A stretch of 64,000 nucleotides of DNA from Spirochaetota bacterium (GTDB taxonomy: Bacteria > Spirochaetota > Brachyspiria > Brachyspirales > JACRPF01), in the NCBI GenBank assembly GCA_016214035.1, contig JACRPF010000011.1, positions 62,001-126,000 on the forward strand. The letters run 5' to 3'. The translations under genes were made by a program, and so were the position numbers. Positions 1-64,000 of the stretch are shown here, one piece after another. Positions within the stretch are counted from its first letter, which is position 1. Every line of letters begins with the position of its first letter. The notes below the pieces were generated by a model, which did no database searches, had not been told where the DNA came from, and saw only the letters and a program-made list of their open reading frames with translations.

Positions 1-819
1 TACCTGAAACAGGAAATGATTGTAGGCGCGGGTGAAAAACACGTGAAACGCGATTTCATTTTCTACCCCGGCCAGGAAAAGGACCCGATCACCAAAGTGC
101 GTAACGGCGGCCGCACGAAATCGGGACTCCTGCGCGCGCTCAATCCCGTCTTCTTCGAGATCTTCAGCAGAATAACCCGGGAGGACAGCCGGACTAAATT
201 CTACATCACCCCGGTGTGCATCTCATTCTCAAAATACCCCGACGCTCCGTACATCGTTCATCCGTCAAAGCATAAAGGCATCCTCAAAATGCTCCGCTAT
301 CTGGATGAACAGAAATTCGTCTACACCCGGTACGTGAACTATTCCAACAAACACCCGGAGGCGAAAGTAGACGCCGTCGTCTCATACGGCGAGCCGAAAC
401 TTTTCTCCGGCAACGATTTCAAATCAACCAGGGAACTCGTCAATTTTGTTTCCAGCGTACAGCATGATATCGGCAGGCTTGAAAGCATATTTCCGCTCAA
501 TCTTCTCTTCCGCGCGATGAACGGCGAACCCGATGTCGCTGTTGCGGAACTGCAGACACGGGCACAGAAGTTGTTCGAACACTATGCCTCACTGGGCATC
601 AATGTAGAAAAAGTTGCCGATGCGCAGGGAAACATGAAGCCCGTGAGCGAGCTTATTGAGTCGTCGTTGAGGACGATCAATTCAAATCCCGGGTTCAATA
701 TCGGCGGCGTGAAAACCGATCATTTCCTCTCCAGCACGTCCGGTCGTCTGTACTCGCATGACGCCAAACTGCAGCAGTGGTATATCAATCTGACGAAACA
801 CCTCGACCCCGCAGGTTGA
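1..819 (+). CDS. glycerol-3-phosphate acyltransferase-like protein, 3' part
   Basis: The reading frame is open from base 1, so the gene starts upstream; an internal ATG at 16 is not a convincing start. The visible 272 residues resemble the second half of PlsB/PlsC-type acyltransferases: a glycine-rich NGGRTKSG segment where the family has its GGRSRTG acyl-acceptor block, then ITPVCISF and VSYGEPKLF, which match the family's later beta strands. The catalytic HX4D motif would lie before the window. Such enzymes acylate glycerol-3-phosphate or lysophosphatidate at the inner membrane. The C-terminal ~100 residues have no recognised domain. The family call is good, the exact substrate is not established. 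A convergent gene follows after about 230 bases. Confidence 0.6.
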   Translation, partial: YLKQEMIVGAGEKHVKRDFIFYPGQEKDPITKVRNGGRTKSGLLRALNPVFFEIFSRITREDSRTKFYITPVCISFSKYPDAPYIVHPSKHKGILKMLRYLDEQKFVYTRYVNYSNKHPEAKVDAVVSYGEPKLFSGNDFKSTRELVNFVSSVQHDIGRLESIFPLNLLFRAMNGEPDVAVAELQTRAQKLFEHYASLGINVEKVADAQGNMKPVSELIESSLRTINSNPGFNIGGVKTDHFLSSTSGRLYSHDAKLQQWYINLTKHLDPAG

Positions 820-921
820 TTGTAGAGAAGCCGTGCATGAGTGTTCTTCCTCGGCGACATCTTACTGACGTGCATTTATTTCAACAACGCGATGTGTTTC
901 GCAAACAGTATTGTCGCTTTC

Positions 922-1001
922 GCAATCCATCCATGGATTGCTTGCGCTCGGCGTAGCGCGGGCGTCTGTAAACTCTCCAATATTGTACCGCATCCATGCG
1001 G
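922..1001. repeat. cluster of short REP-like palindromes between convergent genes
   Basis: Three perfect hairpins follow each other: 922-941 (8-bp stem, GCAATCCA with loop TCCA), 944-959 (GCGCT stem) and 988-1001 (CCGCAT stem, 2-nt loop). They sit between two convergent genes, where repetitive extragenic palindromes are common. The first shares its TCCnTCCnTGGA core with the hairpin at 10450-10467 although the stem arms differ. There is no T-run after any stem, so a classical terminator is not supported. The short open frame across this region looks spurious. Confidence 0.45.
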
Positions 1002-1053
1002 TCATGAATACTGCCGGCTATTCAGAATGAGCTGTTGAAAGCCCGCGCTATGG

Positions 1054-3213
1054 CTATGCTTTCGCGTTGAACAGCATTTCCATGAGCACGCCGGGGTTGA
1101 CGTTCAGGAAATGAATGAAATCCTCGCGAGCAATACGATACAGTTTCGAAAATGTAATTGCTGTGACTGTAAAACGGGCGGGGTTGTTCTCCGTCATCAT
1201 CGGAATATCGCCGATCAATTCGCCTTTCGCGGCAATTGTCTCATCGGCTCCGTTCACGCGCTTTTCTACGCTGCCGTCGATGAGGATATACACGAACGCG
1301 GCATGGGTGCCCGCAGCAGTGAGTATTTCGCCCGGTTTGGCTTCATACGGCGTCAATATTCCCTCGATGGTTGTTATCTGCGACGATGACAGCTTGCTGA
1401 AATATTTATTTGCCTTCACCACGTTCCAGGTATCGCCCGTACGCATTTTCGCGATGCGCCGGATGAGGTCCTCCACGCGCGTCCCCTGAATGAGCCGCAG
1501 GAATGGCTGTTTCTCAATGGAGTATGCGGTGACGCTTGTTGCGGCGATGACATCGGCTGCGCGCAGGGCCCCGAGCACGAGCGACGCCTCGCCGAAATAT
1601 TCGTAGGTGCCGTATACTTTGTCGCTGACGTTTTTGAGTCCGCCGATGGACACATTGCCGGAAACGATGACATAGAATTTATCCCCGGGCGTATCCTTGC
1701 GTATGATGCAGTCCCCGCGGTTGAAATGCTCTTCCTTGACGCAGAAAAGCAGATACTTGATATTCTCGAACGGTAGCGATTCGAAGATATCGATACGGCT
1801 GAACACGTCGAGTATCCGGTACGGCTCTTCGAAACGGTGCTTGGTGATCTCCGGATACACCGTATCACCGATGCCGAACTTTGCGAGCGTGAGCTTGGTC
1901 GTCTTCGGAAAATCTTTTTCGGCTATATGATACACGGTTATTTTTTTCTGCAGCTCCTCGGGAAGCGAATTGAGATACGCCACCGGCGTGTGCAGCGGCG
2001 CAATACCCGATTCGTGATAGATGATATCCATTTCCCACGGTGTAGTGAGGAAAAAATCGCGCCGTTCCTTCGACATGGCGCCGGCCTGGAAAAGCTTTTC
2101 AAGCCCTTCCGGGTCGCCGCGATGGTCGGACGAATACATGAACGTCTTATCGCGATACAGAAAATAGAAACCGATGGTCGGTATCGAATGCACCGAATAA
2201 TAGAACGTGAACACCGCGCCGTGGATGTTATACTGCGCGTTCATCTTCACCGGCATGAAGTCAAACATGCTCATGAGCCGCGGCACCGGGATACGCGTGA
2301 GCGCGGAATATTTCTTCAAAAAGCTCCGCATGACCGTGGGCGTTGTGTACACCTTCACCCGCGATTCTTCAAGTATCTTCTGAAACGTTCCCGCGTCATG
2401 GTCTGCATGGCAGTGCGTGAGTATGACCGCGTCGATGAGCTTCGGATTGACATTCGAGTCTTTCAGCCATGCGGTGGAGTTCACCGGCGGGTCCACCATG
2501 ATGCCGGTTTTATTTATCCAGAGGATGAAACCCGACGTGTTCTGTGTGGGATCGAATCCATGTGAAGGACCCAGGCAGGTGATGCCGAAATCCGGCGGAA
2601 TGAACGGTTCGGAAAGCGTTGTGCCGAGGTCGAACTCAACGTTCGGTTTCATGCGCGCGGGTATATGCGCGATTTTTTTCCCGCCGTCATAGACGGTGAA
2701 ACTTTTGTCCTTTTCCGGAACCACCTTCACGTCGCCGATGATAATGCCGTTCAGATCGACGGGGCGTATTTCGAGCAGGTCCTCGCTTTTCAGGCTGCTT
2801 GAAAAATACTGCATCTCTTTCTTTATGTCGGGAATGATGGCGCCTTCTATGGATTCAACCTCATCCTTGACGGAGACTTCGTCGGGACCGAGGAACGCTT
2901 CATTGAATACGACACGCAGGCTTTCACACTGTTCGGCATATGCGTAGGCGATGACCTTGCGTTTTTTTATGAAGAAGTTGAAATAGGTCGGGAACTCGAC
3001 CTCCGCCATGCTGATGCCCATGCCGGGATCGAAATGCTCGAACGGAAGTATGAATATCTGCGGGGCGCTTTTGGGCAGCAGCATGGTGTCTTTCACGGTC
3101 TCGGGCGGTGATCCGAATTGGATATACCCTGCCGACGTATCGACAAGATAGCCGCCGCGCGGAAGCTCGGTGACAATATCCGTAAGTGATGTAAGCGATA
3201 CGATTTTTTTCAT
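1054..3213 (-). CDS. metallo-beta-lactamase-fold protein with two cyclic-nucleotide-binding domains
   Basis: 719 residues, no signal peptide, so probably cytoplasmic. The middle carries the MBL metal motif LTHCHADHD near residue 268, preceded by an N-terminal beta-rich domain of about 200 residues. Two cNMP-binding (CRP/PKA regulatory-type) domains follow, roughly residues 475-590 and 600-715, with typical GDKFYVIVSG and FGEASLV segments in the first and VYILIDGSVE and LIGDIPMM in the second. The MBL part probably hydrolyses a phosphodiester or related substrate and the tandem cNMP domains probably regulate it; this is inferred from family architecture. Proteins of this layout occur in spirochaetes. 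The ATG start has no strong Shine-Dalgarno sequence. It is transcribed alone, convergent with the acyltransferase. Confidence 0.75.
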   Translation of the reverse strand: MKKIVSLTSLTDIVTELPRGGYLVDTSAGYIQFGSPPETVKDTMLLPKSAPQIFILPFEHFDPGMGISMAEVEFPTYFNFFIKKRKVIAYAYAEQCESLRVVFNEAFLGPDEVSVKDEVESIEGAIIPDIKKEMQYFSSSLKSEDLLEIRPVDLNGIIIGDVKVVPEKDKSFTVYDGGKKIAHIPARMKPNVEFDLGTTLSEPFIPPDFGITCLGPSHGFDPTQNTSGFILWINKTGIMVDPPVNSTAWLKDSNVNPKLIDAVILTHCHADHDAGTFQKILEESRVKVYTTPTVMRSFLKKYSALTRIPVPRLMSMFDFMPVKMNAQYNIHGAVFTFYYSVHSIPTIGFYFLYRDKTFMYSSDHRGDPEGLEKLFQAGAMSKERRDFFLTTPWEMDIIYHESGIAPLHTPVAYLNSLPEELQKKITVYHIAEKDFPKTTKLTLAKFGIGDTVYPEITKHRFEEPYRILDVFSRIDIFESLPFENIKYLLFCVKEEHFNRGDCIIRKDTPGDKFYVIVSGNVSIGGLKNVSDKVYGTYEYFGEASLVLGALRAADVIAATSVTAYSIEKQPFLRLIQGTRVEDLIRRIAKMRTGDTWNVVKANKYFSKLSSSQITTIEGILTPYEAKPGEILTAAGTHAAFVYILIDGSVEKRVNGADETIAAKGELIGDIPMMTENNPARFTVTAITFSKLYRIAREDFIHFLNVNPGVLMEMLFNAKA

Positions 3214-3295
3214 TTGTTACACTGCCGAAACAGATTCTTCCTCTTATAGTATTATCGGAAGCGGAAGTGTATAAAATTAGGCCCGCGTACAGCTG

Positions 3296-4540
3296 TTATT
3301 TTGTCTTTACATCAAGGCATTTGAGCGTTGACTGATCGCGAATCACGAGATGCCCGTCGGATAGGGCCAGCGGCGCCCACATCTGCTTTCCTGAAAGCAC
3401 TTTGGCCGAGGACACTTCCTTATATCCGTCCGGTGACGGGTCGATGATATGCAGTTTTCCCGTGTCGCCGTCAACAGCCCATATCTGTCCCTCGATAAAT
3501 ATACTCCCGCCGAGTCCGAAATTCGGGGTTTTGCCGGTGTTCCATTTTTTATCGCCCGTGAGCGAGATGCACGTCATACCGTCCTTGCGCTCATTGCTGT
3601 TGCTGAACAGATACATGTATTCCCCGATAACGAGCGGCAAATGCACTTGCGCACCGCAGGTCTCAAAGTCAAGCTTGAACACCTCATTTACCGATGAACC
3701 CGAGACCTGTATCATCACCGATCCGGCTTTGTAACCGCCGGTTATGAACAATTTCCCGTTACCCAGATGCAGCGCGTTTCCGATGGGAATGCTGCACTGC
3801 CAGCCGTCATAGGTCCAGAGTTCTCTGCCGTTTTCGGCGTTGAACCCGACAACCTCGCCTTTTTCGCTTTTTCCACGGGCACTTATCATGACCACCTGAT
3901 CCACACCGTCGATCGTGTAGACCATCGGGGAGACATATCCCACGCCGCCGGAAAGCGTGCGTGATGACCACGCTTCATTGCCGGTAGCCTTGTCGAACGC
4001 CACCACACCGGCACGATTGCCCTGTACCCCGATGATAACGGTGTTCTTGTAAATGACCGGACATTGCGCAAAACCCCAGTTGGGCAGTTTTACACCGTAG
4101 TCATCACTGATGGATTTCTGCCATAACTGTTTTCCCGTGGCGCGTTCGAAACAGGTGATCTGTCCCATCTGCCCGACGCTGAAGACATAGGTCTCATCGA
4201 CCGCGGGAACGCAGCGCGAACCGTTAAATGAGGTCTTTCCCGGAGCTGTGTACGATGTCTTCCATTCTACTTTTCCGGTGGCAAGGTCATAACAGCGCAT
4301 GATATCCTCAGTGTCCGCTTCACGGTCGAGTATATACACTTTACCGCCGACGATGGCCGCAGCGCCGAACCCTTCACCCAGTTTGGCGGACCAGAGTACC
4401 GCCGGCCCTGAGGAGGTGAATGATTTTATAATACCTGTTTCGGATGCCACGCCGTTGCGCGTTGGTCCCATAAAATTCGGCCAGTCAGCAGCGGAAAGAA
4501 AAACTGCTGAAAAAGCAAGGGTAATCAATAGAATACGCAC
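3296..4540 (-). CDS. secreted PQQ-like beta-propeller protein
   Basis: 414 residues with a signal peptide of about 17 residues (LLITLAFSAVFLSAA). The rest is a chain of PQQ/BamB-type blades: repeated A/D-x-x-T-G-x-x-x-W units such as DLATGKVEW, ERATGKQLW, DKATGNEAW and DGDTGKLHI. The start is GTG with a GGAGG seven bases upstream, which supports it. No catalytic residues of PQQ alcohol dehydrogenases are evident, and the WPNFMGPTRNG opening is typical of the scaffolding/outer-membrane BamB-like group common in polysaccharide-degrading bacteria. Ligand unknown. It diverges from a second propeller gene at 4806; each has its own promoter in the shared 265-bp gap. Confidence 0.75.
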   Translation of the reverse strand: MRILLITLAFSAVFLSAADWPNFMGPTRNGVASETGIIKSFTSSGPAVLWSAKLGEGFGAAAIVGGKVYILDREADTEDIMRCYDLATGKVEWKTSYTAPGKTSFNGSRCVPAVDETYVFSVGQMGQITCFERATGKQLWQKSISDDYGVKLPNWGFAQCPVIYKNTVIIGVQGNRAGVVAFDKATGNEAWSSRTLSGGVGYVSPMVYTIDGVDQVVMISARGKSEKGEVVGFNAENGRELWTYDGWQCSIPIGNALHLGNGKLFITGGYKAGSVMIQVSGSSVNEVFKLDFETCGAQVHLPLVIGEYMYLFSNSNERKDGMTCISLTGDKKWNTGKTPNFGLGGSIFIEGQIWAVDGDTGKLHIIDPSPDGYKEVSSAKVLSGKQMWAPLALSDGHLVIRDQSTLKCLDVKTK

Positions 4541-4567
4541 GTGATACCTCCGGTTTGTAACTGTTTC

Positions 4568-4596
4568 AGTATAGTACAGGAGTTTTGGAATGTCAA
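4568..4596 (-). promoter_or_regulatory. sigma-70 promoter of the leftward propeller gene
   Basis: On the minus strand TTGACA (4596-4591), a 17-bp spacer and TATACT (4573-4568) form a near-consensus promoter. The predicted start near 4561 leaves a leader of about 20 bases containing the GGAGG ribosome-binding site. Confidence 0.7.
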
Positions 4597-4659
4597 ACTA
4601 TCGTGCGCTTCAATGCGTCTGTATAGAAAATATTATTGATGTGTTTTCCATACATTTCG

Positions 4660-4687
4660 TTGACATTGCCTTGTATTCGCGTATAAT
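4660..4687 (+). promoter_or_regulatory. sigma-70 promoter P1 of the rightward propeller gene
   Basis: TTGACA (4660-4665), 16-bp spacer, TATAAT (4682-4687): full consensus hexamers. It would give a leader of about 112 bases to the ATG at 4806. Confidence 0.65.
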
Positions 4688-4759
4688 GGCTCCCGATTCA
4701 TGCTGTTATCGACACATGGAGAATCTTTCATTTGTTCTATGCCTTGGACACGTACTGTT

Positions 4760-4789
4760 TTGAACGGCAATTTCGCAAAATTATATAAT
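4760..4789 (+). promoter_or_regulatory. possible second promoter P2 of the rightward propeller gene
   Basis: TTGAAC (4760-4765), 18-bp spacer, TATAAT (4784-4789). Transcription from here would give a leader of only about 10 bases with no Shine-Dalgarno sequence. P1 at 4660 is the stronger match. Confidence 0.4.
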
Positions 4790-4805
4790 CGAGATACAAA
4801 AGCGT

Positions 4806-6293
4806 ATGAAACACATCATCATTTTTCTGCTATCCGCGTCGATGTCCGCATTCGGTCAATGGCCGCAGTGGGGACGCACACCGGAACGCCTCATGCATTC
4901 CGATGCGACAAACCTTGTGGACACATTCTATCTGGCCTTCTCAACGAACACCGGCGCGTTCATGCTGAAATCATCGGTGAATGTGGCGTGGAACACTCCG
5001 GTGGGATATCTCACCTACGGGAACCCTGTCGTCGCCGAGGGACGCGTACTGCTCGGCACATCCACATACGGAACGAAAAAATATACCGGCGATCGCGGCG
5101 TGCTCATCTGTCTCAACGAGAGTAACGGTGCGCTCATGTGGCAGGCGAACGTTCCGCGCTCGGCCTCGGGCGGCTATCTTTCGGAATACTGCCTCGGACT
5201 CTGTTCATCGCCCACGGTTGAATACGGACGCGCGTATGTGACGGGTTACAACGCCGAGGTAATCTGCTACGACATGATGGGGCTATCCAACGGCAACGAC
5301 GGTCCGTTCACCAATGAAGAGCAGTTCTACGCCGGCACCAACAAAATAAAACTCGACGCGCAGGACGGCGATATCATCTGGCGTTTCGACCTCTTCAAGG
5401 CGTTCGGCATCATGCCGCACGACGGTTACGGTTCCAACCCGCTCATCGTCGGCGACCATATCTTCATCAATACCGGTGCGGGCATCACACGCCGGCATCG
5501 CGACCGGAGCCCGTACACCAACGGCCCTGCGCTCATCGTGCTCAACAAGAAGAACGGCGAACTGGTGGCGCGTGATTTCGAAAATATACCGACGAATACG
5601 GTGCACGGCAACTGGTGCTCCCCGTCGCTTGCGATTGTTCACGGCAAAAAGCAGATACTCTTCGGCGGCGGCGACGGTGTATGCTACTCGTTCGACCCGT
5701 CACCCGCGCACACGAATACGACACCGAAATGCGGCATGCTGAAAAAGATATGGTCGGTCGATCTCAACGCGATACGCGGCACCAATATGAGGCCGAGCGA
5801 CGTCATCGCCACACCGGTGTGCTTCGACAATAAAGCGTATGCGGTCCTCGGCGAGGACTGGACGCACGCCAACCGGCGCGGACTGTTAGTGTGCATCGAC
5901 GCAATGAAGACCGGCGACCTCACAAAGACCGGCATCATCTGGGCGTACACGAACATCACGCTTTCTGTCTCCACCCCCGCCATAGCCGACGGCCTGCTCT
6001 ACGTGTCGGATCAGGGCGGCCTCGTCCACTGTCTTGATGCCGCCACCGGCACATTACAATGGACATACAACACCGGCGCGCCGATATGGCAGTCCGCGAT
6101 AATCGCCGACGGCAAGGTGTTCATCGGAAATTCACGGGGCAAATTCTTTATTTTCAAGCACGACAGAAAAGTAAAGCTCATGGCGGAAGTGAATATGAAA
6201 CGTGAGATGGCCGGGTCACCGGTGGTCTCGGGCGATACACTCTATGTCGCGACATACGGGATGATGTACGCCATCCGCAAAGCCGGAAAATAA
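4806..6293 (+). CDS. secreted PQQ-like beta-propeller protein
   Basis: 495 residues, signal peptide of about 17 residues ending AFG-Q. Several PQQ-type blades are visible: CLNESNGALMW, DAQDGDIIW, NKKNGELVA, CLDAATGTLQW, and a final blade ending in SPVVSGDTLYVATYG. It is longer than its divergent neighbour at 3296-4540 and not a close copy, but the same broad fold. It probably acts in the periplasm or at the outer membrane; a ligand or partner cannot be named. The esterase at 6316 starts 22 bases after its stop, so the two are likely co-transcribed, which hints at a role in glycan handling (inference). Confidence 0.75.
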   Translation: MKHIIIFLLSASMSAFGQWPQWGRTPERLMHSDATNLVDTFYLAFSTNTGAFMLKSSVNVAWNTPVGYLTYGNPVVAEGRVLLGTSTYGTKKYTGDRGVLICLNESNGALMWQANVPRSASGGYLSEYCLGLCSSPTVEYGRAYVTGYNAEVICYDMMGLSNGNDGPFTNEEQFYAGTNKIKLDAQDGDIIWRFDLFKAFGIMPHDGYGSNPLIVGDHIFINTGAGITRRHRDRSPYTNGPALIVLNKKNGELVARDFENIPTNTVHGNWCSPSLAIVHGKKQILFGGGDGVCYSFDPSPAHTNTTPKCGMLKKIWSVDLNAIRGTNMRPSDVIATPVCFDNKAYAVLGEDWTHANRRGLLVCIDAMKTGDLTKTGIIWAYTNITLSVSTPAIADGLLYVSDQGGLVHCLDAATGTLQWTYNTGAPIWQSAIIADGKVFIGNSRGKFFIFKHDRKVKLMAEVNMKREMAGSPVVSGDTLYVATYGMMYAIRKAGK

Positions 6294-6315
6294 CACCATC
6301 GTTCTGGAGTTCACC

Positions 6316-7122
6316 ATGATCAAAAAGATCGAACGCATGCCCTTGTGGGAAAAGAACACGCCGGGACTCGATCCCGCGATAGCCGACAAGCCGTACATCG
6401 ATCCGTACATCCTTGACAACGGGAAAAAAACCGGCGTCGTGGTGGTACTGCCCGGCGGCGGCTACGTGAACAAGGCTGCGCATGAAGCCGAACCGATAGC
6501 ACGCATGCTCAACGATGCGGGCATTTCCGCCGTCGTCTGCAATTACCGCGTCTCGCCGTACCGTCATCCCTATCCGCTCATGGACGCCAAACGCGCTATG
6601 CGTCTGGTGCGCGCGAACGCCGCCGCATGGAATATCGATCCGGATCATGTGGGTGTGCTTGGATTCTCGGCGGGCGGACATCTCGCGTCGACCATCGCCA
6701 CGCACTGGAATTATAATGAAGAGCCCTCGACCGCGGATGCCGTCGACGCATTCTCCTGCCGTCCCGACGCGGCGGTGCTCTGTTATGCGGTTATCGCGTT
6801 AAGCGAACCATTCGGGCATACCGGTTCGATGAAGAACCTGCTTGGCGAGAACCCGTCGGATGATCTGATCCGATTTCTGTCGAACGAAAAGCAGGTGAAT
6901 GAAAAAACGCCGCCCACCTTCCTTTGGCACACCGCGGACGATGCGGTGGTGAATGTAAAGAACGCATACGCGTTCGCCGCGGCGCTCCGCGACAACAATG
7001 TGCCGTGCGAGATGCATATATATCCGCATGGACGCCACGGACTCGGCGTCTCGCGTGACATTCCGGAAGTCACCGGCTGGGCCGGCCTCTGCACCGCATG
7101 GCTGAAACGGCTTGGTTTTTAG
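6316..7122 (+). CDS. alpha/beta-hydrolase, acetyl-xylan-esterase-like
   Basis: 268 residues without a signal peptide. The fold is a compact esterase/lipase: VVVLPGGGYVNKA supplies the oxyanion-hole HGGG-like loop (here PGGG), GFSAGGH the nucleophile elbow serine, HTADDAVV the acid, and YPHGRHGLG the histidine. This pattern matches the cytoplasmic xylan/pectin acetylesterase-like group (often annotated as endo-1,4-beta-xylanase B or BD-FAE-like). It would remove acetyl or other acyl groups from imported oligosaccharides. A GGAG sits 8 bases before the ATG. It is downstream of, and probably in one transcript with, the propeller gene. Confidence 0.75.
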   Translation: MIKKIERMPLWEKNTPGLDPAIADKPYIDPYILDNGKKTGVVVVLPGGGYVNKAAHEAEPIARMLNDAGISAVVCNYRVSPYRHPYPLMDAKRAMRLVRANAAAWNIDPDHVGVLGFSAGGHLASTIATHWNYNEEPSTADAVDAFSCRPDAAVLCYAVIALSEPFGHTGSMKNLLGENPSDDLIRFLSNEKQVNEKTPPTFLWHTADDAVVNVKNAYAFAAALRDNNVPCEMHIYPHGRHGLGVSRDIPEVTGWAGLCTAWLKRLGF

Positions 7123-7168
7123 CGCAGGGAAATGCCCTTGTTTCGCGCTAAGGTGTTCCGCGCTATGG

Positions 7169-7197
7169 TTGACGCAACAGCAAGAATAAGTTAAACT
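7169..7197 (+). promoter_or_regulatory. promoter of the aminotransferase gene
   Basis: TTGACG (7169-7174), 17-bp spacer, TAAACT (7192-7197), then a leader of about 29 bases with AAGGAAC before the ATG at 7233. A small GC-rich inverted repeat (AGCGC...GCGCT, 7121-7149) precedes it, right after the esterase stop. Confidence 0.5.
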
Positions 7198-7232
7198 CAC
7201 GCCGGAATACAATAATAAATCAAGGAACCATC

Positions 7233-8522
7233 ATGCATCCTGAAGCAGCAGACCTCAACCGCATCATTGAACAGGCGAACCCCGCAGTCATGGAACTACT
7301 GTCGGAACGCGGACGCAACATCTATTTCCCCAAACGCGGCATCCTTTCACAGTCCGCCGAGGCGAAGGGCAAGAAGATCAACGCGACCATAGGCACCGCA
7401 CTCGAGGATGACGGCTCACCGCTGTGTCTCTCGACAATCGCGTCAAAGGTGTCGCTGCCGCCGGCGCAGATATTTCCGTATGCCCCGAGCTACGGCGACC
7501 CTGCGCTCCGCGCCGAATGGAAAAAACTGCTGCCGGTGAAAAACCCCACGCTTGCGGGAAAACCGGTGAGCCTACCCGTGGTCACCATCGCACTGACGCA
7601 TGGACTCAGCATGCTCGGGTATCTTTTCGCCGATGAGAAGACCACGATAATCATGCCGGATCTTTACTGGGAGAATTATGATCTCGTATTCAGCAACGCC
7701 TACGGCGCATCGTTCGCGCAGTTCCCGACCTTTGCGAACGGCGGATTCAACGTGGACGGCTTTGTCGCCGCGGTGAAAAAAAGCGCGTCGAAGAAAAAAG
7801 TCATCCTGCTCAATTTCCCGAACAATCCGAGCGGCTACAGCCCCACGCACGACGAGGCGAAAAAGATCGTCACCATTGTGAATGAAGCTGCCGCCGCCGG
7901 GGATTCCATCGTCCTCATCCTTGATGACGCATATTTCGGCCTCGCATTCGACGACACGGTATATCCCGAATCGCTGTTCTCGCTCACGGCGGACCTTCAC
8001 GAGCGCGTGCTTGCGGTCAAGGTTGACGGTCCCACCAAAGAGGATTATGTGTGGGGATTCCGCGTGGGCTTTGTGACCTTCGGCGTCAAGGGCGGCAGCG
8101 ATGCGCTCTACGGCGCCCTTGCCGACAAACTCGCCGGCGCGATACGCGGCAATGTCTCCAACGCACCGATGATATCGCAGTCGCTCATACTCCAGTCGCT
8201 CCAGTCGCCGGACTATGCGGCGCAGAAGCAGGAAAAATTCAACACGCTGAAAAAACGCTGCACGCTTGTGAAAAAAGTGCTCGCGGAACATCCGGAATAC
8301 AAGGACTGCTTCGAACAGCTGCCGTTCAATTCGGGATATTTCATGTGTATCAAGCTCAGGAGTGCGGACAGCGAAAAGGTGCGTCAGCGGCTTCTTACGC
8401 AGTACAGCACCGGCGTCATCGCCTTTGCGGGTATAATCCGCGTAGCGTTCTCCGCGACACCCACGGGAAAGATCGAAGAACTCTTCGACAACATCTACCG
8501 CGCGTGCAAGGACGTCGGCTGA
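7233..8522 (+). CDS. class I/II PLP-dependent aminotransferase
   Basis: 429 residues, a normal length for fold-type I aspartate/aromatic aminotransferases. Diagnostic stretches are PYAPSYGDPALR near the N-terminus, LNFPNNPSGY (the NNPSG PLP/substrate asparagine), LILDDAYFGL (aspartate and tyrosine of the cofactor site), and KVDGPTKEDYVWGFRVG, where the lysine in TKED is the likely Schiff-base residue and the arginine in GFRVG binds the substrate carboxylate. It transfers an amino group between an amino acid and a 2-oxoacid in the cytosol; the specific amino acid cannot be told. It is followed by a gene with its own promoter. Confidence 0.8.
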   Translation: MHPEAADLNRIIEQANPAVMELLSERGRNIYFPKRGILSQSAEAKGKKINATIGTALEDDGSPLCLSTIASKVSLPPAQIFPYAPSYGDPALRAEWKKLLPVKNPTLAGKPVSLPVVTIALTHGLSMLGYLFADEKTTIIMPDLYWENYDLVFSNAYGASFAQFPTFANGGFNVDGFVAAVKKSASKKKVILLNFPNNPSGYSPTHDEAKKIVTIVNEAAAAGDSIVLILDDAYFGLAFDDTVYPESLFSLTADLHERVLAVKVDGPTKEDYVWGFRVGFVTFGVKGGSDALYGALADKLAGAIRGNVSNAPMISQSLILQSLQSPDYAAQKQEKFNTLKKRCTLVKKVLAEHPEYKDCFEQLPFNSGYFMCIKLRSADSEKVRQRLLTQYSTGVIAFAGIIRVAFSATPTGKIEELFDNIYRACKDVG

Positions 8523-8532
8523 CAGATCGTTA

Positions 8533-8572
8533 CCCGACCGATATTGATTTCTCACGCAGGTCGGGATATAAT
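8533..8572 (+). promoter_or_regulatory. promoter with flanking 7-bp inverted repeat
   Basis: TTGATT (8544-8549), 17-bp spacer, TATAAT (8567-8572) drives the secreted-protein gene at 8603. A perfect inverted repeat CCCGACC (8533-8539) / GGTCGGG (8559-8565) brackets the -35 box. It could be an operator or the remains of a terminator for the aminotransferase gene; no T-run follows, which favours an operator. Confidence 0.55.
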
Positions 8573-8602
8573 CGGCGTATAGTTCACATAAGGAGTTGTT
8601 CC

Positions 8603-9217
8603 ATGAAACATCTTTTTTCTCTGGCATTCATGCTCGCCGCGGCTGCGCTCTGCTTCGGTCAGATGCCCGCACGCGCGCGTATCGACGTCGACGGCAACAG
8701 CAAGCTGGTGGGGCTCACGAATTTCTCCGTATCCAAAGGCAGCATCCGTTTTGCGACCTGGATGAAGCCCGAGCAGAACCTGCGCTTTATCACCGGCGAC
8801 ATCGACATCGAGAAGAACAAGTGGACGCAGGTATCAATCACATTCACCCCGCTTGCCACCGGCGATGTGTCGCTGCAGTTCAAAGGCAATTACTGGAAGA
8901 AGAACGCCGAGGACAAGAACATATCGCCCGTTCCGGTGTACTATGATGATGTTACCGCAACCGGTGCGGTCATCGTCAACGGCGGATTCGAGGAAATGGA
9001 CGAGGAAAAGGGGGAACCGAAAGGCTGGTACAAAGGCGGCAGCGAAGCGTCATGGTTCGGTGTTCCGCCGGTGGTGAATACCGACGCCGCGTTCGTGAAA
9101 TCCGGAAAGCAGAGCATCCGCGCATGGCATAATGCCGTATTCTCGCACTACATCAAGGTCACGGCAAACACGCCGGTCACCGTATCCGCCTGGGTGTATA
9201 TGAACGATAAAGAGTAA
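8603..9217 (+). CDS. small secreted protein with carbohydrate-binding-like domain
   Basis: 204 residues starting at ATG 8603, chosen because it has AGGAG upstream and begins with a clear signal peptide (LFSLAFMLAAAALCFG). The frame is open further upstream but that part overlaps the aminotransferase gene. The mature protein is beta-rich, with aromatic residues and phrases such as VNGGFEEMDEEKG and WYKGG that are typical of CBM4/9-like or related jelly-roll domains on secreted glycosidases. It has no catalytic domain. It may bind polysaccharide on its own or partner with another enzyme. The gene is monocistronic: own promoter and strong terminator. Confidence 0.6.
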   Translation: MKHLFSLAFMLAAAALCFGQMPARARIDVDGNSKLVGLTNFSVSKGSIRFATWMKPEQNLRFITGDIDIEKNKWTQVSITFTPLATGDVSLQFKGNYWKKNAEDKNISPVPVYYDDVTATGAVIVNGGFEEMDEEKGEPKGWYKGGSEASWFGVPPVVNTDAAFVKSGKQSIRAWHNAVFSHYIKVTANTPVTVSAWVYMNDKE

Positions 9218-9234
9218 CAGACACGAAGATCACC

Positions 9235-9268
9235 AAAGGACTGCCGGAATAACCGGCAGTCCTTTTTT
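9235..9268 (+). terminator. Rho-independent terminator
   Basis: Perfect GC-rich stem GGACTGCCGG / CCGGCAGTCC with loop AATAA, flanked by A-run and six Ts. It ends the transcript of the small secreted protein and, read backwards, is flanked by AAA as well. Confidence 0.9.
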
Positions 9269-9285
9269 ATTTCACGGAGGCATCC

Positions 9286-10383
9286 ATGATACCGCTTTTC
9301 ATCGCAGCAACGGGACAGAATGTGGGGAAAACCACCATGAGCGTGGGGATAGTGAATTACTGCATACGCCGCGGGCTCAAGGTGGGTTTCATCAAACCGG
9401 TGGGCCAGAAATATGTCCAGGTGGGCGATATCACCGTGGACGACGATTCGCTCTTCATGCGCGACATCTTCGGCATGAAGGACGATCTCAAAGCGATGAG
9501 CCCGGTAGCGATTCCCCGCGGTTTCACCACCGATTACATACAGAACCGCTCCAAGTATGCGCATCTGAAAGACGACATCCTCCGCGCGTTCGAAACGGTG
9601 TCAAAAGACAAGGACGTGGTCATCATCGAGGGCACGGGACATTCGGGCGTGGGCGCCATCTTCGGACTGTCAAACGCAACGGTTGCCCGTATGCTCAACG
9701 CGAAGGTAATCATGGTTGCCGAGGGCGGCATCGGAAGCGCCATCGACGAGATAGTGCTTAACGCGGCACTCATCGACAAGGGCGGACTTGAGATCATCGG
9801 CGTTATCATCAATAAAGTGCTCGAGGACAAATACGAAAAGATCAAGGAGATTGTCTCCAAAGACCTCATCTACAAGAACTACAAACCCATGGGCTTCATC
9901 CCCTACCGATCGTTTCTCACGTACCCTCACATATCGCAGATACGCGAGAAGACGAAATCAGAGATCATCTGCAACGGTGAACACATGAACGACTATGTGG
10001 AGAACATCGTCATCGCCGCCATGGAGCCGCAGAACACCATAGCGTATCTCACCAACCGCTCGCTCGTCATCACGCCGGGAGACCGCATCGACAATATACT
10101 CGTCGCCATCAGTACGCACCTCATGGGCCAGGACGAGGACATCCACGTTGCGGGAATACTCCTCACCGGCGGTTTTATGCCGCATCAGAGCATCATCACG
10201 CTTCTCAAAAAGACGAACATTCCGGTGATGATAACCAAGGCCGACACGTATAACGTCGCTTCGCAGGTGTATTCGCTCACCGTGAAGACGCAGCCGAGCG
10301 ACGGCGCGAAGGTTGAGATCATCAAGGACGTGTTCGAGAAGTATGCGGATACGACGACGTTGATGCAGACGTTGGGTTTATAA
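9286..10383 (+). CDS. BioD-like P-loop protein with C-terminal DRTGG domain
   Basis: 365 residues. The N-terminal ~220 residues are a dethiobiotin-synthetase/CobB-type P-loop domain: AATGQNVGKTT is the Walker A motif and VVIIEGTGHSGVG the glycine-rich Walker-B-like loop. The C-terminal ~120 residues form a DRTGG domain (LVITPGDRIDN and VAGILLTGGFMP). The same pairing occurs in the N-terminal part of long-form phosphotransacetylases, but the Pta catalytic domain is missing. Small-molecule sensing or a ligase reaction are possible; the function is not established. GGAGG lies 7 bases before the ATG, just after the upstream terminator, so its promoter must overlap that region. Confidence 0.7.
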   Translation: MIPLFIAATGQNVGKTTMSVGIVNYCIRRGLKVGFIKPVGQKYVQVGDITVDDDSLFMRDIFGMKDDLKAMSPVAIPRGFTTDYIQNRSKYAHLKDDILRAFETVSKDKDVVIIEGTGHSGVGAIFGLSNATVARMLNAKVIMVAEGGIGSAIDEIVLNAALIDKGGLEIIGVIINKVLEDKYEKIKEIVSKDLIYKNYKPMGFIPYRSFLTYPHISQIREKTKSEIICNGEHMNDYVENIVIAAMEPQNTIAYLTNRSLVITPGDRIDNILVAISTHLMGQDEDIHVAGILLTGGFMPHQSIITLLKKTNIPVMITKADTYNVASQVYSLTVKTQPSDGAKVEIIKDVFEKYADTTTLMQTLGL

Positions 10384-10449
10384 GGGGGAGATGTATGCGC
10401 GTTGAGGCTCGGGGAGAAATGTATTTCCCCGCATCGCATTGCGCCTCAG

Positions 10450-10495
10450 CCGTCCTTCCGTGGACGGATTCGGCGCGTTCGCGCCATCGTGGCGC
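10450..10495. repeat. REP-like palindromes with overlapping hairpins
   Basis: First hairpin: CCGTCC (10450-10455) with GGACGG (10462-10467). Then GGCGCG-TT-CGCGCC (10472-10485) and GCGCCA-TCG-TGGCGC (10481-10495) share the central GCGCC, so only one of the two can form at a time. The first hairpin has the same core as the one at 922-941. Confidence 0.5.
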
Positions 10496-10592
10496 TCGCA
10501 CACGGCAGTGATTTCATCTATATACTATATTCTATTTTTTTACCGTCAGATAAATGCGCTGCTCGGAAACACATTTCTTCCCATCGCTGAAC

Positions 10593-10661
10593 GCGCGTTG
10601 GAAAAATGAATGGCGAAAGGGTAAATTCTGGGTGCTGTTTTCTTTCGCTCGAACGCCGTTG
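10593..10661 (+). repeat. left copy of a ~70-bp dispersed repeat
   Basis: Blocks GCGCG, AAAAATGAATG (10602-10612), GGTAAA and the 16-mer CGCTCGAACGCCGTTG (10646-10661) recur in the same order, inverted, at 13598-13531. Identity between blocks is low, so the copies have diverged or carry small indels. Confidence 0.55.
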
Positions 10662-10758
10662 AGCAATACAGGACGGTGCTTGTATTGATTTAATAAAAAA
10701 AGATATGTCCGGGATACCTTTTAGAACCTCCGGGGAGTAAATCATGTGATTGTCGATG

Positions 10759-11244
10759 TTATGCGTTTTTCACCGCGGCGGCGTCATTTTTCGGTCTGCC
10801 GGGAAAGCGTTCGGACAGATCACGATACACCGGCTCCGCGTCCGGGAGCTTCGACTTGACGGCGTTCTTCGTGGAGTTATAGAACATCAATGCTACCTGA
10901 TACGCCTCGCTGCCCGAAAGCATGGTGGAGTCGTTGACGGCATCGGCGATTTCGTTGATCTGTATCGCCATGGTCCTGAGATTCTCCACCGCCGTCCTGT
11001 CGGTCTTGAACTCGTTCATATCGAGGAACGCGGGGACGAACGACGGATGCTGCGCCGCATAGTCGTACGCCTTGGTGACGAACGCCATCGTCTTGTCGCC
11101 CATCTTGAGCATTTCCGAACGGTCTTCCGCCGAAAGCGTTTTGAGCTTCGGGAGGAGCTTCTGTTTGAGCGTGCCGATAGCCTGGTCTATCTGCTCCTGC
11201 TCCGCGGGATCGAACGTGAGAGAGATACGGTTGCTTTGTGCCAT
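10759..11244 (-). CDS. conserved hypothetical helical protein
   Basis: 161 residues from ATG 11244, chosen because GGAGG lies 8 bases upstream; a longer frame begins at 11322 but its extra residues translate the ribosome-binding region and look non-coding. The protein is soluble, mostly helical and polar, with phrases such as LPKLKTLSAEDRSEMLKMGDKTMAFV and SGSEAYQVALMFYNS broken by charged turns. Small proteins of this look, rich in a KMGDK segment, are widespread and uncharacterised. No catalytic motif, signal peptide or membrane segment is present. It lies alone between the two repeat copies at 10.6 and 13.5 kb. Confidence 0.6.
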   Translation of the reverse strand: MAQSNRISLTFDPAEQEQIDQAIGTLKQKLLPKLKTLSAEDRSEMLKMGDKTMAFVTKAYDYAAQHPSFVPAFLDMNEFKTDRTAVENLRTMAIQINEIADAVNDSTMLSGSEAYQVALMFYNSTKNAVKSKLPDAEPVYRDLSERFPGRPKNDAAAVKNA

Positions 11245-11612
11245 GGTATGGCCTCCTACTGTGTTTATATTCGAAACGGCTTCCGCCGGTTTCGCCGGTT
11301 CTGGTTTTTGTTCTTCCCGCATGGTTTACCCCTTCTGTAATGTATATATGTACGTCCACATGCGTGTGACGTTTCATACACTGCTGCGCCGTTCCTGTGC
11401 GCTTTATTTTTTAATTACGGATGATGGTTCAGAAATCCCGTAAAGCAATATCCGATCGTGAGGGAATTTATCAGATGGGGGGGTATCAATATCTATTAAA
11501 ATATTAATACACAAAGATCACCTTGACGTTGAAGCTATATTGAATTATAATGCGCATAATGGCGCGGTAAAATGGAAAGCAGTATTCCATTATCGTAATA
11601 CTTAGAGGATAT
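11245..11612. other. AT-rich intergenic region
   Basis: About 370 bases separating divergent genes. It contains the strong rightward promoter at 11523-11551. Composition shifts visibly to AT from about 11400 on, matching the gene that follows. No other feature is seen apart from a G-run near 11480. Confidence 0.5.
11523..11551 (+). promoter_or_regulatory. near-consensus sigma-70 promoter
   Basis: TTGACG (11523-11528), 17-bp spacer, TATAAT (11546-11551). The leader to the ATG at 11613 would be about 55 bases and carries AGAGGA as ribosome-binding site. Confidence 0.7.
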
Positions 11613-13217
11613 ATGAAAGCATCTCTGAAATTGCTTTTAATTCTTTTAACCACAGGCATTGCTAATGGCACCTTGATACTGCATCCCATTGACCCGCGTC
11701 TTAGTGAAGATAGATTTCTATCCGGAAATGTATGGTCAAATGCGATTGCCGCCAAAAGATTAGTATATTTAGAAGCGGTTTCACAAAAGATGATTCCTCT
11801 TTACGAATATGATGAATGTCCAATATTTATCGAAAGAAGTAACGAGGCGACAAATATTATATATGATGTATACTTAACCAATAGTATATCGGTATCGAAT
11901 ACGCGATTTTCACCGACGATCACCTCTGATGATACTGCTTTTATCAGACAGATACTTAACGACGGTGTTGTCTCCCAGCAGGAAATAATGAAAATGAGGG
12001 TGGCGGTGATTCGCGGATGTTCAATAAATACATATTTTATCAGCAACGACACATTGATTATATGGAACAATAAGAACTCAAATAGCAATGTCATTAGCTT
12101 ACAATTGCCTGGTTTTGTAAGCGCAACTGGGAATAGTGAACAATTTAATTCCGAGGAAAGCATCGGGATTGGTATACGATATGGCACTTCATTAGGAACT
12201 GTAAGCCTTTGTTTATTTCCATATGTATATACGATGGAATCATTACAGACGCAGTATCTTGGTTTAAAGAATGATTTCTTGTGGCAATCACGCATAGATA
12301 TGTTATTTAAAAATGATGTTTTCATTGTGAATAATACTTGCATCTATAAACATGCGGACCAAACATTGACGGCCTACAATGTACCTATTACTGTAACTAA
12401 CATTTACAGTTCATATTCAATAAGTGTAAATCAAATATTGCAGACAGCAACAAACGATATGATTGCAAATATAGCGACTATTGGTGCCCGTTTTGGATAT
12501 TTTCGAGGGTATTATACTTTGATCAGTTCTTGGCTCAGAGGCAACGGAACTGCTTTTTATTATGCAACAAATGGAGCGATGACGAATGCTGTTGCCCAAA
12601 CGAGCCCATGGGGCATGTCGCTAAGTCATTCGATACGATTTGCATTGACAGACAAGCGGGAAACTTTGCGTAATTTGAATACTTTTTATCTAGATGGAAC
12701 AGTGACATGGTCTGAAATGCGTATTACTGATTCAACATTTACTTACAGGCTGTTTGGTAATTATCGAGTCGACGAGACTTTATCATGTTCCATTAATGGG
12801 TATTTTAAGCATGCGCTCGACCGAAATCTATTGTTGGAGAAAATGGCTTTCGGGTCATCGCTTTCATTTCCAACTTCGCCCAATTCACTATATGTTCAAG
12901 GAAACGATTATTACTTGGCGGCATCTTTTAATTATTGGGATGCGAACTCAATTTTCTCGGCAAGTATAATTGCAACACGGATGATGACGATGTTTCAAAA
13001 CAGGTCGCGTGATTATCCGGAAATGCGTTTAAATATCATGTGGCGCACGCTGCTTGATTACTTTGCATTTGGAATTGATTATAGAATTAATCGCGGGGGT
13101 GAATTCTTTCCAATAAAAGATGGCTGGTGGAATAATTTCGTATTGCTGTTACGCATATCCATGCCCCTTGAGTCGGATTTTGAACGGATTGATATTGTGC
13201 GGCATAGGATTGATTAA
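11613..13217 (+). CDS. AT-rich predicted outer-membrane protein, family unknown
   Basis: 534 residues. An N-terminal signal peptide (LLLILLTTGIANG) is followed by a long region of alternating polar/aromatic residues with many Asn, Ser, Thr and Tyr, consistent with a beta-barrel; the C-terminal third has repeated short amphipathic strands (e.g. RLFGNYRVDETLSCSINGY, DYFAFGIDYRIN) but the last residues do not end in the usual Phe. No family was recognised. Its codon use is clearly more AT-rich than all neighbours, which suggests recent transfer. It has a textbook promoter, no partner gene in an operon, and lies inside the segment bounded by inverted repeats. A surface adhesin or porin role is only a guess. 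Confidence 0.6.
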   Translation: MKASLKLLLILLTTGIANGTLILHPIDPRLSEDRFLSGNVWSNAIAAKRLVYLEAVSQKMIPLYEYDECPIFIERSNEATNIIYDVYLTNSISVSNTRFSPTITSDDTAFIRQILNDGVVSQQEIMKMRVAVIRGCSINTYFISNDTLIIWNNKNSNSNVISLQLPGFVSATGNSEQFNSEESIGIGIRYGTSLGTVSLCLFPYVYTMESLQTQYLGLKNDFLWQSRIDMLFKNDVFIVNNTCIYKHADQTLTAYNVPITVTNIYSSYSISVNQILQTATNDMIANIATIGARFGYFRGYYTLISSWLRGNGTAFYYATNGAMTNAVAQTSPWGMSLSHSIRFALTDKRETLRNLNTFYLDGTVTWSEMRITDSTFTYRLFGNYRVDETLSCSINGYFKHALDRNLLLEKMAFGSSLSFPTSPNSLYVQGNDYYLAASFNYWDANSIFSASIIATRMMTMFQNRSRDYPEMRLNIMWRTLLDYFAFGIDYRINRGGEFFPIKDGWWNNFVLLLRISMPLESDFERIDIVRHRID

Positions 13218-13314
13218 AATAAATGATCATATTTCGCGTAATATCAAAAGGTACGACATTGATTTTATGGATGCCGTGATTTGGGTATCAGATATATACA
13301 CATAGGCAAATGAT

Positions 13315-13524
13315 ATGAAAAAAGACTATGGTTTTACAAAGGCCGTCAAGGGCCGCTTCTATATCCCGAAAAACGACATCGAACTGCCGGTATATCTTGA
13401 TCGGAAAGTCAAGCATTTCTTTACCGATATCGCCGCGAAGAGAAAGTCCTCGGTCTCGAAAGTAGTCAACAAGGTCCTGTCGAAAGAAATAGAGTTATAC
13501 GAAAGTCTTCAGAAGGTCCGATAG
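13315..13524 (+). CDS. ribbon-helix-helix antitoxin-like protein
   Basis: 69 residues, basic N-terminus and a C-terminal helix-turn-helix-like RHH signature: IELPVYLDRKVKHFF as strand plus helix A, then AKRKSSVSKVVNKVLSKEIEL as helix B, here broken for brevity. The MKKDYGFTKAVKGRF opening resembles BrnA-type and related antitoxins. No toxin gene is adjacent on either side, so it is an orphan or a free-standing DNA-binding regulator. No strong ribosome-binding site is seen. It lies next to the right-hand repeat copy in a region with signs of transfer. Confidence 0.55.
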   Translation: MKKDYGFTKAVKGRFYIPKNDIELPVYLDRKVKHFFTDIAAKRKSSVSKVVNKVLSKEIELYESLQKVR

Positions 13525-13530
13525 CAGCCG

Positions 13531-13598
13531 CAACGGCGTTCGAGCGTTGGAATAGCAATGACACAGTAATCTTTTACCATCATTCATTTTTACCGCGC
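13531..13598 (-). repeat. right, inverted copy of the ~70-bp dispersed repeat
   Basis: CAACGGCGTTCGAGCG (13531-13546) is the exact reverse complement of 10646-10661; CATTCATTTTT (13581-13591), TTTACC (13573-13578) and CGCGC (13594-13598) match the other blocks in order. Confidence 0.55.
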
Positions 13599-13771
13599 GA
13601 TTGGCGAAGGAGGAAATGTCTTTCGAGAAATCGGCAAATCTGTTTGAGCAACACAGGCAATTAACGGAGAGTCAGACATCTATTAGATAATAGTGGCGAA
13701 TATTATAGTTGCGCAGTATGCGAGTTATTTGCCGATTTCGAGAAAGATATTTCCTCCAAGCAATAACGCGC
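13595..13771. repeat. MITE-like element with long terminal inverted repeats
   Basis: Arms 13595-13639 and 13727-13771 are both 45 bp; 34 of 45 positions pair, and the inner 31 bp pair at 28 positions. The 87-bp centre holds a second perfect hairpin CTATTAGATAATAG (13679-13692). No coding frame and no obvious target-site duplication. The whole could be a small non-autonomous mobile element or a structured RNA. It fills most of the 272-bp gap between the antitoxin-like gene and murJ. Confidence 0.55.
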
Positions 13772-13796
13772 GACCACTCCCTCGCGACTTCGTCGC

Positions 13797-15383
13797 TCAC
13801 CCTCGTCTCAACTTCTTCTTCATCGCATTCACCAGCTCAGCCAAATCCTTATTCCCGAACAGATAGTTACACACCAGATACACGCCAATAGCAATGACAA
13901 TGATGACGCAGAGTTTCCACGCAAGCGCCAGTTTTCCGATATGCGGTGTTATCAGAAGTATTTTTCCGCCAAACGCGGCACCCGCCATGACGGCCGACGC
14001 GAGTATGGTGCGCATAAGTCCGCCGCCCATGCGCACGATATGCTTTTCCTTCATCTTGCGTTTCAAGAGCGAGAGCATGAGGAGGAACATGAGCGTATTC
14101 CCCACCGCGTTGGCAAGACCGATGCCCATGATATCGAGTTTGAAGATGCGCGTCAGGAGGAAACTCAGAAGCGCGTTGAGCACGAACGATATCGCGGAGA
14201 CGATGACCGGCGTGCGCGTATCCTTGAGCGAATAGAACGACTGCACGATGATGCGGTATGACGCGATGAAAAAGAGCGCGAGCGACATGGTGATGAGCGC
14301 GCCGGACACGAGCTTCACGGACTGCATGTCGAATTTACCGAACTTGAACAGCAGGCTGACGATCTCGTCGGAGAGCACGAGTATGCCTGCGGTCGCGGGC
14401 ACCGTGACAAGGGCGATGAGTCTGAGCGAATACGAGAGCGATTCCCTGAACTGCCCTGTGTCCTTCGCGAGCGCCTCCCGGGAAAGTGTCGGGAGCATGA
14501 CGGTTGCGAGCGACACGGCAAAGATGCCGAGCGTAAGTTCGTTGAGCCGGTTGGCGAACATGAGCGCCGACGCGCGTCCGTCGCCGAGCGATGCCGCAAA
14601 ACCGTACGACACGAGCACATTGACCTGATAGATACCGACACCGATGATGCCGGGCGCGAAAAGTTTCGCGATACGTATCAGTTCGGAGTCCTTCCATTTG
14701 AAGGCGGGAAACAGCGTGTAGCCGGTCTTGAGGAAGAACGGTATCTGCATGACGAGCTGCAGAACACCGCCTGCAACGGTACCCGCGGCGAAGGCGAAGG
14801 CGAGGTTCGGAAACGCGTGCGGGAAGATGAAATGCGCGGCAAGTACGGTGCCGATGATAGCCAGGTTGAGCATGACCGGCGTGAACGCGGGTATGCTGAA
14901 ATTCCCGTGCATGTTGAGCACGCCCTGCACGACAGCCGCAAGCGAGATGCAGAATATATACGGGAACATGACGCGTGTGAGCGCCACGGTCATATCGAAT
15001 TTATCGGCCGATTGCGCCGCACCCGCATAGACTATCGACACGAGCGCGGGGGCGATGAGGATGCCGATGACGGTGACGAAGACCATGATACAGGTAAGGA
15101 GCGTAAAGAACGACGAAAGGAACTGCTGCGATTCCGCCTTGGTCCGCTGATGCTCCACGCCGGTGAACACGGGGATGAAACTCGCCGTCATGGCTCCCTC
15201 GGCGAACAGACGGCGAAGGAGATTGGGCAGGAGAAAGCCGATTGAGAACGCGTCCGACAGCATGGTGGTGCCGAGAAAATGCGCCTGCAGCTGATCACGG
15301 ATAAGTCCGAACACGCGGCTTACCGTGGTCATGACCGACATCTTCGCCGATGATGCGACAATGCTCTTTTTCTTTTGTTCCAT
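13797..15383 (-). CDS. murJ: lipid II flippase MurJ
   Basis: 528 residues, about 14 hydrophobic helices, no signal peptide. N-terminal SRVFGLIRDQL, FLLPNLLRRLFAEGA and ASFIPVF are hallmark MurJ/MviN segments; the conserved arginine-rich cavity residues (R in IRD, RR in LLRRL) are present. MurJ moves lipid II from the inner to the outer face of the cytoplasmic membrane for peptidoglycan synthesis. Length is normal for the family. The gene is alone on its transcript. The ATG lacks a Shine-Dalgarno sequence and lies only nine bases from a -10 box, suggesting translation of an almost leaderless mRNA. Confidence 0.92.
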   Translation of the reverse strand: MEQKKKSIVASSAKMSVMTTVSRVFGLIRDQLQAHFLGTTMLSDAFSIGFLLPNLLRRLFAEGAMTASFIPVFTGVEHQRTKAESQQFLSSFFTLLTCIMVFVTVIGILIAPALVSIVYAGAAQSADKFDMTVALTRVMFPYIFCISLAAVVQGVLNMHGNFSIPAFTPVMLNLAIIGTVLAAHFIFPHAFPNLAFAFAAGTVAGGVLQLVMQIPFFLKTGYTLFPAFKWKDSELIRIAKLFAPGIIGVGIYQVNVLVSYGFAASLGDGRASALMFANRLNELTLGIFAVSLATVMLPTLSREALAKDTGQFRESLSYSLRLIALVTVPATAGILVLSDEIVSLLFKFGKFDMQSVKLVSGALITMSLALFFIASYRIIVQSFYSLKDTRTPVIVSAISFVLNALLSFLLTRIFKLDIMGIGLANAVGNTLMFLLMLSLLKRKMKEKHIVRMGGGLMRTILASAVMAGAAFGGKILLITPHIGKLALAWKLCVIIVIAIGVYLVCNYLFGNKDLAELVNAMKKKLRRG

Positions 15384-15392
15384 GATGCCGCC

Positions 15393-15420
15393 ACTATATG
15401 CGTTGGGCGTTTTTTGTCAA
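15393..15420 (-). promoter_or_regulatory. murJ promoter, almost leaderless
   Basis: TTGACA (15420-15415), 16-bp spacer, TATAGT (15398-15393) on the minus strand. Only nine bases separate the -10 box from the ATG at 15383, so the mRNA should begin two or three bases before the start codon. Confidence 0.6.
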
Positions 15421-15439
15421 TGGAAATCGGAAAAGTGCG

Positions 15440-18151
15440 TCAGTTCCTATCGTCTGCAACTGAAAATACGGCAAGGTCGTCAAGCGCACCGGTGTAATTA
15501 CCGCCGAGAACTATCGTGCAGTTAAAGTGTTCGCGCCCCGGCTGAAGTGTTTTCGACCCGGCGGGCTTACCGTTGATGCGCGCCGAAAGTGCGGTCTCAT
15601 CGAATGTAATGCGCACTCGATTCCAGCTGTCATCAACGAGCTTCTCCGTCGTCATGAATCCGTCGGACACAACGGCGCGTTTACCTTCGCGCATGACGTT
15701 GAGCGTACCGTCAGGCAGGAGCGACAGCGTCACCGCCGATGAACCGCCGCCCCGCTTGATGATGCTCTGTGTGCCGCTTCTGCCCGCTTTCGGTTTGAGA
15801 TACAGGTCGATGGTGCATGCGCCGAGCGGCCAGCTTCGAAGCCGCAGCTTCAGCGAGTTGGTCCCCGTGAATGTCATGCTGGTGCCGCCGTCATGACCGC
15901 CGGAAGTCAGGAATGAACGGTTCTCCCACACCGGCAGGTCGCGCTCACCGAGCGTATCGATGAAGCCGTTCTCGAACGTCCAGCGTCCGGCAAGAAAGTT
16001 TGCGGGATGCACGGATACTTTTCTCACAACAGGTGTCTGCTGCGCCGGAGTCTCGAGAAAACCGCTCAGGAGCGGTATCCCGGGCGCTTCGGCAAGTGTC
16101 TCAAGATTGAAAAATGCTTCAGTAACAGGTATCGACCGCGGCTGTGATGCTGCGAACGGTGTTGCCGCCGACGAATAAAAAACCGTTCCCGTTGATGTCT
16201 CAATACGTGCATAAAATATATCGTTCTCATGCGCCGGGCGCGAATCGAGTGTAAGCGACAATGTTCCGCTGCGAACGTTGAGCGGTGAATGATCCATGAT
16301 GAAGCAGTCTATCTCCGACGGTTTGATGTGGAGCGAGCCGCCTTTGACATCAATATATGTTCCCTGATGCGCGCATATATCGTTCAGTGAAAGATTCGTC
16401 TCCGTTCCTGATGCTTTCACTGTGAGCACCGCATTTCCATCATTACGCAGTGCCGCCATCATCACACCGGACCATGACGGCGTCTTTTCGATGAACAGCT
16501 CCTGCGGAGAGACTTTGAACGATTCGCTCTTCGCCTGCCCGAACTGATTCGCGTCGATGAACGTACCGCCTGAAATTGCAGCCGTGAATTTCGGCACGTT
16601 CTTCCGGCGTATCTCAAGATACGCAAGCCATCCATCGTTCGTACCGAATTCGCCGATGGGCCTGTCGTTGCGCCAGAGTGTCGCATGTGTTACGGAAACG
16701 TCGGTCCCAAGTGAGAGACGTGCCGTGATCATCGTTCCCTGCTGCTGTACCAAAAGGCGCGCCTCGTTCGTAGCCATCTCATGCGGCGGCACACGAACGG
16801 TCACCTGGTTCTGTATCCATCCGCTTTTCAGGAATACGGCCGGCAGTTTCCGCTCGATGAGATATCCGTCCTTTGTCTCGATACGAACCGTCGGAACGAC
16901 ACACGGCGAATAGCAATAGTCGGCTGTCGGTATCTGCCACTCCGCGCGGGAGAAATCTTTCGTTGAGACCGATTTCGGTGCAAGCTCACAGCATTTCTTG
17001 CCGTCATTATCCGACAGATAACCCGACACCGTCGCCGCTGCCGATACGGCGCGTGTCGGTATGGACATCGCTTCAATGCGGAGAAGCGTTCCGATTATCT
17101 CCTCGCGATGATACGCGAAATACACGCGCGGTACGTCAGCTTCCGGTGCGGCACCTTTGAAATATCCGGTGAACGCTTTCAGCAGCTCGGTGTTCGCATG
17201 GAAGGTAAACAGCATTGGATACATCGGCGTCTCTTCAAGGTCGTTCCAGGTGGTGATATGCAGCCACTCGCCACCGGTTTTCCGCATCGTGTCAAAATTC
17301 TCGAAGAGCTGATCGAACCCGCGGTACGGCTGATAATAATCGTTGCGTCCGCCGAGCCAGCCGCCGAGATATCCCGGCCAGAGGCAGGGCATGTAGGAGC
17401 GGCCGCCGTCACGCGCGGCTTTACACACGATGGGCGCGCTCTCGGCAACAGGCTGAAACACCGAATCGTTCCTGTGAAATGAGCCGAAGCTGTAGAACAT
17501 GTCGAAGCATGCGTTATACGGCGTCACCTTTTCCGCCGACATCTTTTTATCATACCCGGCGCCGATATCGCCGATGAGAAATATTTCATAGCCCGTTTCT
17601 TTGAGACGACGACGGACATCACGCCAGCCATCGGGAGTTCGGCCCATGGAGCCATAGGTAATAAATACCGGTTTGCCGTCGATGACAGGATAATTCGGAT
17701 GCGTACAGATGTTCGTTATCATCTCGGTGATTTTTTTCACATACCATTCCGTATCCTTAGTTCCGGCTCCGTCGAGACAGATGCCCACCATGAACGGCGT
17801 GCCTTCATATGCATTGAGCATCGCGATCGTCTGCCCGGTGAAGGCCACGCTTTTACTGTCAGCGTTCATCACGACATCAACAAAGAATCCGTCGATGCCG
17901 GAGCGCACCGCGTTTGACATCTCGTCACGGTAATCACCCGCTTCGTTTTTGACGGGATAGCGCCATGCAAAGTCATAATGAGTTATGGCGGAATAGGAAA
18001 CGTCGGTGGCAAAATGCCAGGCGACATAATGGCACCACACGCGCTTCTCGTTCGTGCCGATGTTCATCGCATATGCTGCGGAACATATCGTAACCGCGCT
18101 GATCGCGCCGAGAAGCGTGATGTTCATCATCCGTTTGAATGATACTACCAT
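15440..18151 (-). CDS. secreted GH71-like alpha-glucanase with C-terminal LamG-like domain
   Basis: 903 residues with signal peptide (cleavage near AYA-MN, about residue 28). Residues ~35-345 resemble glycoside hydrolase family 71 (alpha-1,3-glucanase): VWCHYVAWHF, GIDGFFVDVV, GKPVFITYGS, YMPCLWPGY and TWNDLEET, the last carrying the usual Asp-Glu pair. Central parts are beta-rich and unassigned. Residues ~745-900 look like a concanavalin/LamG domain (GRWTFENGFIDT, LDDLAVF). It should cleave or bind an alpha-glucan or related polymer outside the cytoplasm. GGAGG stands five bases before the ATG. It is divergent from the AraC regulator at 18241, which is the obvious candidate to control it. 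Confidence 0.7.
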   Translation of the reverse strand: MVVSFKRMMNITLLGAISAVTICSAAYAMNIGTNEKRVWCHYVAWHFATDVSYSAITHYDFAWRYPVKNEAGDYRDEMSNAVRSGIDGFFVDVVMNADSKSVAFTGQTIAMLNAYEGTPFMVGICLDGAGTKDTEWYVKKITEMITNICTHPNYPVIDGKPVFITYGSMGRTPDGWRDVRRRLKETGYEIFLIGDIGAGYDKKMSAEKVTPYNACFDMFYSFGSFHRNDSVFQPVAESAPIVCKAARDGGRSYMPCLWPGYLGGWLGGRNDYYQPYRGFDQLFENFDTMRKTGGEWLHITTWNDLEETPMYPMLFTFHANTELLKAFTGYFKGAAPEADVPRVYFAYHREEIIGTLLRIEAMSIPTRAVSAAATVSGYLSDNDGKKCCELAPKSVSTKDFSRAEWQIPTADYCYSPCVVPTVRIETKDGYLIERKLPAVFLKSGWIQNQVTVRVPPHEMATNEARLLVQQQGTMITARLSLGTDVSVTHATLWRNDRPIGEFGTNDGWLAYLEIRRKNVPKFTAAISGGTFIDANQFGQAKSESFKVSPQELFIEKTPSWSGVMMAALRNDGNAVLTVKASGTETNLSLNDICAHQGTYIDVKGGSLHIKPSEIDCFIMDHSPLNVRSGTLSLTLDSRPAHENDIFYARIETSTGTVFYSSAATPFAASQPRSIPVTEAFFNLETLAEAPGIPLLSGFLETPAQQTPVVRKVSVHPANFLAGRWTFENGFIDTLGERDLPVWENRSFLTSGGHDGGTSMTFTGTNSLKLRLRSWPLGACTIDLYLKPKAGRSGTQSIIKRGGGSSAVTLSLLPDGTLNVMREGKRAVVSDGFMTTEKLVDDSWNRVRITFDETALSARINGKPAGSKTLQPGREHFNCTIVLGGNYTGALDDLAVFSVADDRN

Positions 18152-18176
18152 GCTGACCTCCGCAATAACTGCGATC

Positions 18177-18205
18177 AGTATACACCAGTGCGGTCATGGA
18201 AGCAA
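18177..18205 (-). promoter_or_regulatory. promoter of the GH71-like gene
   Basis: TTGCTT (18205-18200), 17-bp spacer, TATACT (18182-18177) on the minus strand. It shares the 89-bp intergenic space with the AraC promoter, so an AraC-type regulator could act on both. Confidence 0.5.
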
Positions 18206-18234
18206 TTGAATTTTTGATAAAAAGCATTTAAACT
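18206..18234 (+). promoter_or_regulatory. probable leaderless promoter of the AraC regulator
   Basis: TTGAAT (18206-18211), 17-bp spacer, TAAACT (18229-18234), with six bases to the ATG. The -10 is weak but the geometry matches the other leaderless promoters in the window. Confidence 0.4.
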
Positions 18235-18240
18235 TTACGG

Positions 18241-19086
18241 ATGAGCATTGAACGCAGACCCCTGCACGAATCGTATTTCAGCAACATCGATCTTGAGATA
18301 CTCTATTTCGGCAGATCGTCACATCTGGATGATATGAGCACTGATATGTACCGGCATCCGTCGCTGTTCAACAGACTCTGGTACATCACCGGCGGGAAAG
18401 CGCTGCTCACGATGAACGGAACAGAGACAACGCTCAGGCGCGGTATGATGTGCCTCATCCCCGTCAACACGAAATGCGCTGTCGATACGGCGGTGCGCCT
18501 CGACAAGGTCTGGGTTGATTTCCGGTTGCCGATCTATTCGCTGGTCGATGCGTTCGAGCTTGTGCATCCGCGTGTCACGCGTCCCTTTTCATCGTACCGG
18601 AGTTCACCGGTGTTCCGCTATTTCAAAAGTACGAACATGCTCCACAGCGCGGTCATGAAACAGCGCATAATGCTCGACGCGCTATCGTTCATCGGCGCGG
18701 ATGACATGAAACTGTTCGATGAAAGACTTCGTAACGTCCTGGAATACCGTACGGTGCTCGATTATATCAGCCGGCATCTTTCCATTCGGCTTACGGTGCA
18801 CGATCTTGCGAATGCGGCGGGCGTGAGCGGCTATTATCTTTCGGCAAAATTCAGAAAGGACATGGGCATCGGCCTTAAGCAGTACATCGACCGGAGGATT
18901 ATCGCGGCGGCGCAGCAGGAGCTTCGCGGTGCCAGAAGCATGCGGGAGATAGCACGGGGCCTGGGCTTTCGCGATATCACGTACTTCTCGACATATTTCA
19001 AACATCACATGGGAATATCACCGATGGCGTACCGGCATATGCCCTCGCCGGAACGCATGGTCAGCGGCAGATATAGAGCACCGTGA
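18241..19086 (+). CDS. AraC-family transcriptional regulator
   Basis: 281 residues. An N-terminal cupin-like sensing half (LWYITGGKALLTMNG, RRGMMCLIPVN) is followed by the two helix-turn-helix motifs of AraC/XylS proteins: LTVHDLANAAGVSGYYLSAKF and MREIARGLGFRDITYFSTYFKHHMG, each shown here only in part. The second motif is typical of sugar-utilisation regulators. The location, divergent from the GH71-like gene, suggests it activates that gene in response to an oligosaccharide (inference). Its 3' end overlaps the convergent methyltransferase gene by 26 bases. The start has no Shine-Dalgarno sequence; see the promoter entry. Confidence 0.85.
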   Translation: MSIERRPLHESYFSNIDLEILYFGRSSHLDDMSTDMYRHPSLFNRLWYITGGKALLTMNGTETTLRRGMMCLIPVNTKCAVDTAVRLDKVWVDFRLPIYSLVDAFELVHPRVTRPFSSYRSSPVFRYFKSTNMLHSAVMKQRIMLDALSFIGADDMKLFDERLRNVLEYRTVLDYISRHLSIRLTVHDLANAAGVSGYYLSAKFRKDMGIGLKQYIDRRIIAAAQQELRGARSMREIARGLGFRDITYFSTYFKHHMGISPMAYRHMPSPERMVSGRYRAP

Positions 19087-19651
19087 GTCCGCGGAGCGGA
19101 ATGACGCTAACGGATGAAAAATGTGCGCGCATCTCGCTTTCCGCATTGTCGCGGAAATTAAAATAATCGCCGCCCTCGAAGAACTCAATGATGCTTGCGC
19201 CGATATTCCGTTTTTTCCCGTAGTCGATGAACACAACCGCATCCTTCGCAAGCCGTTTCGCTTCACGGTAGAGACCGGCACGATGCGGCGCGGTGAGTCC
19301 GTGCGCGACAAACGACGAAACAACCAGCGAGAACGTTTTGTCGGCGAACGGCAGTGCCTCGCCCGGACGCACCAGATGAAACGGTATGGCGTTCTTGGTG
19401 TGATGTTTCGCCTGACGGAGCATCGACGCGGACGCATCAGCGCCGGTGACGGCAAGCCCGCGCTCATGGAGCACGGACGTGAGCGCTCCGGTGCCGCAGC
19501 CGATATCAAGCACCGCGGTTTCCGGCTTCATCGATACATGAGCAGCGAGCACATCAAGTGTCTGCGGGAACATCCGCCGCTGATATTTAAAAAACAATCC
19601 ATATACCGGCGCGATGATGTCAAACAGCCGTATATGCCGTTCAATGGTCAT
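19061..19651 (-). CDS. SAM-dependent class I methyltransferase
   Basis: 196 residues. VLDIGCGTGALT is the SAM-binding motif I, VTGADASASML motif II with the acidic ribose-binding Asp, and LPFADKTFSLVVSSFV motif IV. The length and the start (DIIAPVYGLFFKYQRR) resemble the UbiE/COQ5-like group that methylates small molecules, but the substrate is unknown. It is likely co-transcribed with the sialate O-acetylesterase upstream (37-base gap). No clear ribosome-binding site. Confidence 0.8.
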   Translation of the reverse strand: MTIERHIRLFDIIAPVYGLFFKYQRRMFPQTLDVLAAHVSMKPETAVLDIGCGTGALTSVLHERGLAVTGADASASMLRQAKHHTKNAIPFHLVRPGEALPFADKTFSLVVSSFVAHGLTAPHRAGLYREAKRLAKDAVVFIDYGKKRNIGASIIEFFEGGDYFNFRDNAESEMRAHFSSVSVIPLRGLTVLYICR

Positions 19652-19688
19652 TTACAATGCACCGCGTTGTGTCCGCGGGACCGTATGC

Positions 19689-21737
19689 TCATTTCGACGG
19701 CACGCCCTGCACCTCGACCTCTCTCAGGAACACGAAACCGTTCTTCTTGTTCTGAAACGACAGGTCATGAACGTCATGAAAGACAATTTTCACGAACGAA
19801 ACTTTTTCAAGCTTGAGCGTACCGGCGTCATAAATTTCGTCGGAATAATTGGTGAATTCTTTCTGCCCAACCGCGGTATAATTCTCTCCGTCCGATGAAA
19901 CGAGGACTTCCACCGTCTTCGTTCCGCCGAGTTTCGAGTTATACACGCGGATGGCGCTCACGTTGAATGAGCCCTTCAAATCGATGACGGCGTTCTTCGG
20001 AAAATTCGTCGCACTGTCCGTGGAGAACACATTGCGTCCGTTGTCGTCGGCGATACCGTCCGTAAGTCCGCCGTAATTGCCGGCAGCGTTCTGCGCCGCA
20101 TTCGGATGCGAACACTTCCACGGTTTGTTCATCGCAATGCCGCCGATCTTCCCTGCTTCGCCCGGTTCGAAATTGTCGCTCCTGAACGGTACAGCAGGAA
20201 AGTCTTCTTTGTTGTAGAGATTTGCCAGCGGGAAATTCGCCCACGCATAGCGTATCGCAACGGGATTCGGGACTTCTGCGCTGGTGACGGTAACGGTGTT
20301 GCTTTTTATCTCAGCATCAGCCCATTTGAATTTTTTGTCCTCGCCGCAGACTGCGAATCCCTTGAGTATTCCTGCGGGCAGTGTGCGTGTATCAAGCGTT
20401 ACTTCTTTCGCTACGAGTCCGCCGCCGATATTGTCGAACGTGACGATGGCCTTTGCGCCGTCGAATTTCACGGCTTTAAACATCGGTCCCGAAGCGACGA
20501 TGTTCTTGCCATAAACGGATTTAAGCGCCACCGCTGCGAGACGTCCGCCGACCAGTTCCTTGTACGGCGGGTGTATGTTCTTCTCGAGACCGCCGTCGAT
20601 GGCGAGCGCCATGCCCGTATTCGGCAATGACAGCGTCATCGTCTGCGCCTCGCGGAGATACGCCCAGTTCGGGTCCTCGGGTTTTTCGTTCACGGTCATG
20701 TATCCGGCAAGCTGCACGAAGAAAAAGTAGAACGGACCCGGCGCCCATTCCGAACGCCATTGTTCTATCATCGCGGGAAAGAACGTCCGGTAGACGATGG
20801 GACGTCCGGAGTCGGATTCGCCCTGATACCAGATGGCGCCCTTGATGGTATATTCACGGAGCGGCGCTATCATCGCATTGTAAAGTCCCGAATTGCGTTT
20901 GATGTGATTGGGACCCATCGGCGGTTCCGGCATTCTCCCGACCTTTTCACCGGCCTTCTGTTTGTCTTTCCATATTTTCAACTCATTGGTGTACCGCTCG
21001 TTGGCTTTCGGAAAATTACTCACCGCCTGTTCGTAGCTGTCGACGTAGGGTTTGAACTCCGGCTTACTGGTGAGTGTTGCCCGCGACACCCAGCTTGAAA
21101 CCGATGTACCGCCGATGGTGGTGAAGATAAGGCCGATGGGTACGCCGGCTTCCGGCTGCAGTTTTTTCCCGAAAAAATATCCCGTAGCACTGAAGTCCTC
21201 GATGGCCGTTCCCGCACAGACGCGCCAGTTGCTCCAGTCACCGCGGTCGGGCGTCACCTTTTCCTCGGGTTCATCCGCCGCGCGCGATGCTACTTTATAA
21301 AGACGTATCATGTCGTTGCTGAAATCGCCGGGTATGTCCGCGAACATGGTGAATATCCCGTTCTCATATGTCTTGTAATATTTTATCGACGTCTGCATAT
21401 TCGACTGTCCGGTGCAGAGCCATATATCGCCGAGGAGCAGGTTTTTTATCACGATAGTGTTCTTCGCGGTCACTGTCATGGTGAACGGTCCGCCCGCCTT
21501 CATCGGTTTGAAGATCACTTTCCATTTGCCGTCCTTCACGGTGCCGGACACTTTCTGCCCGTTGAACTCAACGGTGACCTGTTCGCCCTCGTCGCCGGTG
21601 CCGTATACCGGCAGATCGGTCTCGCGCTGGAGCACGGCATTGTCCGTGAACAATCCGTGCAGCTTCACGTCGGGCAGAAGCGGAAAGGCGCAGAGAAACA
21701 TTCCGAAAGCAAGCAGCGTGAGAATTCGTTGATTCAT
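19689..21737 (-). CDS. sialate O-acetylesterase-type secreted esterase with C-terminal discoidin-like domain
   Basis: 682 residues with a signal peptide (LLAFGMFLCAFPLL). LWLCTGQSNM-type block (here DIWLCTGQSNMQ) carries the SGNH serine, FTTIGGTSVSSW the glycine region, and GAIWYQGESDS the third block of the SASA family. The C-terminal ~130 residues resemble an F5/8 type C carbohydrate-binding domain (AVIDLKGSFNVSAIRVYN, FLREVEVQG). It removes O-acetyl groups from sialic acids or, in environmental bacteria, more often from xylan or pectin side chains; which is unknown. GGGAGT stands before the ATG. It joins several other de-acylating enzymes in this window. Confidence 0.85.
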   Translation of the reverse strand: MNQRILTLLAFGMFLCAFPLLPDVKLHGLFTDNAVLQRETDLPVYGTGDEGEQVTVEFNGQKVSGTVKDGKWKVIFKPMKAGGPFTMTVTAKNTIVIKNLLLGDIWLCTGQSNMQTSIKYYKTYENGIFTMFADIPGDFSNDMIRLYKVASRAADEPEEKVTPDRGDWSNWRVCAGTAIEDFSATGYFFGKKLQPEAGVPIGLIFTTIGGTSVSSWVSRATLTSKPEFKPYVDSYEQAVSNFPKANERYTNELKIWKDKQKAGEKVGRMPEPPMGPNHIKRNSGLYNAMIAPLREYTIKGAIWYQGESDSGRPIVYRTFFPAMIEQWRSEWAPGPFYFFFVQLAGYMTVNEKPEDPNWAYLREAQTMTLSLPNTGMALAIDGGLEKNIHPPYKELVGGRLAAVALKSVYGKNIVASGPMFKAVKFDGAKAIVTFDNIGGGLVAKEVTLDTRTLPAGILKGFAVCGEDKKFKWADAEIKSNTVTVTSAEVPNPVAIRYAWANFPLANLYNKEDFPAVPFRSDNFEPGEAGKIGGIAMNKPWKCSHPNAAQNAAGNYGGLTDGIADDNGRNVFSTDSATNFPKNAVIDLKGSFNVSAIRVYNSKLGGTKTVEVLVSSDGENYTAVGQKEFTNYSDEIYDAGTLKLEKVSFVKIVFHDVHDLSFQNKKNGFVFLREVEVQGVPSK

Positions 21738-21808
21738 AGTGTACTCCCGTGGAACGATGTGTTATTCTACCATGCCGTACTGCTTACGCAAACCGAATCC
21801 GGCACGTA

Positions 21809-21976
21809 TCAGCGGTACCGATAGCCGAAACGGTCATTGATGTTGATCTCGGAATTGAGCTTCCGTTTCTTTTTTTTCTTCAGGGCAGATGCGGGCGCTT
21901 CATCCTGTTTCGATATTTTCTTCTCTGCCGGTATTTCAGCGCCGGTAATGTTTTTCGCTTCATCGCTCTTTTCCAT
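21809..21976 (-). CDS. small lysine-rich protein (55 residues)
   Basis: A compact frame beginning ATG 21976 and ending TGA 21809. The protein is hydrophilic, starts acidic/lysine-mixed, has a KKKKKRK run near residue 33-39 and ends ININDRFGYRYR. No domain recognised. It lies 21 bases after the stop of the ArsC/Spx-like gene on the same strand, so it is probably the second gene of that transcript. The basic run followed by a conserved-looking tail suggests a nucleic-acid- or ribosome-associated small protein, but that is a guess. Confidence 0.5.
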   Translation of the reverse strand: MEKSDEAKNITGAEIPAEKKISKQDEAPASALKKKKKRKLNSEININDRFGYRYR

Positions 21977-21997
21977 TATATCATATCATCCGTTTTT

Positions 21998-22327
21998 CTA
22001 TTTTTTCCAGGACTTCCATATGTCTTCCCGGATACCGGCCGTCGCCGCGTTTCCGTTCCGTACCAGCGGTGTTTTGATGACTGCCTGATGCGTGAGAAGC
22101 ATATCACGTTTGTCGGCGAGATACTGCACGGATGCATAATCCTTCGCCGCGGTGTCGATGAGCGCTTCAATACCGCAGGAGCGTATGACCGCGTCCAGTT
22201 CACCGCCCGACACCGGTTTCTCGGCGATGTTCACGAAATGCACCGGAATGCCGCGTTCCTTGAAATACCGGAGCGCCTTCTGCGTATCGCGGCACTTTTT
22301 TGTTCCGAATATCTGAATTGCCATCAT
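21998..22327 (-). CDS. ArsC/Spx-family thioredoxin-fold protein
   Basis: 109 residues from ATG 22327 (or the adjacent ATG 22324); a longer frame upstream overlaps the promoter. IQIFGTKKCRDTQKAL has a single active cysteine (KKC-R), as in ArsC/YffB/Spx-type proteins, followed by RYFKERGIPVHFVNI, and the C-terminal TPLVRNG is the conserved cis-proline region. It could be an arsenate-reductase-like enzyme or a Spx-like regulator; the missing second Cys of Spx and the lack of an ars operon favour an uncharacterised YffB-like oxidoreductase. Confidence 0.75.
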   Translation of the reverse strand: MMAIQIFGTKKCRDTQKALRYFKERGIPVHFVNIAEKPVSGGELDAVIRSCGIEALIDTAAKDYASVQYLADKRDMLLTHQAVIKTPLVRNGNAATAGIREDIWKSWKK

Positions 22328-22356
22328 ATTGCCGATCCCGTTTGAACTGGATATCA

Positions 22357-22384
22357 AGTATATTGTGTTCGTCACCATAGTCAA
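22357..22384 (-). promoter_or_regulatory. promoter of the ArsC-like gene
   Basis: TTGACT (22384-22379), 16-bp spacer, TATACT (22362-22357) on the minus strand; leader of roughly 25 bases. Confidence 0.6.
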
Positions 22385-22497
22385 TACGCTGTGCGGAATA
22401 TCGTTGATGACACACGACGGATATACTGCAGCATCGCGGACGGAGCATGGAATTTAGTAAAATGCGATCTCGCGGAGAATTACGTTTGACGCACACA

Positions 22498-22526
22498 TAG
22501 ACAAATCACGCGAATTGTACTATATT
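22498..22526 (+). promoter_or_regulatory. promoter of the acetylxylan esterase gene
   Basis: TAGACA (22498-22503), 17-bp spacer, TATATT (22521-22526). Leader of about 48 bases with AAGGAG before the ATG at 22581. Confidence 0.5.
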
Positions 22527-22580
22527 GTCTGCACGGTTTCGCGACCGTTGTTCATGTAAACGTTCAAGGAGTCTTCCATT

Positions 22581-23867
22581 ATGCAGCACACATCACGACG
22601 ATCGGTATCAGCATCGATATTCCCGCTGCTGGCATTGATGCTGTCAGCGGCGATAGCATATGCCGGCACGTTTACGTTCACGGGCGTCACGGATAAAAAC
22701 CCGATGACGTATACTGCCGGCGAAAAAATGGTGTTCACCGTGCAGCTCCTCGAGGACGGCAAACCCGTATCTGGAAAAAAGCTCACCTGGCTCCGGCGCG
22801 GTGACGATGGAAAGACCAACGGCGGAACGGCGGTGTCGTCGGCTGACGAACCGCTCACCATCACTACATCGATAGACATACCGGGATTCGTCCATATCAT
22901 CGTGACCGCAAGCGACGAGAACGGCAAACGGCTCATGAATGCCGACAAACAGGCGCCGGGATTCGACGGCGGTGCCGGTGTCGCACTCGACAAGATAGAG
23001 GGATGGCCCGAGCCCGCAGATTTCGATGTGTTCTGGGCCAAGCAGAAAGCGAAACTCGCGGCAGTCCTCGTCCGCGCCGACATGGTGCCGTCAACATCAG
23101 ACAAACCCGAAGTCGAAGTCTTTGATGTAAAGGTTGACTGCCCGGGCAAGATGCCCGTATCCGGCTATCTCTGCAAGCCGAAGAACGCCGCGGCGAAATC
23201 GCTTCCCGCTCGGGTGAGCTTTCACGGCTACGGCGTCAGCAGCGCGAACAAAAACACCTGGGCCGGTGTGAACTCGATAGCATTCGACATCAACGCGCAC
23301 GGCATAATCAACGGGCAGTCGAAAGATTATTATCAGAACCTGAGGGATACCACGCTCAAGGGGTACGCCTGGAACGACGAAGAGAACAAAGACCCGGAGA
23401 CCGCATATTTCAACGGCATGTTTTTCCGTGTGCTTCGCGCGCTTGAGTTCGTCAAATCGCTGCCGGAATGGGACGGCAAAACGCTTATTGTCAGCGGCGG
23501 AAGTCAGGGCGGATTACAGTGTCTCATCGCAGCAGGACTTGACCCCGATGTCAGTCGCTGCGATGCGAGCATACCCTGGTGCTGCGACCTCGGCGGACGC
23601 AACCGCAACCGTCTCAGCGGCTGGTTCATGAAATGGACCGATGCACTCGGTTATTACGACGCGGCCAATCATGCCAAGCGCATCAAATGCAAGACCTACA
23701 TCTATGCGGGCCTCGGCGATTACACCTGTCCGCCGTCAACCGAAGCCGTTCTCTACTATAATATTACGGCACCGAAAAAGCTTGAGTTCCAGCAGGGCCG
23801 CACCCACGGCTATACGATGCCGGGCGGCGCCAAGTATTCCATCAAGAGCGACGATTGGACCGATTAA
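22581..23867 (+). CDS. secreted acetylxylan esterase, CE7-like
   Basis: 428 residues, signal peptide of about 28 residues. Residues ~30-120 are an immunoglobulin-like beta domain (VFTVQLLEDGKPVSGKK). The catalytic alpha/beta-hydrolase part shows the carbohydrate esterase 7 signature: RVSFHGYG, the insertion with ETAYFNGMFFRVLRALEF, nucleophile elbow SGGSQGG, acid GLGDYTCPP, and histidine GRTHGY. CE7 enzymes deacetylate short xylo-oligosaccharides and cephalosporin C. Here the N-terminal Ig-like extension and export signal indicate a periplasmic or secreted enzyme. It fits with the other esterases and glycosidases nearby as part of acetylated hemicellulose use. Confidence 0.88.
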   Translation: MQHTSRRSVSASIFPLLALMLSAAIAYAGTFTFTGVTDKNPMTYTAGEKMVFTVQLLEDGKPVSGKKLTWLRRGDDGKTNGGTAVSSADEPLTITTSIDIPGFVHIIVTASDENGKRLMNADKQAPGFDGGAGVALDKIEGWPEPADFDVFWAKQKAKLAAVLVRADMVPSTSDKPEVEVFDVKVDCPGKMPVSGYLCKPKNAAAKSLPARVSFHGYGVSSANKNTWAGVNSIAFDINAHGIINGQSKDYYQNLRDTTLKGYAWNDEENKDPETAYFNGMFFRVLRALEFVKSLPEWDGKTLIVSGGSQGGLQCLIAAGLDPDVSRCDASIPWCCDLGGRNRNRLSGWFMKWTDALGYYDAANHAKRIKCKTYIYAGLGDYTCPPSTEAVLYYNITAPKKLEFQQGRTHGYTMPGGAKYSIKSDDWTD

Positions 23868-23907
23868 TATATCTCGCGCCTGACATGAACGGCACACGGT
23901 TGTACTG

Positions 23908-25377
23908 ATGATCTTTCGCGTACTCCGCATCGTTATCGCTTCGATCGTATTTATCGGGTTTGCCGTTTTCGCCGCCGCCGCGGGGCATGTTGTATTTTTA
24001 TCTATGTTACCTGTCTTCGAAGCAGTTCCTGCCGCGCTGCGTTTTGCCGCAACGGGAGCTGTCGAAGGTCTGATCATTCTGATCGTCATCACAGCAGTCA
24101 CGCTCGTGTTCGGACGCATCTACTGCTCGGTGCTCTGTCCGTTCGGCATACTCATGGATATAGCGCGCTTCATCGCCCGGCGATTCAGGAAACAGCGCTA
24201 CCGGTTTCATCGCATCTCCCCCGTACGATATGTAATTGCGATAATCTACGCGCTTGCGTTCGCCGGAGGACTGTCGGCTGTCGTAACACTGCTCGATCCG
24301 TTCAGCGTTTTCACACGCACGACGGCGATTACGGTACAGCCCGCACTCGCGATGACGCATAATGCGCTCGCATCTCATATCGACCGGAATATCATCGCCC
24401 CGCATCCGTCAGCGCTCATAGCCGCACTTGCCGCCGGTCTTGTACTCGTTGCCGGTATCGTACTCGCCGTCTGGCGCGGACGACTCTATTGTTCGCTCAT
24501 CTGTCCGGTGGGTACGCTGCTCGGTGTAGTGTCGCGCATATCTCTGTTCAGAATCATCGTTGATGAACATAAATGCAATTCCTGCGGCATCTGCGCGTCA
24601 CGCTGCAAGGCTGAGTGCATCGATGCGAAACAGAAGAACGTCGACCGGAGCCGCTGCGTCGCCTGCTTTGACTGTCTCGATGTCTGTCCTGACGGCGGTG
24701 TCTCGTATGGATTACCGCGTCGAAAAAACATCGTTGATAACGGACGGCGGGAATTTCTTGTGAACGCCGGCAAAGCGGCGGCTGTCGCGGCAGCGGGGTT
24801 TGCAATACCGGCCCGCATGCTGCTTGACGGTAAAACACCGCTTGTTCCCGCAGACGACAGGACGCTCATCACACCGCCGGGGTCTGGCGGCGTGAAACGC
24901 CTGACGGACGCATGCACCGCGTGTCATTCCTGCATCGCCGCATGCCCCACCGGCGTCATCGTTCCGTCCGCGTTCGAATACGGCATCACCTATCCGTTCC
25001 TGCCGCGGCTGGATTTTACGCGCGCGGCATGCAGTTTCACCTGCACGCAATGCACCACTGTCTGCCCTTCCAATGCGCTGCGCGCTCTCACGCCGGCTGA
25101 AAAGCAGCATACACGCATCGGTTATGCGCGCTTTGAGCGGAGCATATGCATCGTCGTGAAAGACGAGAGTCCGTGTATGCACTGCGCGGATGTCTGCCCC
25201 GTGCAGGCCATAGAAAAAGCGGAATACAAAGAAGGATTGGACATCCCGCTGGTCAACACCGCAATCTGCATCGGATGCGGGGAATGTGAATATGTCTGTC
25301 CCGCGCGTCCCGCACGGGCTATCCATGTCGTCGCCTACGCACAACACCTGCAGAAACACCCTATGATAAATATGTAA
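23908..25377 (+). CDS. NapH-type membrane polyferredoxin fused to a periplasmic-type ferredoxin
   Basis: 489 residues. The first ~215 residues hold about five membrane helices with two CX3CP pairs (YCSVLCPFG, YCSLICPVG), the NapH/MauN/CcoG signature. Then two 4Fe-4S motifs (CNSCGICASRCKAEC and CVACFDCLDVCP). At about residue 273 comes NGRREFLVNAGKAAAVAAAG, a Tat-like signal inside the chain, followed by further clusters (CTACHSCIAACP, CTQCTTVCP, CMHCADVCP, CIGCGECEYVCP). It looks like NapH joined to NapG. It should pass electrons between the quinone pool and an acceptor at the membrane. It precedes an oxygen-detoxification cluster but has no shared promoter with it. Start chosen by length; no clear Shine-Dalgarno. 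Confidence 0.8.
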   Translation: MIFRVLRIVIASIVFIGFAVFAAAAGHVVFLSMLPVFEAVPAALRFAATGAVEGLIILIVITAVTLVFGRIYCSVLCPFGILMDIARFIARRFRKQRYRFHRISPVRYVIAIIYALAFAGGLSAVVTLLDPFSVFTRTTAITVQPALAMTHNALASHIDRNIIAPHPSALIAALAAGLVLVAGIVLAVWRGRLYCSLICPVGTLLGVVSRISLFRIIVDEHKCNSCGICASRCKAECIDAKQKNVDRSRCVACFDCLDVCPDGGVSYGLPRRKNIVDNGRREFLVNAGKAAAVAAAGFAIPARMLLDGKTPLVPADDRTLITPPGSGGVKRLTDACTACHSCIAACPTGVIVPSAFEYGITYPFLPRLDFTRAACSFTCTQCTTVCPSNALRALTPAEKQHTRIGYARFERSICIVVKDESPCMHCADVCPVQAIEKAEYKEGLDIPLVNTAICIGCGECEYVCPARPARAIHVVAYAQHLQKHPMINM

Positions 25378-25399
25378 TCTGTCGCATGCAGCGTACGGT

Positions 25400-25435
25400 T
25401 TGACATCCTCGATAATTTTATTATAATCATTGAGC
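25400..25435 (+). promoter_or_regulatory. promoter with PerR/Fur-like box, oxygen-detoxification operon
   Basis: TTGACA (25400-25405), 16-bp spacer, TATAAT (25422-25427). The -10 lies in TTATAATCATTGAG, which matches the PerR box TTATAATNATTATAA at 10 of 14 fixed positions, with a perfect left half. The genes downstream are classic PerR targets in other bacteria. Promoter certain in form; the regulator is inferred. Confidence 0.6.
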
Positions 25436-25449
25436 GTACTGATAACGCG

Positions 25450-25463
25450 CAGGGAATTCCCTG
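25450..25463. promoter_or_regulatory. 14-bp perfect palindrome in the leader
   Basis: CAGGGAATTCCCTG lies about 15-30 bases downstream of the predicted transcription start and ~37 bases before the rubredoxin ATG. It may be an operator or a leader hairpin; there is no T-run. Confidence 0.4.
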
Positions 25464-25499
25464 AATAATGCAAACAGTATTCGTATCAAAGGAGCTCCT

Positions 25500-25658
25500 A
25501 TGGACAAGTATGTGTGCGACGTCTGCGGTTATGTATATGACCCGGCGAAGGGCGACCCGAAAGGAAAAATAGCCCCGGGAACTCCGTTCGATAAACTCCC
25601 CGATGACTGGACATGCCCCGAGTGCGGCGCGCCGAAGGACCAGTTCTCTAAAGCGTAA
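25500..25658 (+). CDS. rubredoxin
   Basis: 52 residues, a full-length small rubredoxin: [12 protein letters not shown] supplies the first Cys pair, [14 protein letters not shown] the second, with the expected PG(T)PFDKLP between. The iron is held by four Cys and carries single electrons. AAAGGAG stands just before the ATG. It starts the operon that goes on to the flavodiiron protein, superoxide reductase and rubrerythrin, and is probably their shared electron donor in the cytosol. Confidence 0.95.
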
Positions 25659-25688
25659 TATCACCTTGTCCGAGAGGGATGTCTGTCA

Positions 25689-26867
25689 GTGAAATGTGAA
25701 ATAAAAAAAAACAGTAATGCCTGGTGGGTGGGCGGCGTGGATTGGAATCTGCGCGACTTTCACGGTTATACCACCGAGCGGGGCAGCACCTATAACGCCT
25801 ATCTTATTGTCGATGAGAAGATTGCGCTTGTCGATACGGTAAAATATTACCTTGTCGATGAACTCATCGAGCGCGTGAAAGAAGTCGTCGATCCTGCGTC
25901 AATCGATTATATCATATCGAATCACACCGAGATGGACCACTCCGGTGGCCTGACACGCCTTGCGGCGCTCTGCCCGAAGGCGAAAATACTCGCATCCGCC
26001 AACGGCGTGAAGAATCTGTCACGGCATTTTCCATCGCTTCAGGTGACGGCGGTTGCCGACGGGGAAACACTCTCGCTCGGCCGTTCGACCGTATCGTTTC
26101 ACTATGAGCAGATGGTGCACTGGCCCGACAATATGGCTACCTATCACCGCGAGTCGAAGATACTGTTCTCGAACGATGCGTTCGGTCAGCATATCGCATC
26201 GGCCGAGCGTTTTGATGATGAATACAACGGCGGCGTTCTCATGGAGGAGGCCGCCAAATACTATGCGAATATTGTATGGCCGTACGGCGCGCAGGTGCAG
26301 AAGGTGCTCACCGCGCTCGGCACGCTCGCTATCGATATCATCGCCCCATCGCACGGTATTATCTGGCGTTCCATGATCGCCGATATCATGAAAAAGTACT
26401 GGCAATGGGCCCGCAATGAGACAAAGAATACCGCTGTAATTACCTACGATACAATGTGGCAGTCGACTGCACTGCTCGCGAAAGCGCTGATGCGCGGGCT
26501 CGAAGACGCCGGCGTGCCGACCACCATCTATAATGCCGCCGTGACACCGTCGTCGGATATCATCACCGCGGCGCTTGAGGCTAAGATCATCGCCGTCGGT
26601 TCGTCAACGCTCAACAACAATATGCTTCCCACGGTTGCGGGTTTTCTCACGTATCTCAAAGGCCTTGCGCCTAAGAACCGCACCGGTTTCGCATTCGGTT
26701 CGTACGGATGGGGAGGCCAGGCTCCGAAACAGATTCATGAAATGTTGGCCGCTCTGGAGTGGTCATTGCCCGTCGATGCCCTGCGTGTGCAGTTTATCCC
26801 GACGGAAGCCGACATCGAGCGCGCAAGAGAAGCAGGCCGTGCATTGGCCGCTTCGATACAAGGATAA
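25689..26867 (+). CDS. flavodiiron protein (rubredoxin:oxygen oxidoreductase)
   Basis: 392 residues from a GTG start; the overlapping ATG frame stops at once, and GAGGGA precedes the GTG. The N-terminal beta-lactamase-like domain has the diiron signature NHTEMDHSG (HxExDH) and later H and D ligands (FSNDAFGQH, PSHGIIW). The C-terminal ~140 residues are a flavodoxin-like FMN domain (YDTMWQSTALLAK, GSYGWGGQ). The enzyme takes electrons from rubredoxin and reduces O2 to water, or NO to N2O. Length is normal and there is no extra rubredoxin domain, matching the free rubredoxin gene 30 bases upstream. Confidence 0.95.
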   Translation: MKCEIKKNSNAWWVGGVDWNLRDFHGYTTERGSTYNAYLIVDEKIALVDTVKYYLVDELIERVKEVVDPASIDYIISNHTEMDHSGGLTRLAALCPKAKILASANGVKNLSRHFPSLQVTAVADGETLSLGRSTVSFHYEQMVHWPDNMATYHRESKILFSNDAFGQHIASAERFDDEYNGGVLMEEAAKYYANIVWPYGAQVQKVLTALGTLAIDIIAPSHGIIWRSMIADIMKKYWQWARNETKNTAVITYDTMWQSTALLAKALMRGLEDAGVPTTIYNAAVTPSSDIITAALEAKIIAVGSSTLNNNMLPTVAGFLTYLKGLAPKNRTGFAFGSYGWGGQAPKQIHEMLAALEWSLPVDALRVQFIPTEADIERAREAGRALAASIQG

Positions 26868-26871
26868 TACT

Positions 26872-26887
26872 ACCGTGATATCACGGT
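26872..26887. promoter_or_regulatory. 16-bp perfect palindrome inside the operon
   Basis: ACCGTGATATCACGGT fills a third of the 47-base gap between the flavodiiron and superoxide-reductase genes. It may be an operator or a processing hairpin that lets the downstream genes be expressed differently. Confidence 0.4.
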
Positions 26888-26914
26888 GTATATAAACGTA
26901 TCAGGAGGAAACAC

Positions 26915-27244
26915 ATGGGATTCGGTCAAAAGCTGAAAAACGCGAGCGTTGAAGGCAAGGAAAAGCATGTTCCGGCCATCGAGGTAAGCGGTACGACGGT
27001 GAAAGTGATCGTCGGAAAAGAAGTGGCGCATCCGAACACGGTTGAGCATCACATCGCATGGATAAAACTGTTCGGCGTGAAAAAAGAGAACAGTCAGCTG
27101 GTGGAGATTGCCTCCGCGCAGTTCGGGCCCACGTATGTAAAACCGACGATTACGGCTGAACTCGCCGGCGGCGAATACAGCGAGCTTATCGCGCTGGAAT
27201 ACTGCAATCTTCACGGCGTGTGGGAAAACAGCGTCACACTGTAA
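26915..27244 (+). CDS. superoxide reductase (neelaredoxin type)
   Basis: 109 residues, one-iron class: it lacks the N-terminal desulforedoxin domain of two-iron desulfoferrodoxins. EKHVP gives the loop Glu and first His, AHPNTVEHHIAW the next histidines, and EYCNLHG the Cys and last His of the catalytic Fe site. It reduces superoxide to hydrogen peroxide without making O2, using rubredoxin electrons. Strong AGGAGG before the ATG. The peroxide product would be removed by the rubrerythrin encoded next. Confidence 0.95.
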   Translation: MGFGQKLKNASVEGKEKHVPAIEVSGTTVKVIVGKEVAHPNTVEHHIAWIKLFGVKKENSQLVEIASAQFGPTYVKPTITAELAGGEYSELIALEYCNLHGVWENSVTL

Positions 27245-27284
27245 ACTATCGAAGCACTAAAACAATTAAACTACGAGGTATCGC

Positions 27285-27821
27285 ATGAAAGATCTGAAAG
27301 GAACCAAAACCGAAAAAAATCTTGAGGCGGCGTTCGCCGGAGAATCGATGGCGCGCAACAAGTACACCTATTTCGCTTCGGTGGCGAAAAAAGAGGGTTA
27401 TGAGCAGATCGCAGCCATCTTCCTTGATTCCGCCGAGAACGAGAAGGAACATGCGAAACGGCATTTCAAGACATTGAACGGCATATCGGAAAAAACCACG
27501 GAAAATATTCAGCACGCCATCGACGGTGAGCACTATGAATGGACGGAAATGTATCCGGGTTTCGCAAAGACGGCGAAAGAAGAGGGCTTCAACGATATCG
27601 CCATCATGTTCGAGAAGATTGCCGCCGCGGAAAAGGGACACGAAGAACGCTATCAGATAATGCTTGACAGCATCACCAAGGGCACCGTATTCAAGAAATC
27701 CGGCGTGGTGAAATGGCGCTGCCGCAACTGCGGTTACATCCACGAAGGTGAAAGCGCGCTGGAAAAATGTCCGGCATGCCTGCATCCGAAAGCGTACTTC
27801 GAGGTAAAGGCAGAGTATTGA
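27285..27821 (+). CDS. rubrerythrin
   Basis: 178 residues. The N-terminal four-helix domain carries the diiron ligands ([29 protein letters not shown]-type segment here [18 protein letters not shown]). The C-terminal ~40 residues are a rubredoxin-like domain with [10 protein letters not shown] and CPACLHPK. It reduces hydrogen peroxide in the cytosol of anaerobes. Forty bases separate it from the superoxide reductase gene, and ruvC begins four bases after its stop. Confidence 0.95.
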
Positions 27822-27825
27822 GGTC

Positions 27826-28317
27826 ATGACACTCGGTATCGATCCGGGCTACGGACGTACCGGTTATGCGTTCGTCACCCCCGACGGACAGCGATATGCG
27901 CTGCACGCACACGGCGTCATAGAAACGCCGGCGGGCAAAACGATCGCCGAACGGCTTTCGATGCTGTATACGAAACTGGATTCGCTCATCGCGGAACATA
28001 AACCGGATGAGGCGTCCATCGAAGAGCTGTTTTTCTCCAAGAACACGAAGACGGCGATTGCGGTTGCGGAAGCGCGCGGCGTAATACTGCTCGCACTGAC
28101 ACAGCGCGGCGTTCCGATCTTCGAATATACGCCGAATGAAGTGAAAGTATCGGTTGCGGGAAGCGGACGCGCGACAAAACCGCAGATAGCGCGTATGCTG
28201 CCTCTCTTGTTCGGCGGAAGAACGATAACACAGGACGACACCGCGGACGCCGCCGCCGCCGCGGTAACACACATCAGCCGCGGAGCGGTGCTTCGCGCAA
28301 TCGGGAGAGCACGATGA
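27826..28317 (+). CDS. ruvC: Holliday junction resolvase RuvC
   Basis: 163 residues. Catalytic acids are visible: Asp in GIDPGYG, Glu in IEELFF, and the QDDTADA pair near residue 138, with the usual RATKPQIARM DNA-binding helix before them. RuvC cuts Holliday junctions after RuvAB branch migration. GAGG stands before the ATG. It follows rubrerythrin by four bases and overlaps ruvA by four (ATGA), so it is translationally coupled to ruvA and probably transcribed with the oxygen-defence genes. ruvB is not in the window. Confidence 0.93.
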   Translation: MTLGIDPGYGRTGYAFVTPDGQRYALHAHGVIETPAGKTIAERLSMLYTKLDSLIAEHKPDEASIEELFFSKNTKTAIAVAEARGVILLALTQRGVPIFEYTPNEVKVSVAGSGRATKPQIARMLPLLFGGRTITQDDTADAAAAAVTHISRGAVLRAIGRAR

Positions 28318-28883
28318 TAGGAATGCTTCGCGGACGCGTTGAACATCTCAACGATACAACAATACTGCTCATTACCGGCGGCATCGGTTTTGAGGTGAGC
28401 GTCGGCAGGCATTTTACGCAGAGCGGCGATGACATCACGCTCTTTACGCATCTCATCCACCGCGAGGATGCGATGATGCTTTTCGGGTTCGCCACCAAGG
28501 AGCGCAAGGATATGTTCCTCCTGCTCCTGAGTGCGCAGGGCATCGGTCCGAAAATAGCCATGGAGATAATCGGAACATTCACGCCGGCGGAACTTGTTGA
28601 AATACTGTTCGCGCAGGATGTGAAACGGCTCACGTCGGTACCCGGCATGGGTATGAAAAAAGCGGAAAAACTTATTTTCGAGCTGAAAGACAGAATACAG
28701 AAAATGGAACTTTCACCCGGCGCCGGGACGGCAACGGGCGGTACGGCAGGCGATGCGGTAAAAGCGCTCATCGTATTGGGGTTTTCGCCTTCGGAGGCTA
28801 TGGCTGCCGTAGGCAAAGCGCCGTCGGGACTTCAGACGGAAGCGCTCATCAAGCACGCACTGCAGCTGCTTGCAAAGAAGTAG
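28314..28883 (+). CDS. ruvA: Holliday junction branch migration protein RuvA
   Basis: 189 residues, family length. Domain I shows MIGMLRG and the OB-fold; domain II has the two helix-hairpin-helix motifs (LLSAQGIGPKIAME, LTSVPGMGMKKAEKLI); domain III ends in ALIVLGFSPSEAMAAV, the part that contacts RuvB. RuvA tetramers bind the junction. It overlaps ruvC by four bases and converges on the anti-sigma gene just after its stop. Confidence 0.94.
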   Translation: MIGMLRGRVEHLNDTTILLITGGIGFEVSVGRHFTQSGDDITLFTHLIHREDAMMLFGFATKERKDMFLLLLSAQGIGPKIAMEIIGTFTPAELVEILFAQDVKRLTSVPGMGMKKAEKLIFELKDRIQKMELSPGAGTATGGTAGDAVKALIVLGFSPSEAMAAVGKAPSGLQTEALIKHALQLLAKK

Positions 28884-28890
28884 GTCATTT

Positions 28891-29346
28891 TTACAGATCC
28901 GTCGCGCTGAAATATGCCGCCATCGGCTCATAACCCGCAGGCTGATCGGTGACGGTACCGCGGTGCTGAACACTGAGCATGTTCATCAGATGATAATCAA
29001 GGGTGTCGACGCCGGGAAGACGCACGGGTTCATTCACCCGGTGTGTCCGTATGAATGACAGTGACGATATTCCCGCGATAAGGAGCAGGCTTGCCGCCGC
29101 TGCCGCTGCCTGCAGTATGATGCGGTTGAATGCGGTGCGCTGCGCCGCCATCGGATGAAATACGGCGGCACCCATATCCGGCGTGTGTGCCGCAAGACGT
29201 TTACGCAATGCGCCGTATGCCGCGGCTTTTTTTCTGCATGAGGCGCAGACCGCGAGATGCTCGGCGGTTTGTGAAGTCTCACCGGGGGAAAGGTCATTGT
29301 CGATGCGGCGGCTCAGCAGCATTTCATACTGTTCGCATTCTTTCAT
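28891..29346 (-). CDS. zinc-finger anti-sigma factor, membrane-anchored
   Basis: 151 residues. The N-terminal HLAVCASCRKKA is the HX3CX2C zinc motif of anti-sigma domain proteins (zf-HC2). One transmembrane helix follows at about residues 76-98 (LQAAAAAASLLLIAGI), leaving a ~50-residue periplasmic tail. It should hold the ECF sigma factor encoded just upstream, whose gene overlaps it by four bases, and release it on a periplasmic signal. It is the last gene of a three-gene operon. Confidence 0.85.
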   Translation of the reverse strand: MKECEQYEMLLSRRIDNDLSPGETSQTAEHLAVCASCRKKAAAYGALRKRLAAHTPDMGAAVFHPMAAQRTAFNRIILQAAAAAASLLLIAGISSLSFIRTHRVNEPVRLPGVDTLDYHLMNMLSVQHRGTVTDQPAGYEPMAAYFSATDL

Positions 29347-29906
29347 AATGTCACCCCCATTGATTTGAAGATAGTCAAGAGCCGTTCGCGGGCCCGGAAT
29401 ATCCTTGTTCGTACGGTGTTCAGCGGGATGCTGAGCGCCGCGGCTATGTCATCGTATGACAAGTGTTCGTACTCGGCAAGCAGAAGCGGTGTCCGCAATT
29501 TCGGAGCGAGCTGTGCGAGCGCCTTCTCAACGACGATCTTGTCCGCCACCCGGTCATCGTGTTTTTCCTGTTCAATGACATGCGCGGTAAGCCGCTCCAT
29601 CACCGCGCGCGAACGCACCGAACGCCGCACCGCGTCGATGGCCTTGTTCGTCGTGATGCGGTAGAGATACGTGAATATCTTCGCCTTGCCGTTGAACCGC
29701 TCGCGCGTTCTATGGAACGATACGAACGAATCCTGCACCACCTCGCGCGCCGTTTCCGCGTCGCCGACGATTTTCATCGCGATGCTGGTGAGCGGGAGCG
29801 TATAGCGTTCGGTTATCTCGCGGTAGGCGGCCTCGTCATTCGCCTTGAGACGAAGTACCAGCGCCGTTTCGTCGGCACCCGTGCTCGCAGTCGCAAGCAT
29901 CGTCAT
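29343..29906 (-). CDS. ECF-type RNA polymerase sigma factor
   Basis: 187 residues. Region 2: YREITERYTLPL through FVSFHRTRERFNG, with the RITTNKAIDAVRR segment; region 4: LRTPLLLAEYEHLSYDDIAAAL and LNTVRTRIFRARERL, shown in parts, the DNA-35-binding helix-turn-helix. It directs RNA polymerase to a regulon set by the anti-sigma factor downstream. Both ends overlap neighbours by four bases (ATGA), so the three genes are translated as a coupled unit. Confidence 0.92.
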   Translation of the reverse strand: MTMLATASTGADETALVLRLKANDEAAYREITERYTLPLTSIAMKIVGDAETAREVVQDSFVSFHRTRERFNGKAKIFTYLYRITTNKAIDAVRRSVRSRAVMERLTAHVIEQEKHDDRVADKIVVEKALAQLAPKLRTPLLLAEYEHLSYDDIAAALSIPLNTVRTRIFRARERLLTIFKSMGVTL

Positions 29907-30382
29907 CGCGGAGTATCGTTCTTTCCGCTGCCGCGGTCCATCGGCATTCCGCGCCGCTGCATCATCTGATTACGCATGTTGATTATCATGCGCCATTTCT
30001 CCATCTGCTCTTTATTGAGGAGCGCCTTGATATCGAGGTCGGCTTTGATGCGCATATATTCCAAATCGGCTGAAAGCGCGCCTTTTTTATCGATGATCGA
30101 TTTCACCTTGCCGGCGTCCGGGCTGTCCTTGAGAAGCTCTTCCTTAAGATTGAGCGCCTCCCTGTCGAGTTCAATGCTTTTGCGCTCCATCTTCGACTGC
30201 CGGTCGGCGATGATGGCGGTAATCTTTTTTTCCTGCTCATCGGTGAGCGAGAGCATCTTTTTCAGGTACTGCGTGGAGTCGCCGCTCTCGATTTTTTTAT
30301 CACGAAAACCTACGTTCTCGGGAGCTGCATCGGCGCAGACGAGCATGGCGGCGCAGGCAAGCATGGTTAAAAGTGTTTTCAT
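29903..30382 (-). CDS. periplasmic Spy/CpxP/CnrX-like protein
   Basis: 159 residues from ATG 30382, chosen because of GGAGG upstream and a signal peptide right after it (LLTMLACAAMLVCADA). The mature part is a helical hairpin with LTxxQ-type motifs: SLTDEQEKKI and LNKEQMEKW, rich in Lys, Glu and Met, with MRNQMMQRRGMPM at the C-terminal end. Such proteins are chaperones (Spy) or metal sensors (CnrX). Being first in an operon with an ECF sigma factor and its anti-sigma factor, a sensor role is plausible but inferred. Confidence 0.75.
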   Translation of the reverse strand: MKTLLTMLACAAMLVCADAAPENVGFRDKKIESGDSTQYLKKMLSLTDEQEKKITAIIADRQSKMERKSIELDREALNLKEELLKDSPDAGKVKSIIDKKGALSADLEYMRIKADLDIKALLNKEQMEKWRMIINMRNQMMQRRGMPMDRGSGKNDTPR

Positions 30383-30432
30383 ATGTCGTTCCTCCGTACG
30401 GTCACGATTTGTAATGTTTCGTACGAATGTAT

Positions 30433-30458
30433 GACGCAATAACGTGAACTATAGTTCC
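30433..30458 (-). promoter_or_regulatory. candidate ECF-type promoter, autoregulatory
   Basis: On the minus strand GGAAC (30458-30454), 17 bases, CGTC (30436-30433), the usual ECF -35/-10 pattern. It lies about 50 bases before the Spy-like ATG. The GGAAC overlaps a perfect palindrome GAACTATAGTTC (30446-30457), which could instead be an operator. Confidence 0.45.
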
Positions 30459-30495
30459 CTGTGAGTACAGCGGTACCGCTTCGGCAGCTCCCGCG

Positions 30496-31959
30496 CTATG
30501 CCCGCATGTGCGGGAACAGTATCGTATCACGGATGCTTCCCGAGTTGATGAAGAGCATGATGAGCCGGTCGATGCCGATGCCCAGGCCCCCCGCCGGCGG
30601 CATGCCGTGCTCGAGCGCGTTGACGAAATCCTCGTCCATGAACATCGCTTCTTCGTCGCCCCCGGCGCGTTCCTTCACCTGCTCCTCGAACCGCGCGCGC
30701 TGGTCGATGGGGTCGTTGAGCTCGGAGAAGGCGTTGCCCATCTCGCGTCCATAGATGAACAGCTCGAACCGGTCCACGAGCTCGGGGTTGTCCTTTTTGC
30801 GTTTGGCGAGCGGTGACACCACCTGCGGAAAGTCGGTGATGAACGTGGGTTGTATGAGATGCGCTTCAACTTTTTCCTCGAACACGAGCGTCATGATGAC
30901 GAACTTGTCCGGTGTTCCTTTAACCTCGATGCCGAGTTTTTTCGCCTCAGCCGCAGCCTGCTCATTATTCATCGCGTAAAAATCGAGTCCAGTATGATCC
31001 TTTACCGCCTGCGCCATCGGTATGCGTTTCCACGGCGCGGTGAAATCGAGTTCGGTCTCCTGATACGGCACCTTGCGGCTGCCGATGAACGTGTCGCATA
31101 TCGATCCGAATATGGATTCCGTGAGCTCCATCATGTCGCCGCAGTCGGCGTATGCCTGATACACTTCCATCATGGTGAACTCGGGATTGTGCTTGGTGGA
31201 CACGCCCTCGTTGCGGAAATTGCGGTTGAGCTCGAACACGCGTTCCATGCCGCCCACGATGAGCCGCTTGAGATAGAGCTCCGGCGCGATGCGCAGATAC
31301 ATGTCCATGTTCAGCGCGTTGTGATGCGTAACAAACGGGCGGGCCTTGGCGCCGCCGGGTATCACCTGCATCATCGGCGTTTCCACCTCGACGAAACCGC
31401 GCGTACCGAGGAGGTCACGTATATGCTTGACGATGCGCGATCGCAGCACGAACGACTGACGCACGTCATCATTCATGATGAGGTCGATGTAGCGCTGGCG
31501 GTAGCGTGTTTCCGTGTCGGTAAGCCCGTGGAATTTTTCCGGCAGCGGGCTTATCGCCTTCGTGAGAAGCGTGAATGATTTCACGATTATGCTTATCTCG
31601 CCGGTGCGCGTTTTGAACGCCTCGCCGGTTGCTCCCACGATGTCGCCGATGTCGACGAGTTTCTTGAACACATCGTACGTCTCCTCGCCGAGATTGTCGC
31701 GGGTGACGTAGAGCTGTATGTTTCCCGACGCGTCCTTGACGGTGGCGAAACTCGCCTTGCCCATGACTCGCATGAGCATGATGCGTCCGGCAATCGTCAG
31801 CGCGGTCTTGTCTTTTTCAAACGCCTCAAAGTTTTCTTTGACGGCCTTGCTCTGATGTGTGACGTGAAATGCCGCGGGATACGGGTCGATGCCGCGTTCC
31901 TGAAGCGTCTTGATTTTCGCGATGCGGACAGCCTTTTCGTTCGGCGCAGTGTTTTCCAT
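30496..31959 (-). CDS. lysS: lysyl-tRNA synthetase, class II
   Basis: 487 residues. The N-terminal OB-fold anticodon domain (TIAGRIMLMRVMGKASF) precedes the class II core: motif 2 FRNEGVSTKHNPEFT with the Arg and Glu, and motif 3 GLGIGIDRLIML near the C-terminus. It charges tRNA-Lys with lysine. The ATG follows GGAG at nine bases. No T-box or lysine riboswitch is apparent in the short leader. A 12-bp palindrome AGCGGTACCGCT (30469-30480) lies just past the stop. Confidence 0.96.
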   Translation of the reverse strand: MENTAPNEKAVRIAKIKTLQERGIDPYPAAFHVTHQSKAVKENFEAFEKDKTALTIAGRIMLMRVMGKASFATVKDASGNIQLYVTRDNLGEETYDVFKKLVDIGDIVGATGEAFKTRTGEISIIVKSFTLLTKAISPLPEKFHGLTDTETRYRQRYIDLIMNDDVRQSFVLRSRIVKHIRDLLGTRGFVEVETPMMQVIPGGAKARPFVTHHNALNMDMYLRIAPELYLKRLIVGGMERVFELNRNFRNEGVSTKHNPEFTMMEVYQAYADCGDMMELTESIFGSICDTFIGSRKVPYQETELDFTAPWKRIPMAQAVKDHTGLDFYAMNNEQAAAEAKKLGIEVKGTPDKFVIMTLVFEEKVEAHLIQPTFITDFPQVVSPLAKRKKDNPELVDRFELFIYGREMGNAFSELNDPIDQRARFEEQVKERAGGDEEAMFMDEDFVNALEHGMPPAGGLGIGIDRLIMLFINSGSIRDTILFPHMRA

Positions 31960-32034
31960 TGAGATATGCTCCGTATGTGAATGATGTTGTTATCAGGAAA
32001 TATGCAATGTGCGCTTTGGTTATATCATGGCGGG

Positions 32035-32910
32035 TTAAAAATGCAAATGCGGGGCGCTTGCGATACGTTTTTTCTCGCGGGGTGAAAGCGCAAGCGCGTT
32101 TCCGGTATATCGATTCCGTGACGGGTCGATCTTTTCATACACCGCCCGGTATAACGCATAGAGGATACGGATGCTCCGCTGATAGCGTTCCTCCATGAGC
32201 GGGAGCACATTGGCGAGTGCGGGGACAACCTCATGCAGATACACCGAGGCCCTCCGGTGATAGAACGCGATGATACCGCGCAGCGCCGGGGTGTCGTTCG
32301 ATGCGAGTGCTGCAAGGAATTGATCCCGTGAGAGACCGTGCTCGCCGAGAATGTCGTCGGGTATGAAGATGATGCCGGCAGCAGCGTCCTCGTTGAGATC
32401 GCGGAGAATATGGACGTGATAACAGAAAAGCGCAAGCGGTTGTGCGGCATGATGTATGTTGAAGCGGGGCGGGGAGAATCGTCCGCCATGCCGTGTAAGT
32501 CCGCAGAGATGCATGAAGATGGCGCCCGGCGCTATCGCCGCGCCTTCAGCATACCGAAGGAAACCGTCGTATGTCGGGAAGAAACCTGTTGCAAGATCGT
32601 AACGCATCGCCCGGTTCCATCGCCGCCACGGCCATGACGGCATCACGAAGCGGCGGCACAATTCTTTGAAGCGTCTGCGCCCGTTTTCATCGCGGTCTCC
32701 GCTCATGACATCCGAAATCTTCCGTAGCAGCTGTCTGCGCTCCGAAACACTGATCGGCGTTTTTTCCGCGCGCCGATTATCGACGATGTCGTCTACCTTG
32801 CGCATGACACGGTAGCATGCAGCGAACACGTTCCGGCGTTCATCCTCCCAGCTTCCAGCGGCGATCTCGAGTATCGATCGTTCGCGCTGGTCTATACGCT
32901 TCGACGCCAT
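32035..32910 (-). CDS. crtB: squalene/phytoene synthase
   Basis: 291 residues. The two Asp-rich motifs are present: RKVDDIVDN (DXXXD-like) and LRDLNEDAAAG, which bind the Mg-diphosphate groups. The enzyme condenses two prenyl diphosphates head-to-head; C40 phytoene or C30 product cannot be told apart here. It lies two bases after the desaturase gene stop, so the two form one operon, most likely for carotenoid synthesis. No geranylgeranyl diphosphate synthase or cyclase is in the window. Confidence 0.85.
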   Translation of the reverse strand: MASKRIDQRERSILEIAAGSWEDERRNVFAACYRVMRKVDDIVDNRRAEKTPISVSERRQLLRKISDVMSGDRDENGRRRFKELCRRFVMPSWPWRRWNRAMRYDLATGFFPTYDGFLRYAEGAAIAPGAIFMHLCGLTRHGGRFSPPRFNIHHAAQPLALFCYHVHILRDLNEDAAAGIIFIPDDILGEHGLSRDQFLAALASNDTPALRGIIAFYHRRASVYLHEVVPALANVLPLMEERYQRSIRILYALYRAVYEKIDPSRNRYTGNALALSPREKKRIASAPHLHF

Positions 32911-32912
32911 GG

Positions 32913-34391
32913 TCAGTTCATCTCTTCATCGATGCGTTTGACGGCGAGGCGCGCACCGATGAGCACCATCGGCAGGCCGCTGCCCGGCGCGGTGCTCCCG
33001 CCGACAAAAAAGAGATTGCGGTAGCGGCGGTGCCGGTTATGCATGCGGAAATATCCCATCTGCATGAGCGAATGATTGAGGCTCCCGAACACGGCGCCGC
33101 CGGTGAGATTGCCGAACGATTCCCAGTCTTTGGGCGTGTATGCCGTTTCATGGACGATGCGTTTTTCAAGATTCGCAACGCCGTAGCCGGAAAGCCGCTT
33201 GAGCACCCATGAACGCGCCGCTGCCTGTTCCTTTTCCCAATCGCGATGCTGTTTCGTCACCGTGTGTCCGCACGGTACGATGACCATGATCGTATCCTTG
33301 CCTTTCGGTGCGGCCTTCGGATCGGTGCGTGACGGCAGGTTCAGATAGAAATGTCCTTCCGGTGCGAACGCATTGCGGTTGAACACGGTCACCAGTTCTT
33401 TGCGGTAATCCTTTGCGACAAAAACATTGTGCTGATTCGTAAGTCCGTCTAGACGTCCGTTGATGCCCCAGTAGAACGTATATGCCGAGCAGCTGTACTT
33501 CAGGGGGCGTATCTTCTCGCCGAGCAGTTTTTTGTATGCATACGGCGCATCGGCGTTGACAACTACGATGTCGGCATTCGTGACGCCGCTGTTCGTTTGG
33601 ACGCCGGAGGCCTTTCCATTCGCAACGGCAATACGTTCAACCGGGGTGTTCGGTTTGAACCGCACGCCGTTTTTTTCGGCAATCGACAGAAGTGCGCGGG
33701 CGATGGATGCCATGCCGCCCTTCGGATAATATAACCCTTCGATGATCTCAAGCGCGGGGAGCATCGTGTACATTCCCGAGGCGCCGTACGGATTGAGCCC
33801 CACATACAATGAGTGGTATGAAAATGCGGCGCGCAGACGCGGATCGGTGAAGTGATGCGCGGCGATGCGGTAGAGGTCGGAAAACGCTTTGACGCGGAGG
33901 AAGAGCGCGATGTTCTTCGGCGTAAAGAACTGATACCAGTGTCTGAAGTCGCGGTTGATGAGCGCCTCGAGCGAGCGGTGATAGCAGTCGTGACCGAGAC
34001 GCAGATAATCCATCGCGTGCGGGAATGATCCCCGTTCGAAGCGCTCGGTTTCTTCCCTGAGCCCGAGCAGGTCGCCGGTGAGTTTTATCGATGTGCCGTC
34101 ATGGAAATGAACTTCCGACGCCGGGTCGACGCGCGTGAGCTCAAGATGATCTTCCATGCGCTCGCCCAGTTCGGTGAAGAGCGCACGGAACGATTCGGGC
34201 ATGAGAAAGAGCGTTGCGCCCACGTCGAAGCGGAAACCCCTGTGTGTTACGGTGGCGCACCGGCCGCCGGCGTAATCGTTCTTTTCAAAAAGCGTGACCG
34301 CATGGCCGCGTTTCGCAAGGAGCGCAGCCGCGGCTATACCGCCGAGTCCGGCGCCGACGACAATGGCCGTTTTTTTCGCACGCGAGTTCAT
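32913..34391 (-). CDS. crtI: phytoene desaturase-family FAD oxidoreductase
   Basis: 492 residues from ATG 34391, with GGGAGA upstream; a longer frame exists but lacks a ribosome-binding site and runs into the promoter. IVVGAGLGGIAAAALLAKRGH is the FAD Rossmann motif (shown partly), FEKNDYAGGRCAT the second ADP contact, and the C-terminal GGSTAPGSGLPMVLIGARL the CrtI signature. It introduces double bonds into phytoene (or C30 dehydrosqualene) at the membrane. The gene is the first of the crtI-crtB operon and divergent from alr. Confidence 0.88.
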   Translation of the reverse strand: MNSRAKKTAIVVGAGLGGIAAAALLAKRGHAVTLFEKNDYAGGRCATVTHRGFRFDVGATLFLMPESFRALFTELGERMEDHLELTRVDPASEVHFHDGTSIKLTGDLLGLREETERFERGSFPHAMDYLRLGHDCYHRSLEALINRDFRHWYQFFTPKNIALFLRVKAFSDLYRIAAHHFTDPRLRAAFSYHSLYVGLNPYGASGMYTMLPALEIIEGLYYPKGGMASIARALLSIAEKNGVRFKPNTPVERIAVANGKASGVQTNSGVTNADIVVVNADAPYAYKKLLGEKIRPLKYSCSAYTFYWGINGRLDGLTNQHNVFVAKDYRKELVTVFNRNAFAPEGHFYLNLPSRTDPKAAPKGKDTIMVIVPCGHTVTKQHRDWEKEQAAARSWVLKRLSGYGVANLEKRIVHETAYTPKDWESFGNLTGGAVFGSLNHSLMQMGYFRMHNRHRRYRNLFFVGGSTAPGSGLPMVLIGARLAVKRIDEEMN

Positions 34392-34423
34392 AGACAGGTT
34401 CTCCCGTTGACCGCAATGCGCAG

Positions 34424-34451
34424 AGTATACGGTAATCAGCGAATATTTCAA
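34424..34451 (-). promoter_or_regulatory. promoter of the crtI-crtB operon
   Basis: TTGAAA (34451-34446), 16-bp spacer, TATACT (34429-34424) on the minus strand, giving a leader of about 27 bases with a ribosome-binding site. Confidence 0.6.
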
Positions 34452-34473
34452 ATGAAAGATGAAGCGCGATTTC

Positions 34474-34501
34474 TTGACAAAGCAGATGGAGCAAATATAC
34501 T
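34474..34501 (+). promoter_or_regulatory. leaderless promoter of alr
   Basis: TTGACA (34474-34479), 16-bp spacer, TATACT (34496-34501). Six bases later comes the ATG, so the mRNA should start at or within one base of the A. There is no Shine-Dalgarno sequence. Confidence 0.65.
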
Positions 34502-34507
34502 GACACC

Positions 34508-35647
34508 ATGACGAACGCGGAGCTTAAAGGCAGACGCCCCACCTGGGCCGAAAGTAATCTCAGAAATCTCGCGCACAATATCCGCGCGATACGCGCGTTC
34601 GCCGGACACAAATGCGAGTATCTGCTCCCGGTAAAAGCGGATGCGTACGGACACGGCATGATAGGCGTGGCGAAAACGGCAATCGCCGAAGGGGTGCGGT
34701 ATCTCGGCATCGCATCCACCGATGAAGGGATGACGCTTCGCAGAAACGGCATACACGCACAGCTGCTTATTCTGGGCTTGAGTTTTCCCGAACAGATACC
34801 GGCCATTCTCAAATACAATCTTATTCCGGCTGTCGCAACGCGCGAGTTCATCGACGCACTCGACCGCGCCGCGCATACGCGGGGCGTGCATGTTCCGGTG
34901 CATGTGAAGATCGACACCGGTATGGGCCGCATCGGGGTTTCCGAATCAGACGCCCTGCCGTTCGTGGAATATACGGCGCTTAAAAAAAACATCATCCTTG
35001 AAGGCGTGTTTACGCATTTCCCGGTCTCCGACGACGACGTGCCGTACTCCCGGCGACAGCTGGCCAGGTTTTCGAAAATCATCGAACGTATCGCCGCGTT
35101 CGGCATTCGCCCGAAATATATACACGCGGCGAATTCGGCGGCCGTCGTCAATCTGCCGAAAAGCATCTTCAATATGATACGCCCCGGGCTCATCAGTTAC
35201 GGGTATACGACGTTCCCGCTTCCGAAACGGCTTACGCTCAAGCCGGTCATCAGCGTCAAAAGCAGGATAATCTTCGTGAAGAAAATAGACAAGGGCATGT
35301 CGGTAAGTTATGGACGGACCTATATCGCGAAGCGCAGCACCGTTGTCGCAACGGTTCCCATCGGTTATGAGGACGGGCTCAACCGCCGTTTCTCGAATAA
35401 TCTGTCGATGCTGGTTCGCGGTGTCCGTGTGCCGCTGATCGGACGCGTGACGATGGACCAGTGCATGCTTGATGTGACACGCCTTGACCATCAGCGTCCG
35501 GTTGTTCCGGGTGAGGAAGTTGTCATCATCGGGAAACAGGGCGGCGATGAAATAACGGTCGAAGAGCTCGCGGCGCGTATCGGCACCATCCCCTACGAGA
35601 TACCCTGCATGCTGAGCGAACGCGTGCCGCTGATCTATAAGAACTGA
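34508..35647 (+). CDS. alr: alanine racemase
   Basis: 379 residues. VKADAYGHG contains the PLP-binding lysine near residue 43, VKIDTGMGRIGV the conserved core, and SVSYGRTY the catalytic tyrosine of the second monomer. It interconverts L- and D-alanine for peptidoglycan. The C-terminal part (IGRVTMDQCMLDV) is complete. The unusual feature is the start: a near-consensus promoter ends six bases before ATG. The next gene begins 12 bases after the stop. Confidence 0.95.
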   Translation: MTNAELKGRRPTWAESNLRNLAHNIRAIRAFAGHKCEYLLPVKADAYGHGMIGVAKTAIAEGVRYLGIASTDEGMTLRRNGIHAQLLILGLSFPEQIPAILKYNLIPAVATREFIDALDRAAHTRGVHVPVHVKIDTGMGRIGVSESDALPFVEYTALKKNIILEGVFTHFPVSDDDVPYSRRQLARFSKIIERIAAFGIRPKYIHAANSAAVVNLPKSIFNMIRPGLISYGYTTFPLPKRLTLKPVISVKSRIIFVKKIDKGMSVSYGRTYIAKRSTVVATVPIGYEDGLNRRFSNNLSMLVRGVRVPLIGRVTMDQCMLDVTRLDHQRPVVPGEEVVIIGKQGGDEITVEELAARIGTIPYEIPCMLSERVPLIYKN

Positions 35648-35659
35648 AGTGCAGAAGAT

Positions 35660-36400
35660 ATGAAAACAATCAATTGTATGATCGCCATTACATCCGCTTG
35701 TCTGCTTTATGCGGCAGATGCAGGTTCGACGACGGAAGCACCGGTTGTAACTAATGCCGCCGCTGCCGCTGTTTCTGAAGCGCCGGCCGCAGTGCCTCCG
35801 ATAATACCGACGGATGCCGAACTTGCCGCTGTCTGCGAGCGCTATTTTCAGCTACCCGCTCTGTACGGACGCGTGCAGCAGAAGCTGACGGATGAATCGT
35901 TCGCGCAATTCACCAATGTGCTCGGCGGTATTGTCAGCGGTCAGTTGTATGATGAAATCCGGAAAGACTGCTCGCCGAAACGGGGCGCATATCCAAAGGA
36001 TGTGTTCCAGAAACTGGCACTATCCAATTGCAGACGCACGGGCGCAGTACACACCAACGACAACGATTATCGCGTGCTCTATATGGCGGAGCGGACGGCG
36101 GTGTATGAGAATTTTCCGTTCCTCATCTGGGACAATAAGATACAGTATGACGATATAGACTCGTTCATGCAGGAGTTCGCCATCACCAATATGTCGCAGG
36201 CGGCATTGTCGAATATGCTTGCGGCATACCGTCCGGGGGATACGCTCAGCGCCGGTTTTACGACGACCGTGGAGTTTACCGTCACCGTGCGCGCGTCAAA
36301 AAAAAACATCGGCATTATATCAGTCCGCGAACGGCCTGTCGGCACCGTGTTAACGCTCGATAGACGCGGCAATAGAAAGCGCGGCGTAATCACCAATTGA
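35660..36400 (+). CDS. secreted protein of unknown function
   Basis: 246 residues. A short signal peptide (MIAITSACLLYAADA) is followed by a low-complexity Ala/Pro/Val/Thr linker to about residue 50, then a ~190-residue globular part with a few Cys (CERYF, DCSPKR, NCRRTG) that could form disulfides. No family recognised. It starts 12 bases after alr and is likely in its transcript. Its last 51 bases overlap the convergent ROK kinase gene. Confidence 0.6.
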   Translation: MKTINCMIAITSACLLYAADAGSTTEAPVVTNAAAAAVSEAPAAVPPIIPTDAELAAVCERYFQLPALYGRVQQKLTDESFAQFTNVLGGIVSGQLYDEIRKDCSPKRGAYPKDVFQKLALSNCRRTGAVHTNDNDYRVLYMAERTAVYENFPFLIWDNKIQYDDIDSFMQEFAITNMSQAALSNMLAAYRPGDTLSAGFTTTVEFTVTVRASKKNIGIISVRERPVGTVLTLDRRGNRKRGVITN

Positions 36401-37327
36401 TTCCCCGAGCTCTGCCGGTACGATGCGGCATACGCTGCGCGAGCGTGGAAGCGCCTCGGTCCGTATAACGCGCATCGCATGCGGTTTGATGAAACGTTCA
36501 CAGCGCGCGTATACACTTCCGAGTATGATGACTTCCGGGTTGAGTATATCGATGATCACGGACAATCCGCGCCCGAGGTGATCGCCCGATACCGCAAAAA
36601 TATCCTTTGCAAGTGTATCGCCTTTTACCGCGGCTGCGGCGATATCTTTCGCGGTAACATCGTCTGCTGATAGTGCGGCAAGAAGTCCGATGCTTCGCCC
36701 GCGTTTGCGCCGTTCTTCTATCATCTTCCGTGCTAGTTGCGCGATACCGCCGCCGCTGCAGAATCCTTCGAACGATCCCGCTTTGCCGTAACCTGTCGGC
36801 CCATCCGGCGCAAGCCGTATGTGCCCCGCTTCACCTGCCATATCGTTCGTGCCGCGGTACAGTCTGTCGTCGAGAACAAGTCCCGCGCCGAGACCGGTGC
36901 CGAAGGTGAAGAACACAACATTGCGATAGCCGCGCCCCGCGCCGAAACGCCATTCGGCAAGCGCGCAGGCGTTCGCATCGTTTTCAAGCGCGGCGGGGAT
37001 GCCGAATCTTTTTTCCAGCATATGCACGATGCGTATATTATCCCATCCCGGAAGATTGGGCGGTGAAAGCACGACGCCCCGTTTTGAATCAAGCGGTCCG
37101 CCGCAGCTTACGCCGATGCCGCTGACCGACCGTCTGACGATGTTCTGCCTGTGCATTATCGCATCGACCGAAGTTATCAGCGTATCAAGTGCATAGCGCG
37201 GCCCGCGTTTTGTTTCCGTCGGGAATGAAACGCGGTCGATGACGTTCATCTTCGCGCCTGACTTTTTCCCGAGGATGACGGCGCATTTTGTGCCGCCGAT
37301 ATCAATGCCGATATAGGTGTTCTTCAT
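36350..37327 (-). CDS. ROK-family sugar kinase
   Basis: 325 residues. GIDIGGTKCAVIL is the phosphate loop of the ROK/ASKHA fold; ENDANACALAEW holds the catalytic Asp in the NDAN motif; FTFGTGLGAGLVLD the second phosphate loop; and GEAGHIRL the sugar-binding His. The usual zinc site CxCGxxGCxE is absent: the matching stretch reads PDGPTGYGKAGSFEGFC. It would phosphorylate glucose, mannose, N-acetylglucosamine or a similar sugar. It overlaps the upstream oxidoreductase gene by four bases and ends the mannoside operon, which makes a mannose-like substrate plausible. Confidence 0.8.
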   Translation of the reverse strand: MKNTYIGIDIGGTKCAVILGKKSGAKMNVIDRVSFPTETKRGPRYALDTLITSVDAIMHRQNIVRRSVSGIGVSCGGPLDSKRGVVLSPPNLPGWDNIRIVHMLEKRFGIPAALENDANACALAEWRFGAGRGYRNVVFFTFGTGLGAGLVLDDRLYRGTNDMAGEAGHIRLAPDGPTGYGKAGSFEGFCSGGGIAQLARKMIEERRKRGRSIGLLAALSADDVTAKDIAAAAVKGDTLAKDIFAVSGDHLGRGLSVIIDILNPEVIILGSVYARCERFIKPHAMRVIRTEALPRSRSVCRIVPAELGESIGDYAALSIAASIER

Positions 37328-38745
37328 CTCCGGTAAAACCTCACGCCCTGCTCTTCAAGTTTTTTCTGCAGCGCGGGAACTGAGAGTGCGGATACCGCCG
37401 CATTATCGGACAGCGTAAGTGCCGCCGCCGTACCCGCCGCCTGTCCGGTGAGCATGCATGTCCCCTGTATCCGCGTACTTGAATGCGCAACATGGTCGGC
37501 GGATATGCATCGTCCGCTTGCGAGAAGATTGGTTATCGTTTTGGGCACCAGTGAACGATACGGAATGTCGAAACAGTCGCCTTTGATGGCGCCGCCCACC
37601 GCTTTGCGTCTGCCCTGCGGATCATGTATGTCGATGATATACGAACCGTGCGCGATGACGTCGTCGAACGGTACGCATTCAATGGCCTCGCGTCCCGAAA
37701 GGATATACCGCCCGACGAGTCTTCGCGTTTCGCGGACTCCAAGCGTGGCCGCACTTTCAACGATGTGGCTCTGCTGAAATCCGTCGACATATCGCTTGAG
37801 AAAATCGGCGATATAAAAAACCTGCTTCTGCGCGACAATCTCGGCAGCACTGAGCGAGAGTGCATCGGCCCCGTCAACTGCCGTCACGCGCGACATGTTG
37901 ATGACATATTCTCCGTCACGAGCCGTTTTGAAAAACAGTATGCGTCCCTGGGGAAGCGGAATGTCCTCGCCGTCGATGGTGAACCCCGGCGTGTTGGCGT
38001 ACGGAAGCTTTGCGAATTCCTCTTTTGTAATGCCGAAATCGGCGAAGGTGAGCCGTTTGTTGATGAGCCGTTCCGCGCGCGCGCCATCCACTCCGGCCAT
38101 GGTGAACATCACGGTCACCGGCTGCATGAGACCGCTTTCATCGTAATCGCCGTAGGCGCGGTCTTCTTCATGGACTTTATCAAGTCCGGTCACGGTAAGA
38201 TTTTTCAGCACATCCGGCTCGCTGCCGATGACGAATTCTTCTTTTGCACGCGCGATGAGATCGCCGTCTCCCGTGGCATCGATGAATATGCGTCCGTCGA
38301 TGCGCGCAAGGCCGGATTTTGTGGCGACAACGAGGCCTTGTATCGTATTGCCTTCGCGTATGACGTCAACGAGCATCGCATGAAACAGTATTTCCGATCC
38401 GCTTTCCGTAACCATGTCGAGCGCTACGTGTTTGATGACATGCGGCGATGAGTACAGATGCTCCGTACCGCCGGCATACCGTTTCGCATCGGCCGCAACG
38501 CGGTCAAGCATTTCCGCGAGGATACCGCCGAACGGTTTGCCGCTTTTGGTATGCGTCGCGCCGATGGGTGTCACAAGGCCGAGCGTCATCATGCCGCCGA
38601 GGCAGCCGTGCTGTTCGATGAGGATCGTTTTCGCGCCGTTACGTGCCGACGCTATGGCTGCGGCAATACCGGCCGGTCCGCCGCCGAGTACGACGACATC
38701 GGCGGATTTCATCAGAGGAAGCGAAACGCAGTATTCCGTTTTCAT
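37324..38745 (-). CDS. FAD-dependent oxidoreductase (FAD_oxidored family)
   Basis: 473 residues from ATG 38745, supported by GGGGAG and by the ATGA overlap with the upstream stop; a longer frame is non-coding. VVVLGGGPAGIAAAIASAR is the FAD fold; HGCLGGMMTLGLVTP and IFIDATGDGDLIARA are signature segments of the FAD_oxidored (PF12831-type) group, whose members cluster with glycan-degrading genes in many environmental bacteria. The reaction is not known. A sugar or glycoside oxidation is likely from context. Translationally coupled to the GH2 gene before it and to the ROK gene after it. Confidence 0.8.
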   Translation of the reverse strand: MKTEYCVSLPLMKSADVVVLGGGPAGIAAAIASARNGAKTILIEQHGCLGGMMTLGLVTPIGATHTKSGKPFGGILAEMLDRVAADAKRYAGGTEHLYSSPHVIKHVALDMVTESGSEILFHAMLVDVIREGNTIQGLVVATKSGLARIDGRIFIDATGDGDLIARAKEEFVIGSEPDVLKNLTVTGLDKVHEEDRAYGDYDESGLMQPVTVMFTMAGVDGARAERLINKRLTFADFGITKEEFAKLPYANTPGFTIDGEDIPLPQGRILFFKTARDGEYVINMSRVTAVDGADALSLSAAEIVAQKQVFYIADFLKRYVDGFQQSHIVESAATLGVRETRRLVGRYILSGREAIECVPFDDVIAHGSYIIDIHDPQGRRKAVGGAIKGDCFDIPYRSLVPKTITNLLASGRCISADHVAHSSTRIQGTCMLTGQAAGTAAALTLSDNAAVSALSVPALQKKLEEQGVRFYRR

Positions 38746-41057
38746 AATTCTCCCCTGAACGAAGCAGACTGTTTCACATACCAGGAGAAATCCCACGGCG
38801 CGGCAGACTGAACATAGTGGTTGCGCCATGTCGTGCCGTTCGCTGTCCATTCCAGCGTGTTGAATAACGGCGCGGCGCTTTTTTCAAGTGTTCCGAGCCT
38901 TACGCTGCCGTTCGGTGCAATATCGAATGTTCCGCTTTTCACAAGAGCATTGTCCGCCGATATCTTCCACTCGCCGTGTACCGCGGCAAGCGTGTCGTTC
39001 ACCGCAACGATATCGCGCTCATCGCTGTTTTCCGCCACCATGATGCACACCGGCGTCTGCGAGCGTTTGATGTATTCGTATGCAAGTTTTTTCTCGTAAT
39101 AATAATCGACGATGGCGTCCGAGAACTGCGGCCAGCAGTCTATCATGTTCCACCAGATGATGCCGGTCTTGTGCGGCTTGCTCAGGTCGTTGGCGGAAGC
39201 GGGTTTACGCGAGCGGAAATGCTCGATGAAATATTTTTTTGCCTCGGCCTGCGTTATCTTGGAAGCGAGGATGAAATTGTCGATATCGTTTTGATCAACC
39301 GAGTTGCCGAAAAGATGCTTCACCTGGCTCTGCATGAGATAATTCCGTTTGCCCATCGGTCCGTCTTCACGTTCCTGCGGACTCGCCGCATGCAGTATCC
39401 ACTCGTTGTTGTTGAAGCTTCCCCAGACTTTCTCCTTTGAGAGGAATCGTGCCATGCTTTTTTTCGCCGGCATGCCGTGATAGCCTATCTCGCTTGCGAA
39501 TATCGCCGTGTTCTTCGCGTAGAAATCATCCTTGAAATAGCCGCGCGGCCCCCAGAGATGCTGCTCGGGTGTGTCGTCATGCCGTTTAGCGAAGTGCATC
39601 TCGTCGGTGACAAAGGGCGAACTCGGAAGATATGAGCGGAACGGATCGTGATATGCGACCGCTTCCTTGAGCACAACGCGCGATATTTTATTGGCGGACG
39701 GCGGCGTGTGTCCCGGGTTCGACCATGTATATGAAGAATCTATCTCGTTATCGCCCGCCCAGAGCACAAGCGACGGATGATTGCGGAGCTTTCTGATGAT
39801 AGTCACCGCCTCATCACGCACCTGCGCAAGGAATTCGTCGTTCTGCGGATAACGCGCGCAGCCGAACATGAAATCCTGCCAGACCATGATGCCGTGTTCG
39901 TCACAGTATTCGAAGAACGCATGGTCTTCATAGACGCTGCCGCCCCAGCAGCGGACGATGTTGCAATGCGTATCGGTGAACATCGGCAGTATCTTTTTGA
40001 TGCGTTCGGCGTCGCCGTCATGCAGCGCGTCCGCGGGCACCCAATTGCTGCCTCGGGCGAAGATACCGACACCATTTACCTTTATCTGAAACCGGTTATT
40101 GGCGGTATTCGAAAGATCTGCGTTGAAATCGAGGACCGCGGTCCGTATACCAGCGCGGGTTTTGTATTCATCGATCTCTCTTCCTTTGTGCAGCAGTTTC
40201 ACGGATATATCGTACAAATGCTGCTCACCGTAACCCGCCGGCCACCAGAGTTTCGCGTTCGATATGCTGATGTACTGCGCCTTGCCGTGCGTGAAATAGA
40301 TCGGCGTTATCCGTGAAAAGGAGCTGTCGCCGCAGCGGCCCTCGATGCGCAGTTCATACTCGCGCCAGTTTGTATCCGGATCGAGCGACAATCCGTACGA
40401 TATATCGACGGATGCCTGTTGTTTCTCAGCGTTCAACGACCGCACGGCGAAGTAGAATTCCTCGGGTATGATCCCGCTTGCGCGCCGTATCTGCATCGTT
40501 ACCGGCCGTTGTATTCCGCCGAAGAGTATACGAGGCGCGATGTCCCAGCCGAACATATGCTGCGCCTTGCGGACGAATATATTCTCGTATGCAGGCAGAT
40601 GATTGAATTCGAATCCGTCGATGCCCCAGCGTTTCACCCGTGCCGAGGAATAATCGAGCACGTTGTGTATCGTCACCATAAGCGTGTTCTTTCCTTTTTT
40701 GGCAAGCGCTTTGGTGATGTCTACCGTGTGGGGGATGAACATATTTTCAAAGTATCCGACCTGTTTGCCGTTCACAACTACGTCAGCGACCGTATCCACG
40801 CCGCCGAAATTGAGTTCAAGACGTTCGCCTTTTTTAAGTTCGGGTGCAGTGAATGCAGCGGTGTAGGTGAAATCGGTGCGTTCCCACTGCTGCGCAACGA
40901 GCACGTTGGCGCCGACGTAAAGATCGGGGATGACCTTCGCACGCATCAGGTCAGCTGCGATGCTTCCCGGGGCTGCTGCGGGTATCGTATGCTTTTTTTT
41001 CGTCAGCGGATGTGTGAATGAGAGTTTCCATTTGGATATATACGAAATGCTTTTCAT
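38742..41057 (-). CDS. GH2-family beta-mannosidase-like enzyme
   Basis: 771 residues, no signal peptide, so cytoplasmic. The order is N-terminal jelly-roll (WERTDFTYTAAF), Ig-like domain, then a TIM barrel. The acid/base Glu is about residue 438 (AGDNE) and the nucleophile about 523 (FASEIGYHG). WWNMIDCWPQFSDAIVDY near the end and GSNWVPADAL before the barrel favour beta-mannosidases over beta-galactosidases. It would free mannose from the non-reducing end of beta-manno-oligosaccharides. GGAG before the ATG. It follows the alpha-mannosidase gene by 88 bases. Confidence 0.85.
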   Translation of the reverse strand: MKSISYISKWKLSFTHPLTKKKHTIPAAAPGSIAADLMRAKVIPDLYVGANVLVAQQWERTDFTYTAAFTAPELKKGERLELNFGGVDTVADVVVNGKQVGYFENMFIPHTVDITKALAKKGKNTLMVTIHNVLDYSSARVKRWGIDGFEFNHLPAYENIFVRKAQHMFGWDIAPRILFGGIQRPVTMQIRRASGIIPEEFYFAVRSLNAEKQQASVDISYGLSLDPDTNWREYELRIEGRCGDSSFSRITPIYFTHGKAQYISISNAKLWWPAGYGEQHLYDISVKLLHKGREIDEYKTRAGIRTAVLDFNADLSNTANNRFQIKVNGVGIFARGSNWVPADALHDGDAERIKKILPMFTDTHCNIVRCWGGSVYEDHAFFEYCDEHGIMVWQDFMFGCARYPQNDEFLAQVRDEAVTIIRKLRNHPSLVLWAGDNEIDSSYTWSNPGHTPPSANKISRVVLKEAVAYHDPFRSYLPSSPFVTDEMHFAKRHDDTPEQHLWGPRGYFKDDFYAKNTAIFASEIGYHGMPAKKSMARFLSKEKVWGSFNNNEWILHAASPQEREDGPMGKRNYLMQSQVKHLFGNSVDQNDIDNFILASKITQAEAKKYFIEHFRSRKPASANDLSKPHKTGIIWWNMIDCWPQFSDAIVDYYYEKKLAYEYIKRSQTPVCIMVAENSDERDIVAVNDTLAAVHGEWKISADNALVKSGTFDIAPNGSVRLGTLEKSAAPLFNTLEWTANGTTWRNHYVQSAAPWDFSWYVKQSASFRGEL

Positions 41058-41145
41058 CAGATACTCCTGTCAGCAAAGATCAGTATATCAGTGTTCTGTG
41101 ATTTGCCAAATACCGATGGCCGATAGTTCGGCATCTGACCGGCAT

Positions 41146-43302
41146 TCATCGATGCCCCATACCCGCCGTTGTTTCCGTCATCCATATCGGTTCGGTCTGC
41201 CGGAGGACTTCAGCGTCAATCGTTTTTCGATCGACCGATGACGATGGAATAAGTGTTATCTCATATTCGTGAACACCCTGGTCGGTGAGCGGATAATCAT
41301 GATTCGCTTCGACTTTGAACGGATTATGATGCGCATAGTACGGACTTCGTACGAGTGTCAGCCGCATTGCTCCGTCGGACGCTACGTCGGCGGCGAAAAT
41401 ATCACGGCTCACTGCGGTAAGCGTCCTGCCGTCGCCGGACAGTGACAGCGTATTGTGGAGCGGATATTCCCGTCCGTCGCATTGCCGGGCGATAATACCG
41501 CCGGGAATGCCGTCTTCCCGCACCGCCGCTTTCGCGTTGAACGGGATGATGAGTTTTGCGATGCGCTGCTTTTCATGCCAGTGAAGCCTGAGCCGCATGT
41601 GAACGGCGGTTTCACCGGCATTGCAGTACACCATCCATGAAAGCGAAGAACTTCCGAATTGCAATTCATTTTTCATAGAGATACGGAGCGGTCCTTCGTG
41701 ATTCACCGGCCACGCTACCGAAGCGGTGAATACACCGGCGGGTTTTGTGTCATAGCTGTGAATCCCGTGCGACCAGGTGTCGGTGGGGTCTTCGTAGATT
41801 TCAACACGGATGCCTTCATCGCGTATAAAACCCGAACTGCCGGAGACCAGTGACGACAGTCCGTGTTTCGACAGCGCCGCGGTCAGTCCGGCGGTTGATA
41901 GAGCATTATCCGAGCGGCGCACATCCGGCGATATTGCTGACGGATCCGACAGACGCACCGTGACGATGCGTTTTTTGCCGGCGGGAACCGCAAGACGCAG
42001 CATGATGCGCAGTACATGGAATGCCGCATCCGCCGGGATGATCTGATACGGGATCTCACTGCTGTTCTCGTCGACAAGCGTAAAACTTTTCTGCTCTCCC
42101 GTCCAGCGATAGCCGAGCCACGGCTCACATTCCATATACCCGTCGAAATCGGTTTTCGATGTATTGAAGAATACCAGCCGCTGTGCGTCGGAGCGTTTCA
42201 GCGTGAGCATTTCACGCCGTGTCACATCGACGATGATATCACGGCATGCTGACGAAGCGGCGCCGAGTTCGTCGAATGCGTCGTCGTACGCCGGTTTTAT
42301 GGAACTGCCGGCGAGTATGTCGTGAAATTGATTGAACGCTATATGCCGCCACGCATCGGAGAGTTTCTGCGCTGCTCCGGTTCGCGCTTTGCCGTATACG
42401 TTTCCGATTATGTGCTCAGCCTGCATGGCAATGTGCTCGGCGCGTCGCATGCGCTGTTTGACGTCATGCACAACCGAATAACATCCGACGGCGTGATACT
42501 GCAGTTCATCCTTGATCACCGGAAGTGCAGCGCCGCTTGCTTTGACGGCATCGAAGAATGCCCGCGGATGGCTGATGACGAGTTCAACGTCGGGAGCATA
42601 GTGGAGGTGTGAAAGAACCCAATCAATCTCGGCGCGTGCGGGACCGCCCCCGTGATCACCCACGCCCACAAAACACGGGACATGACCAACGCGTGTATCG
42701 GCGAAAGCGATAGCTCCTTTGATATTGTTCTCGATCTGATTAAGCCCGCCGGTGGTGGCGTAAGAATTGATGCGGCATGTCGTGATCCGTTTTCCCGAAG
42801 GCGATTCCCAGGTAAAGAGATTCGCCGGAAGCGTTTTTTCATTCGTGCCCGGGCGCATCATGATATAGCTGTCGATGCCGTTGGCGCGGTAAAAATCGGG
42901 CAACGTAGCCGCGTGACCGAAGCTGTCCACGTTGTATCCCACGCTCGCGGTTGTTCCGAAATACTTTTTGAAGAACGCCTGCGCGATTTTTCCCTGCTGT
43001 ATGAATGATTCGGCTGACGGCAGATTGCAGTCCGGCTGAATCCACCAGCCGCCTACGATGTGCCATCGACCGCGTTTCACCGCCCGCTGTATGCGTGCAA
43101 AGAGTTTCGGATCGATGCGGCGGATCACGTCGTAGAACCACGCCTCGCCGCGGGTGATGTGCACCTCGGGGTAATCGTCAATGATCTCGCATGCGGTCCG
43201 CGCGGTATTGAGCACCTCGTCGGCGCCCTGCGCTTTGCGCCAGAGCCATACCGGATCGAGATGCGAATTGAGAATAATATGGACGGTGAGCTTGTCAGCC
43301 AT
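41146..43302 (-). CDS. GH38-family alpha-mannosidase
   Basis: 718 residues from ATG 43302 (AAGGAG upstream; the longer frame begins without a ribosome-binding site). ILNSHLDPVWLW gives the zinc-binding His and Asp, and VGYNVDSFGHAATLP the nucleophile Asp with a further zinc His. The C-terminal half is the beta-sandwich region. No signal peptide. GH38 enzymes release alpha-mannose with retention. As first gene of the operon it probably works with the GH2 enzyme on imported mannosides or N-glycan-like oligosaccharides. Confidence 0.88.
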   Translation of the reverse strand: MADKLTVHIILNSHLDPVWLWRKAQGADEVLNTARTACEIIDDYPEVHITRGEAWFYDVIRRIDPKLFARIQRAVKRGRWHIVGGWWIQPDCNLPSAESFIQQGKIAQAFFKKYFGTTASVGYNVDSFGHAATLPDFYRANGIDSYIMMRPGTNEKTLPANLFTWESPSGKRITTCRINSYATTGGLNQIENNIKGAIAFADTRVGHVPCFVGVGDHGGGPARAEIDWVLSHLHYAPDVELVISHPRAFFDAVKASGAALPVIKDELQYHAVGCYSVVHDVKQRMRRAEHIAMQAEHIIGNVYGKARTGAAQKLSDAWRHIAFNQFHDILAGSSIKPAYDDAFDELGAASSACRDIIVDVTRREMLTLKRSDAQRLVFFNTSKTDFDGYMECEPWLGYRWTGEQKSFTLVDENSSEIPYQIIPADAAFHVLRIMLRLAVPAGKKRIVTVRLSDPSAISPDVRRSDNALSTAGLTAALSKHGLSSLVSGSSGFIRDEGIRVEIYEDPTDTWSHGIHSYDTKPAGVFTASVAWPVNHEGPLRISMKNELQFGSSSLSWMVYCNAGETAVHMRLRLHWHEKQRIAKLIIPFNAKAAVREDGIPGGIIARQCDGREYPLHNTLSLSGDGRTLTAVSRDIFAADVASDGAMRLTLVRSPYYAHHNPFKVEANHDYPLTDQGVHEYEITLIPSSSVDRKTIDAEVLRQTEPIWMTETTAGMGHR

Positions 43303-43324
43303 ACGGATGCTCCTTATGCCTGAA

Positions 43325-43353
43325 AATATAGCAAAGTTGCTCACCGATGTCTT
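43325..43353 (-). promoter_or_regulatory. possible promoter of the mannosidase operon
   Basis: AAGACA (43353-43348), 17-bp spacer, TATATT (43330-43325) on the minus strand; leader of about 15-20 bases with AAGGAG. The -35 has two mismatches from consensus, so confidence is modest. Confidence 0.4.
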
Positions 43354-43395
43354 TACGTTATATTGTACTTCTTTGTCTTTATAGAGCTATGTGCT

Positions 43396-44118
43396 TCATC
43401 GATCGATCCGCGCGAAAACATATCCCTGCGCCCGCAGCCCCTGAATAATACGCTCAACGGAATCGATGAATGCATCGGCATTATCACCGCTGCCGTCATG
43501 CAGAAAGATTATCGCTCCGGGCGTGATATTTTCCAGCACCTCGTTTGCGATATTCGTGCTGTTGTACGGCGTTTTGTATTCCGACGGAGGGTCGTACGTT
43601 CCGGTAACAAGCGTTTTGCCGCGTAATTTCAACAGTAGCGGAAGGAGCAGGATCTTTTTACAATAGGGAGGTCTGAAGTACTGCACGTTCGTCTGACCGG
43701 TGTTCCGTATCAGCGCATCGGCAGCGTCGATTTCGCGGCCGATATACGACGGCGACTTGAAGATCAATCGGCGATGATGGAACGAATGATTGCCGATGAG
43801 ATGGCCGTCACGGTAAACCGCTTTCGCGATCTCGGGGTATTGCCCGATGTGATAGCCGGTCATGAAAAACGTCGCCGTGACGTTGTACTTTTTCAAAAGC
43901 GCCAGAAGCCGCGGCGTCCGTTCGCGCGACGGCCCGTCATCGAACGTGAGCGCAGCGGTTTTGTTTGTGTGCGCAAGCGTATACATCGGCGTGACGATGA
44001 AACCGCGGTGCCACGGGCGGCTGTAAACATATGCTGCAGCCGCGGCGAGTATGACTGCACATACAATGATACACGGAAGCGCAAATCGTTTCACGGGACT
44101 ATTTTGCGGCAATCTCAT
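43396..44118 (-). CDS. polysaccharide deacetylase, NodB/CE4 type, membrane-anchored
   Basis: About 240 residues; the start is uncertain (ATG 44145, ATG 44118 or GTG 44097). One N-terminal hydrophobic helix (LPCIIVCAVILAAAA) anchors or exports it. CE4 motifs: TFDDGPS with the catalytic base and metal Asp, GNHSFHHRR with the metal histidines, FRPPYC, and FLHDGSG with the last His. It removes N- or O-acetyl groups from chitin-like, peptidoglycan or xylan polymers outside the cytoplasm. It overlaps the end of the large glycosidase gene, so it is likely co-translated. Confidence 0.82.
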   Translation of the reverse strand: MRLPQNSPVKRFALPCIIVCAVILAAAAAYVYSRPWHRGFIVTPMYTLAHTNKTAALTFDDGPSRERTPRLLALLKKYNVTATFFMTGYHIGQYPEIAKAVYRDGHLIGNHSFHHRRLIFKSPSYIGREIDAADALIRNTGQTNVQYFRPPYCKKILLLPLLLKLRGKTLVTGTYDPPSEYKTPYNSTNIANEVLENITPGAIIFLHDGSGDNADAFIDSVERIIQGLRAQGYVFARIDR

Positions 44119-47100
44119 ACACCATGTATTTCGCTTTGCCGTCACGTATTGTTTCGGCGGTAAAGGAAAGTGCGCCGCCGGACCGCTGTGTTTTCATTTC
44201 CTCAATACGTCTGCCGGATATGTCGCAGCCGAACACCTTGAGCGAGGCCGCGTTGGCGATGGTGAACGTGATGGACGCCTTGCCGTAGGCGACGAGCATC
44301 GGCGGGCCGCCCGCCTCTTCCTCAATGGTCTTCGCCTTGTTGCGGAATTTTATTTTTGAATTTTTCACGTCGGTAAGATGCGTTACGAGTATGCGCGAAC
44401 TGTCGGCGAGCTTTTTCCCGTCCACGGATGCGGCGGATATCGTGGCGAAATGGCCTTCGTTTTTTACGGACATGATATTCCCCGCAAGCGAGGTGCCGTC
44501 GGGGAGTACGAACGATTCACTCATGCCGGTGACAACGCTGAATGTTCCGTTGCTTCCGTTAATGACGATCTGGCCGGTGTCGCTCCTGATGGTGTTTCTG
44601 TTCGTGTCGAAGTTCGCCGCAGGCAGTATGCCGTCGGCAAGCATTTTTCCGATGAGCGTATCGCCCGCCATGTAGTACGGCGTTTTGCCCGTTGTTCCGT
44701 TGATGCTCTCCTGAATTCCCACCGCGGCCGCACTTGCGGGAAGTGACGCCGGACCGCCCGCGATAAAACTGCCCACCTGGCCGAAAAGACCGAGCGTCGA
44801 ATATTTTGACGGAAATCCCGCGGACCATAACTCGGAGACCATGCCTTCGCCCGCGGTGAGATAGTTGTCGGTGAGCACGAACGGAAACAGTGTTTTCGCC
44901 GGTGTTACATCGCCGCGAAGAAAGAAGAGGAGCCCTATCTTCTCGGAGAGATAACTGATCGGTTCATTCGCGAGATCGAAACCGCCGGCGGCGCCCGCGA
45001 CGTTCGAATCGATGATGCCTTTGCTGCTGTGCGAAAAGGCGAAGCGGTTGATGCCGTCCCAATCCTGGAGCGCCGCATACGCGCCGAACACGGTGCCGCC
45101 TTCGGAGCGGTACTCGTTGGGGCACACGTACTGGAACTCGGTAAACGTAAACGGTTTGCCGAAGATGCGTACCGGCATCTGTCCGCGCGGCATGGCGGCC
45201 ATCGCGGGGATTACTGATTTATTGCCGAACTGGAACGGGCGGGACCATTGCTTTTCGAGAAAGTTCATATGGTCCCAGTATCCGTGATCATCAACGAAAT
45301 CGAGCGTGTTGCGGAAGAAGGCGAGCGGTACGGTGTCCACGTTGTTCGCGTCGGTCAGATGAGCCTTCACGCCCATAGCCGTCAGATACTCTTTCTGCGC
45401 TTTGAACATCCTGATGTCCATCTCGACAAGGAACCGCATGAATATTTTGCTTCGCTCGGCTTCCGTACCCCAGGTGAGGTTCATCTCCTTCGCCCAGCGG
45501 TCGAACGCGGCAAGCGTGATTCGCTTTGAGTCCGGCGTGGTACCCCAGGTGTAGGCAAGCGCATCCTCGTTGAGGACGCAGACGCTGAACAGCGCCGGGT
45601 CATCCTTCCAGGCGATGCCGGTGTACGGATTTTTGTGTTCAAGAACGAGTGCGGCGTATTTTTTCCAGTTGTCCATCGCCGAGGGGAGGAGCCGCACGAG
45701 CGCCTTGTATTCGTTCATCTCGGGAACGCGGCCGTTGATCTCGGGTATCTCGTTGGGCTTGAGCGGCCGTATGGTGAACAGATCGATGGTGACATACACG
45801 CCTTTCTGTTTCATCACATGAAAGAGATAATCGAGCTTGTCGACGTTTGCCGCATGCGCGGTAACCGAATCGGCGGCGCTGCGGTCGATATAATCGCGGT
45901 CGTAGTGATGAAAGCGGATGCAGTTGTAGCCGGTCTTTACCCAGAGATCGGCCAACGCGTCGCAGTCCGGCTTTTCCATGTAATTTGCGGAAAAGCATAC
46001 GTTCGGGCCGTAGAAACGCACCTTCTGCCCGGGTATGTTTTTAAATTCAAAATGCCCGTCGCGTATGACCGTCTCGCCGTATTTTCCCGCGGGACCGTCA
46101 ACGAGGAACGAGAAATCGAGGACGCTTCCTTTTTCAACGGCGGCGTGTCCGCTGATCGGCTTCCAGTTGTCGTTCTCGGCGATGTACGTGGGAACGAGCG
46201 CCTTGAGCGGCACGTTCTCGGGAGAACCGGTCATGGCGGCAACCATCCACACCGCTTTGCCCGTCGGTACAAGTGAAATGGATTTAATCGGCTTGTTCTC
46301 CACTTTGAATTTCGAAACGAAAAGCCCTACGAAAGAACTTTTATTTGTCGATGCCCACGACACGGTGCCGTTCGTCAGGTCATCCGGCGCCCACCAGTTG
46401 GCGACGTCGACGCCCTTCGTCACGGCTTGTTCGGCAGTTGTTCCGTCCTCGTATGCCACGGCTATTCTGCCGATGATTTCCTTTCCCGACGGCGGCCACG
46501 CGATAGCGTGCAGCAGGAACAGATAATTGAACTGCGCACCGCCGCCCGGAATGACCGCTTCTTTCAGGAAGTAGCCGCGGTCCGGCCCCGCAAACACGAG
46601 ACATGATTTGCCGCCGTTTTTCGCCGGGTCGATGATGTTGAATGTAAGTCCGCAGAATATCTGTGAACCCGTCTGCAGTGCGGCAAGATCGTTCTCCGAG
46701 CCCTGATCGGTCCAGCCGCCTTTCGTGTCGCCGGCGGTCTCGTCGCGGAAGCCCATATTCGCCTGCGCCGAAATGTCGATGGGCTTGCTCTCGAACGGTT
46801 CATATCCCATATTCAGTTTTATCGCCGCATCCTTGATCTCGCCGGCTGAATTGTCGAAGTAAATACGGAGATCGAAACTCGGGCCCCATTTGCGGTTGTC
46901 CTGCAGCATTATTTTTACATTGCCCTCGAAAAAAAGCTTGCCGCTGGCGAGCGGGATGACGATCTTTTTCGCCTCGCCTGAGAATACGCCGGTGGTGCCG
47001 GTGAACTCCAATGGTACGGGCACAGCCTGACCGTCCACCATGATGGCCTTTCCCTTGACCGCGTCCGCCGGGATATCCACCGACAGCGCAAGCGAATTGA

Positions 47101-47452
47101 GCTTCGCGCCCGGTGTGTTCATCGACGCCTCGAACGATATCGAGCTGTCGTTTATCTTTGTGATGCGTTCATTGAGCGCAAAAGTCGCGCCGGTCTTGTG
47201 CTTGAACGTTCCTTTCAGTTCATACGACGCGGGCGTGCTTTTCGGATATCCCGCGGCGAAGGTTACGGTCTGCGGGCCCTGGCCGTTCATGCTCCAATTG
47301 TCGTCGTACACCTGTATGCCGATGCGCATGACATCAATCTCGATGTTTCCTTCTTTCTTTATCTTGAGGCTTTTGATTATCTCCTGCGGCTGCAGCGGCA
47401 GTGCGGCGAGCGCAAGTGTCGAAAGTATGAGCGGTATTGCTTTCAGTTTCAT
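44099..47452 (-). CDS. large secreted clan GH-A-like glycoside hydrolase
   Basis: 1117 residues with a signal peptide (LILSTLALAALPL). Residues ~25-480 are beta-rich domains without a recognised family. From ~480 a TIM barrel of GH5/GH39-like clan GH-A begins: GYNCIRFHHYDRD, then CVLNED with likely acid/base Glu629, and FTFTEFQY with likely nucleophile Glu772. The C-terminal ~250 residues are beta-sandwich. Substrate cannot be assigned; the pattern is like cellulase-type or mannanase-type members of unclassified families. GGAG before the ATG. It follows an FAD oxidoreductase gene and precedes a deacetylase. Confidence 0.72.
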   Translation of the reverse strand: MKLKAIPLILSTLALAALPLQPQEIIKSLKIKKEGNIEIDVMRIGIQVYDDNWSMNGQGPQTVTFAAGYPKSTPASYELKGTFKHKTGATFALNERITKINDSSISFEASMNTPGAKLNSLALSVDIPADAVKGKAIMVDGQAVPVPLEFTGTTGVFSGEAKKIVIPLASGKLFFEGNVKIMLQDNRKWGPSFDLRIYFDNSAGEIKDAAIKLNMGYEPFESKPIDISAQANMGFRDETAGDTKGGWTDQGSENDLAALQTGSQIFCGLTFNIIDPAKNGGKSCLVFAGPDRGYFLKEAVIPGGGAQFNYLFLLHAIAWPPSGKEIIGRIAVAYEDGTTAEQAVTKGVDVANWWAPDDLTNGTVSWASTNKSSFVGLFVSKFKVENKPIKSISLVPTGKAVWMVAAMTGSPENVPLKALVPTYIAENDNWKPISGHAAVEKGSVLDFSFLVDGPAGKYGETVIRDGHFEFKNIPGQKVRFYGPNVCFSANYMEKPDCDALADLWVKTGYNCIRFHHYDRDYIDRSAADSVTAHAANVDKLDYLFHVMKQKGVYVTIDLFTIRPLKPNEIPEINGRVPEMNEYKALVRLLPSAMDNWKKYAALVLEHKNPYTGIAWKDDPALFSVCVLNEDALAYTWGTTPDSKRITLAAFDRWAKEMNLTWGTEAERSKIFMRFLVEMDIRMFKAQKEYLTAMGVKAHLTDANNVDTVPLAFFRNTLDFVDDHGYWDHMNFLEKQWSRPFQFGNKSVIPAMAAMPRGQMPVRIFGKPFTFTEFQYVCPNEYRSEGGTVFGAYAALQDWDGINRFAFSHSSKGIIDSNVAGAAGGFDLANEPISYLSEKIGLLFFLRGDVTPAKTLFPFVLTDNYLTAGEGMVSELWSAGFPSKYSTLGLFGQVGSFIAGGPASLPASAAAVGIQESINGTTGKTPYYMAGDTLIGKMLADGILPAANFDTNRNTIRSDTGQIVINGSNGTFSVVTGMSESFVLPDGTSLAGNIMSVKNEGHFATISAASVDGKKLADSSRILVTHLTDVKNSKIKFRNKAKTIEEEAGGPPMLVAYGKASITFTIANAASLKVFGCDISGRRIEEMKTQRSGGALSFTAETIRDGKAKYMVYEIAAK

Positions 47453-47590
47453 GATATGCTCCTGTGCCGCGGGACGTATCGCCGCGACTGTTACAGGAAC
47501 AGTATAGTCAATTCTGCCGTTTTTACTACAACGATTCTAACTCGGGCGGGTGCAACTTTTCTCACACGGGAACGATCGCCTGCAAAAGGT

Positions 47591-48946
47591 TCAATTGCCG
47601 ATGTCGGACTCGTCAATGATGCACCGCTGCTCTTTCAGCATCGCCTGAAGTTCTCTGGTGTTAACATCCTTCGGCTGCACATTCTTCTGTATGGAGATCG
47701 CCGCTGCAGTTGCAGCCGCCTCGCCCATGATACCGCATTGCGGCATGACGCGGAGACTTCCGAGTGCTTCGTGTGTGGTGCTTGCACAGCGTCCCGCGAC
47801 GAAAAGATTACCGGCATCCTTCGGCACGATGATGCCGTATGGTATCTGATACTTGAAGCCCGCCGGCGGATACCATGTTTTCTCGTCCATGCCCGCGCCC
47901 TTGGTACCGTGAATATCTATGAAGAATGATCCATAGCCGATGGAATCATCGAACGACCGCTGGTTTTTAATGTCATCCTTGGTGAGCGTATAGTGTCCGT
48001 GTATGCGGCGGCTCTCGCGTGTTCCCACGGTGTTCGGCGTTGAGACCATGTAGCAGTTCTCCATGCCGGGGATATATTTGCGATAGACTTCTATTGTCTC
48101 ATACGCCTGCTTGCGTCCTTCGATGGTAGCCTTGGTAAGATCACCCGCATTCGTTGCGTCGACGAAATTGATATGCGTGAAATTCACGCCAACCTGATCG
48201 GGGCGCGTGGGTGTCCACCACCAGCCCATGATCTTACTCTGGAATGGACGCATGTCGCCGTTGTCCTGTGCTTTTTTCCAGACGCTTTTCAGATCGTTAT
48301 CGCCCGCGGGGAGCGTTTTTTTGAATTCCCGGACCTTATCCATTGCAACGCCGCCGATAGTGAACATGAGGGTCATCGGCTGACAGTGTCCGGTCTCCTC
48401 GTCGCCGAGGTCGTATCCGCAGCCCGCGCGTGCGGCAACATCACCGTCGCCGGTGCAGTCGATGATGCGTTTTGCATAATACGCCTGACGTCCCGATTTG
48501 TTCTGTACGACGATGCCGATGACATTGCCGTTCTCCACGATAGCATCGGCGAATTGGGTATAATAGATGACATCGGTCTTCGTCTCTTCGGCCATCTTGT
48601 CGAGTGTATATTTCATGCCTTCAATCTCGAAATCCGATGCGCAGTTGTTCGCAACACCGTATCCGGCATCCGCGGTGCGTTTCGATATTTCCCATATGAC
48701 GCCGCCCACGATGCGCTGCGCTTTTTTCGGATCCCAGCCCCAGCCGGAATAGAGACAGATATGTCCGTGCCCCCCCGCGGTGGCTATGCCGCCGAGACAG
48801 TTGAACTGCTCAACGATGAGCGTTTTCATCCCGCGTCGAGATGCCGCGAACGCAGCTGATACTCCGGCCGGTCCCCCGCCCACGACGATGATATCGTATG
48901 TTCCGGCAACCGGAATGCCGTTCAGGTCATTTGTTGTCATAGCCAT
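47591..48946 (-). CDS. FAD-dependent oxidoreductase (FAD_oxidored family), second paralogue
   Basis: 451 residues. IIVVGGGPAGVSAAFAASR is the FAD motif, FNCLGGIATAGGHGHICLY and IIDCTGDGDVAARAG the family signature shared with the enzyme at 37324-38745, but the two are distant paralogues. It ends with VAGRCASTTHEALGSLRVMP, typical of the group. GGAG lies eight bases before the ATG. It is upstream of the large glycosidase in the same direction (138-base gap) and divergent from an AraC regulator. Its chemistry is unknown; modification of a sugar unit is suggested by the neighbours. Confidence 0.8.
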   Translation of the reverse strand: MAMTTNDLNGIPVAGTYDIIVVGGGPAGVSAAFAASRRGMKTLIVEQFNCLGGIATAGGHGHICLYSGWGWDPKKAQRIVGGVIWEISKRTADAGYGVANNCASDFEIEGMKYTLDKMAEETKTDVIYYTQFADAIVENGNVIGIVVQNKSGRQAYYAKRIIDCTGDGDVAARAGCGYDLGDEETGHCQPMTLMFTIGGVAMDKVREFKKTLPAGDNDLKSVWKKAQDNGDMRPFQSKIMGWWWTPTRPDQVGVNFTHINFVDATNAGDLTKATIEGRKQAYETIEVYRKYIPGMENCYMVSTPNTVGTRESRRIHGHYTLTKDDIKNQRSFDDSIGYGSFFIDIHGTKGAGMDEKTWYPPAGFKYQIPYGIIVPKDAGNLFVAGRCASTTHEALGSLRVMPQCGIMGEAAATAAAISIQKNVQPKDVNTRELQAMLKEQRCIIDESDIGN

Positions 48947-49051
48947 TGGTTAACTCCTTTGCATTTATATAGTAGTACATCTGCGTCATGAAGGCTATAG
49001 CCGGTGATGCTGTTCAGTGTTTAAAATGATGCTGCACTATTCTGTCTGAAA

Positions 49052-49079
49052 TTGACAGTACGTCATATTCATGTACAAT
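49052..49079 (+). promoter_or_regulatory. leaderless promoter of the second AraC regulator
   Basis: TTGACA (49052-49057), 16-bp spacer, TACAAT (49074-49079), six bases before ATG 49086. An upstream in-frame ATG at 49071 lies inside the promoter and is therefore unlikely to be used. Confidence 0.6.
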
Positions 49080-49085
49080 CGCGGT

Positions 49086-49955
49086 ATGCGTTTCAGCGTA
49101 AGCCCGAGCCAGTTTTTCCGCGCAAGCCCCGCGGCGCTGCGGATAACGCCGTCGCTGGTGCTTTTCGCCCGCACACAGACGCGCGCGGCATACACATTTC
49201 CGGTGCATCGTCATACCACCTATGAATTTCTTTATGTCACCAAAGGCATCTATCGCTGTCTCCTCAACGACCGCACGGTGAGCGCGGGGCCGGATACCGT
49301 TGTCGCGGTAAAGCCCGGCGATATGCACGAGGACCGCTGCGGGCAAGGCGTCTGTTTTTACACGGTCAATCTCATGATCACCCGTTCACTCGCCGGCAAT
49401 GAGCCGTTCACCGGGGTGTTCACGAAAGGCATACCGCCGGCGTCGCAGGCCGTGTCCCTCCCGCGCGCGGTGTTCCGTCCGCTGGTAACCGCCATGTATG
49501 AAGAATCGAAGCGCAACGATGCGGTATCCATGCGCATTGTGGAGGACAGGGCCGCCGAATTCTTCTGGCAGTTCGTACGCTATTGTCCTGACGCGCGGCT
49601 TTCCGACGACATGCGCGCCGCTCCTGCCGATGACGATTTCAAGCAGCGTCTCGCCGCGATATTCGCGCGCGACCCGTCACACCGGCTGAGCGTCGGCCGC
49701 ATGGCCGAGGCGATGAACATGAGCGAAAGCGGCTTCGCGCACCGCTGCGCCGCGGCCATCGGCGTGTCACCGGCAAAGGCGTTCGTGACGTACCGGCTGG
49801 AACGGGCGCTGTCGATGCTCCTTGAAACGAGAAAACCCGTGCGCGAGGTTGCCGCCGAAACGGGATTCAATAATCAATTCCATTTTTCACGGCTCTTCTC
49901 CCGTGTATACGGCAAATCGCCCCGCGCATACCGGCGCTGGATACAGCAACGCTGA
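49086..49955 (+). CDS. AraC-family transcriptional regulator
   Basis: 289 residues from ATG 49086. The N-terminal cupin domain (FPVHRHTTYEFLYVTKG, VKPGDMHED) would bind an inducer. The C-terminal part has two helix-turn-helix motifs (LSVGRMAEAMNMSESGF and VREVAAETGFNNQFHFSRLF). Divergent from the FAD oxidoreductase / GH-A operon, so it probably controls it, and possibly the GDSL hydrolase gene 23 bases downstream, which is on the same transcript. Confidence 0.85.
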   Translation: MRFSVSPSQFFRASPAALRITPSLVLFARTQTRAAYTFPVHRHTTYEFLYVTKGIYRCLLNDRTVSAGPDTVVAVKPGDMHEDRCGQGVCFYTVNLMITRSLAGNEPFTGVFTKGIPPASQAVSLPRAVFRPLVTAMYEESKRNDAVSMRIVEDRAAEFFWQFVRYCPDARLSDDMRAAPADDDFKQRLAAIFARDPSHRLSVGRMAEAMNMSESGFAHRCAAAIGVSPAKAFVTYRLERALSMLLETRKPVREVAAETGFNNQFHFSRLFSRVYGKSPRAYRRWIQQR

Positions 49956-49978
49956 TACTCAATGCAAAGGAACATCAT

Positions 49979-50680
49979 ATGCTCGAACATTTTCTGAAAC
50001 GCGTAGAACAGAAAGCGAAACAGACATCGTCGGCGCCGGTGCTCATCACCGCCATCGGCGACAGCGTCACGCAGGGCTGCATGCAGGCGGGCGTCATTGA
50101 CCATGAGCATGTGTATCATAACGAATTGAAACGTATGCTTGAACGCGCGTATCCCGCGACGACGTTCAGCGTCATCAACGCCGGTGTCGGCGGCCAGACT
50201 GCGGAACAGGCGCTCGGTCGTCTCGAACGCGACGTCATCCGCCATGCACCGGATCTCGTGCTCATCGGGTTCTGCCTCAACGACTGCGGCGGCGGTATCG
50301 ACGGCATAGCCCGCTATCGGGAAACCATCGCATCGTTCATCCGCAGCATCCGTGAGAAAACGGAATCGGATATCATCATACTCACGCCGAACTATATGGG
50401 TTCGCATGACAATCCGAACATAGCGGAAGTGCATCGCGGCAAAACGGCGGAAAGCATCATCGGGCGTCAGCGTGACGGTACGCTGAAACGGTATGTCGAA
50501 GCGCTTCGCGCGACCGCTCTGGATAACAACGTCCCCGTTGCCGACGTTTATGCGGCATGGGAGGCGATGGAAAAGCGCGGTGAGGATACGACGGCGCGGC
50601 TGTGCAACGGCCTCAATCATCCGGATACTGCCGGGCACATGCTTATTGCGGAGACGGTGATGCGGTGTATCACGCAGTGA
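49979..50680 (+). CDS. SGNH/GDSL hydrolase
   Basis: 233 residues, no signal peptide. The four SGNH blocks are complete: AIGDSVTQG (Ser), NAGVGGQT (Gly), GFCLNDCG (Asn) and NHPDTAGH (Asp-His). Enzymes of this type remove acetyl or other acyl groups from carbohydrates or lipids; the location after an AraC regulator of glycan genes suggests an intracellular carbohydrate esterase. AAGGAAC stands before the ATG. It ends 86 bases from the convergent membrane-protein gene; nothing was found in that gap. Confidence 0.85.
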   Translation: MLEHFLKRVEQKAKQTSSAPVLITAIGDSVTQGCMQAGVIDHEHVYHNELKRMLERAYPATTFSVINAGVGGQTAEQALGRLERDVIRHAPDLVLIGFCLNDCGGGIDGIARYRETIASFIRSIREKTESDIIILTPNYMGSHDNPNIAEVHRGKTAESIIGRQRDGTLKRYVEALRATALDNNVPVADVYAAWEAMEKRGEDTTARLCNGLNHPDTAGHMLIAETVMRCITQ

Positions 50681-50766
50681 CGGGAATGTTGATCCAGCGG
50701 TTGAAAAGATGTTTGATGTAGGTGAACATTAACTCAGTTTATTTCGCACATAGCGGACAGGAATCG

Positions 50767-51207
50767 TTATTCCTTTTCCCGCCGTTCGACATATTTTTCA
50801 AACGCGGCTTTGCCTTCTTCTTTCCAATACTCGTCATAATATCGCCACTTACCCCAGCCGCCTTTGACGTTCCAATCGGTGTCGGTGCCGCGTGAGGGAA
50901 AACAATTGCGCGGCGGCCGCGGGGGTTTGTGATGCGGGATAAACGGCGAGATGATGAGCTTCGAAAGGATGATGATGCCCACCGCCTGCAGATAGGTTAT
51001 GACTTTCAATCCGAAGATGGGCGGCATAAGCCAATTCCACAGGAGCATGACGATATAGCCGAACAGAAATGCTATCGCCGTGACGCCGATGACTCCGAGA
51101 ATGGGTATGCCGATAAGTTTCAACGGATGCGGCCAGTGCCTGTGGGGTGATGGTTGATATTCTTTCTCATCTGCTGCGTTCTTTGCCGGTTCTTCCTTTT
51201 TTTTCAT
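50767..51207 (-). CDS. small membrane protein linked to an ECF sigma factor
   Basis: 146 residues from ATG 51207, chosen for its AGGAGG. A polar, lysine-rich N-terminus is followed by two transmembrane helices at about residues 30-55 and 65-85 (LIGIPILGVIGVTAIAFLFGY and VGIIILSKLIISPF, each shown in part) and a soluble C-terminal tail ending in WRYYDEYWKEEGKAAFEKY. No family name known to me. It begins eight bases after the sigma-factor stop; an unrecognised anti-sigma or sensor role is possible but no zinc motif is present. Confidence 0.6.
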   Translation of the reverse strand: MKKKEEPAKNAADEKEYQPSPHRHWPHPLKLIGIPILGVIGVTAIAFLFGYIVMLLWNWLMPPIFGLKVITYLQAVGIIILSKLIISPFIPHHKPPRPPRNCFPSRGTDTDWNVKGGWGKWRYYDEYWKEEGKAAFEKYVERREKE

Positions 51208-51215
51208 ACTGCCTC

Positions 51216-51800
51216 CTATGTGGCTGGTTCTATATCGTGCAGCGCTTTCCGAAGCATTTTCGCCGCCCGGTGTTTTCGTGACAAGAGCGTGTTCACCGGT
51301 TCTTTCCACGCCTCCGAAAGTTCATTGAACGATCGGCCTTCTATTTCGGTGGCAACCCATACGCTCTGATACGGCGGCGGCAATGCGTCCACCGCTTCTC
51401 TGATGCGCCGTGCCAATTCCTTTTTTTCCATACGCGTGTGCGCTTCATAATCCGTTTGACCGAGCGTCTCGCCGATGCTTAATGATTCCTCGTCCGCACG
51501 TTCTTCCATCGAGACCGCGGGCTTTTTGCTGCGGCGCCGGTCGATGATGCGGTTCGAAATGGAACGCGTAACATACCCGGCAAGGTTCTCCACCGTGTCG
51601 AGTGCGTCGTCGCGTCCGACAAGCGAGAGCATGACATCCTGCAGGATATCATCCGGGTCATATTCAGTGAGGCCGGCGGCCTTCTTGCGTATGAAATGCA
51701 GGAGCCGCGCCCGATTCCGTGCAAAGAAGTCTCCGACGCTGTTTTTCATGCGCCGTTCACCTGCCGACCGGACTGCTGTCATCGTCGTTTCCATGGTCAT
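51216..51800 (-). CDS. ECF-type RNA polymerase sigma factor
   Basis: Up to 194 residues; the start could be the ATG at 51800 or one of several in-frame ATGs to about 51749 (MKNSVGDFF). Region 2 is DPDDILQDVMLSLVG with NLAGYVTRSISNRIIDRRR, and region 4 is LPPPYQSVWVATEIEG followed by SFNELSEAWKEPVNTLLSRKHRA. A possible -10 (TATAGT) lies five bases before the ATG at 51800. Together with the membrane protein downstream it forms a two-gene unit whose signal is unknown. It lies close behind the pseudopilin operon. Confidence 0.88.
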   Translation of the reverse strand: MTMETTMTAVRSAGERRMKNSVGDFFARNRARLLHFIRKKAAGLTEYDPDDILQDVMLSLVGRDDALDTVENLAGYVTRSISNRIIDRRRSKKPAVSMEERADEESLSIGETLGQTDYEAHTRMEKKELARRIREAVDALPPPYQSVWVATEIEGRSFNELSEAWKEPVNTLLSRKHRAAKMLRKALHDIEPAT

Positions 51801-51828
51801 GATATACTATAACGAAATGCATAAAGAA

Positions 51829-52290
51829 TTATTGCACCGGCAGGAGCGTATAGGTTCTGCGTATCGTCTGTCCGCCGATATTCGCGATAACGGCAACACG
51901 GTTGATGCGGCCGGGCAGCTGCTCAAGCCGGAAACCGTTCACATTGGTTGCGAGTGTCGTAACAGTGAATTCGGTAAGTGTTCCCGGCTTTCTTCTGCGG
52001 CAGGAAAGCGTTTTATTTTCAAGGATAATGACAGCGGTTTGACCGGTGACGAATGCTGCCGTGAGCTCGTTCCCGCGCATAATGACGTTCGTCGCATCAG
52101 CGAACACTTCGGCACATGTATTGTGCAGCCGCATACGCAGAAGCTTTTCACGGGCACGGAGTGAAACCGTATCGTTCATCCGCACCGCGATGGTGAAAAG
52201 CGTGAAGAGCACGGTCATGAGAACGGCGCCCGCCGCGAGCGCCACAAGCGTTTCCGCTACCGTGAAGCCGCGCCGGGAAGTGCTACGCAT
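51829..52290 (-). CDS. minor pseudopilin, GspJ/PulJ-like
   Basis: About 153 residues from ATG 52290 (alternative 52332). The RRGFTVAETLVALAAGAVLM start is a type IV prepilin leader: basic residues, Gly-Phe processing site, glutamate at +5, then the hydrophobic helix. The remainder is a beta-rich head (LRMRLHNTCAEVF, TLTEFTVTTLATNV) of GspJ-like size. It would be cleaved by a prepilin peptidase not encoded here and form part of the tip of a secretion pseudopilus. It overlaps the preceding gene by 34 bases. Confidence 0.7.
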   Translation of the reverse strand: MRSTSRRGFTVAETLVALAAGAVLMTVLFTLFTIAVRMNDTVSLRAREKLLRMRLHNTCAEVFADATNVIMRGNELTAAFVTGQTAVIILENKTLSCRRRKPGTLTEFTVTTLATNVNGFRLEQLPGRINRVAVIANIGGQTIRRTYTLLPVQ

Positions 52291-52634
52291 GACGCGAGCG
52301 AATAGCTGTTTGTTTTTTCTTTGTCCGTCCATACCACCGTCACCTGAACATTATCGACATAGTCGTCGGGTATCGTCAACGTCTCAACACGAAACGATGC
52401 GTTGCCCGAGAACACCGTCTCATTCGTAAAACCAATGCGAGTTGCGGCGCAGGCGACAGCCTCCATCCGCTCCCCGGCGATATTCACCGCTGCTTCGAGA
52501 TTGCGGTCTTTCGTGAGCAGCGCAAAGACGCCGTGCGTAAGCGAAGCGATGGCCAATGAAACCGCGCCGGCAAGTGCGAGCGACGCCAGCGTTTCGGCCA
52601 GCGTATAACCTCTATCGCGCCGCCGCGATGTCAT
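52257..52634 (-). CDS. minor pseudopilin, GspI/PulI-like
   Basis: 125 residues from ATG 52634; the long upstream frame is not plausible because it overlaps the gspG-like gene and lacks features. RDRGYTLAETLASLALAGAV is the prepilin leader with Gly-Tyr cleavage site and Glu+5. The head resembles the short GspI type. It overlaps both flanking pseudopilin genes, a common arrangement in these operons. Confidence 0.7.
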   Translation of the reverse strand: MTSRRRDRGYTLAETLASLALAGAVSLAIASLTHGVFALLTKDRNLEAAVNIAGERMEAVACAATRIGFTNETVFSGNASFRVETLTIPDDYVDNVQVTVVWTDKEKTNSYSLASCVALPGAASR

Positions 52635-52992
52635 CGTCGTTACCGTCAACGCCGTCTTTCCCGGTCGAGTGGAGTTTATAATCGGTCCCGTTCGCCGTAC
52701 ATTGATATACATACGGCCTGTTGTAGCTGTCCATAACGCCGCCCGCGGGCAGAAGTTTTTCGGCGACAAGCTCTTCGAGGCGCGCGGGATATTTCTGTTT
52801 CTCGCCGCGGTACATCTCAAGCGCCGCCGTTATCGACGCAAGTTCCATCTGCGTTGTCACCTTCTGCGCATAACCGAGCGCCGCGACGAACGACGGGATG
52901 GCGACCGCAAGCACGAGTCCGATGATGCCGAGCACGACGAGCACTTCCATAAGCGAATAGCCGCGCTGTTTTCCAGAATGTTTTTTTTTCAC
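52612..52992 (-). CDS. gspG: major pseudopilin, GspG-like
   Basis: 126 residues. QRGYSLMEVLVVLGIIGLVL is the prepilin leader with Glu+5. The head has the GspG features: LEMYRGEKQKYPARLEEL, then NRPYVYQCT and the calcium-site-like end KDGVDGNDDDI. It would polymerise into the type II secretion pseudopilus. It overlaps the upstream barrel gene by four bases. No GspD, GspE, GspF or peptidase genes are in the window. Confidence 0.82.
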   Translation of the reverse strand: MKKKHSGKQRGYSLMEVLVVLGIIGLVLAVAIPSFVAALGYAQKVTTQMELASITAALEMYRGEKQKYPARLEELVAEKLLPAGGVMDSYNRPYVYQCTANGTDYKLHSTGKDGVDGNDDDIAAAR

Positions 52993-53978
52993 AGCATTAT
53001 CCTGTAGGTCAGCATATACACCGCACCCTTGTCTGGCATGAATGAAAGGTCGCGCAGATTCATCTCCGCCGATATCGCAGCCGTATGCATGCCGATGGAA
53101 TTCGCAAGTCCGAATGATACCGTATCATATCCGTCGGTAAACGAATGCGTTATCCCTGCCGATAGCGTGAAGCGCAGCGGCAGTTTCACGGAGACACCGC
53201 CGGCTATGCGGTTGGCCGCGGTGTCGGTGATGTGCCGTTTCCATGAGACGAACGCGGTGAACGGTTCGGCTACGAGGCCGGCATCGAGCCGGAACGAGAA
53301 CGGCATGGTGATGTCGGGGATGCGTTCAAACCACATATACGAAAGCAGCGGTATATTGTCAAAAAAGACAGCCAGATGCAGCGGTGCGAATTGATCGAAT
53401 ACCATGCCGTAGCCCACGCTCGTGCCGATGGGATTCTCGAACTGCGATGATATCTGCGTCCCGTTGGTAAGGACTTCATTATAATAGAGTGTTCCTGAAT
53501 ACAGCCGGACCACGAGCCCGCCGCGGAGTTTCAGCGCACCCTCTTTGACGCCGTAGGCGCATGAATACTCGTTCAGTGAATACGCGTATGAATAAACCCT
53601 GTCGCCTTCCGTCACGGCGTTTATCCTGCCGTTGGCGAGTGTCCGCCAGAGAAAACTGCCGCCCCGGGCGCCGATGCCGAACGATGACACCGTATAGCCG
53701 AAGACATCACCCCGCTGATTCGTCAAATCGCGCGTTGTCGATGGCGCGAGCATCGCAAAGCGCCCCGACAATTCGGCATATTCGTTCGTAAGGAAAGACA
53801 GATATCCCGGATTATGCATAACCGCGGCGGCAGGATTATCACCGGCCACATGTCCGCCGAATGCGGCGCTGTCGGCATTCACCGTATCGTAGATGAGCGT
53901 ATGTTCTATGGAGAAAAACGGCACACCCGACAGCAGTGCCGCATACATGAGTATGATGCAGACTCGTATCACTTTCAT
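52989..53978 (-). CDS. outer-membrane beta-barrel protein, PorV/FadL-like
   Basis: 329 residues. Signal peptide (VCIILMYAALLSGVP), then NADSAAFGGHVAGDNPAAAVMHNPGYLS (shown in part), the N-terminal Asn-Pro-Ala pattern of PorV/UPF0164-type barrels, and alternating strands to the C-terminal YMLTYRIML. It could be the outer-membrane partner or a substrate of the pseudopilus encoded downstream. The promoter's -10 is only seven bases from the ATG, so its message is predicted to be leaderless. Confidence 0.75.
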   Translation of the reverse strand: MKVIRVCIILMYAALLSGVPFFSIEHTLIYDTVNADSAAFGGHVAGDNPAAAVMHNPGYLSFLTNEYAELSGRFAMLAPSTTRDLTNQRGDVFGYTVSSFGIGARGGSFLWRTLANGRINAVTEGDRVYSYAYSLNEYSCAYGVKEGALKLRGGLVVRLYSGTLYYNEVLTNGTQISSQFENPIGTSVGYGMVFDQFAPLHLAVFFDNIPLLSYMWFERIPDITMPFSFRLDAGLVAEPFTAFVSWKRHITDTAANRIAGGVSVKLPLRFTLSAGITHSFTDGYDTVSFGLANSIGMHTAAISAEMNLRDLSFMPDKGAVYMLTYRIML

Positions 53979-53985
53979 GCGGGAA

Positions 53986-54013
53986 AGTATATCGCCGTTT
54001 TTGCATTTTACAA
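53986..54013 (-). promoter_or_regulatory. leaderless promoter of the barrel-pseudopilin operon
   Basis: TTGTAA (54013-54008), 16-bp spacer, TATACT (53991-53986) on the minus strand; seven bases to the ATG at 53978. Confidence 0.55.
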
Positions 54014-54070
54014 TAGAACCGTGTAAAGACTATCCTATTCATGAAACATCCGTCCGATGCACCTCAACCG

Positions 54071-54098
54071 TTGATTTTACACCTTGATGCACTATAAT
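54071..54098 (+). promoter_or_regulatory. leaderless promoter of the ATPase operon
   Basis: TTGATT (54071-54076), 16-bp spacer, TATAAT (54093-54098), six bases before ATG 54105. An earlier in-frame ATG at 54084 lies inside the promoter. Confidence 0.6.
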
Positions 54099-54104
54099 AT
54101 CCGC

Positions 54105-55058
54105 ATGAACGATATCCTCCGCACCGAAGGCCTTTCAAAGCAGTTCAACTCGCGCACCAATCCGCTGTACGGAAAAACGTTTACCGTCAACGCGCTTTCC
54201 GATGTGTCCGTAACTGTTGCGAAAGGGGAGACGCTCGGCGTCGTGGGTGAATCCGGTTCGGGCAAGTCGACGCTCGCGCGGCTTATGATCGGGCTTATTA
54301 CGCCGACGGCGGGCAGGATCTATTATAAAGATACCACGGTTGACGCCATGCTTGCCGATCATTCCCGCGCCTACCGGAAAGCGGTGCAGATGGTCTTTCA
54401 GGATCCCGCGGCTACGCTCAATCCACGCTTCACGATAGTGAATCTTCTCAAAGAACCGCTCGCGATACATAACATCGCTCCGGAAAAAGAGCGGCGTGAC
54501 CATGCGGCGCGTGTTCTTGCCCGTGTCGATATCGGAGCTGAGGCGCTCGACCGCTATCCGCACGAGTTCTCCGGCGGACAGCGTCAGCGTATCGGTATCG
54601 CCCGGGCGCTTTCCGTCGAGCCCGAGGTCATCATCCTCGACGAGCCCGTCTCCGCACTTGATATATCGATACAGACGCAGATACTCAATCTGCTGCTCCG
54701 TCTCAAGGACGACGATAATCTCACCTATGTGTTCATCTCACACGACCTGTCCGTCATCCGTTTCGTGAGCGACCGCGTGCTCGTGCTCTATCTCGGCAAA
54801 GTGATGGAATACGGCACCACGGCCGATATTTTCTCCGATCCGCGGCACCCCTACACGAAACTCCTGCTCGCATCGACCTATTCGATAAACGGTTCACGCG
54901 CGGTAGACATCGCCGACGATATCTCGATAGCGAGGAACACCACCGGCTGCGTGTTCTATCCGCGCTGTCCGAGACGCGTTCCTGAATGTCTTCATGATAT
55001 TCCGCGTGTGGATGTCTCCTCCACACACGCATCCTGGTGCACGCAGACGAACGCATGA
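54105..55058 (+). CDS. oligopeptide/dipeptide ABC transporter ATPase, OppF-like
   Basis: 317 residues from ATG 54105. Walker A GESGSGKST, Q-loop FQDPAATLNPR, signature FSGGQRQRIGIARAL, Walker B VIILDEPVSALD and switch FISHDL are all present. The C-terminal CVFYPRCPRRVPEC is the oligopeptide-ATPase extension with its four Cys. It energises peptide (or nickel or sugar) import, but no permease or binding protein is adjacent; it may serve permeases elsewhere. It overlaps the next gene by four bases. Confidence 0.88.
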   Translation: MNDILRTEGLSKQFNSRTNPLYGKTFTVNALSDVSVTVAKGETLGVVGESGSGKSTLARLMIGLITPTAGRIYYKDTTVDAMLADHSRAYRKAVQMVFQDPAATLNPRFTIVNLLKEPLAIHNIAPEKERRDHAARVLARVDIGAEALDRYPHEFSGGQRQRIGIARALSVEPEVIILDEPVSALDISIQTQILNLLLRLKDDDNLTYVFISHDLSVIRFVSDRVLVLYLGKVMEYGTTADIFSDPRHPYTKLLLASTYSINGSRAVDIADDISIARNTTGCVFYPRCPRRVPECLHDIPRVDVSSTHASWCTQTNA

Positions 55059-56152
55059 GACTTCTTGCAGTCATCACCGCCGGCGCTGTCATGGTCTCCA
55101 CGGCGCTCCATCCACAGACGGCCGATGAATATGAACAGTGCCTTGCACGATACCGTAAAGGCATGACCAATGAGGCGCTGCTCGATATGCGCCGGCTGCT
55201 TGCGCGGTATCCGTCCGGCCCCTATGCTGCTGATATCGCGTTCATTCTCGCCGACGCCGAGAAGGAATATCTTCCCGCGCTGACGCTCTGGCAGGCGCAT
55301 TACGACACCTATACCGGCTATAAAAAACGCGATGACGTGCTCTACCGCATCGGCGCCATCAACTATCTGCACGGAAAATTCCCCGCGGCCGAACGTGCGT
55401 TCATCGAGCTCCGTTCGACGTATTCGAACTCATCGCGTTATTACGATGCATCGTTCAAACTCGGTGCCATCTATCTTTCACGGGGTTCATACGACGACGC
55501 ACGGACGCTCTATGCGTCCATCACCAACCGCTTTGCGGCGGCGAAAAATGACCGCTACTATGAGGCGCTCATCGGCATTGCGCACAGTTACTATGATCAG
55601 GAACGGTACCCGCAGGCTATCGAGTGCTACCGCGAGGCGGTCAGAAAAGAGGACGCCGTCCAGGACCGCGCATTCGCCGCGTACCGGCTCGGGATGTGTT
55701 ATGAAAATACCGGCGATAATGAACGGGCGAAAGCGCGCTATGCAATCGTGTGCGAACTCTGGGGCTCATCCTATGCCGCAACACTTGCCCGTCAGCGGCT
55801 GAAACAGCTATCCGCGGGCACGCCTGCAGTCACAACGAATGCTGCGACAACTGTACCGACGCCCGTGCAGAAAGCAATACCGCCGGTGATACATGGTGCG
55901 GCTGCTGCCGTGAACACCGCCGGTCAGGTGATCTATCAGACGGGACTGTTTCAAAGCGACGATGCGGCAAAACGTCAGTGCGATGCATTGAAAGCGCTCG
56001 GCTGTACGGCATTCGTGGTCCGCGAGACGAAGGACGATGTCACCATGTACAAAGTGCGTATCGCCGTACCCGACAAACCTGATACCCTGAACGCAACGAA
56101 GGAAATGCTGTCACGCGAGAATATACTTTTTTTCAAGATAAAAACGCCATGA
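55055..56152 (+). CDS. secreted TPR protein with C-terminal SPOR-like domain
   Basis: 365 residues from ATG 55055 (ATGA overlap). A signal-like N-terminus (LLAVITAGAVMVSTAL) precedes about five TPR repeats (residues ~25-245; e.g. VLYRIGAINYLHGKFPAAERAF in part). A Pro/Thr linker follows, then a SPOR-like domain (QVIYQTGLFQSDDAAKRQ, VVRETKDDVTMYKVRI). SPOR domains bind denuded peptidoglycan at division sites; with TPRs it may be a cell-envelope scaffold. It is coupled to the ATPase before and to pabB after. Confidence 0.75.
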   Translation: MRLLAVITAGAVMVSTALHPQTADEYEQCLARYRKGMTNEALLDMRRLLARYPSGPYAADIAFILADAEKEYLPALTLWQAHYDTYTGYKKRDDVLYRIGAINYLHGKFPAAERAFIELRSTYSNSSRYYDASFKLGAIYLSRGSYDDARTLYASITNRFAAAKNDRYYEALIGIAHSYYDQERYPQAIECYREAVRKEDAVQDRAFAAYRLGMCYENTGDNERAKARYAIVCELWGSSYAATLARQRLKQLSAGTPAVTTNAATTVPTPVQKAIPPVIHGAAAAVNTAGQVIYQTGLFQSDDAAKRQCDALKALGCTAFVVRETKDDVTMYKVRIAVPDKPDTLNATKEMLSRENILFFKIKTP

Positions 56153-57129
56153 CGAAGGATGAAGCCGCTGCGCGCATGAATACGCTCGGTGCACGCGGTA
56201 CGCCGTTTTTTTTCATGTTCGACTTCGACTGTGCGCATCCCTATGTGGCGCCGCTGAACGAACTTGCACCGGGAATTTATTTTGATATCAACGGCAGGCA
56301 AAGCGCATCGATGCCGCGGATTTCCGCCGATACAGTATCGCCGGAGTTCAGTGCACATCCAATTCCTGTCGACCGGTATCATGCAGCATTCACTGCGGTG
56401 CAGGAGGAATTCGTCAACGGCAACACGTATCTTCTGAACCTCACGCAGCCCACACCGGTACGGACGAATCTCGGTTTTCAGGAACTGTTCCTGCGCGCGC
56501 GGGCGAAATACCGGCTGCTGGTGAACGACGAGTTTCTGGTCTTTTCGCCGGAGACGTTCGTCACGATGCGCGGCAGCAGCATCATCTCGCGGCCGATGAA
56601 AGGCACCATCGACGCCCGGCTGCCGGACGCCAAAAAACACATCATCGATGACGCGAAGGAATATGCTGAGCATGTAACCATCGTCGATCTCATCCGCAAT
56701 GACATCGGCATGGTGGCGGACCGTGTGCGCGTGCGGCGTTTCCGTTACTGCGAGCGGGTGCACACGAACAGCGGTGACCTTTTGCAGATAAGTTCGCACA
56801 TCGAAGGCGTGCTCCAGCGTGATTGGCGTTCGTGTGTCGGCGACATCATGGGCAAATTGCTTCCCGCGGGCTCGGTCACCGGCGCGCCGAAGAAAAAGAC
56901 CGTGGAAATCATCCGCCGTGTGGAGAACTATGCGCGCGGCTGGTATACCGGTGTCGCGGGAATTTTCGACGGACGTTCACTCGACAGTTTCGTCATGATA
57001 CGCTACATCGAGCGCACGCCGGAAGGTCTCGTGTTCAAAAGCGGCGGCGGCGTCACCGTGTACAGCGATATGGATTCCGAATACCGCGAACTGTGCGCCA
57101 AGGTGTATTTGCCGTTTACGCATCCGTAG
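56149..57129 (+). CDS. pabB: aminodeoxychorismate synthase component I (PabB-like)
   Basis: 326 residues, a short chorismate-binding enzyme lacking the N-terminal glutamine-related domain of TrpE. RPMKGTIDA has the lysine of the PIKGT motif that marks PabB rather than the PIAGT of TrpE; VDLIRNDIGMVA, PAGSVTGAPKKKTVEII and GGGVTVYSDMDSEYRE complete the active site. With a PabA amidotransferase it makes 4-amino-4-deoxychorismate for folate. No pabA or pabC is nearby. It overlaps the TPR gene by four bases. Confidence 0.85.
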   Translation: MTKDEAAARMNTLGARGTPFFFMFDFDCAHPYVAPLNELAPGIYFDINGRQSASMPRISADTVSPEFSAHPIPVDRYHAAFTAVQEEFVNGNTYLLNLTQPTPVRTNLGFQELFLRARAKYRLLVNDEFLVFSPETFVTMRGSSIISRPMKGTIDARLPDAKKHIIDDAKEYAEHVTIVDLIRNDIGMVADRVRVRRFRYCERVHTNSGDLLQISSHIEGVLQRDWRSCVGDIMGKLLPAGSVTGAPKKKTVEIIRRVENYARGWYTGVAGIFDGRSLDSFVMIRYIERTPEGLVFKSGGGVTVYSDMDSEYRELCAKVYLPFTHP

Positions 57130-57153
57130 CTGCCGCTTGACCGTAGCTGCCGC
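57124..57153. repeat. 13-bp tandem duplication with 17-bp period
   Basis: CCGTAGCTGCCGC occurs at 57124-57136 and again at 57141-57153, spaced by TTGA. The first copy contains the pabB stop codon. The second lies 12 bases before the next promoter. Confidence 0.8.
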
Positions 57154-57164
57154 GACGCGGACGA

Positions 57165-57195
57165 TTGACAATATCATCAATTTCTATATTATAAG
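57165..57195 (+). promoter_or_regulatory. promoter of the small barrel protein
   Basis: TTGACA (57165-57170) with an AT-rich -10 (TATTATAAG; TATAAG at 57190-57195 gives a 19-bp spacer, ATTATA a 17-bp spacer). Leader with AAGGAG before the ATG at 57226. Confidence 0.5.
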
Positions 57196-57225
57196 CGCGC
57201 ATCAACAATATCAAAGGAGTTCGCA

Positions 57226-57831
57226 ATGGTTCGAAAAATTCTGACCGCAGTTCTCGCATCAGTCGTCGCCGTTTCATTGTCATTCGGCGCCCCGAAGTTA
57301 GTCATACCGAAGGCGGAAGCACCGAAAACAGAAGCGCCGAAGCTTGAGATCACAAGCTGGTTGAAACCGGGTAATGTGATGGTGAATGTCGGATTGCATT
57401 ACAGCTATCTTGGTCTCGGTGCCGGCGGCGGCATTGAATGGATTTTTGCCGAAATAAAAGTGGCTGACATTCTTCCATTCCAGTTCGGTGTTGCTGCTCG
57501 CGGATTTGCAGATCTTTTGCCGTGGTATTCATACGGCATGGGATTCGGTGTCGGCGGTATGGTGACCGGGCATTTCAGCATTAAAAGCCTCAAGCTTGGA
57601 ATCAGCTTTGTTGACAACGTTGATTTCTATATCGGTCTTGGAGCCGGATTGACAATAGCCCCAGGATTTAATAATACGTATTACGGTTACTGGAATCCGA
57701 CCGGTGTCAATTTCTGGTCGTCTGACGGTGTCAGCTATTTCCTTTCGGATAATTTCGCGCTGTTCGCAGAATATAATTACCATGGCGGCTGGAATCAGGG
57801 CGGCACGCTCGGCGTGATGCTCAAGATATAA
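57226..57831 (+). CDS. small outer-membrane beta-barrel protein
   Basis: 201 residues. Signal peptide (ILTAVLASVVAVSLSFG), a short Lys/Glu/Pro repeat linker (PKAEAPKTEAPKLE), then eight or so glycine- and aromatic-rich strands (VNVGLHYSYLGLGAGGGIEW in part) ending TLGVMLKI. It looks like the OmpA/OmpW-size barrels often seen in spirochaetes. Function unknown. It is monocistronic, with its own promoter and terminator. Confidence 0.72.
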   Translation: MVRKILTAVLASVVAVSLSFGAPKLVIPKAEAPKTEAPKLEITSWLKPGNVMVNVGLHYSYLGLGAGGGIEWIFAEIKVADILPFQFGVAARGFADLLPWYSYGMGFGVGGMVTGHFSIKSLKLGISFVDNVDFYIGLGAGLTIAPGFNNTYYGYWNPTGVNFWSSDGVSYFLSDNFALFAEYNYHGGWNQGGTLGVMLKI

Positions 57832-57856
57832 TCTGACCTGAAACAGTAATTACATA

Positions 57857-57890
57857 CCCCGGTTTCGAGCGATCGAGACCGGGGTTTTTT
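57857..57890 (+). terminator. Rho-independent terminator
   Basis: CCCCGGTTTCGA / TCGAGACCGGGG stem (one mismatch), loop GCGA, then six Ts, 26 bases after the barrel stop. Confidence 0.9.
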
Positions 57891-57902
57891 ATTTTAAACC
57901 GG

Positions 57903-58778
57903 TCATGCCAGCGCGAGCAGTACAAGCCCCGCGACGACGATGGCGGTACCGGTAACGCGCAATGCGTTCACGCGTTCCTTCAACACCGCAGCGCCGAGTA
58001 TGACGCCGAGGACAATGGACATCTGCCTGAAGCCCACGACATAACTCGTCTGCGCATACTGATACGCCGCCATGACAAAGCCATATGACAACGTCATGAG
58101 GAATGCGGCAAAGAACGTTTTACGGGTCTTTTCAAACAACGGCCTAAAGAGCGCACGTTCACGGAGAAATATCCGTACGAGCGGTATGAGCATGACGACA
58201 GTGAGGAACCACTCGAGCCCCATATAGCCGAGCGTGCCCATCATGCCGAGCGACTGGAATGCCGGTTTTGATCCGAACTTGTCGAACAGCGAATAACCGC
58301 TGGTGCAGAGCGCGGTAAGCAATGCGAAGACCATGACGGGAGACAGGAGCTTCTTCAGCGTCATTCTGCCTTTTTCAAGCGGGAGCAGAAAACATCCCGT
58401 TACGACCAGGATGATGCCCGCGAGTCCCGCCGCGGAGGGGCGTTCGCCGAAAAAAAGCCCGGCAAGCGTAACGACGAAAATGGGTGCCGAACGCGAGACG
58501 GGATAGGCAAGTGAAAAATCACCCGCACGGTAGGCGCACATCAGAAAAAGATAATAACAGGCGTTGCAGACGGAGCTTGCGATCAGCCACGGCATGAGCG
58601 GCAGGAACACGGTGTGATGAAGGATTGACCATACGGCAAGCGGCAGCACCACGAGCGCGGCGGCGGCGTTGAACGACACAAGAAAGCCGGCGTTCGATGA
58701 TTCCTCTTTCAGCGAGACATTCCACGTCGCATGGAACAGTACCGACGCGGTGACGAGCAGTACGGCGAGGAGGCTCAT
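57903..58778 (-). CDS. EamA/DMT-family membrane transporter
   Basis: 291 residues with ten predicted helices in two homologous EamA halves (e.g. VLFHATWNVSLKEES at the start, and AILGVILGAAVLKERV-type GEXP-like end, here VILGAAVLKERVN). Such carriers export metabolites or amino acids, or take up sugars; the substrate is unknown. It begins 12 bases after the carB stop and is probably in the same transcript. Confidence 0.82.
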   Translation of the reverse strand: MSLLAVLLVTASVLFHATWNVSLKEESSNAGFLVSFNAAAALVVLPLAVWSILHHTVFLPLMPWLIASSVCNACYYLFLMCAYRAGDFSLAYPVSRSAPIFVVTLAGLFFGERPSAAGLAGIILVVTGCFLLPLEKGRMTLKKLLSPVMVFALLTALCTSGYSLFDKFGSKPAFQSLGMMGTLGYMGLEWFLTVVMLIPLVRIFLRERALFRPLFEKTRKTFFAAFLMTLSYGFVMAAYQYAQTSYVVGFRQMSIVLGVILGAAVLKERVNALRVTGTAIVVAGLVLLALA

Positions 58779-58790
58779 GCGGCCGTGCGG

Positions 58791-62060
<3,270 letters not shown>

Positions 62061-62108
62061 GGTGGAATCCTCGTTGAGAATGATTGACGTGTCAGTGATT
62101 AACGATGG

Positions 62109-62136
62109 ATTATATCCATTGCGGGTGCGATTGCAA
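62109..62136 (-). promoter_or_regulatory. carB promoter
   Basis: TTGCAA (62136-62131), 16-bp spacer, TATAAT (62114-62109) on the minus strand. The -10 is inside the imperfect palindrome ATGGATATAATCCAT, a possible operator. Leader of about 45 bases. Confidence 0.6.
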
Positions 62137-62156
62137 GGACACTGTCATTATTTTGG

Positions 62157-62185
62157 TTGAAAAAATGCTTTGAGAAGTGTATAAT
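62157..62185 (+). promoter_or_regulatory. promoter of a candidate small RNA
   Basis: TTGAAA (62157-62162), 17-bp spacer, TATAAT (62180-62185), pointing away from carB into a stretch with no coding frame that ends at a terminator. Confidence 0.6.
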
Positions 62186-62190
62186 GCTCA

Positions 62191-62275
62191 CGGCAAGTTA
62201 TTTTACAGATAGGGTTTCAGGATATATCCCGCGCTGTCAATAAATAAAAAAGGACGGCGTTTCCGCCGTCCTTTT
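62191..62275 (+). ncRNA. candidate ~85-nt small RNA between carB and flaB
   Basis: The unit runs from the promoter at 62157-62185 to the stem-loop at 62246-62275. There is no open frame and no ribosome-binding site. The RNA would be antisense to the 3' untranslated end of flaB. Function unknown; no match to a known family was recognised. Confidence 0.45.
62246..62275. terminator. bidirectional Rho-independent terminator (flaB and the small RNA)
   Basis: GGACGGCG / CGCCGTCC stem with loop TTTC, flanked by an A-run on the left and TTTTC on the right. Read leftward it has a long T-rich tail and ends flaB; read rightward it ends the candidate small RNA. Confidence 0.88.
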
Positions 62276-62295
62276 CAGTTCGAGTTTGCTGCAAA

Positions 62296-63156
62296 TTACC
62301 GGAGAAGCTGCAACATCGTCTGACCGCTCTGATTCGCCTGTGCGAGCATCGCAGTACCGGCCTGAACCAGTATCTGGTCTTTCGCAAAGCTTACCATGAC
62401 TTCGGCCATGTCCGCGTCGCGGATGGTCGATTCGGCAGACTGCATGTTCTCAGCCGCTACGAGCGCGCCGCGTGCGGTGTGCTCAAGGCGGTTCTGATAC
62501 GCACCGAGGTCAGCGCGCTGTTTGGAGATCTTCACGAGCGCCTGGTCGACGATGCCGATCGCCTGGTTCGCCTTCTCGGGCGAGCTGACGGAGATTGTCG
62601 ATGTGGTGTTCAGATACTGTATGCCGAGACCTTTTGCGGTCATCGTGCCGATGTAGACGCGTTTGCGTTCGTCCATATTGGCGCCGACGTGGAACCACAT
62701 GGAAGCGGTGGGCGTTCCGCCGGCAACTGCGTTTGCAAAGCGGCCGGTGAGCATGCGCAGGCCGTTGAACTGGGCGTGCGATGCGATGCGGTCGACTTCG
62801 TCAACGAGCTGGGAGAGTTCCACCTGGATCTGCATGCGGTCTTCGGCGGTATAGATACCGTTCGACGACTGGATGGCCAGTTCGCGGATGCGCTGGAGCA
62901 CATCCTGGCTTTCCTGCAGATAACCTTCAGCAGACTGGATGAACGAGATACCGTCTTCGGTGTTCCGTTCAGCCTGGCGGAGTCCGCGGACCTGCGAGCG
63001 GAGCTTTTCGCTCACTGCGAGACCCGATGCATCGTCGCCGCCGCGATTGATGCGCATGCCTGACGAGAGCGCGTTCATGCTTTTGTTCACGTCCCAGTGC
63101 TTGAACTTCAGCACCCGGTTAGCATTGATCGCGTTCATGTTGTGATTGATGATCAT
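62296..63156 (-). CDS. flaB: periplasmic flagellar filament core protein FlaB
   Basis: 286 residues, the normal spirochaete FlaB length. The N-terminal [12 protein letters not shown], then [23 protein letters not shown] (part), and the C-terminal [24 protein letters not shown] (part) are the D0/D1 coiled-coil segments. The variable D2/D3 domains of external flagellins are missing, as expected for periplasmic flagella. AAGGAGG lies seven bases before the ATG. A TATAAT-like box (63178-63183, minus strand) is near, but no convincing -35 or sigma-28 site was found. This gene is the best taxonomic marker here. Confidence 0.95.
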
Positions 63157-63643
63157 ACGATCCTCCTTGAAAAAACTTATTATAAAGGCTTCCTTGCCTT
63201 TATTCCGTAGTCAATCAGCCCGCACCGGATTAACGGCACAGGTCGACGTACCTGATGAAAGGACATGCGGCGTACCGGCGGGAAAACGCGGATACGGACG
63301 TCCCTTCAAAAAGTGTTCAAGGTTTTTTTCACAACACCGAAACTGTAACTGCCAGGTTACGAATAGGTATTGGGAAAAATACCTTGAGTTAAAGCTTGTA
63401 AAAGAGCTTTTAAAAACCACAATGCGAGAGCATAAACTAACGCCCTGCGTTAGAGGATGCTTGAGCAACACCACCACAGTGTTAAGAAGATCCTTTTGAT
63501 GCCACTCTTTGGGATCTTCTTGACTCATTTTTATTGTCGGCATGATCAGTCATAAATATTAGCCGCATCGCACATTTTTTTTGCTCATGTCTTTTTGGCT
63601 CCGGCCGACAATTGCAGTAAGAACCGTGCTGCGAGGCGCCACC
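63157..63643. other. 487-base intergenic region with a chain of six hairpins
   Basis: Between divergent flaB and the partial gene at 63644. No coding frame is convincing. Hairpins: GTAAC stem 63345-63360; AGGTATT 63365-63384; AAAGCT 63391-63410; GCAT/CTAACGC compound 63430-63460; AACAC 63467-63483; AAGAAGATCC 63484-63521. All stems are perfect except an internal loop in the fourth. They could be a structured leader of either gene or a separate RNA. Confidence 0.6.
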
Positions 63644-64000
63644 ATGATCACCAGAAAAGAAAAACAATTCATCATCGTCGTTGCGACCGTTGCGCTTGCC
63701 GTCCTTTCGCGCGTGCACGGCGCAGCCCCGACCGTGGAACTCATTGATACCCCGACGGCGATGACGCTTGACCGCGGGTTTTATAACGTCGGATTCTATG
63801 TGTACAACAACGGCGGCATCTTCATAAAATCGCTCATCGGCGTCACGGAAGGGATCACGCTCGGCGTGAACGAATCGGTGGAACGGGCCATCAGCACGTC
63901 GTCAGCGGTGTGGCATATACCGTCGGTCATGGCTAAATTCCGGCTGCTTGGCGGCGCTCCCGACGCGCTGCATCTGGCGCTCGGTTTCGGACCGCAGACC
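63644..64000 (+). CDS. secreted barrel-like protein, 5' part
   Basis: 119 codons from ATG 63644 to the window edge, with no stop. GAGG stands eight bases before the ATG. The N-terminus is a signal peptide (FIIVVATVALAVLSRVHGAA) and the mature part opens ELIDTPTAMTLDRGFYNVGFY and continues with short alternating strands (LIGVTEGITLGVNESVERA). This style is typical of spirochaetal outer-membrane-associated proteins of unknown function. The family could not be named. Confidence 0.65.
   Translation, partial: MITRKEKQFIIVVATVALAVLSRVHGAAPTVELIDTPTAMTLDRGFYNVGFYVYNNGGIFIKSLIGVTEGITLGVNESVERAISTSSAVWHIPSVMAKFRLLGGAPDALHLALGFGPQT

What the first reader, a model, noticed from the sequence alone, without database searches (positions are those of the whole stretch)
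34474..34510. Leaderless promoter at alr, part of a recurring pattern
TTGACA-16-TATACT ends six bases before the ATG of alr, so transcription should begin at the start codon. The same geometry occurs at the AraC genes (18241, 49086), the ATPase gene (54105), the barrel gene (53978) and, with nine bases, murJ (15383). All lack a Shine-Dalgarno sequence, while most other genes here have good ones. Two separate classes of translation start are suggested. Leaderless mRNAs are known in some bacterial groups but are not widely described in spirochaetes.
Basis: partly seen in the sequence, partly recalled or inferred. Interest (0 to 1): 0.6.

Follow-up and report, generated by a model that had tools for sequence, protein, structure and literature searches.

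The report
Leaderless gene starts, concentrated in regulators
In this Brachyspira-related spirochaete roughly one gene in twelve has its promoter placed so that the mRNA should begin right at the start codon, with no ribosome-binding leader, and about two fifths of its AraC-type regulator genes (27 of 51 and 11 of 41 in two samples) are built this way.

Summary
TTGACA-16-TATACT-6-ATG is at alr exactly as stated, and the geometry recurs at five other window genes (barrel gene d=7, murJ d=9; AraC-18241 and AraC-49086 weaker). It is not chance. Whole genome: 11 exact matches against 0 for the reversed pattern. In a 1.26-Mb sample, promoters found without any start model pile up 6-7 nt before the ATG of first genes (d5-8: 47 against 8.7 expected); within operons there is no peak. 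A free-spacing mixture model learns the -10 box, the distance of 6 nt, and about 8% of genes in this class, all starting with ATG. Its -35 boxes, not used by the model, fall at spacers 16-17. E. coli gives 0 of 191. In the same-family genome G139 the arrangement is kept at alr, murJ and the ABC-ATPase gene; most Brachyspira relatives carry leaders. So: a real leaderless class beside a normal SD class. New here is its concentration in AraC-family regulators: 27/51 against 45/843 others; G139 23/40 against 40/494; held-out, weaker, 11/41 against 7/76. Leaderless mRNAs are already known in spirochaetes (Leptospira dRNA-seq; in-silico survey), so the kind is known. No transcript was measured.

The parts
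34474..34510 (+). alr: -35 TTGACA 34474-34479, -10 TATACT 34496-34501, ATG 34508-34510
   Evidence: posterior 1.0 for -10 at d=6; ortholog in G139 has TTGACA-16-TATACT-8-ATG
34508..35647 (+). alr, alanine racemase (379 aa)
   Evidence: Pfam PF01168 and PF00842
18206..18243 (+). AraC gene 1: TTGAAT 18206-18211, TAAACT 18229-18234, ATG 18241
   Evidence: posterior 0.75; HTH_18
49052..49088 (+). AraC gene 2: TTGACA 49052-49057, TACAAT 49074-49079, ATG 49086; alternative ATG 49071
   Evidence: start ambiguous, 0.20 against 0.68 for 49071
54071..54107 (+). Oligopeptide ABC-transporter ATPase gene: TTGATT 54071-54076, TATAAT 54093-54098, ATG 54105
   Evidence: posterior 0.99; G139 ortholog TTGCAT-17-TATAAT-7-ATG with N-termini aligned from residue 3
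53976..54013 (-). Barrel gene (no Pfam): TTGTAA 54013-54008, TATACT 53991-53986, ATG 53978
   Evidence: posterior 0.89 at d=7; no homologue found in G139 or G112
15381..15420 (-). murJ: TTGACA 15420-15415, TATAGT 15398-15393, ATG 15383 (d=9)
   Evidence: 0.55; G139 ortholog TTGACA-17-TATAGT-7-ATG, N-termini aligned from residue 1

Best explanation
The genome has two kinds of gene start. Most genes have an SD sequence 4-7 nt before the start codon. A minority, about 5-8% of all genes (17-23% of divergently transcribed first genes in this family), has a housekeeping sigma-70 promoter whose -10 box ends 6-7 nt before an ATG. The polymerase should then start at or within 1-2 nt of the A of the ATG, giving a leaderless mRNA read by direct binding of 70S ribosomes to the 5'-terminal AUG. 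The class is family-wide and strongly over-represented among AraC-family regulators, usually divergent from an SD-led gene across a gap of about 130 bp. Shown: geometry, statistics, conservation, AraC enrichment, intact anti-SD. Inferred: transcription start site, 70S initiation, and any purpose (my guess: low, SD-independent synthesis of scarce regulators from compact divergent promoters).
For: Exact pattern 11 against 0 control. EM with free spacing 0-34: -10 consensus TATACT, peak d=6; decoy starting motifs re-find the same box in a shifted register; E. coli 0/191 at d5-8. Model-free histogram: divergent genes d=6:17, d=7:14, neighbours 0-2; first genes d5-8 47 against 8.7, operon-internal 5 against 4. 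Independent -35: 23/18/5 of 72 match TTGACA at 4 or more of 6 at spacers 16/17/18, 0-1 at spacers 13-15, 19 and 20. Start codon ATG in 72 of 72. Conservation in G139 at alr, murJ and the ABC ATPase, with N-termini aligning from the first residues for the last two. AraC: 27/51 against 45/843 (p 1e-18), G139 23/40 against 40/494 (p 2e-13), divergent genes only OR about 12.6-12.9; Pfam HTH_18 in 23/59 against 3/60 SD controls; held-out 11/41 against 7/76, p 0.016. 16S tail ends in an intact anti-SD, CCTCC.
Against: No RNA data. Gene and start calls come from my own simple caller. The held-out AraC rate (27%) is half the discovery rate (53%). Leaderless state turns over: several other G000-G139 ortholog pairs differ. 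AraC-49086 and murJ are individually uncertain. The -10 box at d=6 physically displaces an SD, so 'no SD' is not independent evidence.
Confidence: 0.87

Rival explanations
1. Promoters lie close to the ATG but transcripts carry very short leaders (1-5 nt) or start at several positions; initiation is SD-independent but not strictly leaderless.
For: Distances of 7-9 nt occur (murJ 9, barrel 7, alr in G139 8); initiation can wobble by 1-3 nt (general knowledge).
Against: The sharp mode is at 6-7 and distances 8-15 are nearly empty, as expected if starting at the A is selected.
Confidence: 0.1
2. True start codons lie downstream with SD sequences; the ATG next to the -10 box is incidental.
For: Some genes have alternative starts (AraC 49071/49086).
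Against: All in-frame starts within 12 log units of coding score compete in the model; murJ and ABC-ATPase orthologs align from residue 1-3; an excess of ATG at exactly d=6-7 is not expected of incidental ATGs.
Confidence: 0.03
3. Chance: promoter-like hexamers near ATGs.
For: In a 4-kb stretch around alr the promoter scan finds no more sites than shuffles do.
Against: 11 against 0, 47 against 8.7, E. coli 0/191, conservation in G139.
Confidence: 0.01

Closest known systems
TA-led (leaderless) genes of bacteria, Zheng et al. 2011, PMC3160421
   Same: TANNNT -10 box about 12 bp before the start codon, separate from SD-led genes; 6 of 18 Spirochaetes genomes listed (average 3.9%); COG K (transcription) over-represented in general.
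   Different: A Brachyspira-order family outside Brachyspira; about 8% of genes; about half of AraC genes in the discovery samples.
Leaderless mRNAs of Leptospira interrogans (dRNA-seq), PMC5243855
   Same: Spirochaete; 430-450 genes with a primary TSS within 10 nt of the start codon, 170-184 exactly at it.
   Different: Measured there, inferred here; no clear -10/-35 consensus found in Leptospira; no AraC link reported in the passages read.
Leaderless mRNAs of Mycobacterium tuberculosis and Deinococcus deserti
   Same: Mixed SD and leaderless start classes (PMC9031893).
   Different: Leaderless share there is above 20% and up to 60%; here about 5-8%, ATG only.
VirF21 of Shigella, a short form of the VirF regulator from an internal promoter (PMC9031893)
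   Same: A leaderless mRNA for a regulator; VirF belonging to the AraC family is from general knowledge.
   Different: A single truncated product, not a genome-wide class.

Membership tests
Bacterial leaderless genes | -10 box at a fixed short distance (about 6 nt) from the start codon | tested here: met
   Free-spacing EM peak at d=6; model-free histogram
Bacterial leaderless genes | -35 element at proper spacing, i.e. real promoters | tested here: met
   Spacers 16-17, independent of the model
Bacterial leaderless genes | No SD sequence | tested here: met
   Sequence upstream of alr and of class members; weak SD-like alternative only at murJ
Bacterial leaderless genes | First genes of transcription units, not operon-internal | tested here: met
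   16.8% of divergent against 2.8% of close same-strand genes; G139 23% against 3.5%
Bacterial leaderless genes | AUG start preference | tested here: met
   72/72 ATG against 26 GTG and 1 TTG among 669 SD genes; EM allows a few non-ATG in G139
Bacterial leaderless genes | mRNA 5' end at the start codon | not testable with these tools
   No RNA data; needs 5'-end mapping
Bacterial leaderless genes | Translation by 70S initiation at the 5'-terminal AUG | not testable with these tools
   Needs ribosome profiling or in vitro translation
Order of Brachyspira (placement of the window) | Same order as a genome matching B. murdochii | tested here: met
   G112 is one contig of 3,241,804 bp, GC 0.277, same as B. 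murdochii 56-150T, and is labelled same order, different family

The most novel reading that the evidence does not exclude
Leaderless initiation is used as a shared translational channel for AraC-type regulators: a large AraC repertoire (at least 150 genes) whose synthesis is set together by the state of the ribosome or initiation factors, while the divergent neighbour genes use SD initiation.
Probability: 0.12. Interest if true: 0.75.

Novelty: new member of a known kind. Interest (0 to 1): 0.5.

Why it matters
It gives a sequence-level case that leaderless genes are a stable class in a spirochaete lineage where nobody appears to have described them (no paper on leaderless mRNAs in Brachyspira was found in the open-access library), and it ties the class to one regulator family. 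That makes a testable question: why should a gene family prefer one mode of translation initiation? It also matters for annotation, since SD-based start callers may misplace starts at these genes.

Tried and rejected
Alr as a taxonomic guide: best named hits were Omnitrophota and others at 40-47%; placement taken instead from kinship with B. murdochii. The automatic ortholog concordance had low power and one wrong start in G139, replaced by directed comparison. Brachyspira as a carrier of the same abundant class: pattern counts show an excess at d=6/7 over 12/13, but the gene-based test in B. murdochii shows none (1 against 4.7), so at most a low-frequency class. LacI-type regulators: mostly SD or leadered, at most 3 weak leaderless calls among those resolved, so the bias is not a property of all regulators. 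The barrel gene could not be tested for conservation. Literature searches for leaderless mRNAs with Brachyspira, Treponema or AraC enrichment found nothing direct.

Full report
WHAT WAS CLAIMED. A sigma-70 type promoter ends six bases before the ATG of alr, the same geometry recurs at five more genes of the window, and this suggests leaderless mRNAs beside normal SD-led genes in a spirochaete.

THE SITES. alr is exactly as described. The ABC ATPase gene (54105) and the barrel gene (53978, distance 7 rather than 6) are strong (posterior 0.99 and 0.89). AraC-18241 uses TAAACT and is fair (0.75). AraC-49086 depends on choosing 49086 over an in-frame ATG at 49071 and is uncertain (0.20 against 0.68). 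In the local 4-kb scan the promoter count equals the shuffled expectation, so single sites prove nothing and the genome-wide test decides.

GENOME-WIDE TEST. The window lies in a 5.21-Mb genome of 22 contigs. The exact 37-base pattern of alr (15 fixed bases) occurs 11 times, the reversed pattern never. I sampled 1.26 Mb, called about 890 genes with a codon-usage caller, and fitted a mixture of SD, -10 and no signal in which start codon and motif distance were free. It learned SD AGGAG at 4-7 nt (71% of genes) and TATACT (21%) with a sharp peak at 6 nt plus a broad tail of ordinary upstream promoters. The class with the box 5-8 nt from the start has 72 of 894 genes: 16.8% of divergent genes but 2.8% of genes close behind a same-strand neighbour. 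Decoy starting motifs converged on the same box in a shifted register, and E. coli K-12 gave 0 of 191. Without any motif model, full promoters (-35 and -10) upstream of divergent genes fall at d=6 (17) and d=7 (14), with 0-2 at d=0-5 and 8-13, then a broad hump from about 25; for first genes d5-8 has 47 against 8.7 from d10-15, for operon-internal genes 5 against 4. The -35 boxes, which the model never saw, match TTGACA at spacers 16 and 17. All 72 starts are ATG.

CONSERVATION. In G139, same family but another genus, alr has TTGACA-16-TATACT-8-ATG, murJ TTGACA-17-TATAGT-7-ATG and the ABC ATPase TTGCAT-17-TATAAT-7-ATG, at 63-68% protein identity with the intervening DNA diverged. murJ and ABC-ATPase proteins align from the first residues, which supports the start codons. 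In B. murdochii the murJ gene has an SD-like AGAGGAAA leader and the related ABC-ATPase genes lack the geometry; most Brachyspira alr genes have a leader, many with AGGAG or AGTAGG. The state also turns over in other pairs.

WHICH GENES. Of 59 proteins of the class, 23 carry the AraC HTH_18 domain against 3 of 60 SD-led divergent controls. With a local AraC profile, 27 of 51 AraC genes are in the class against 45 of 843 others (p 1e-18); in G139 23 of 40 against 40 of 494 (p 2e-13); within divergent genes alone the odds ratio is about 12.6-12.9. On 40 fresh stretches chosen around other AraC genes, with frozen parameters, the effect is weaker: 11 of 41 against 7 of 76 (p 0.016). I take the true AraC share as roughly 30-55%. 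LacI-type regulators do not share it clearly. Partners across the divergent gap (median 127 bp) are SD-led in 20 of 21 cases in G000 and 14 of 17 in G139.

MECHANISM. The 16S tail has an intact anti-SD, so SD initiation is normal and leaderless initiation is an addition. A -10 box ending 6 nt before the A places the usual start of transcription on the A. Leaderless mRNAs are read mainly by 70S ribosomes at a 5'-terminal AUG (PMC9031893), which fits the ATG-only class. Transcription start and 70S reading are inferred, not shown.

DISTRIBUTION AND LITERATURE. The order contains Brachyspira (G112 matches B. murdochii in length and GC). Elsewhere in the phylum some genomes show the same spacing excess (G130 41 against 5; genus g23 10-17 against 1-2), most do not. 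Leaderless mRNAs are known in Leptospira by dRNA-seq and predicted in 6 of 18 Spirochaetes genomes, and transcription genes were noted as over-represented in general. So the kind is known; the lineage and the strength of the AraC link are new as far as the searched library shows.

Noticed in passing
G000 whole genome: Very large AraC-family repertoire: at least 150 HTH_18 genes in 5.2 Mb (all 150 scored candidates matched; 225 candidates in the first look).
   Followed up: partly
G130, and G019/G031/G118/G157/G165: Other spirochaete lineages outside the order also show a strong excess of consensus promoters 6-7 nt before ATG over 12-13 nt (G130 41 against 5; genus g23 10-17 against 1-2).
   Followed up: partly
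window 34424-34451 (-) and 34474-34501 (+): Back-to-back promoters: TTGAAA-16-TATACT for the amine-oxidoreductase gene (start 34391, leadered) and the leaderless-type alr promoter, 22 nt apart.
   Followed up: no
G112 (B. murdochii) and other Brachyspira genomes: Pattern counts show an excess at d=6/7 over d=12/13, yet the gene-start test in a 400-kb sample finds no leaderless peak; unexplained, perhaps a rare class or short unannotated genes.
   Followed up: partly
window 52989-53978 (-): The barrel gene has no Pfam match and no homologue found in G139 or B. murdochii.
   Followed up: partly
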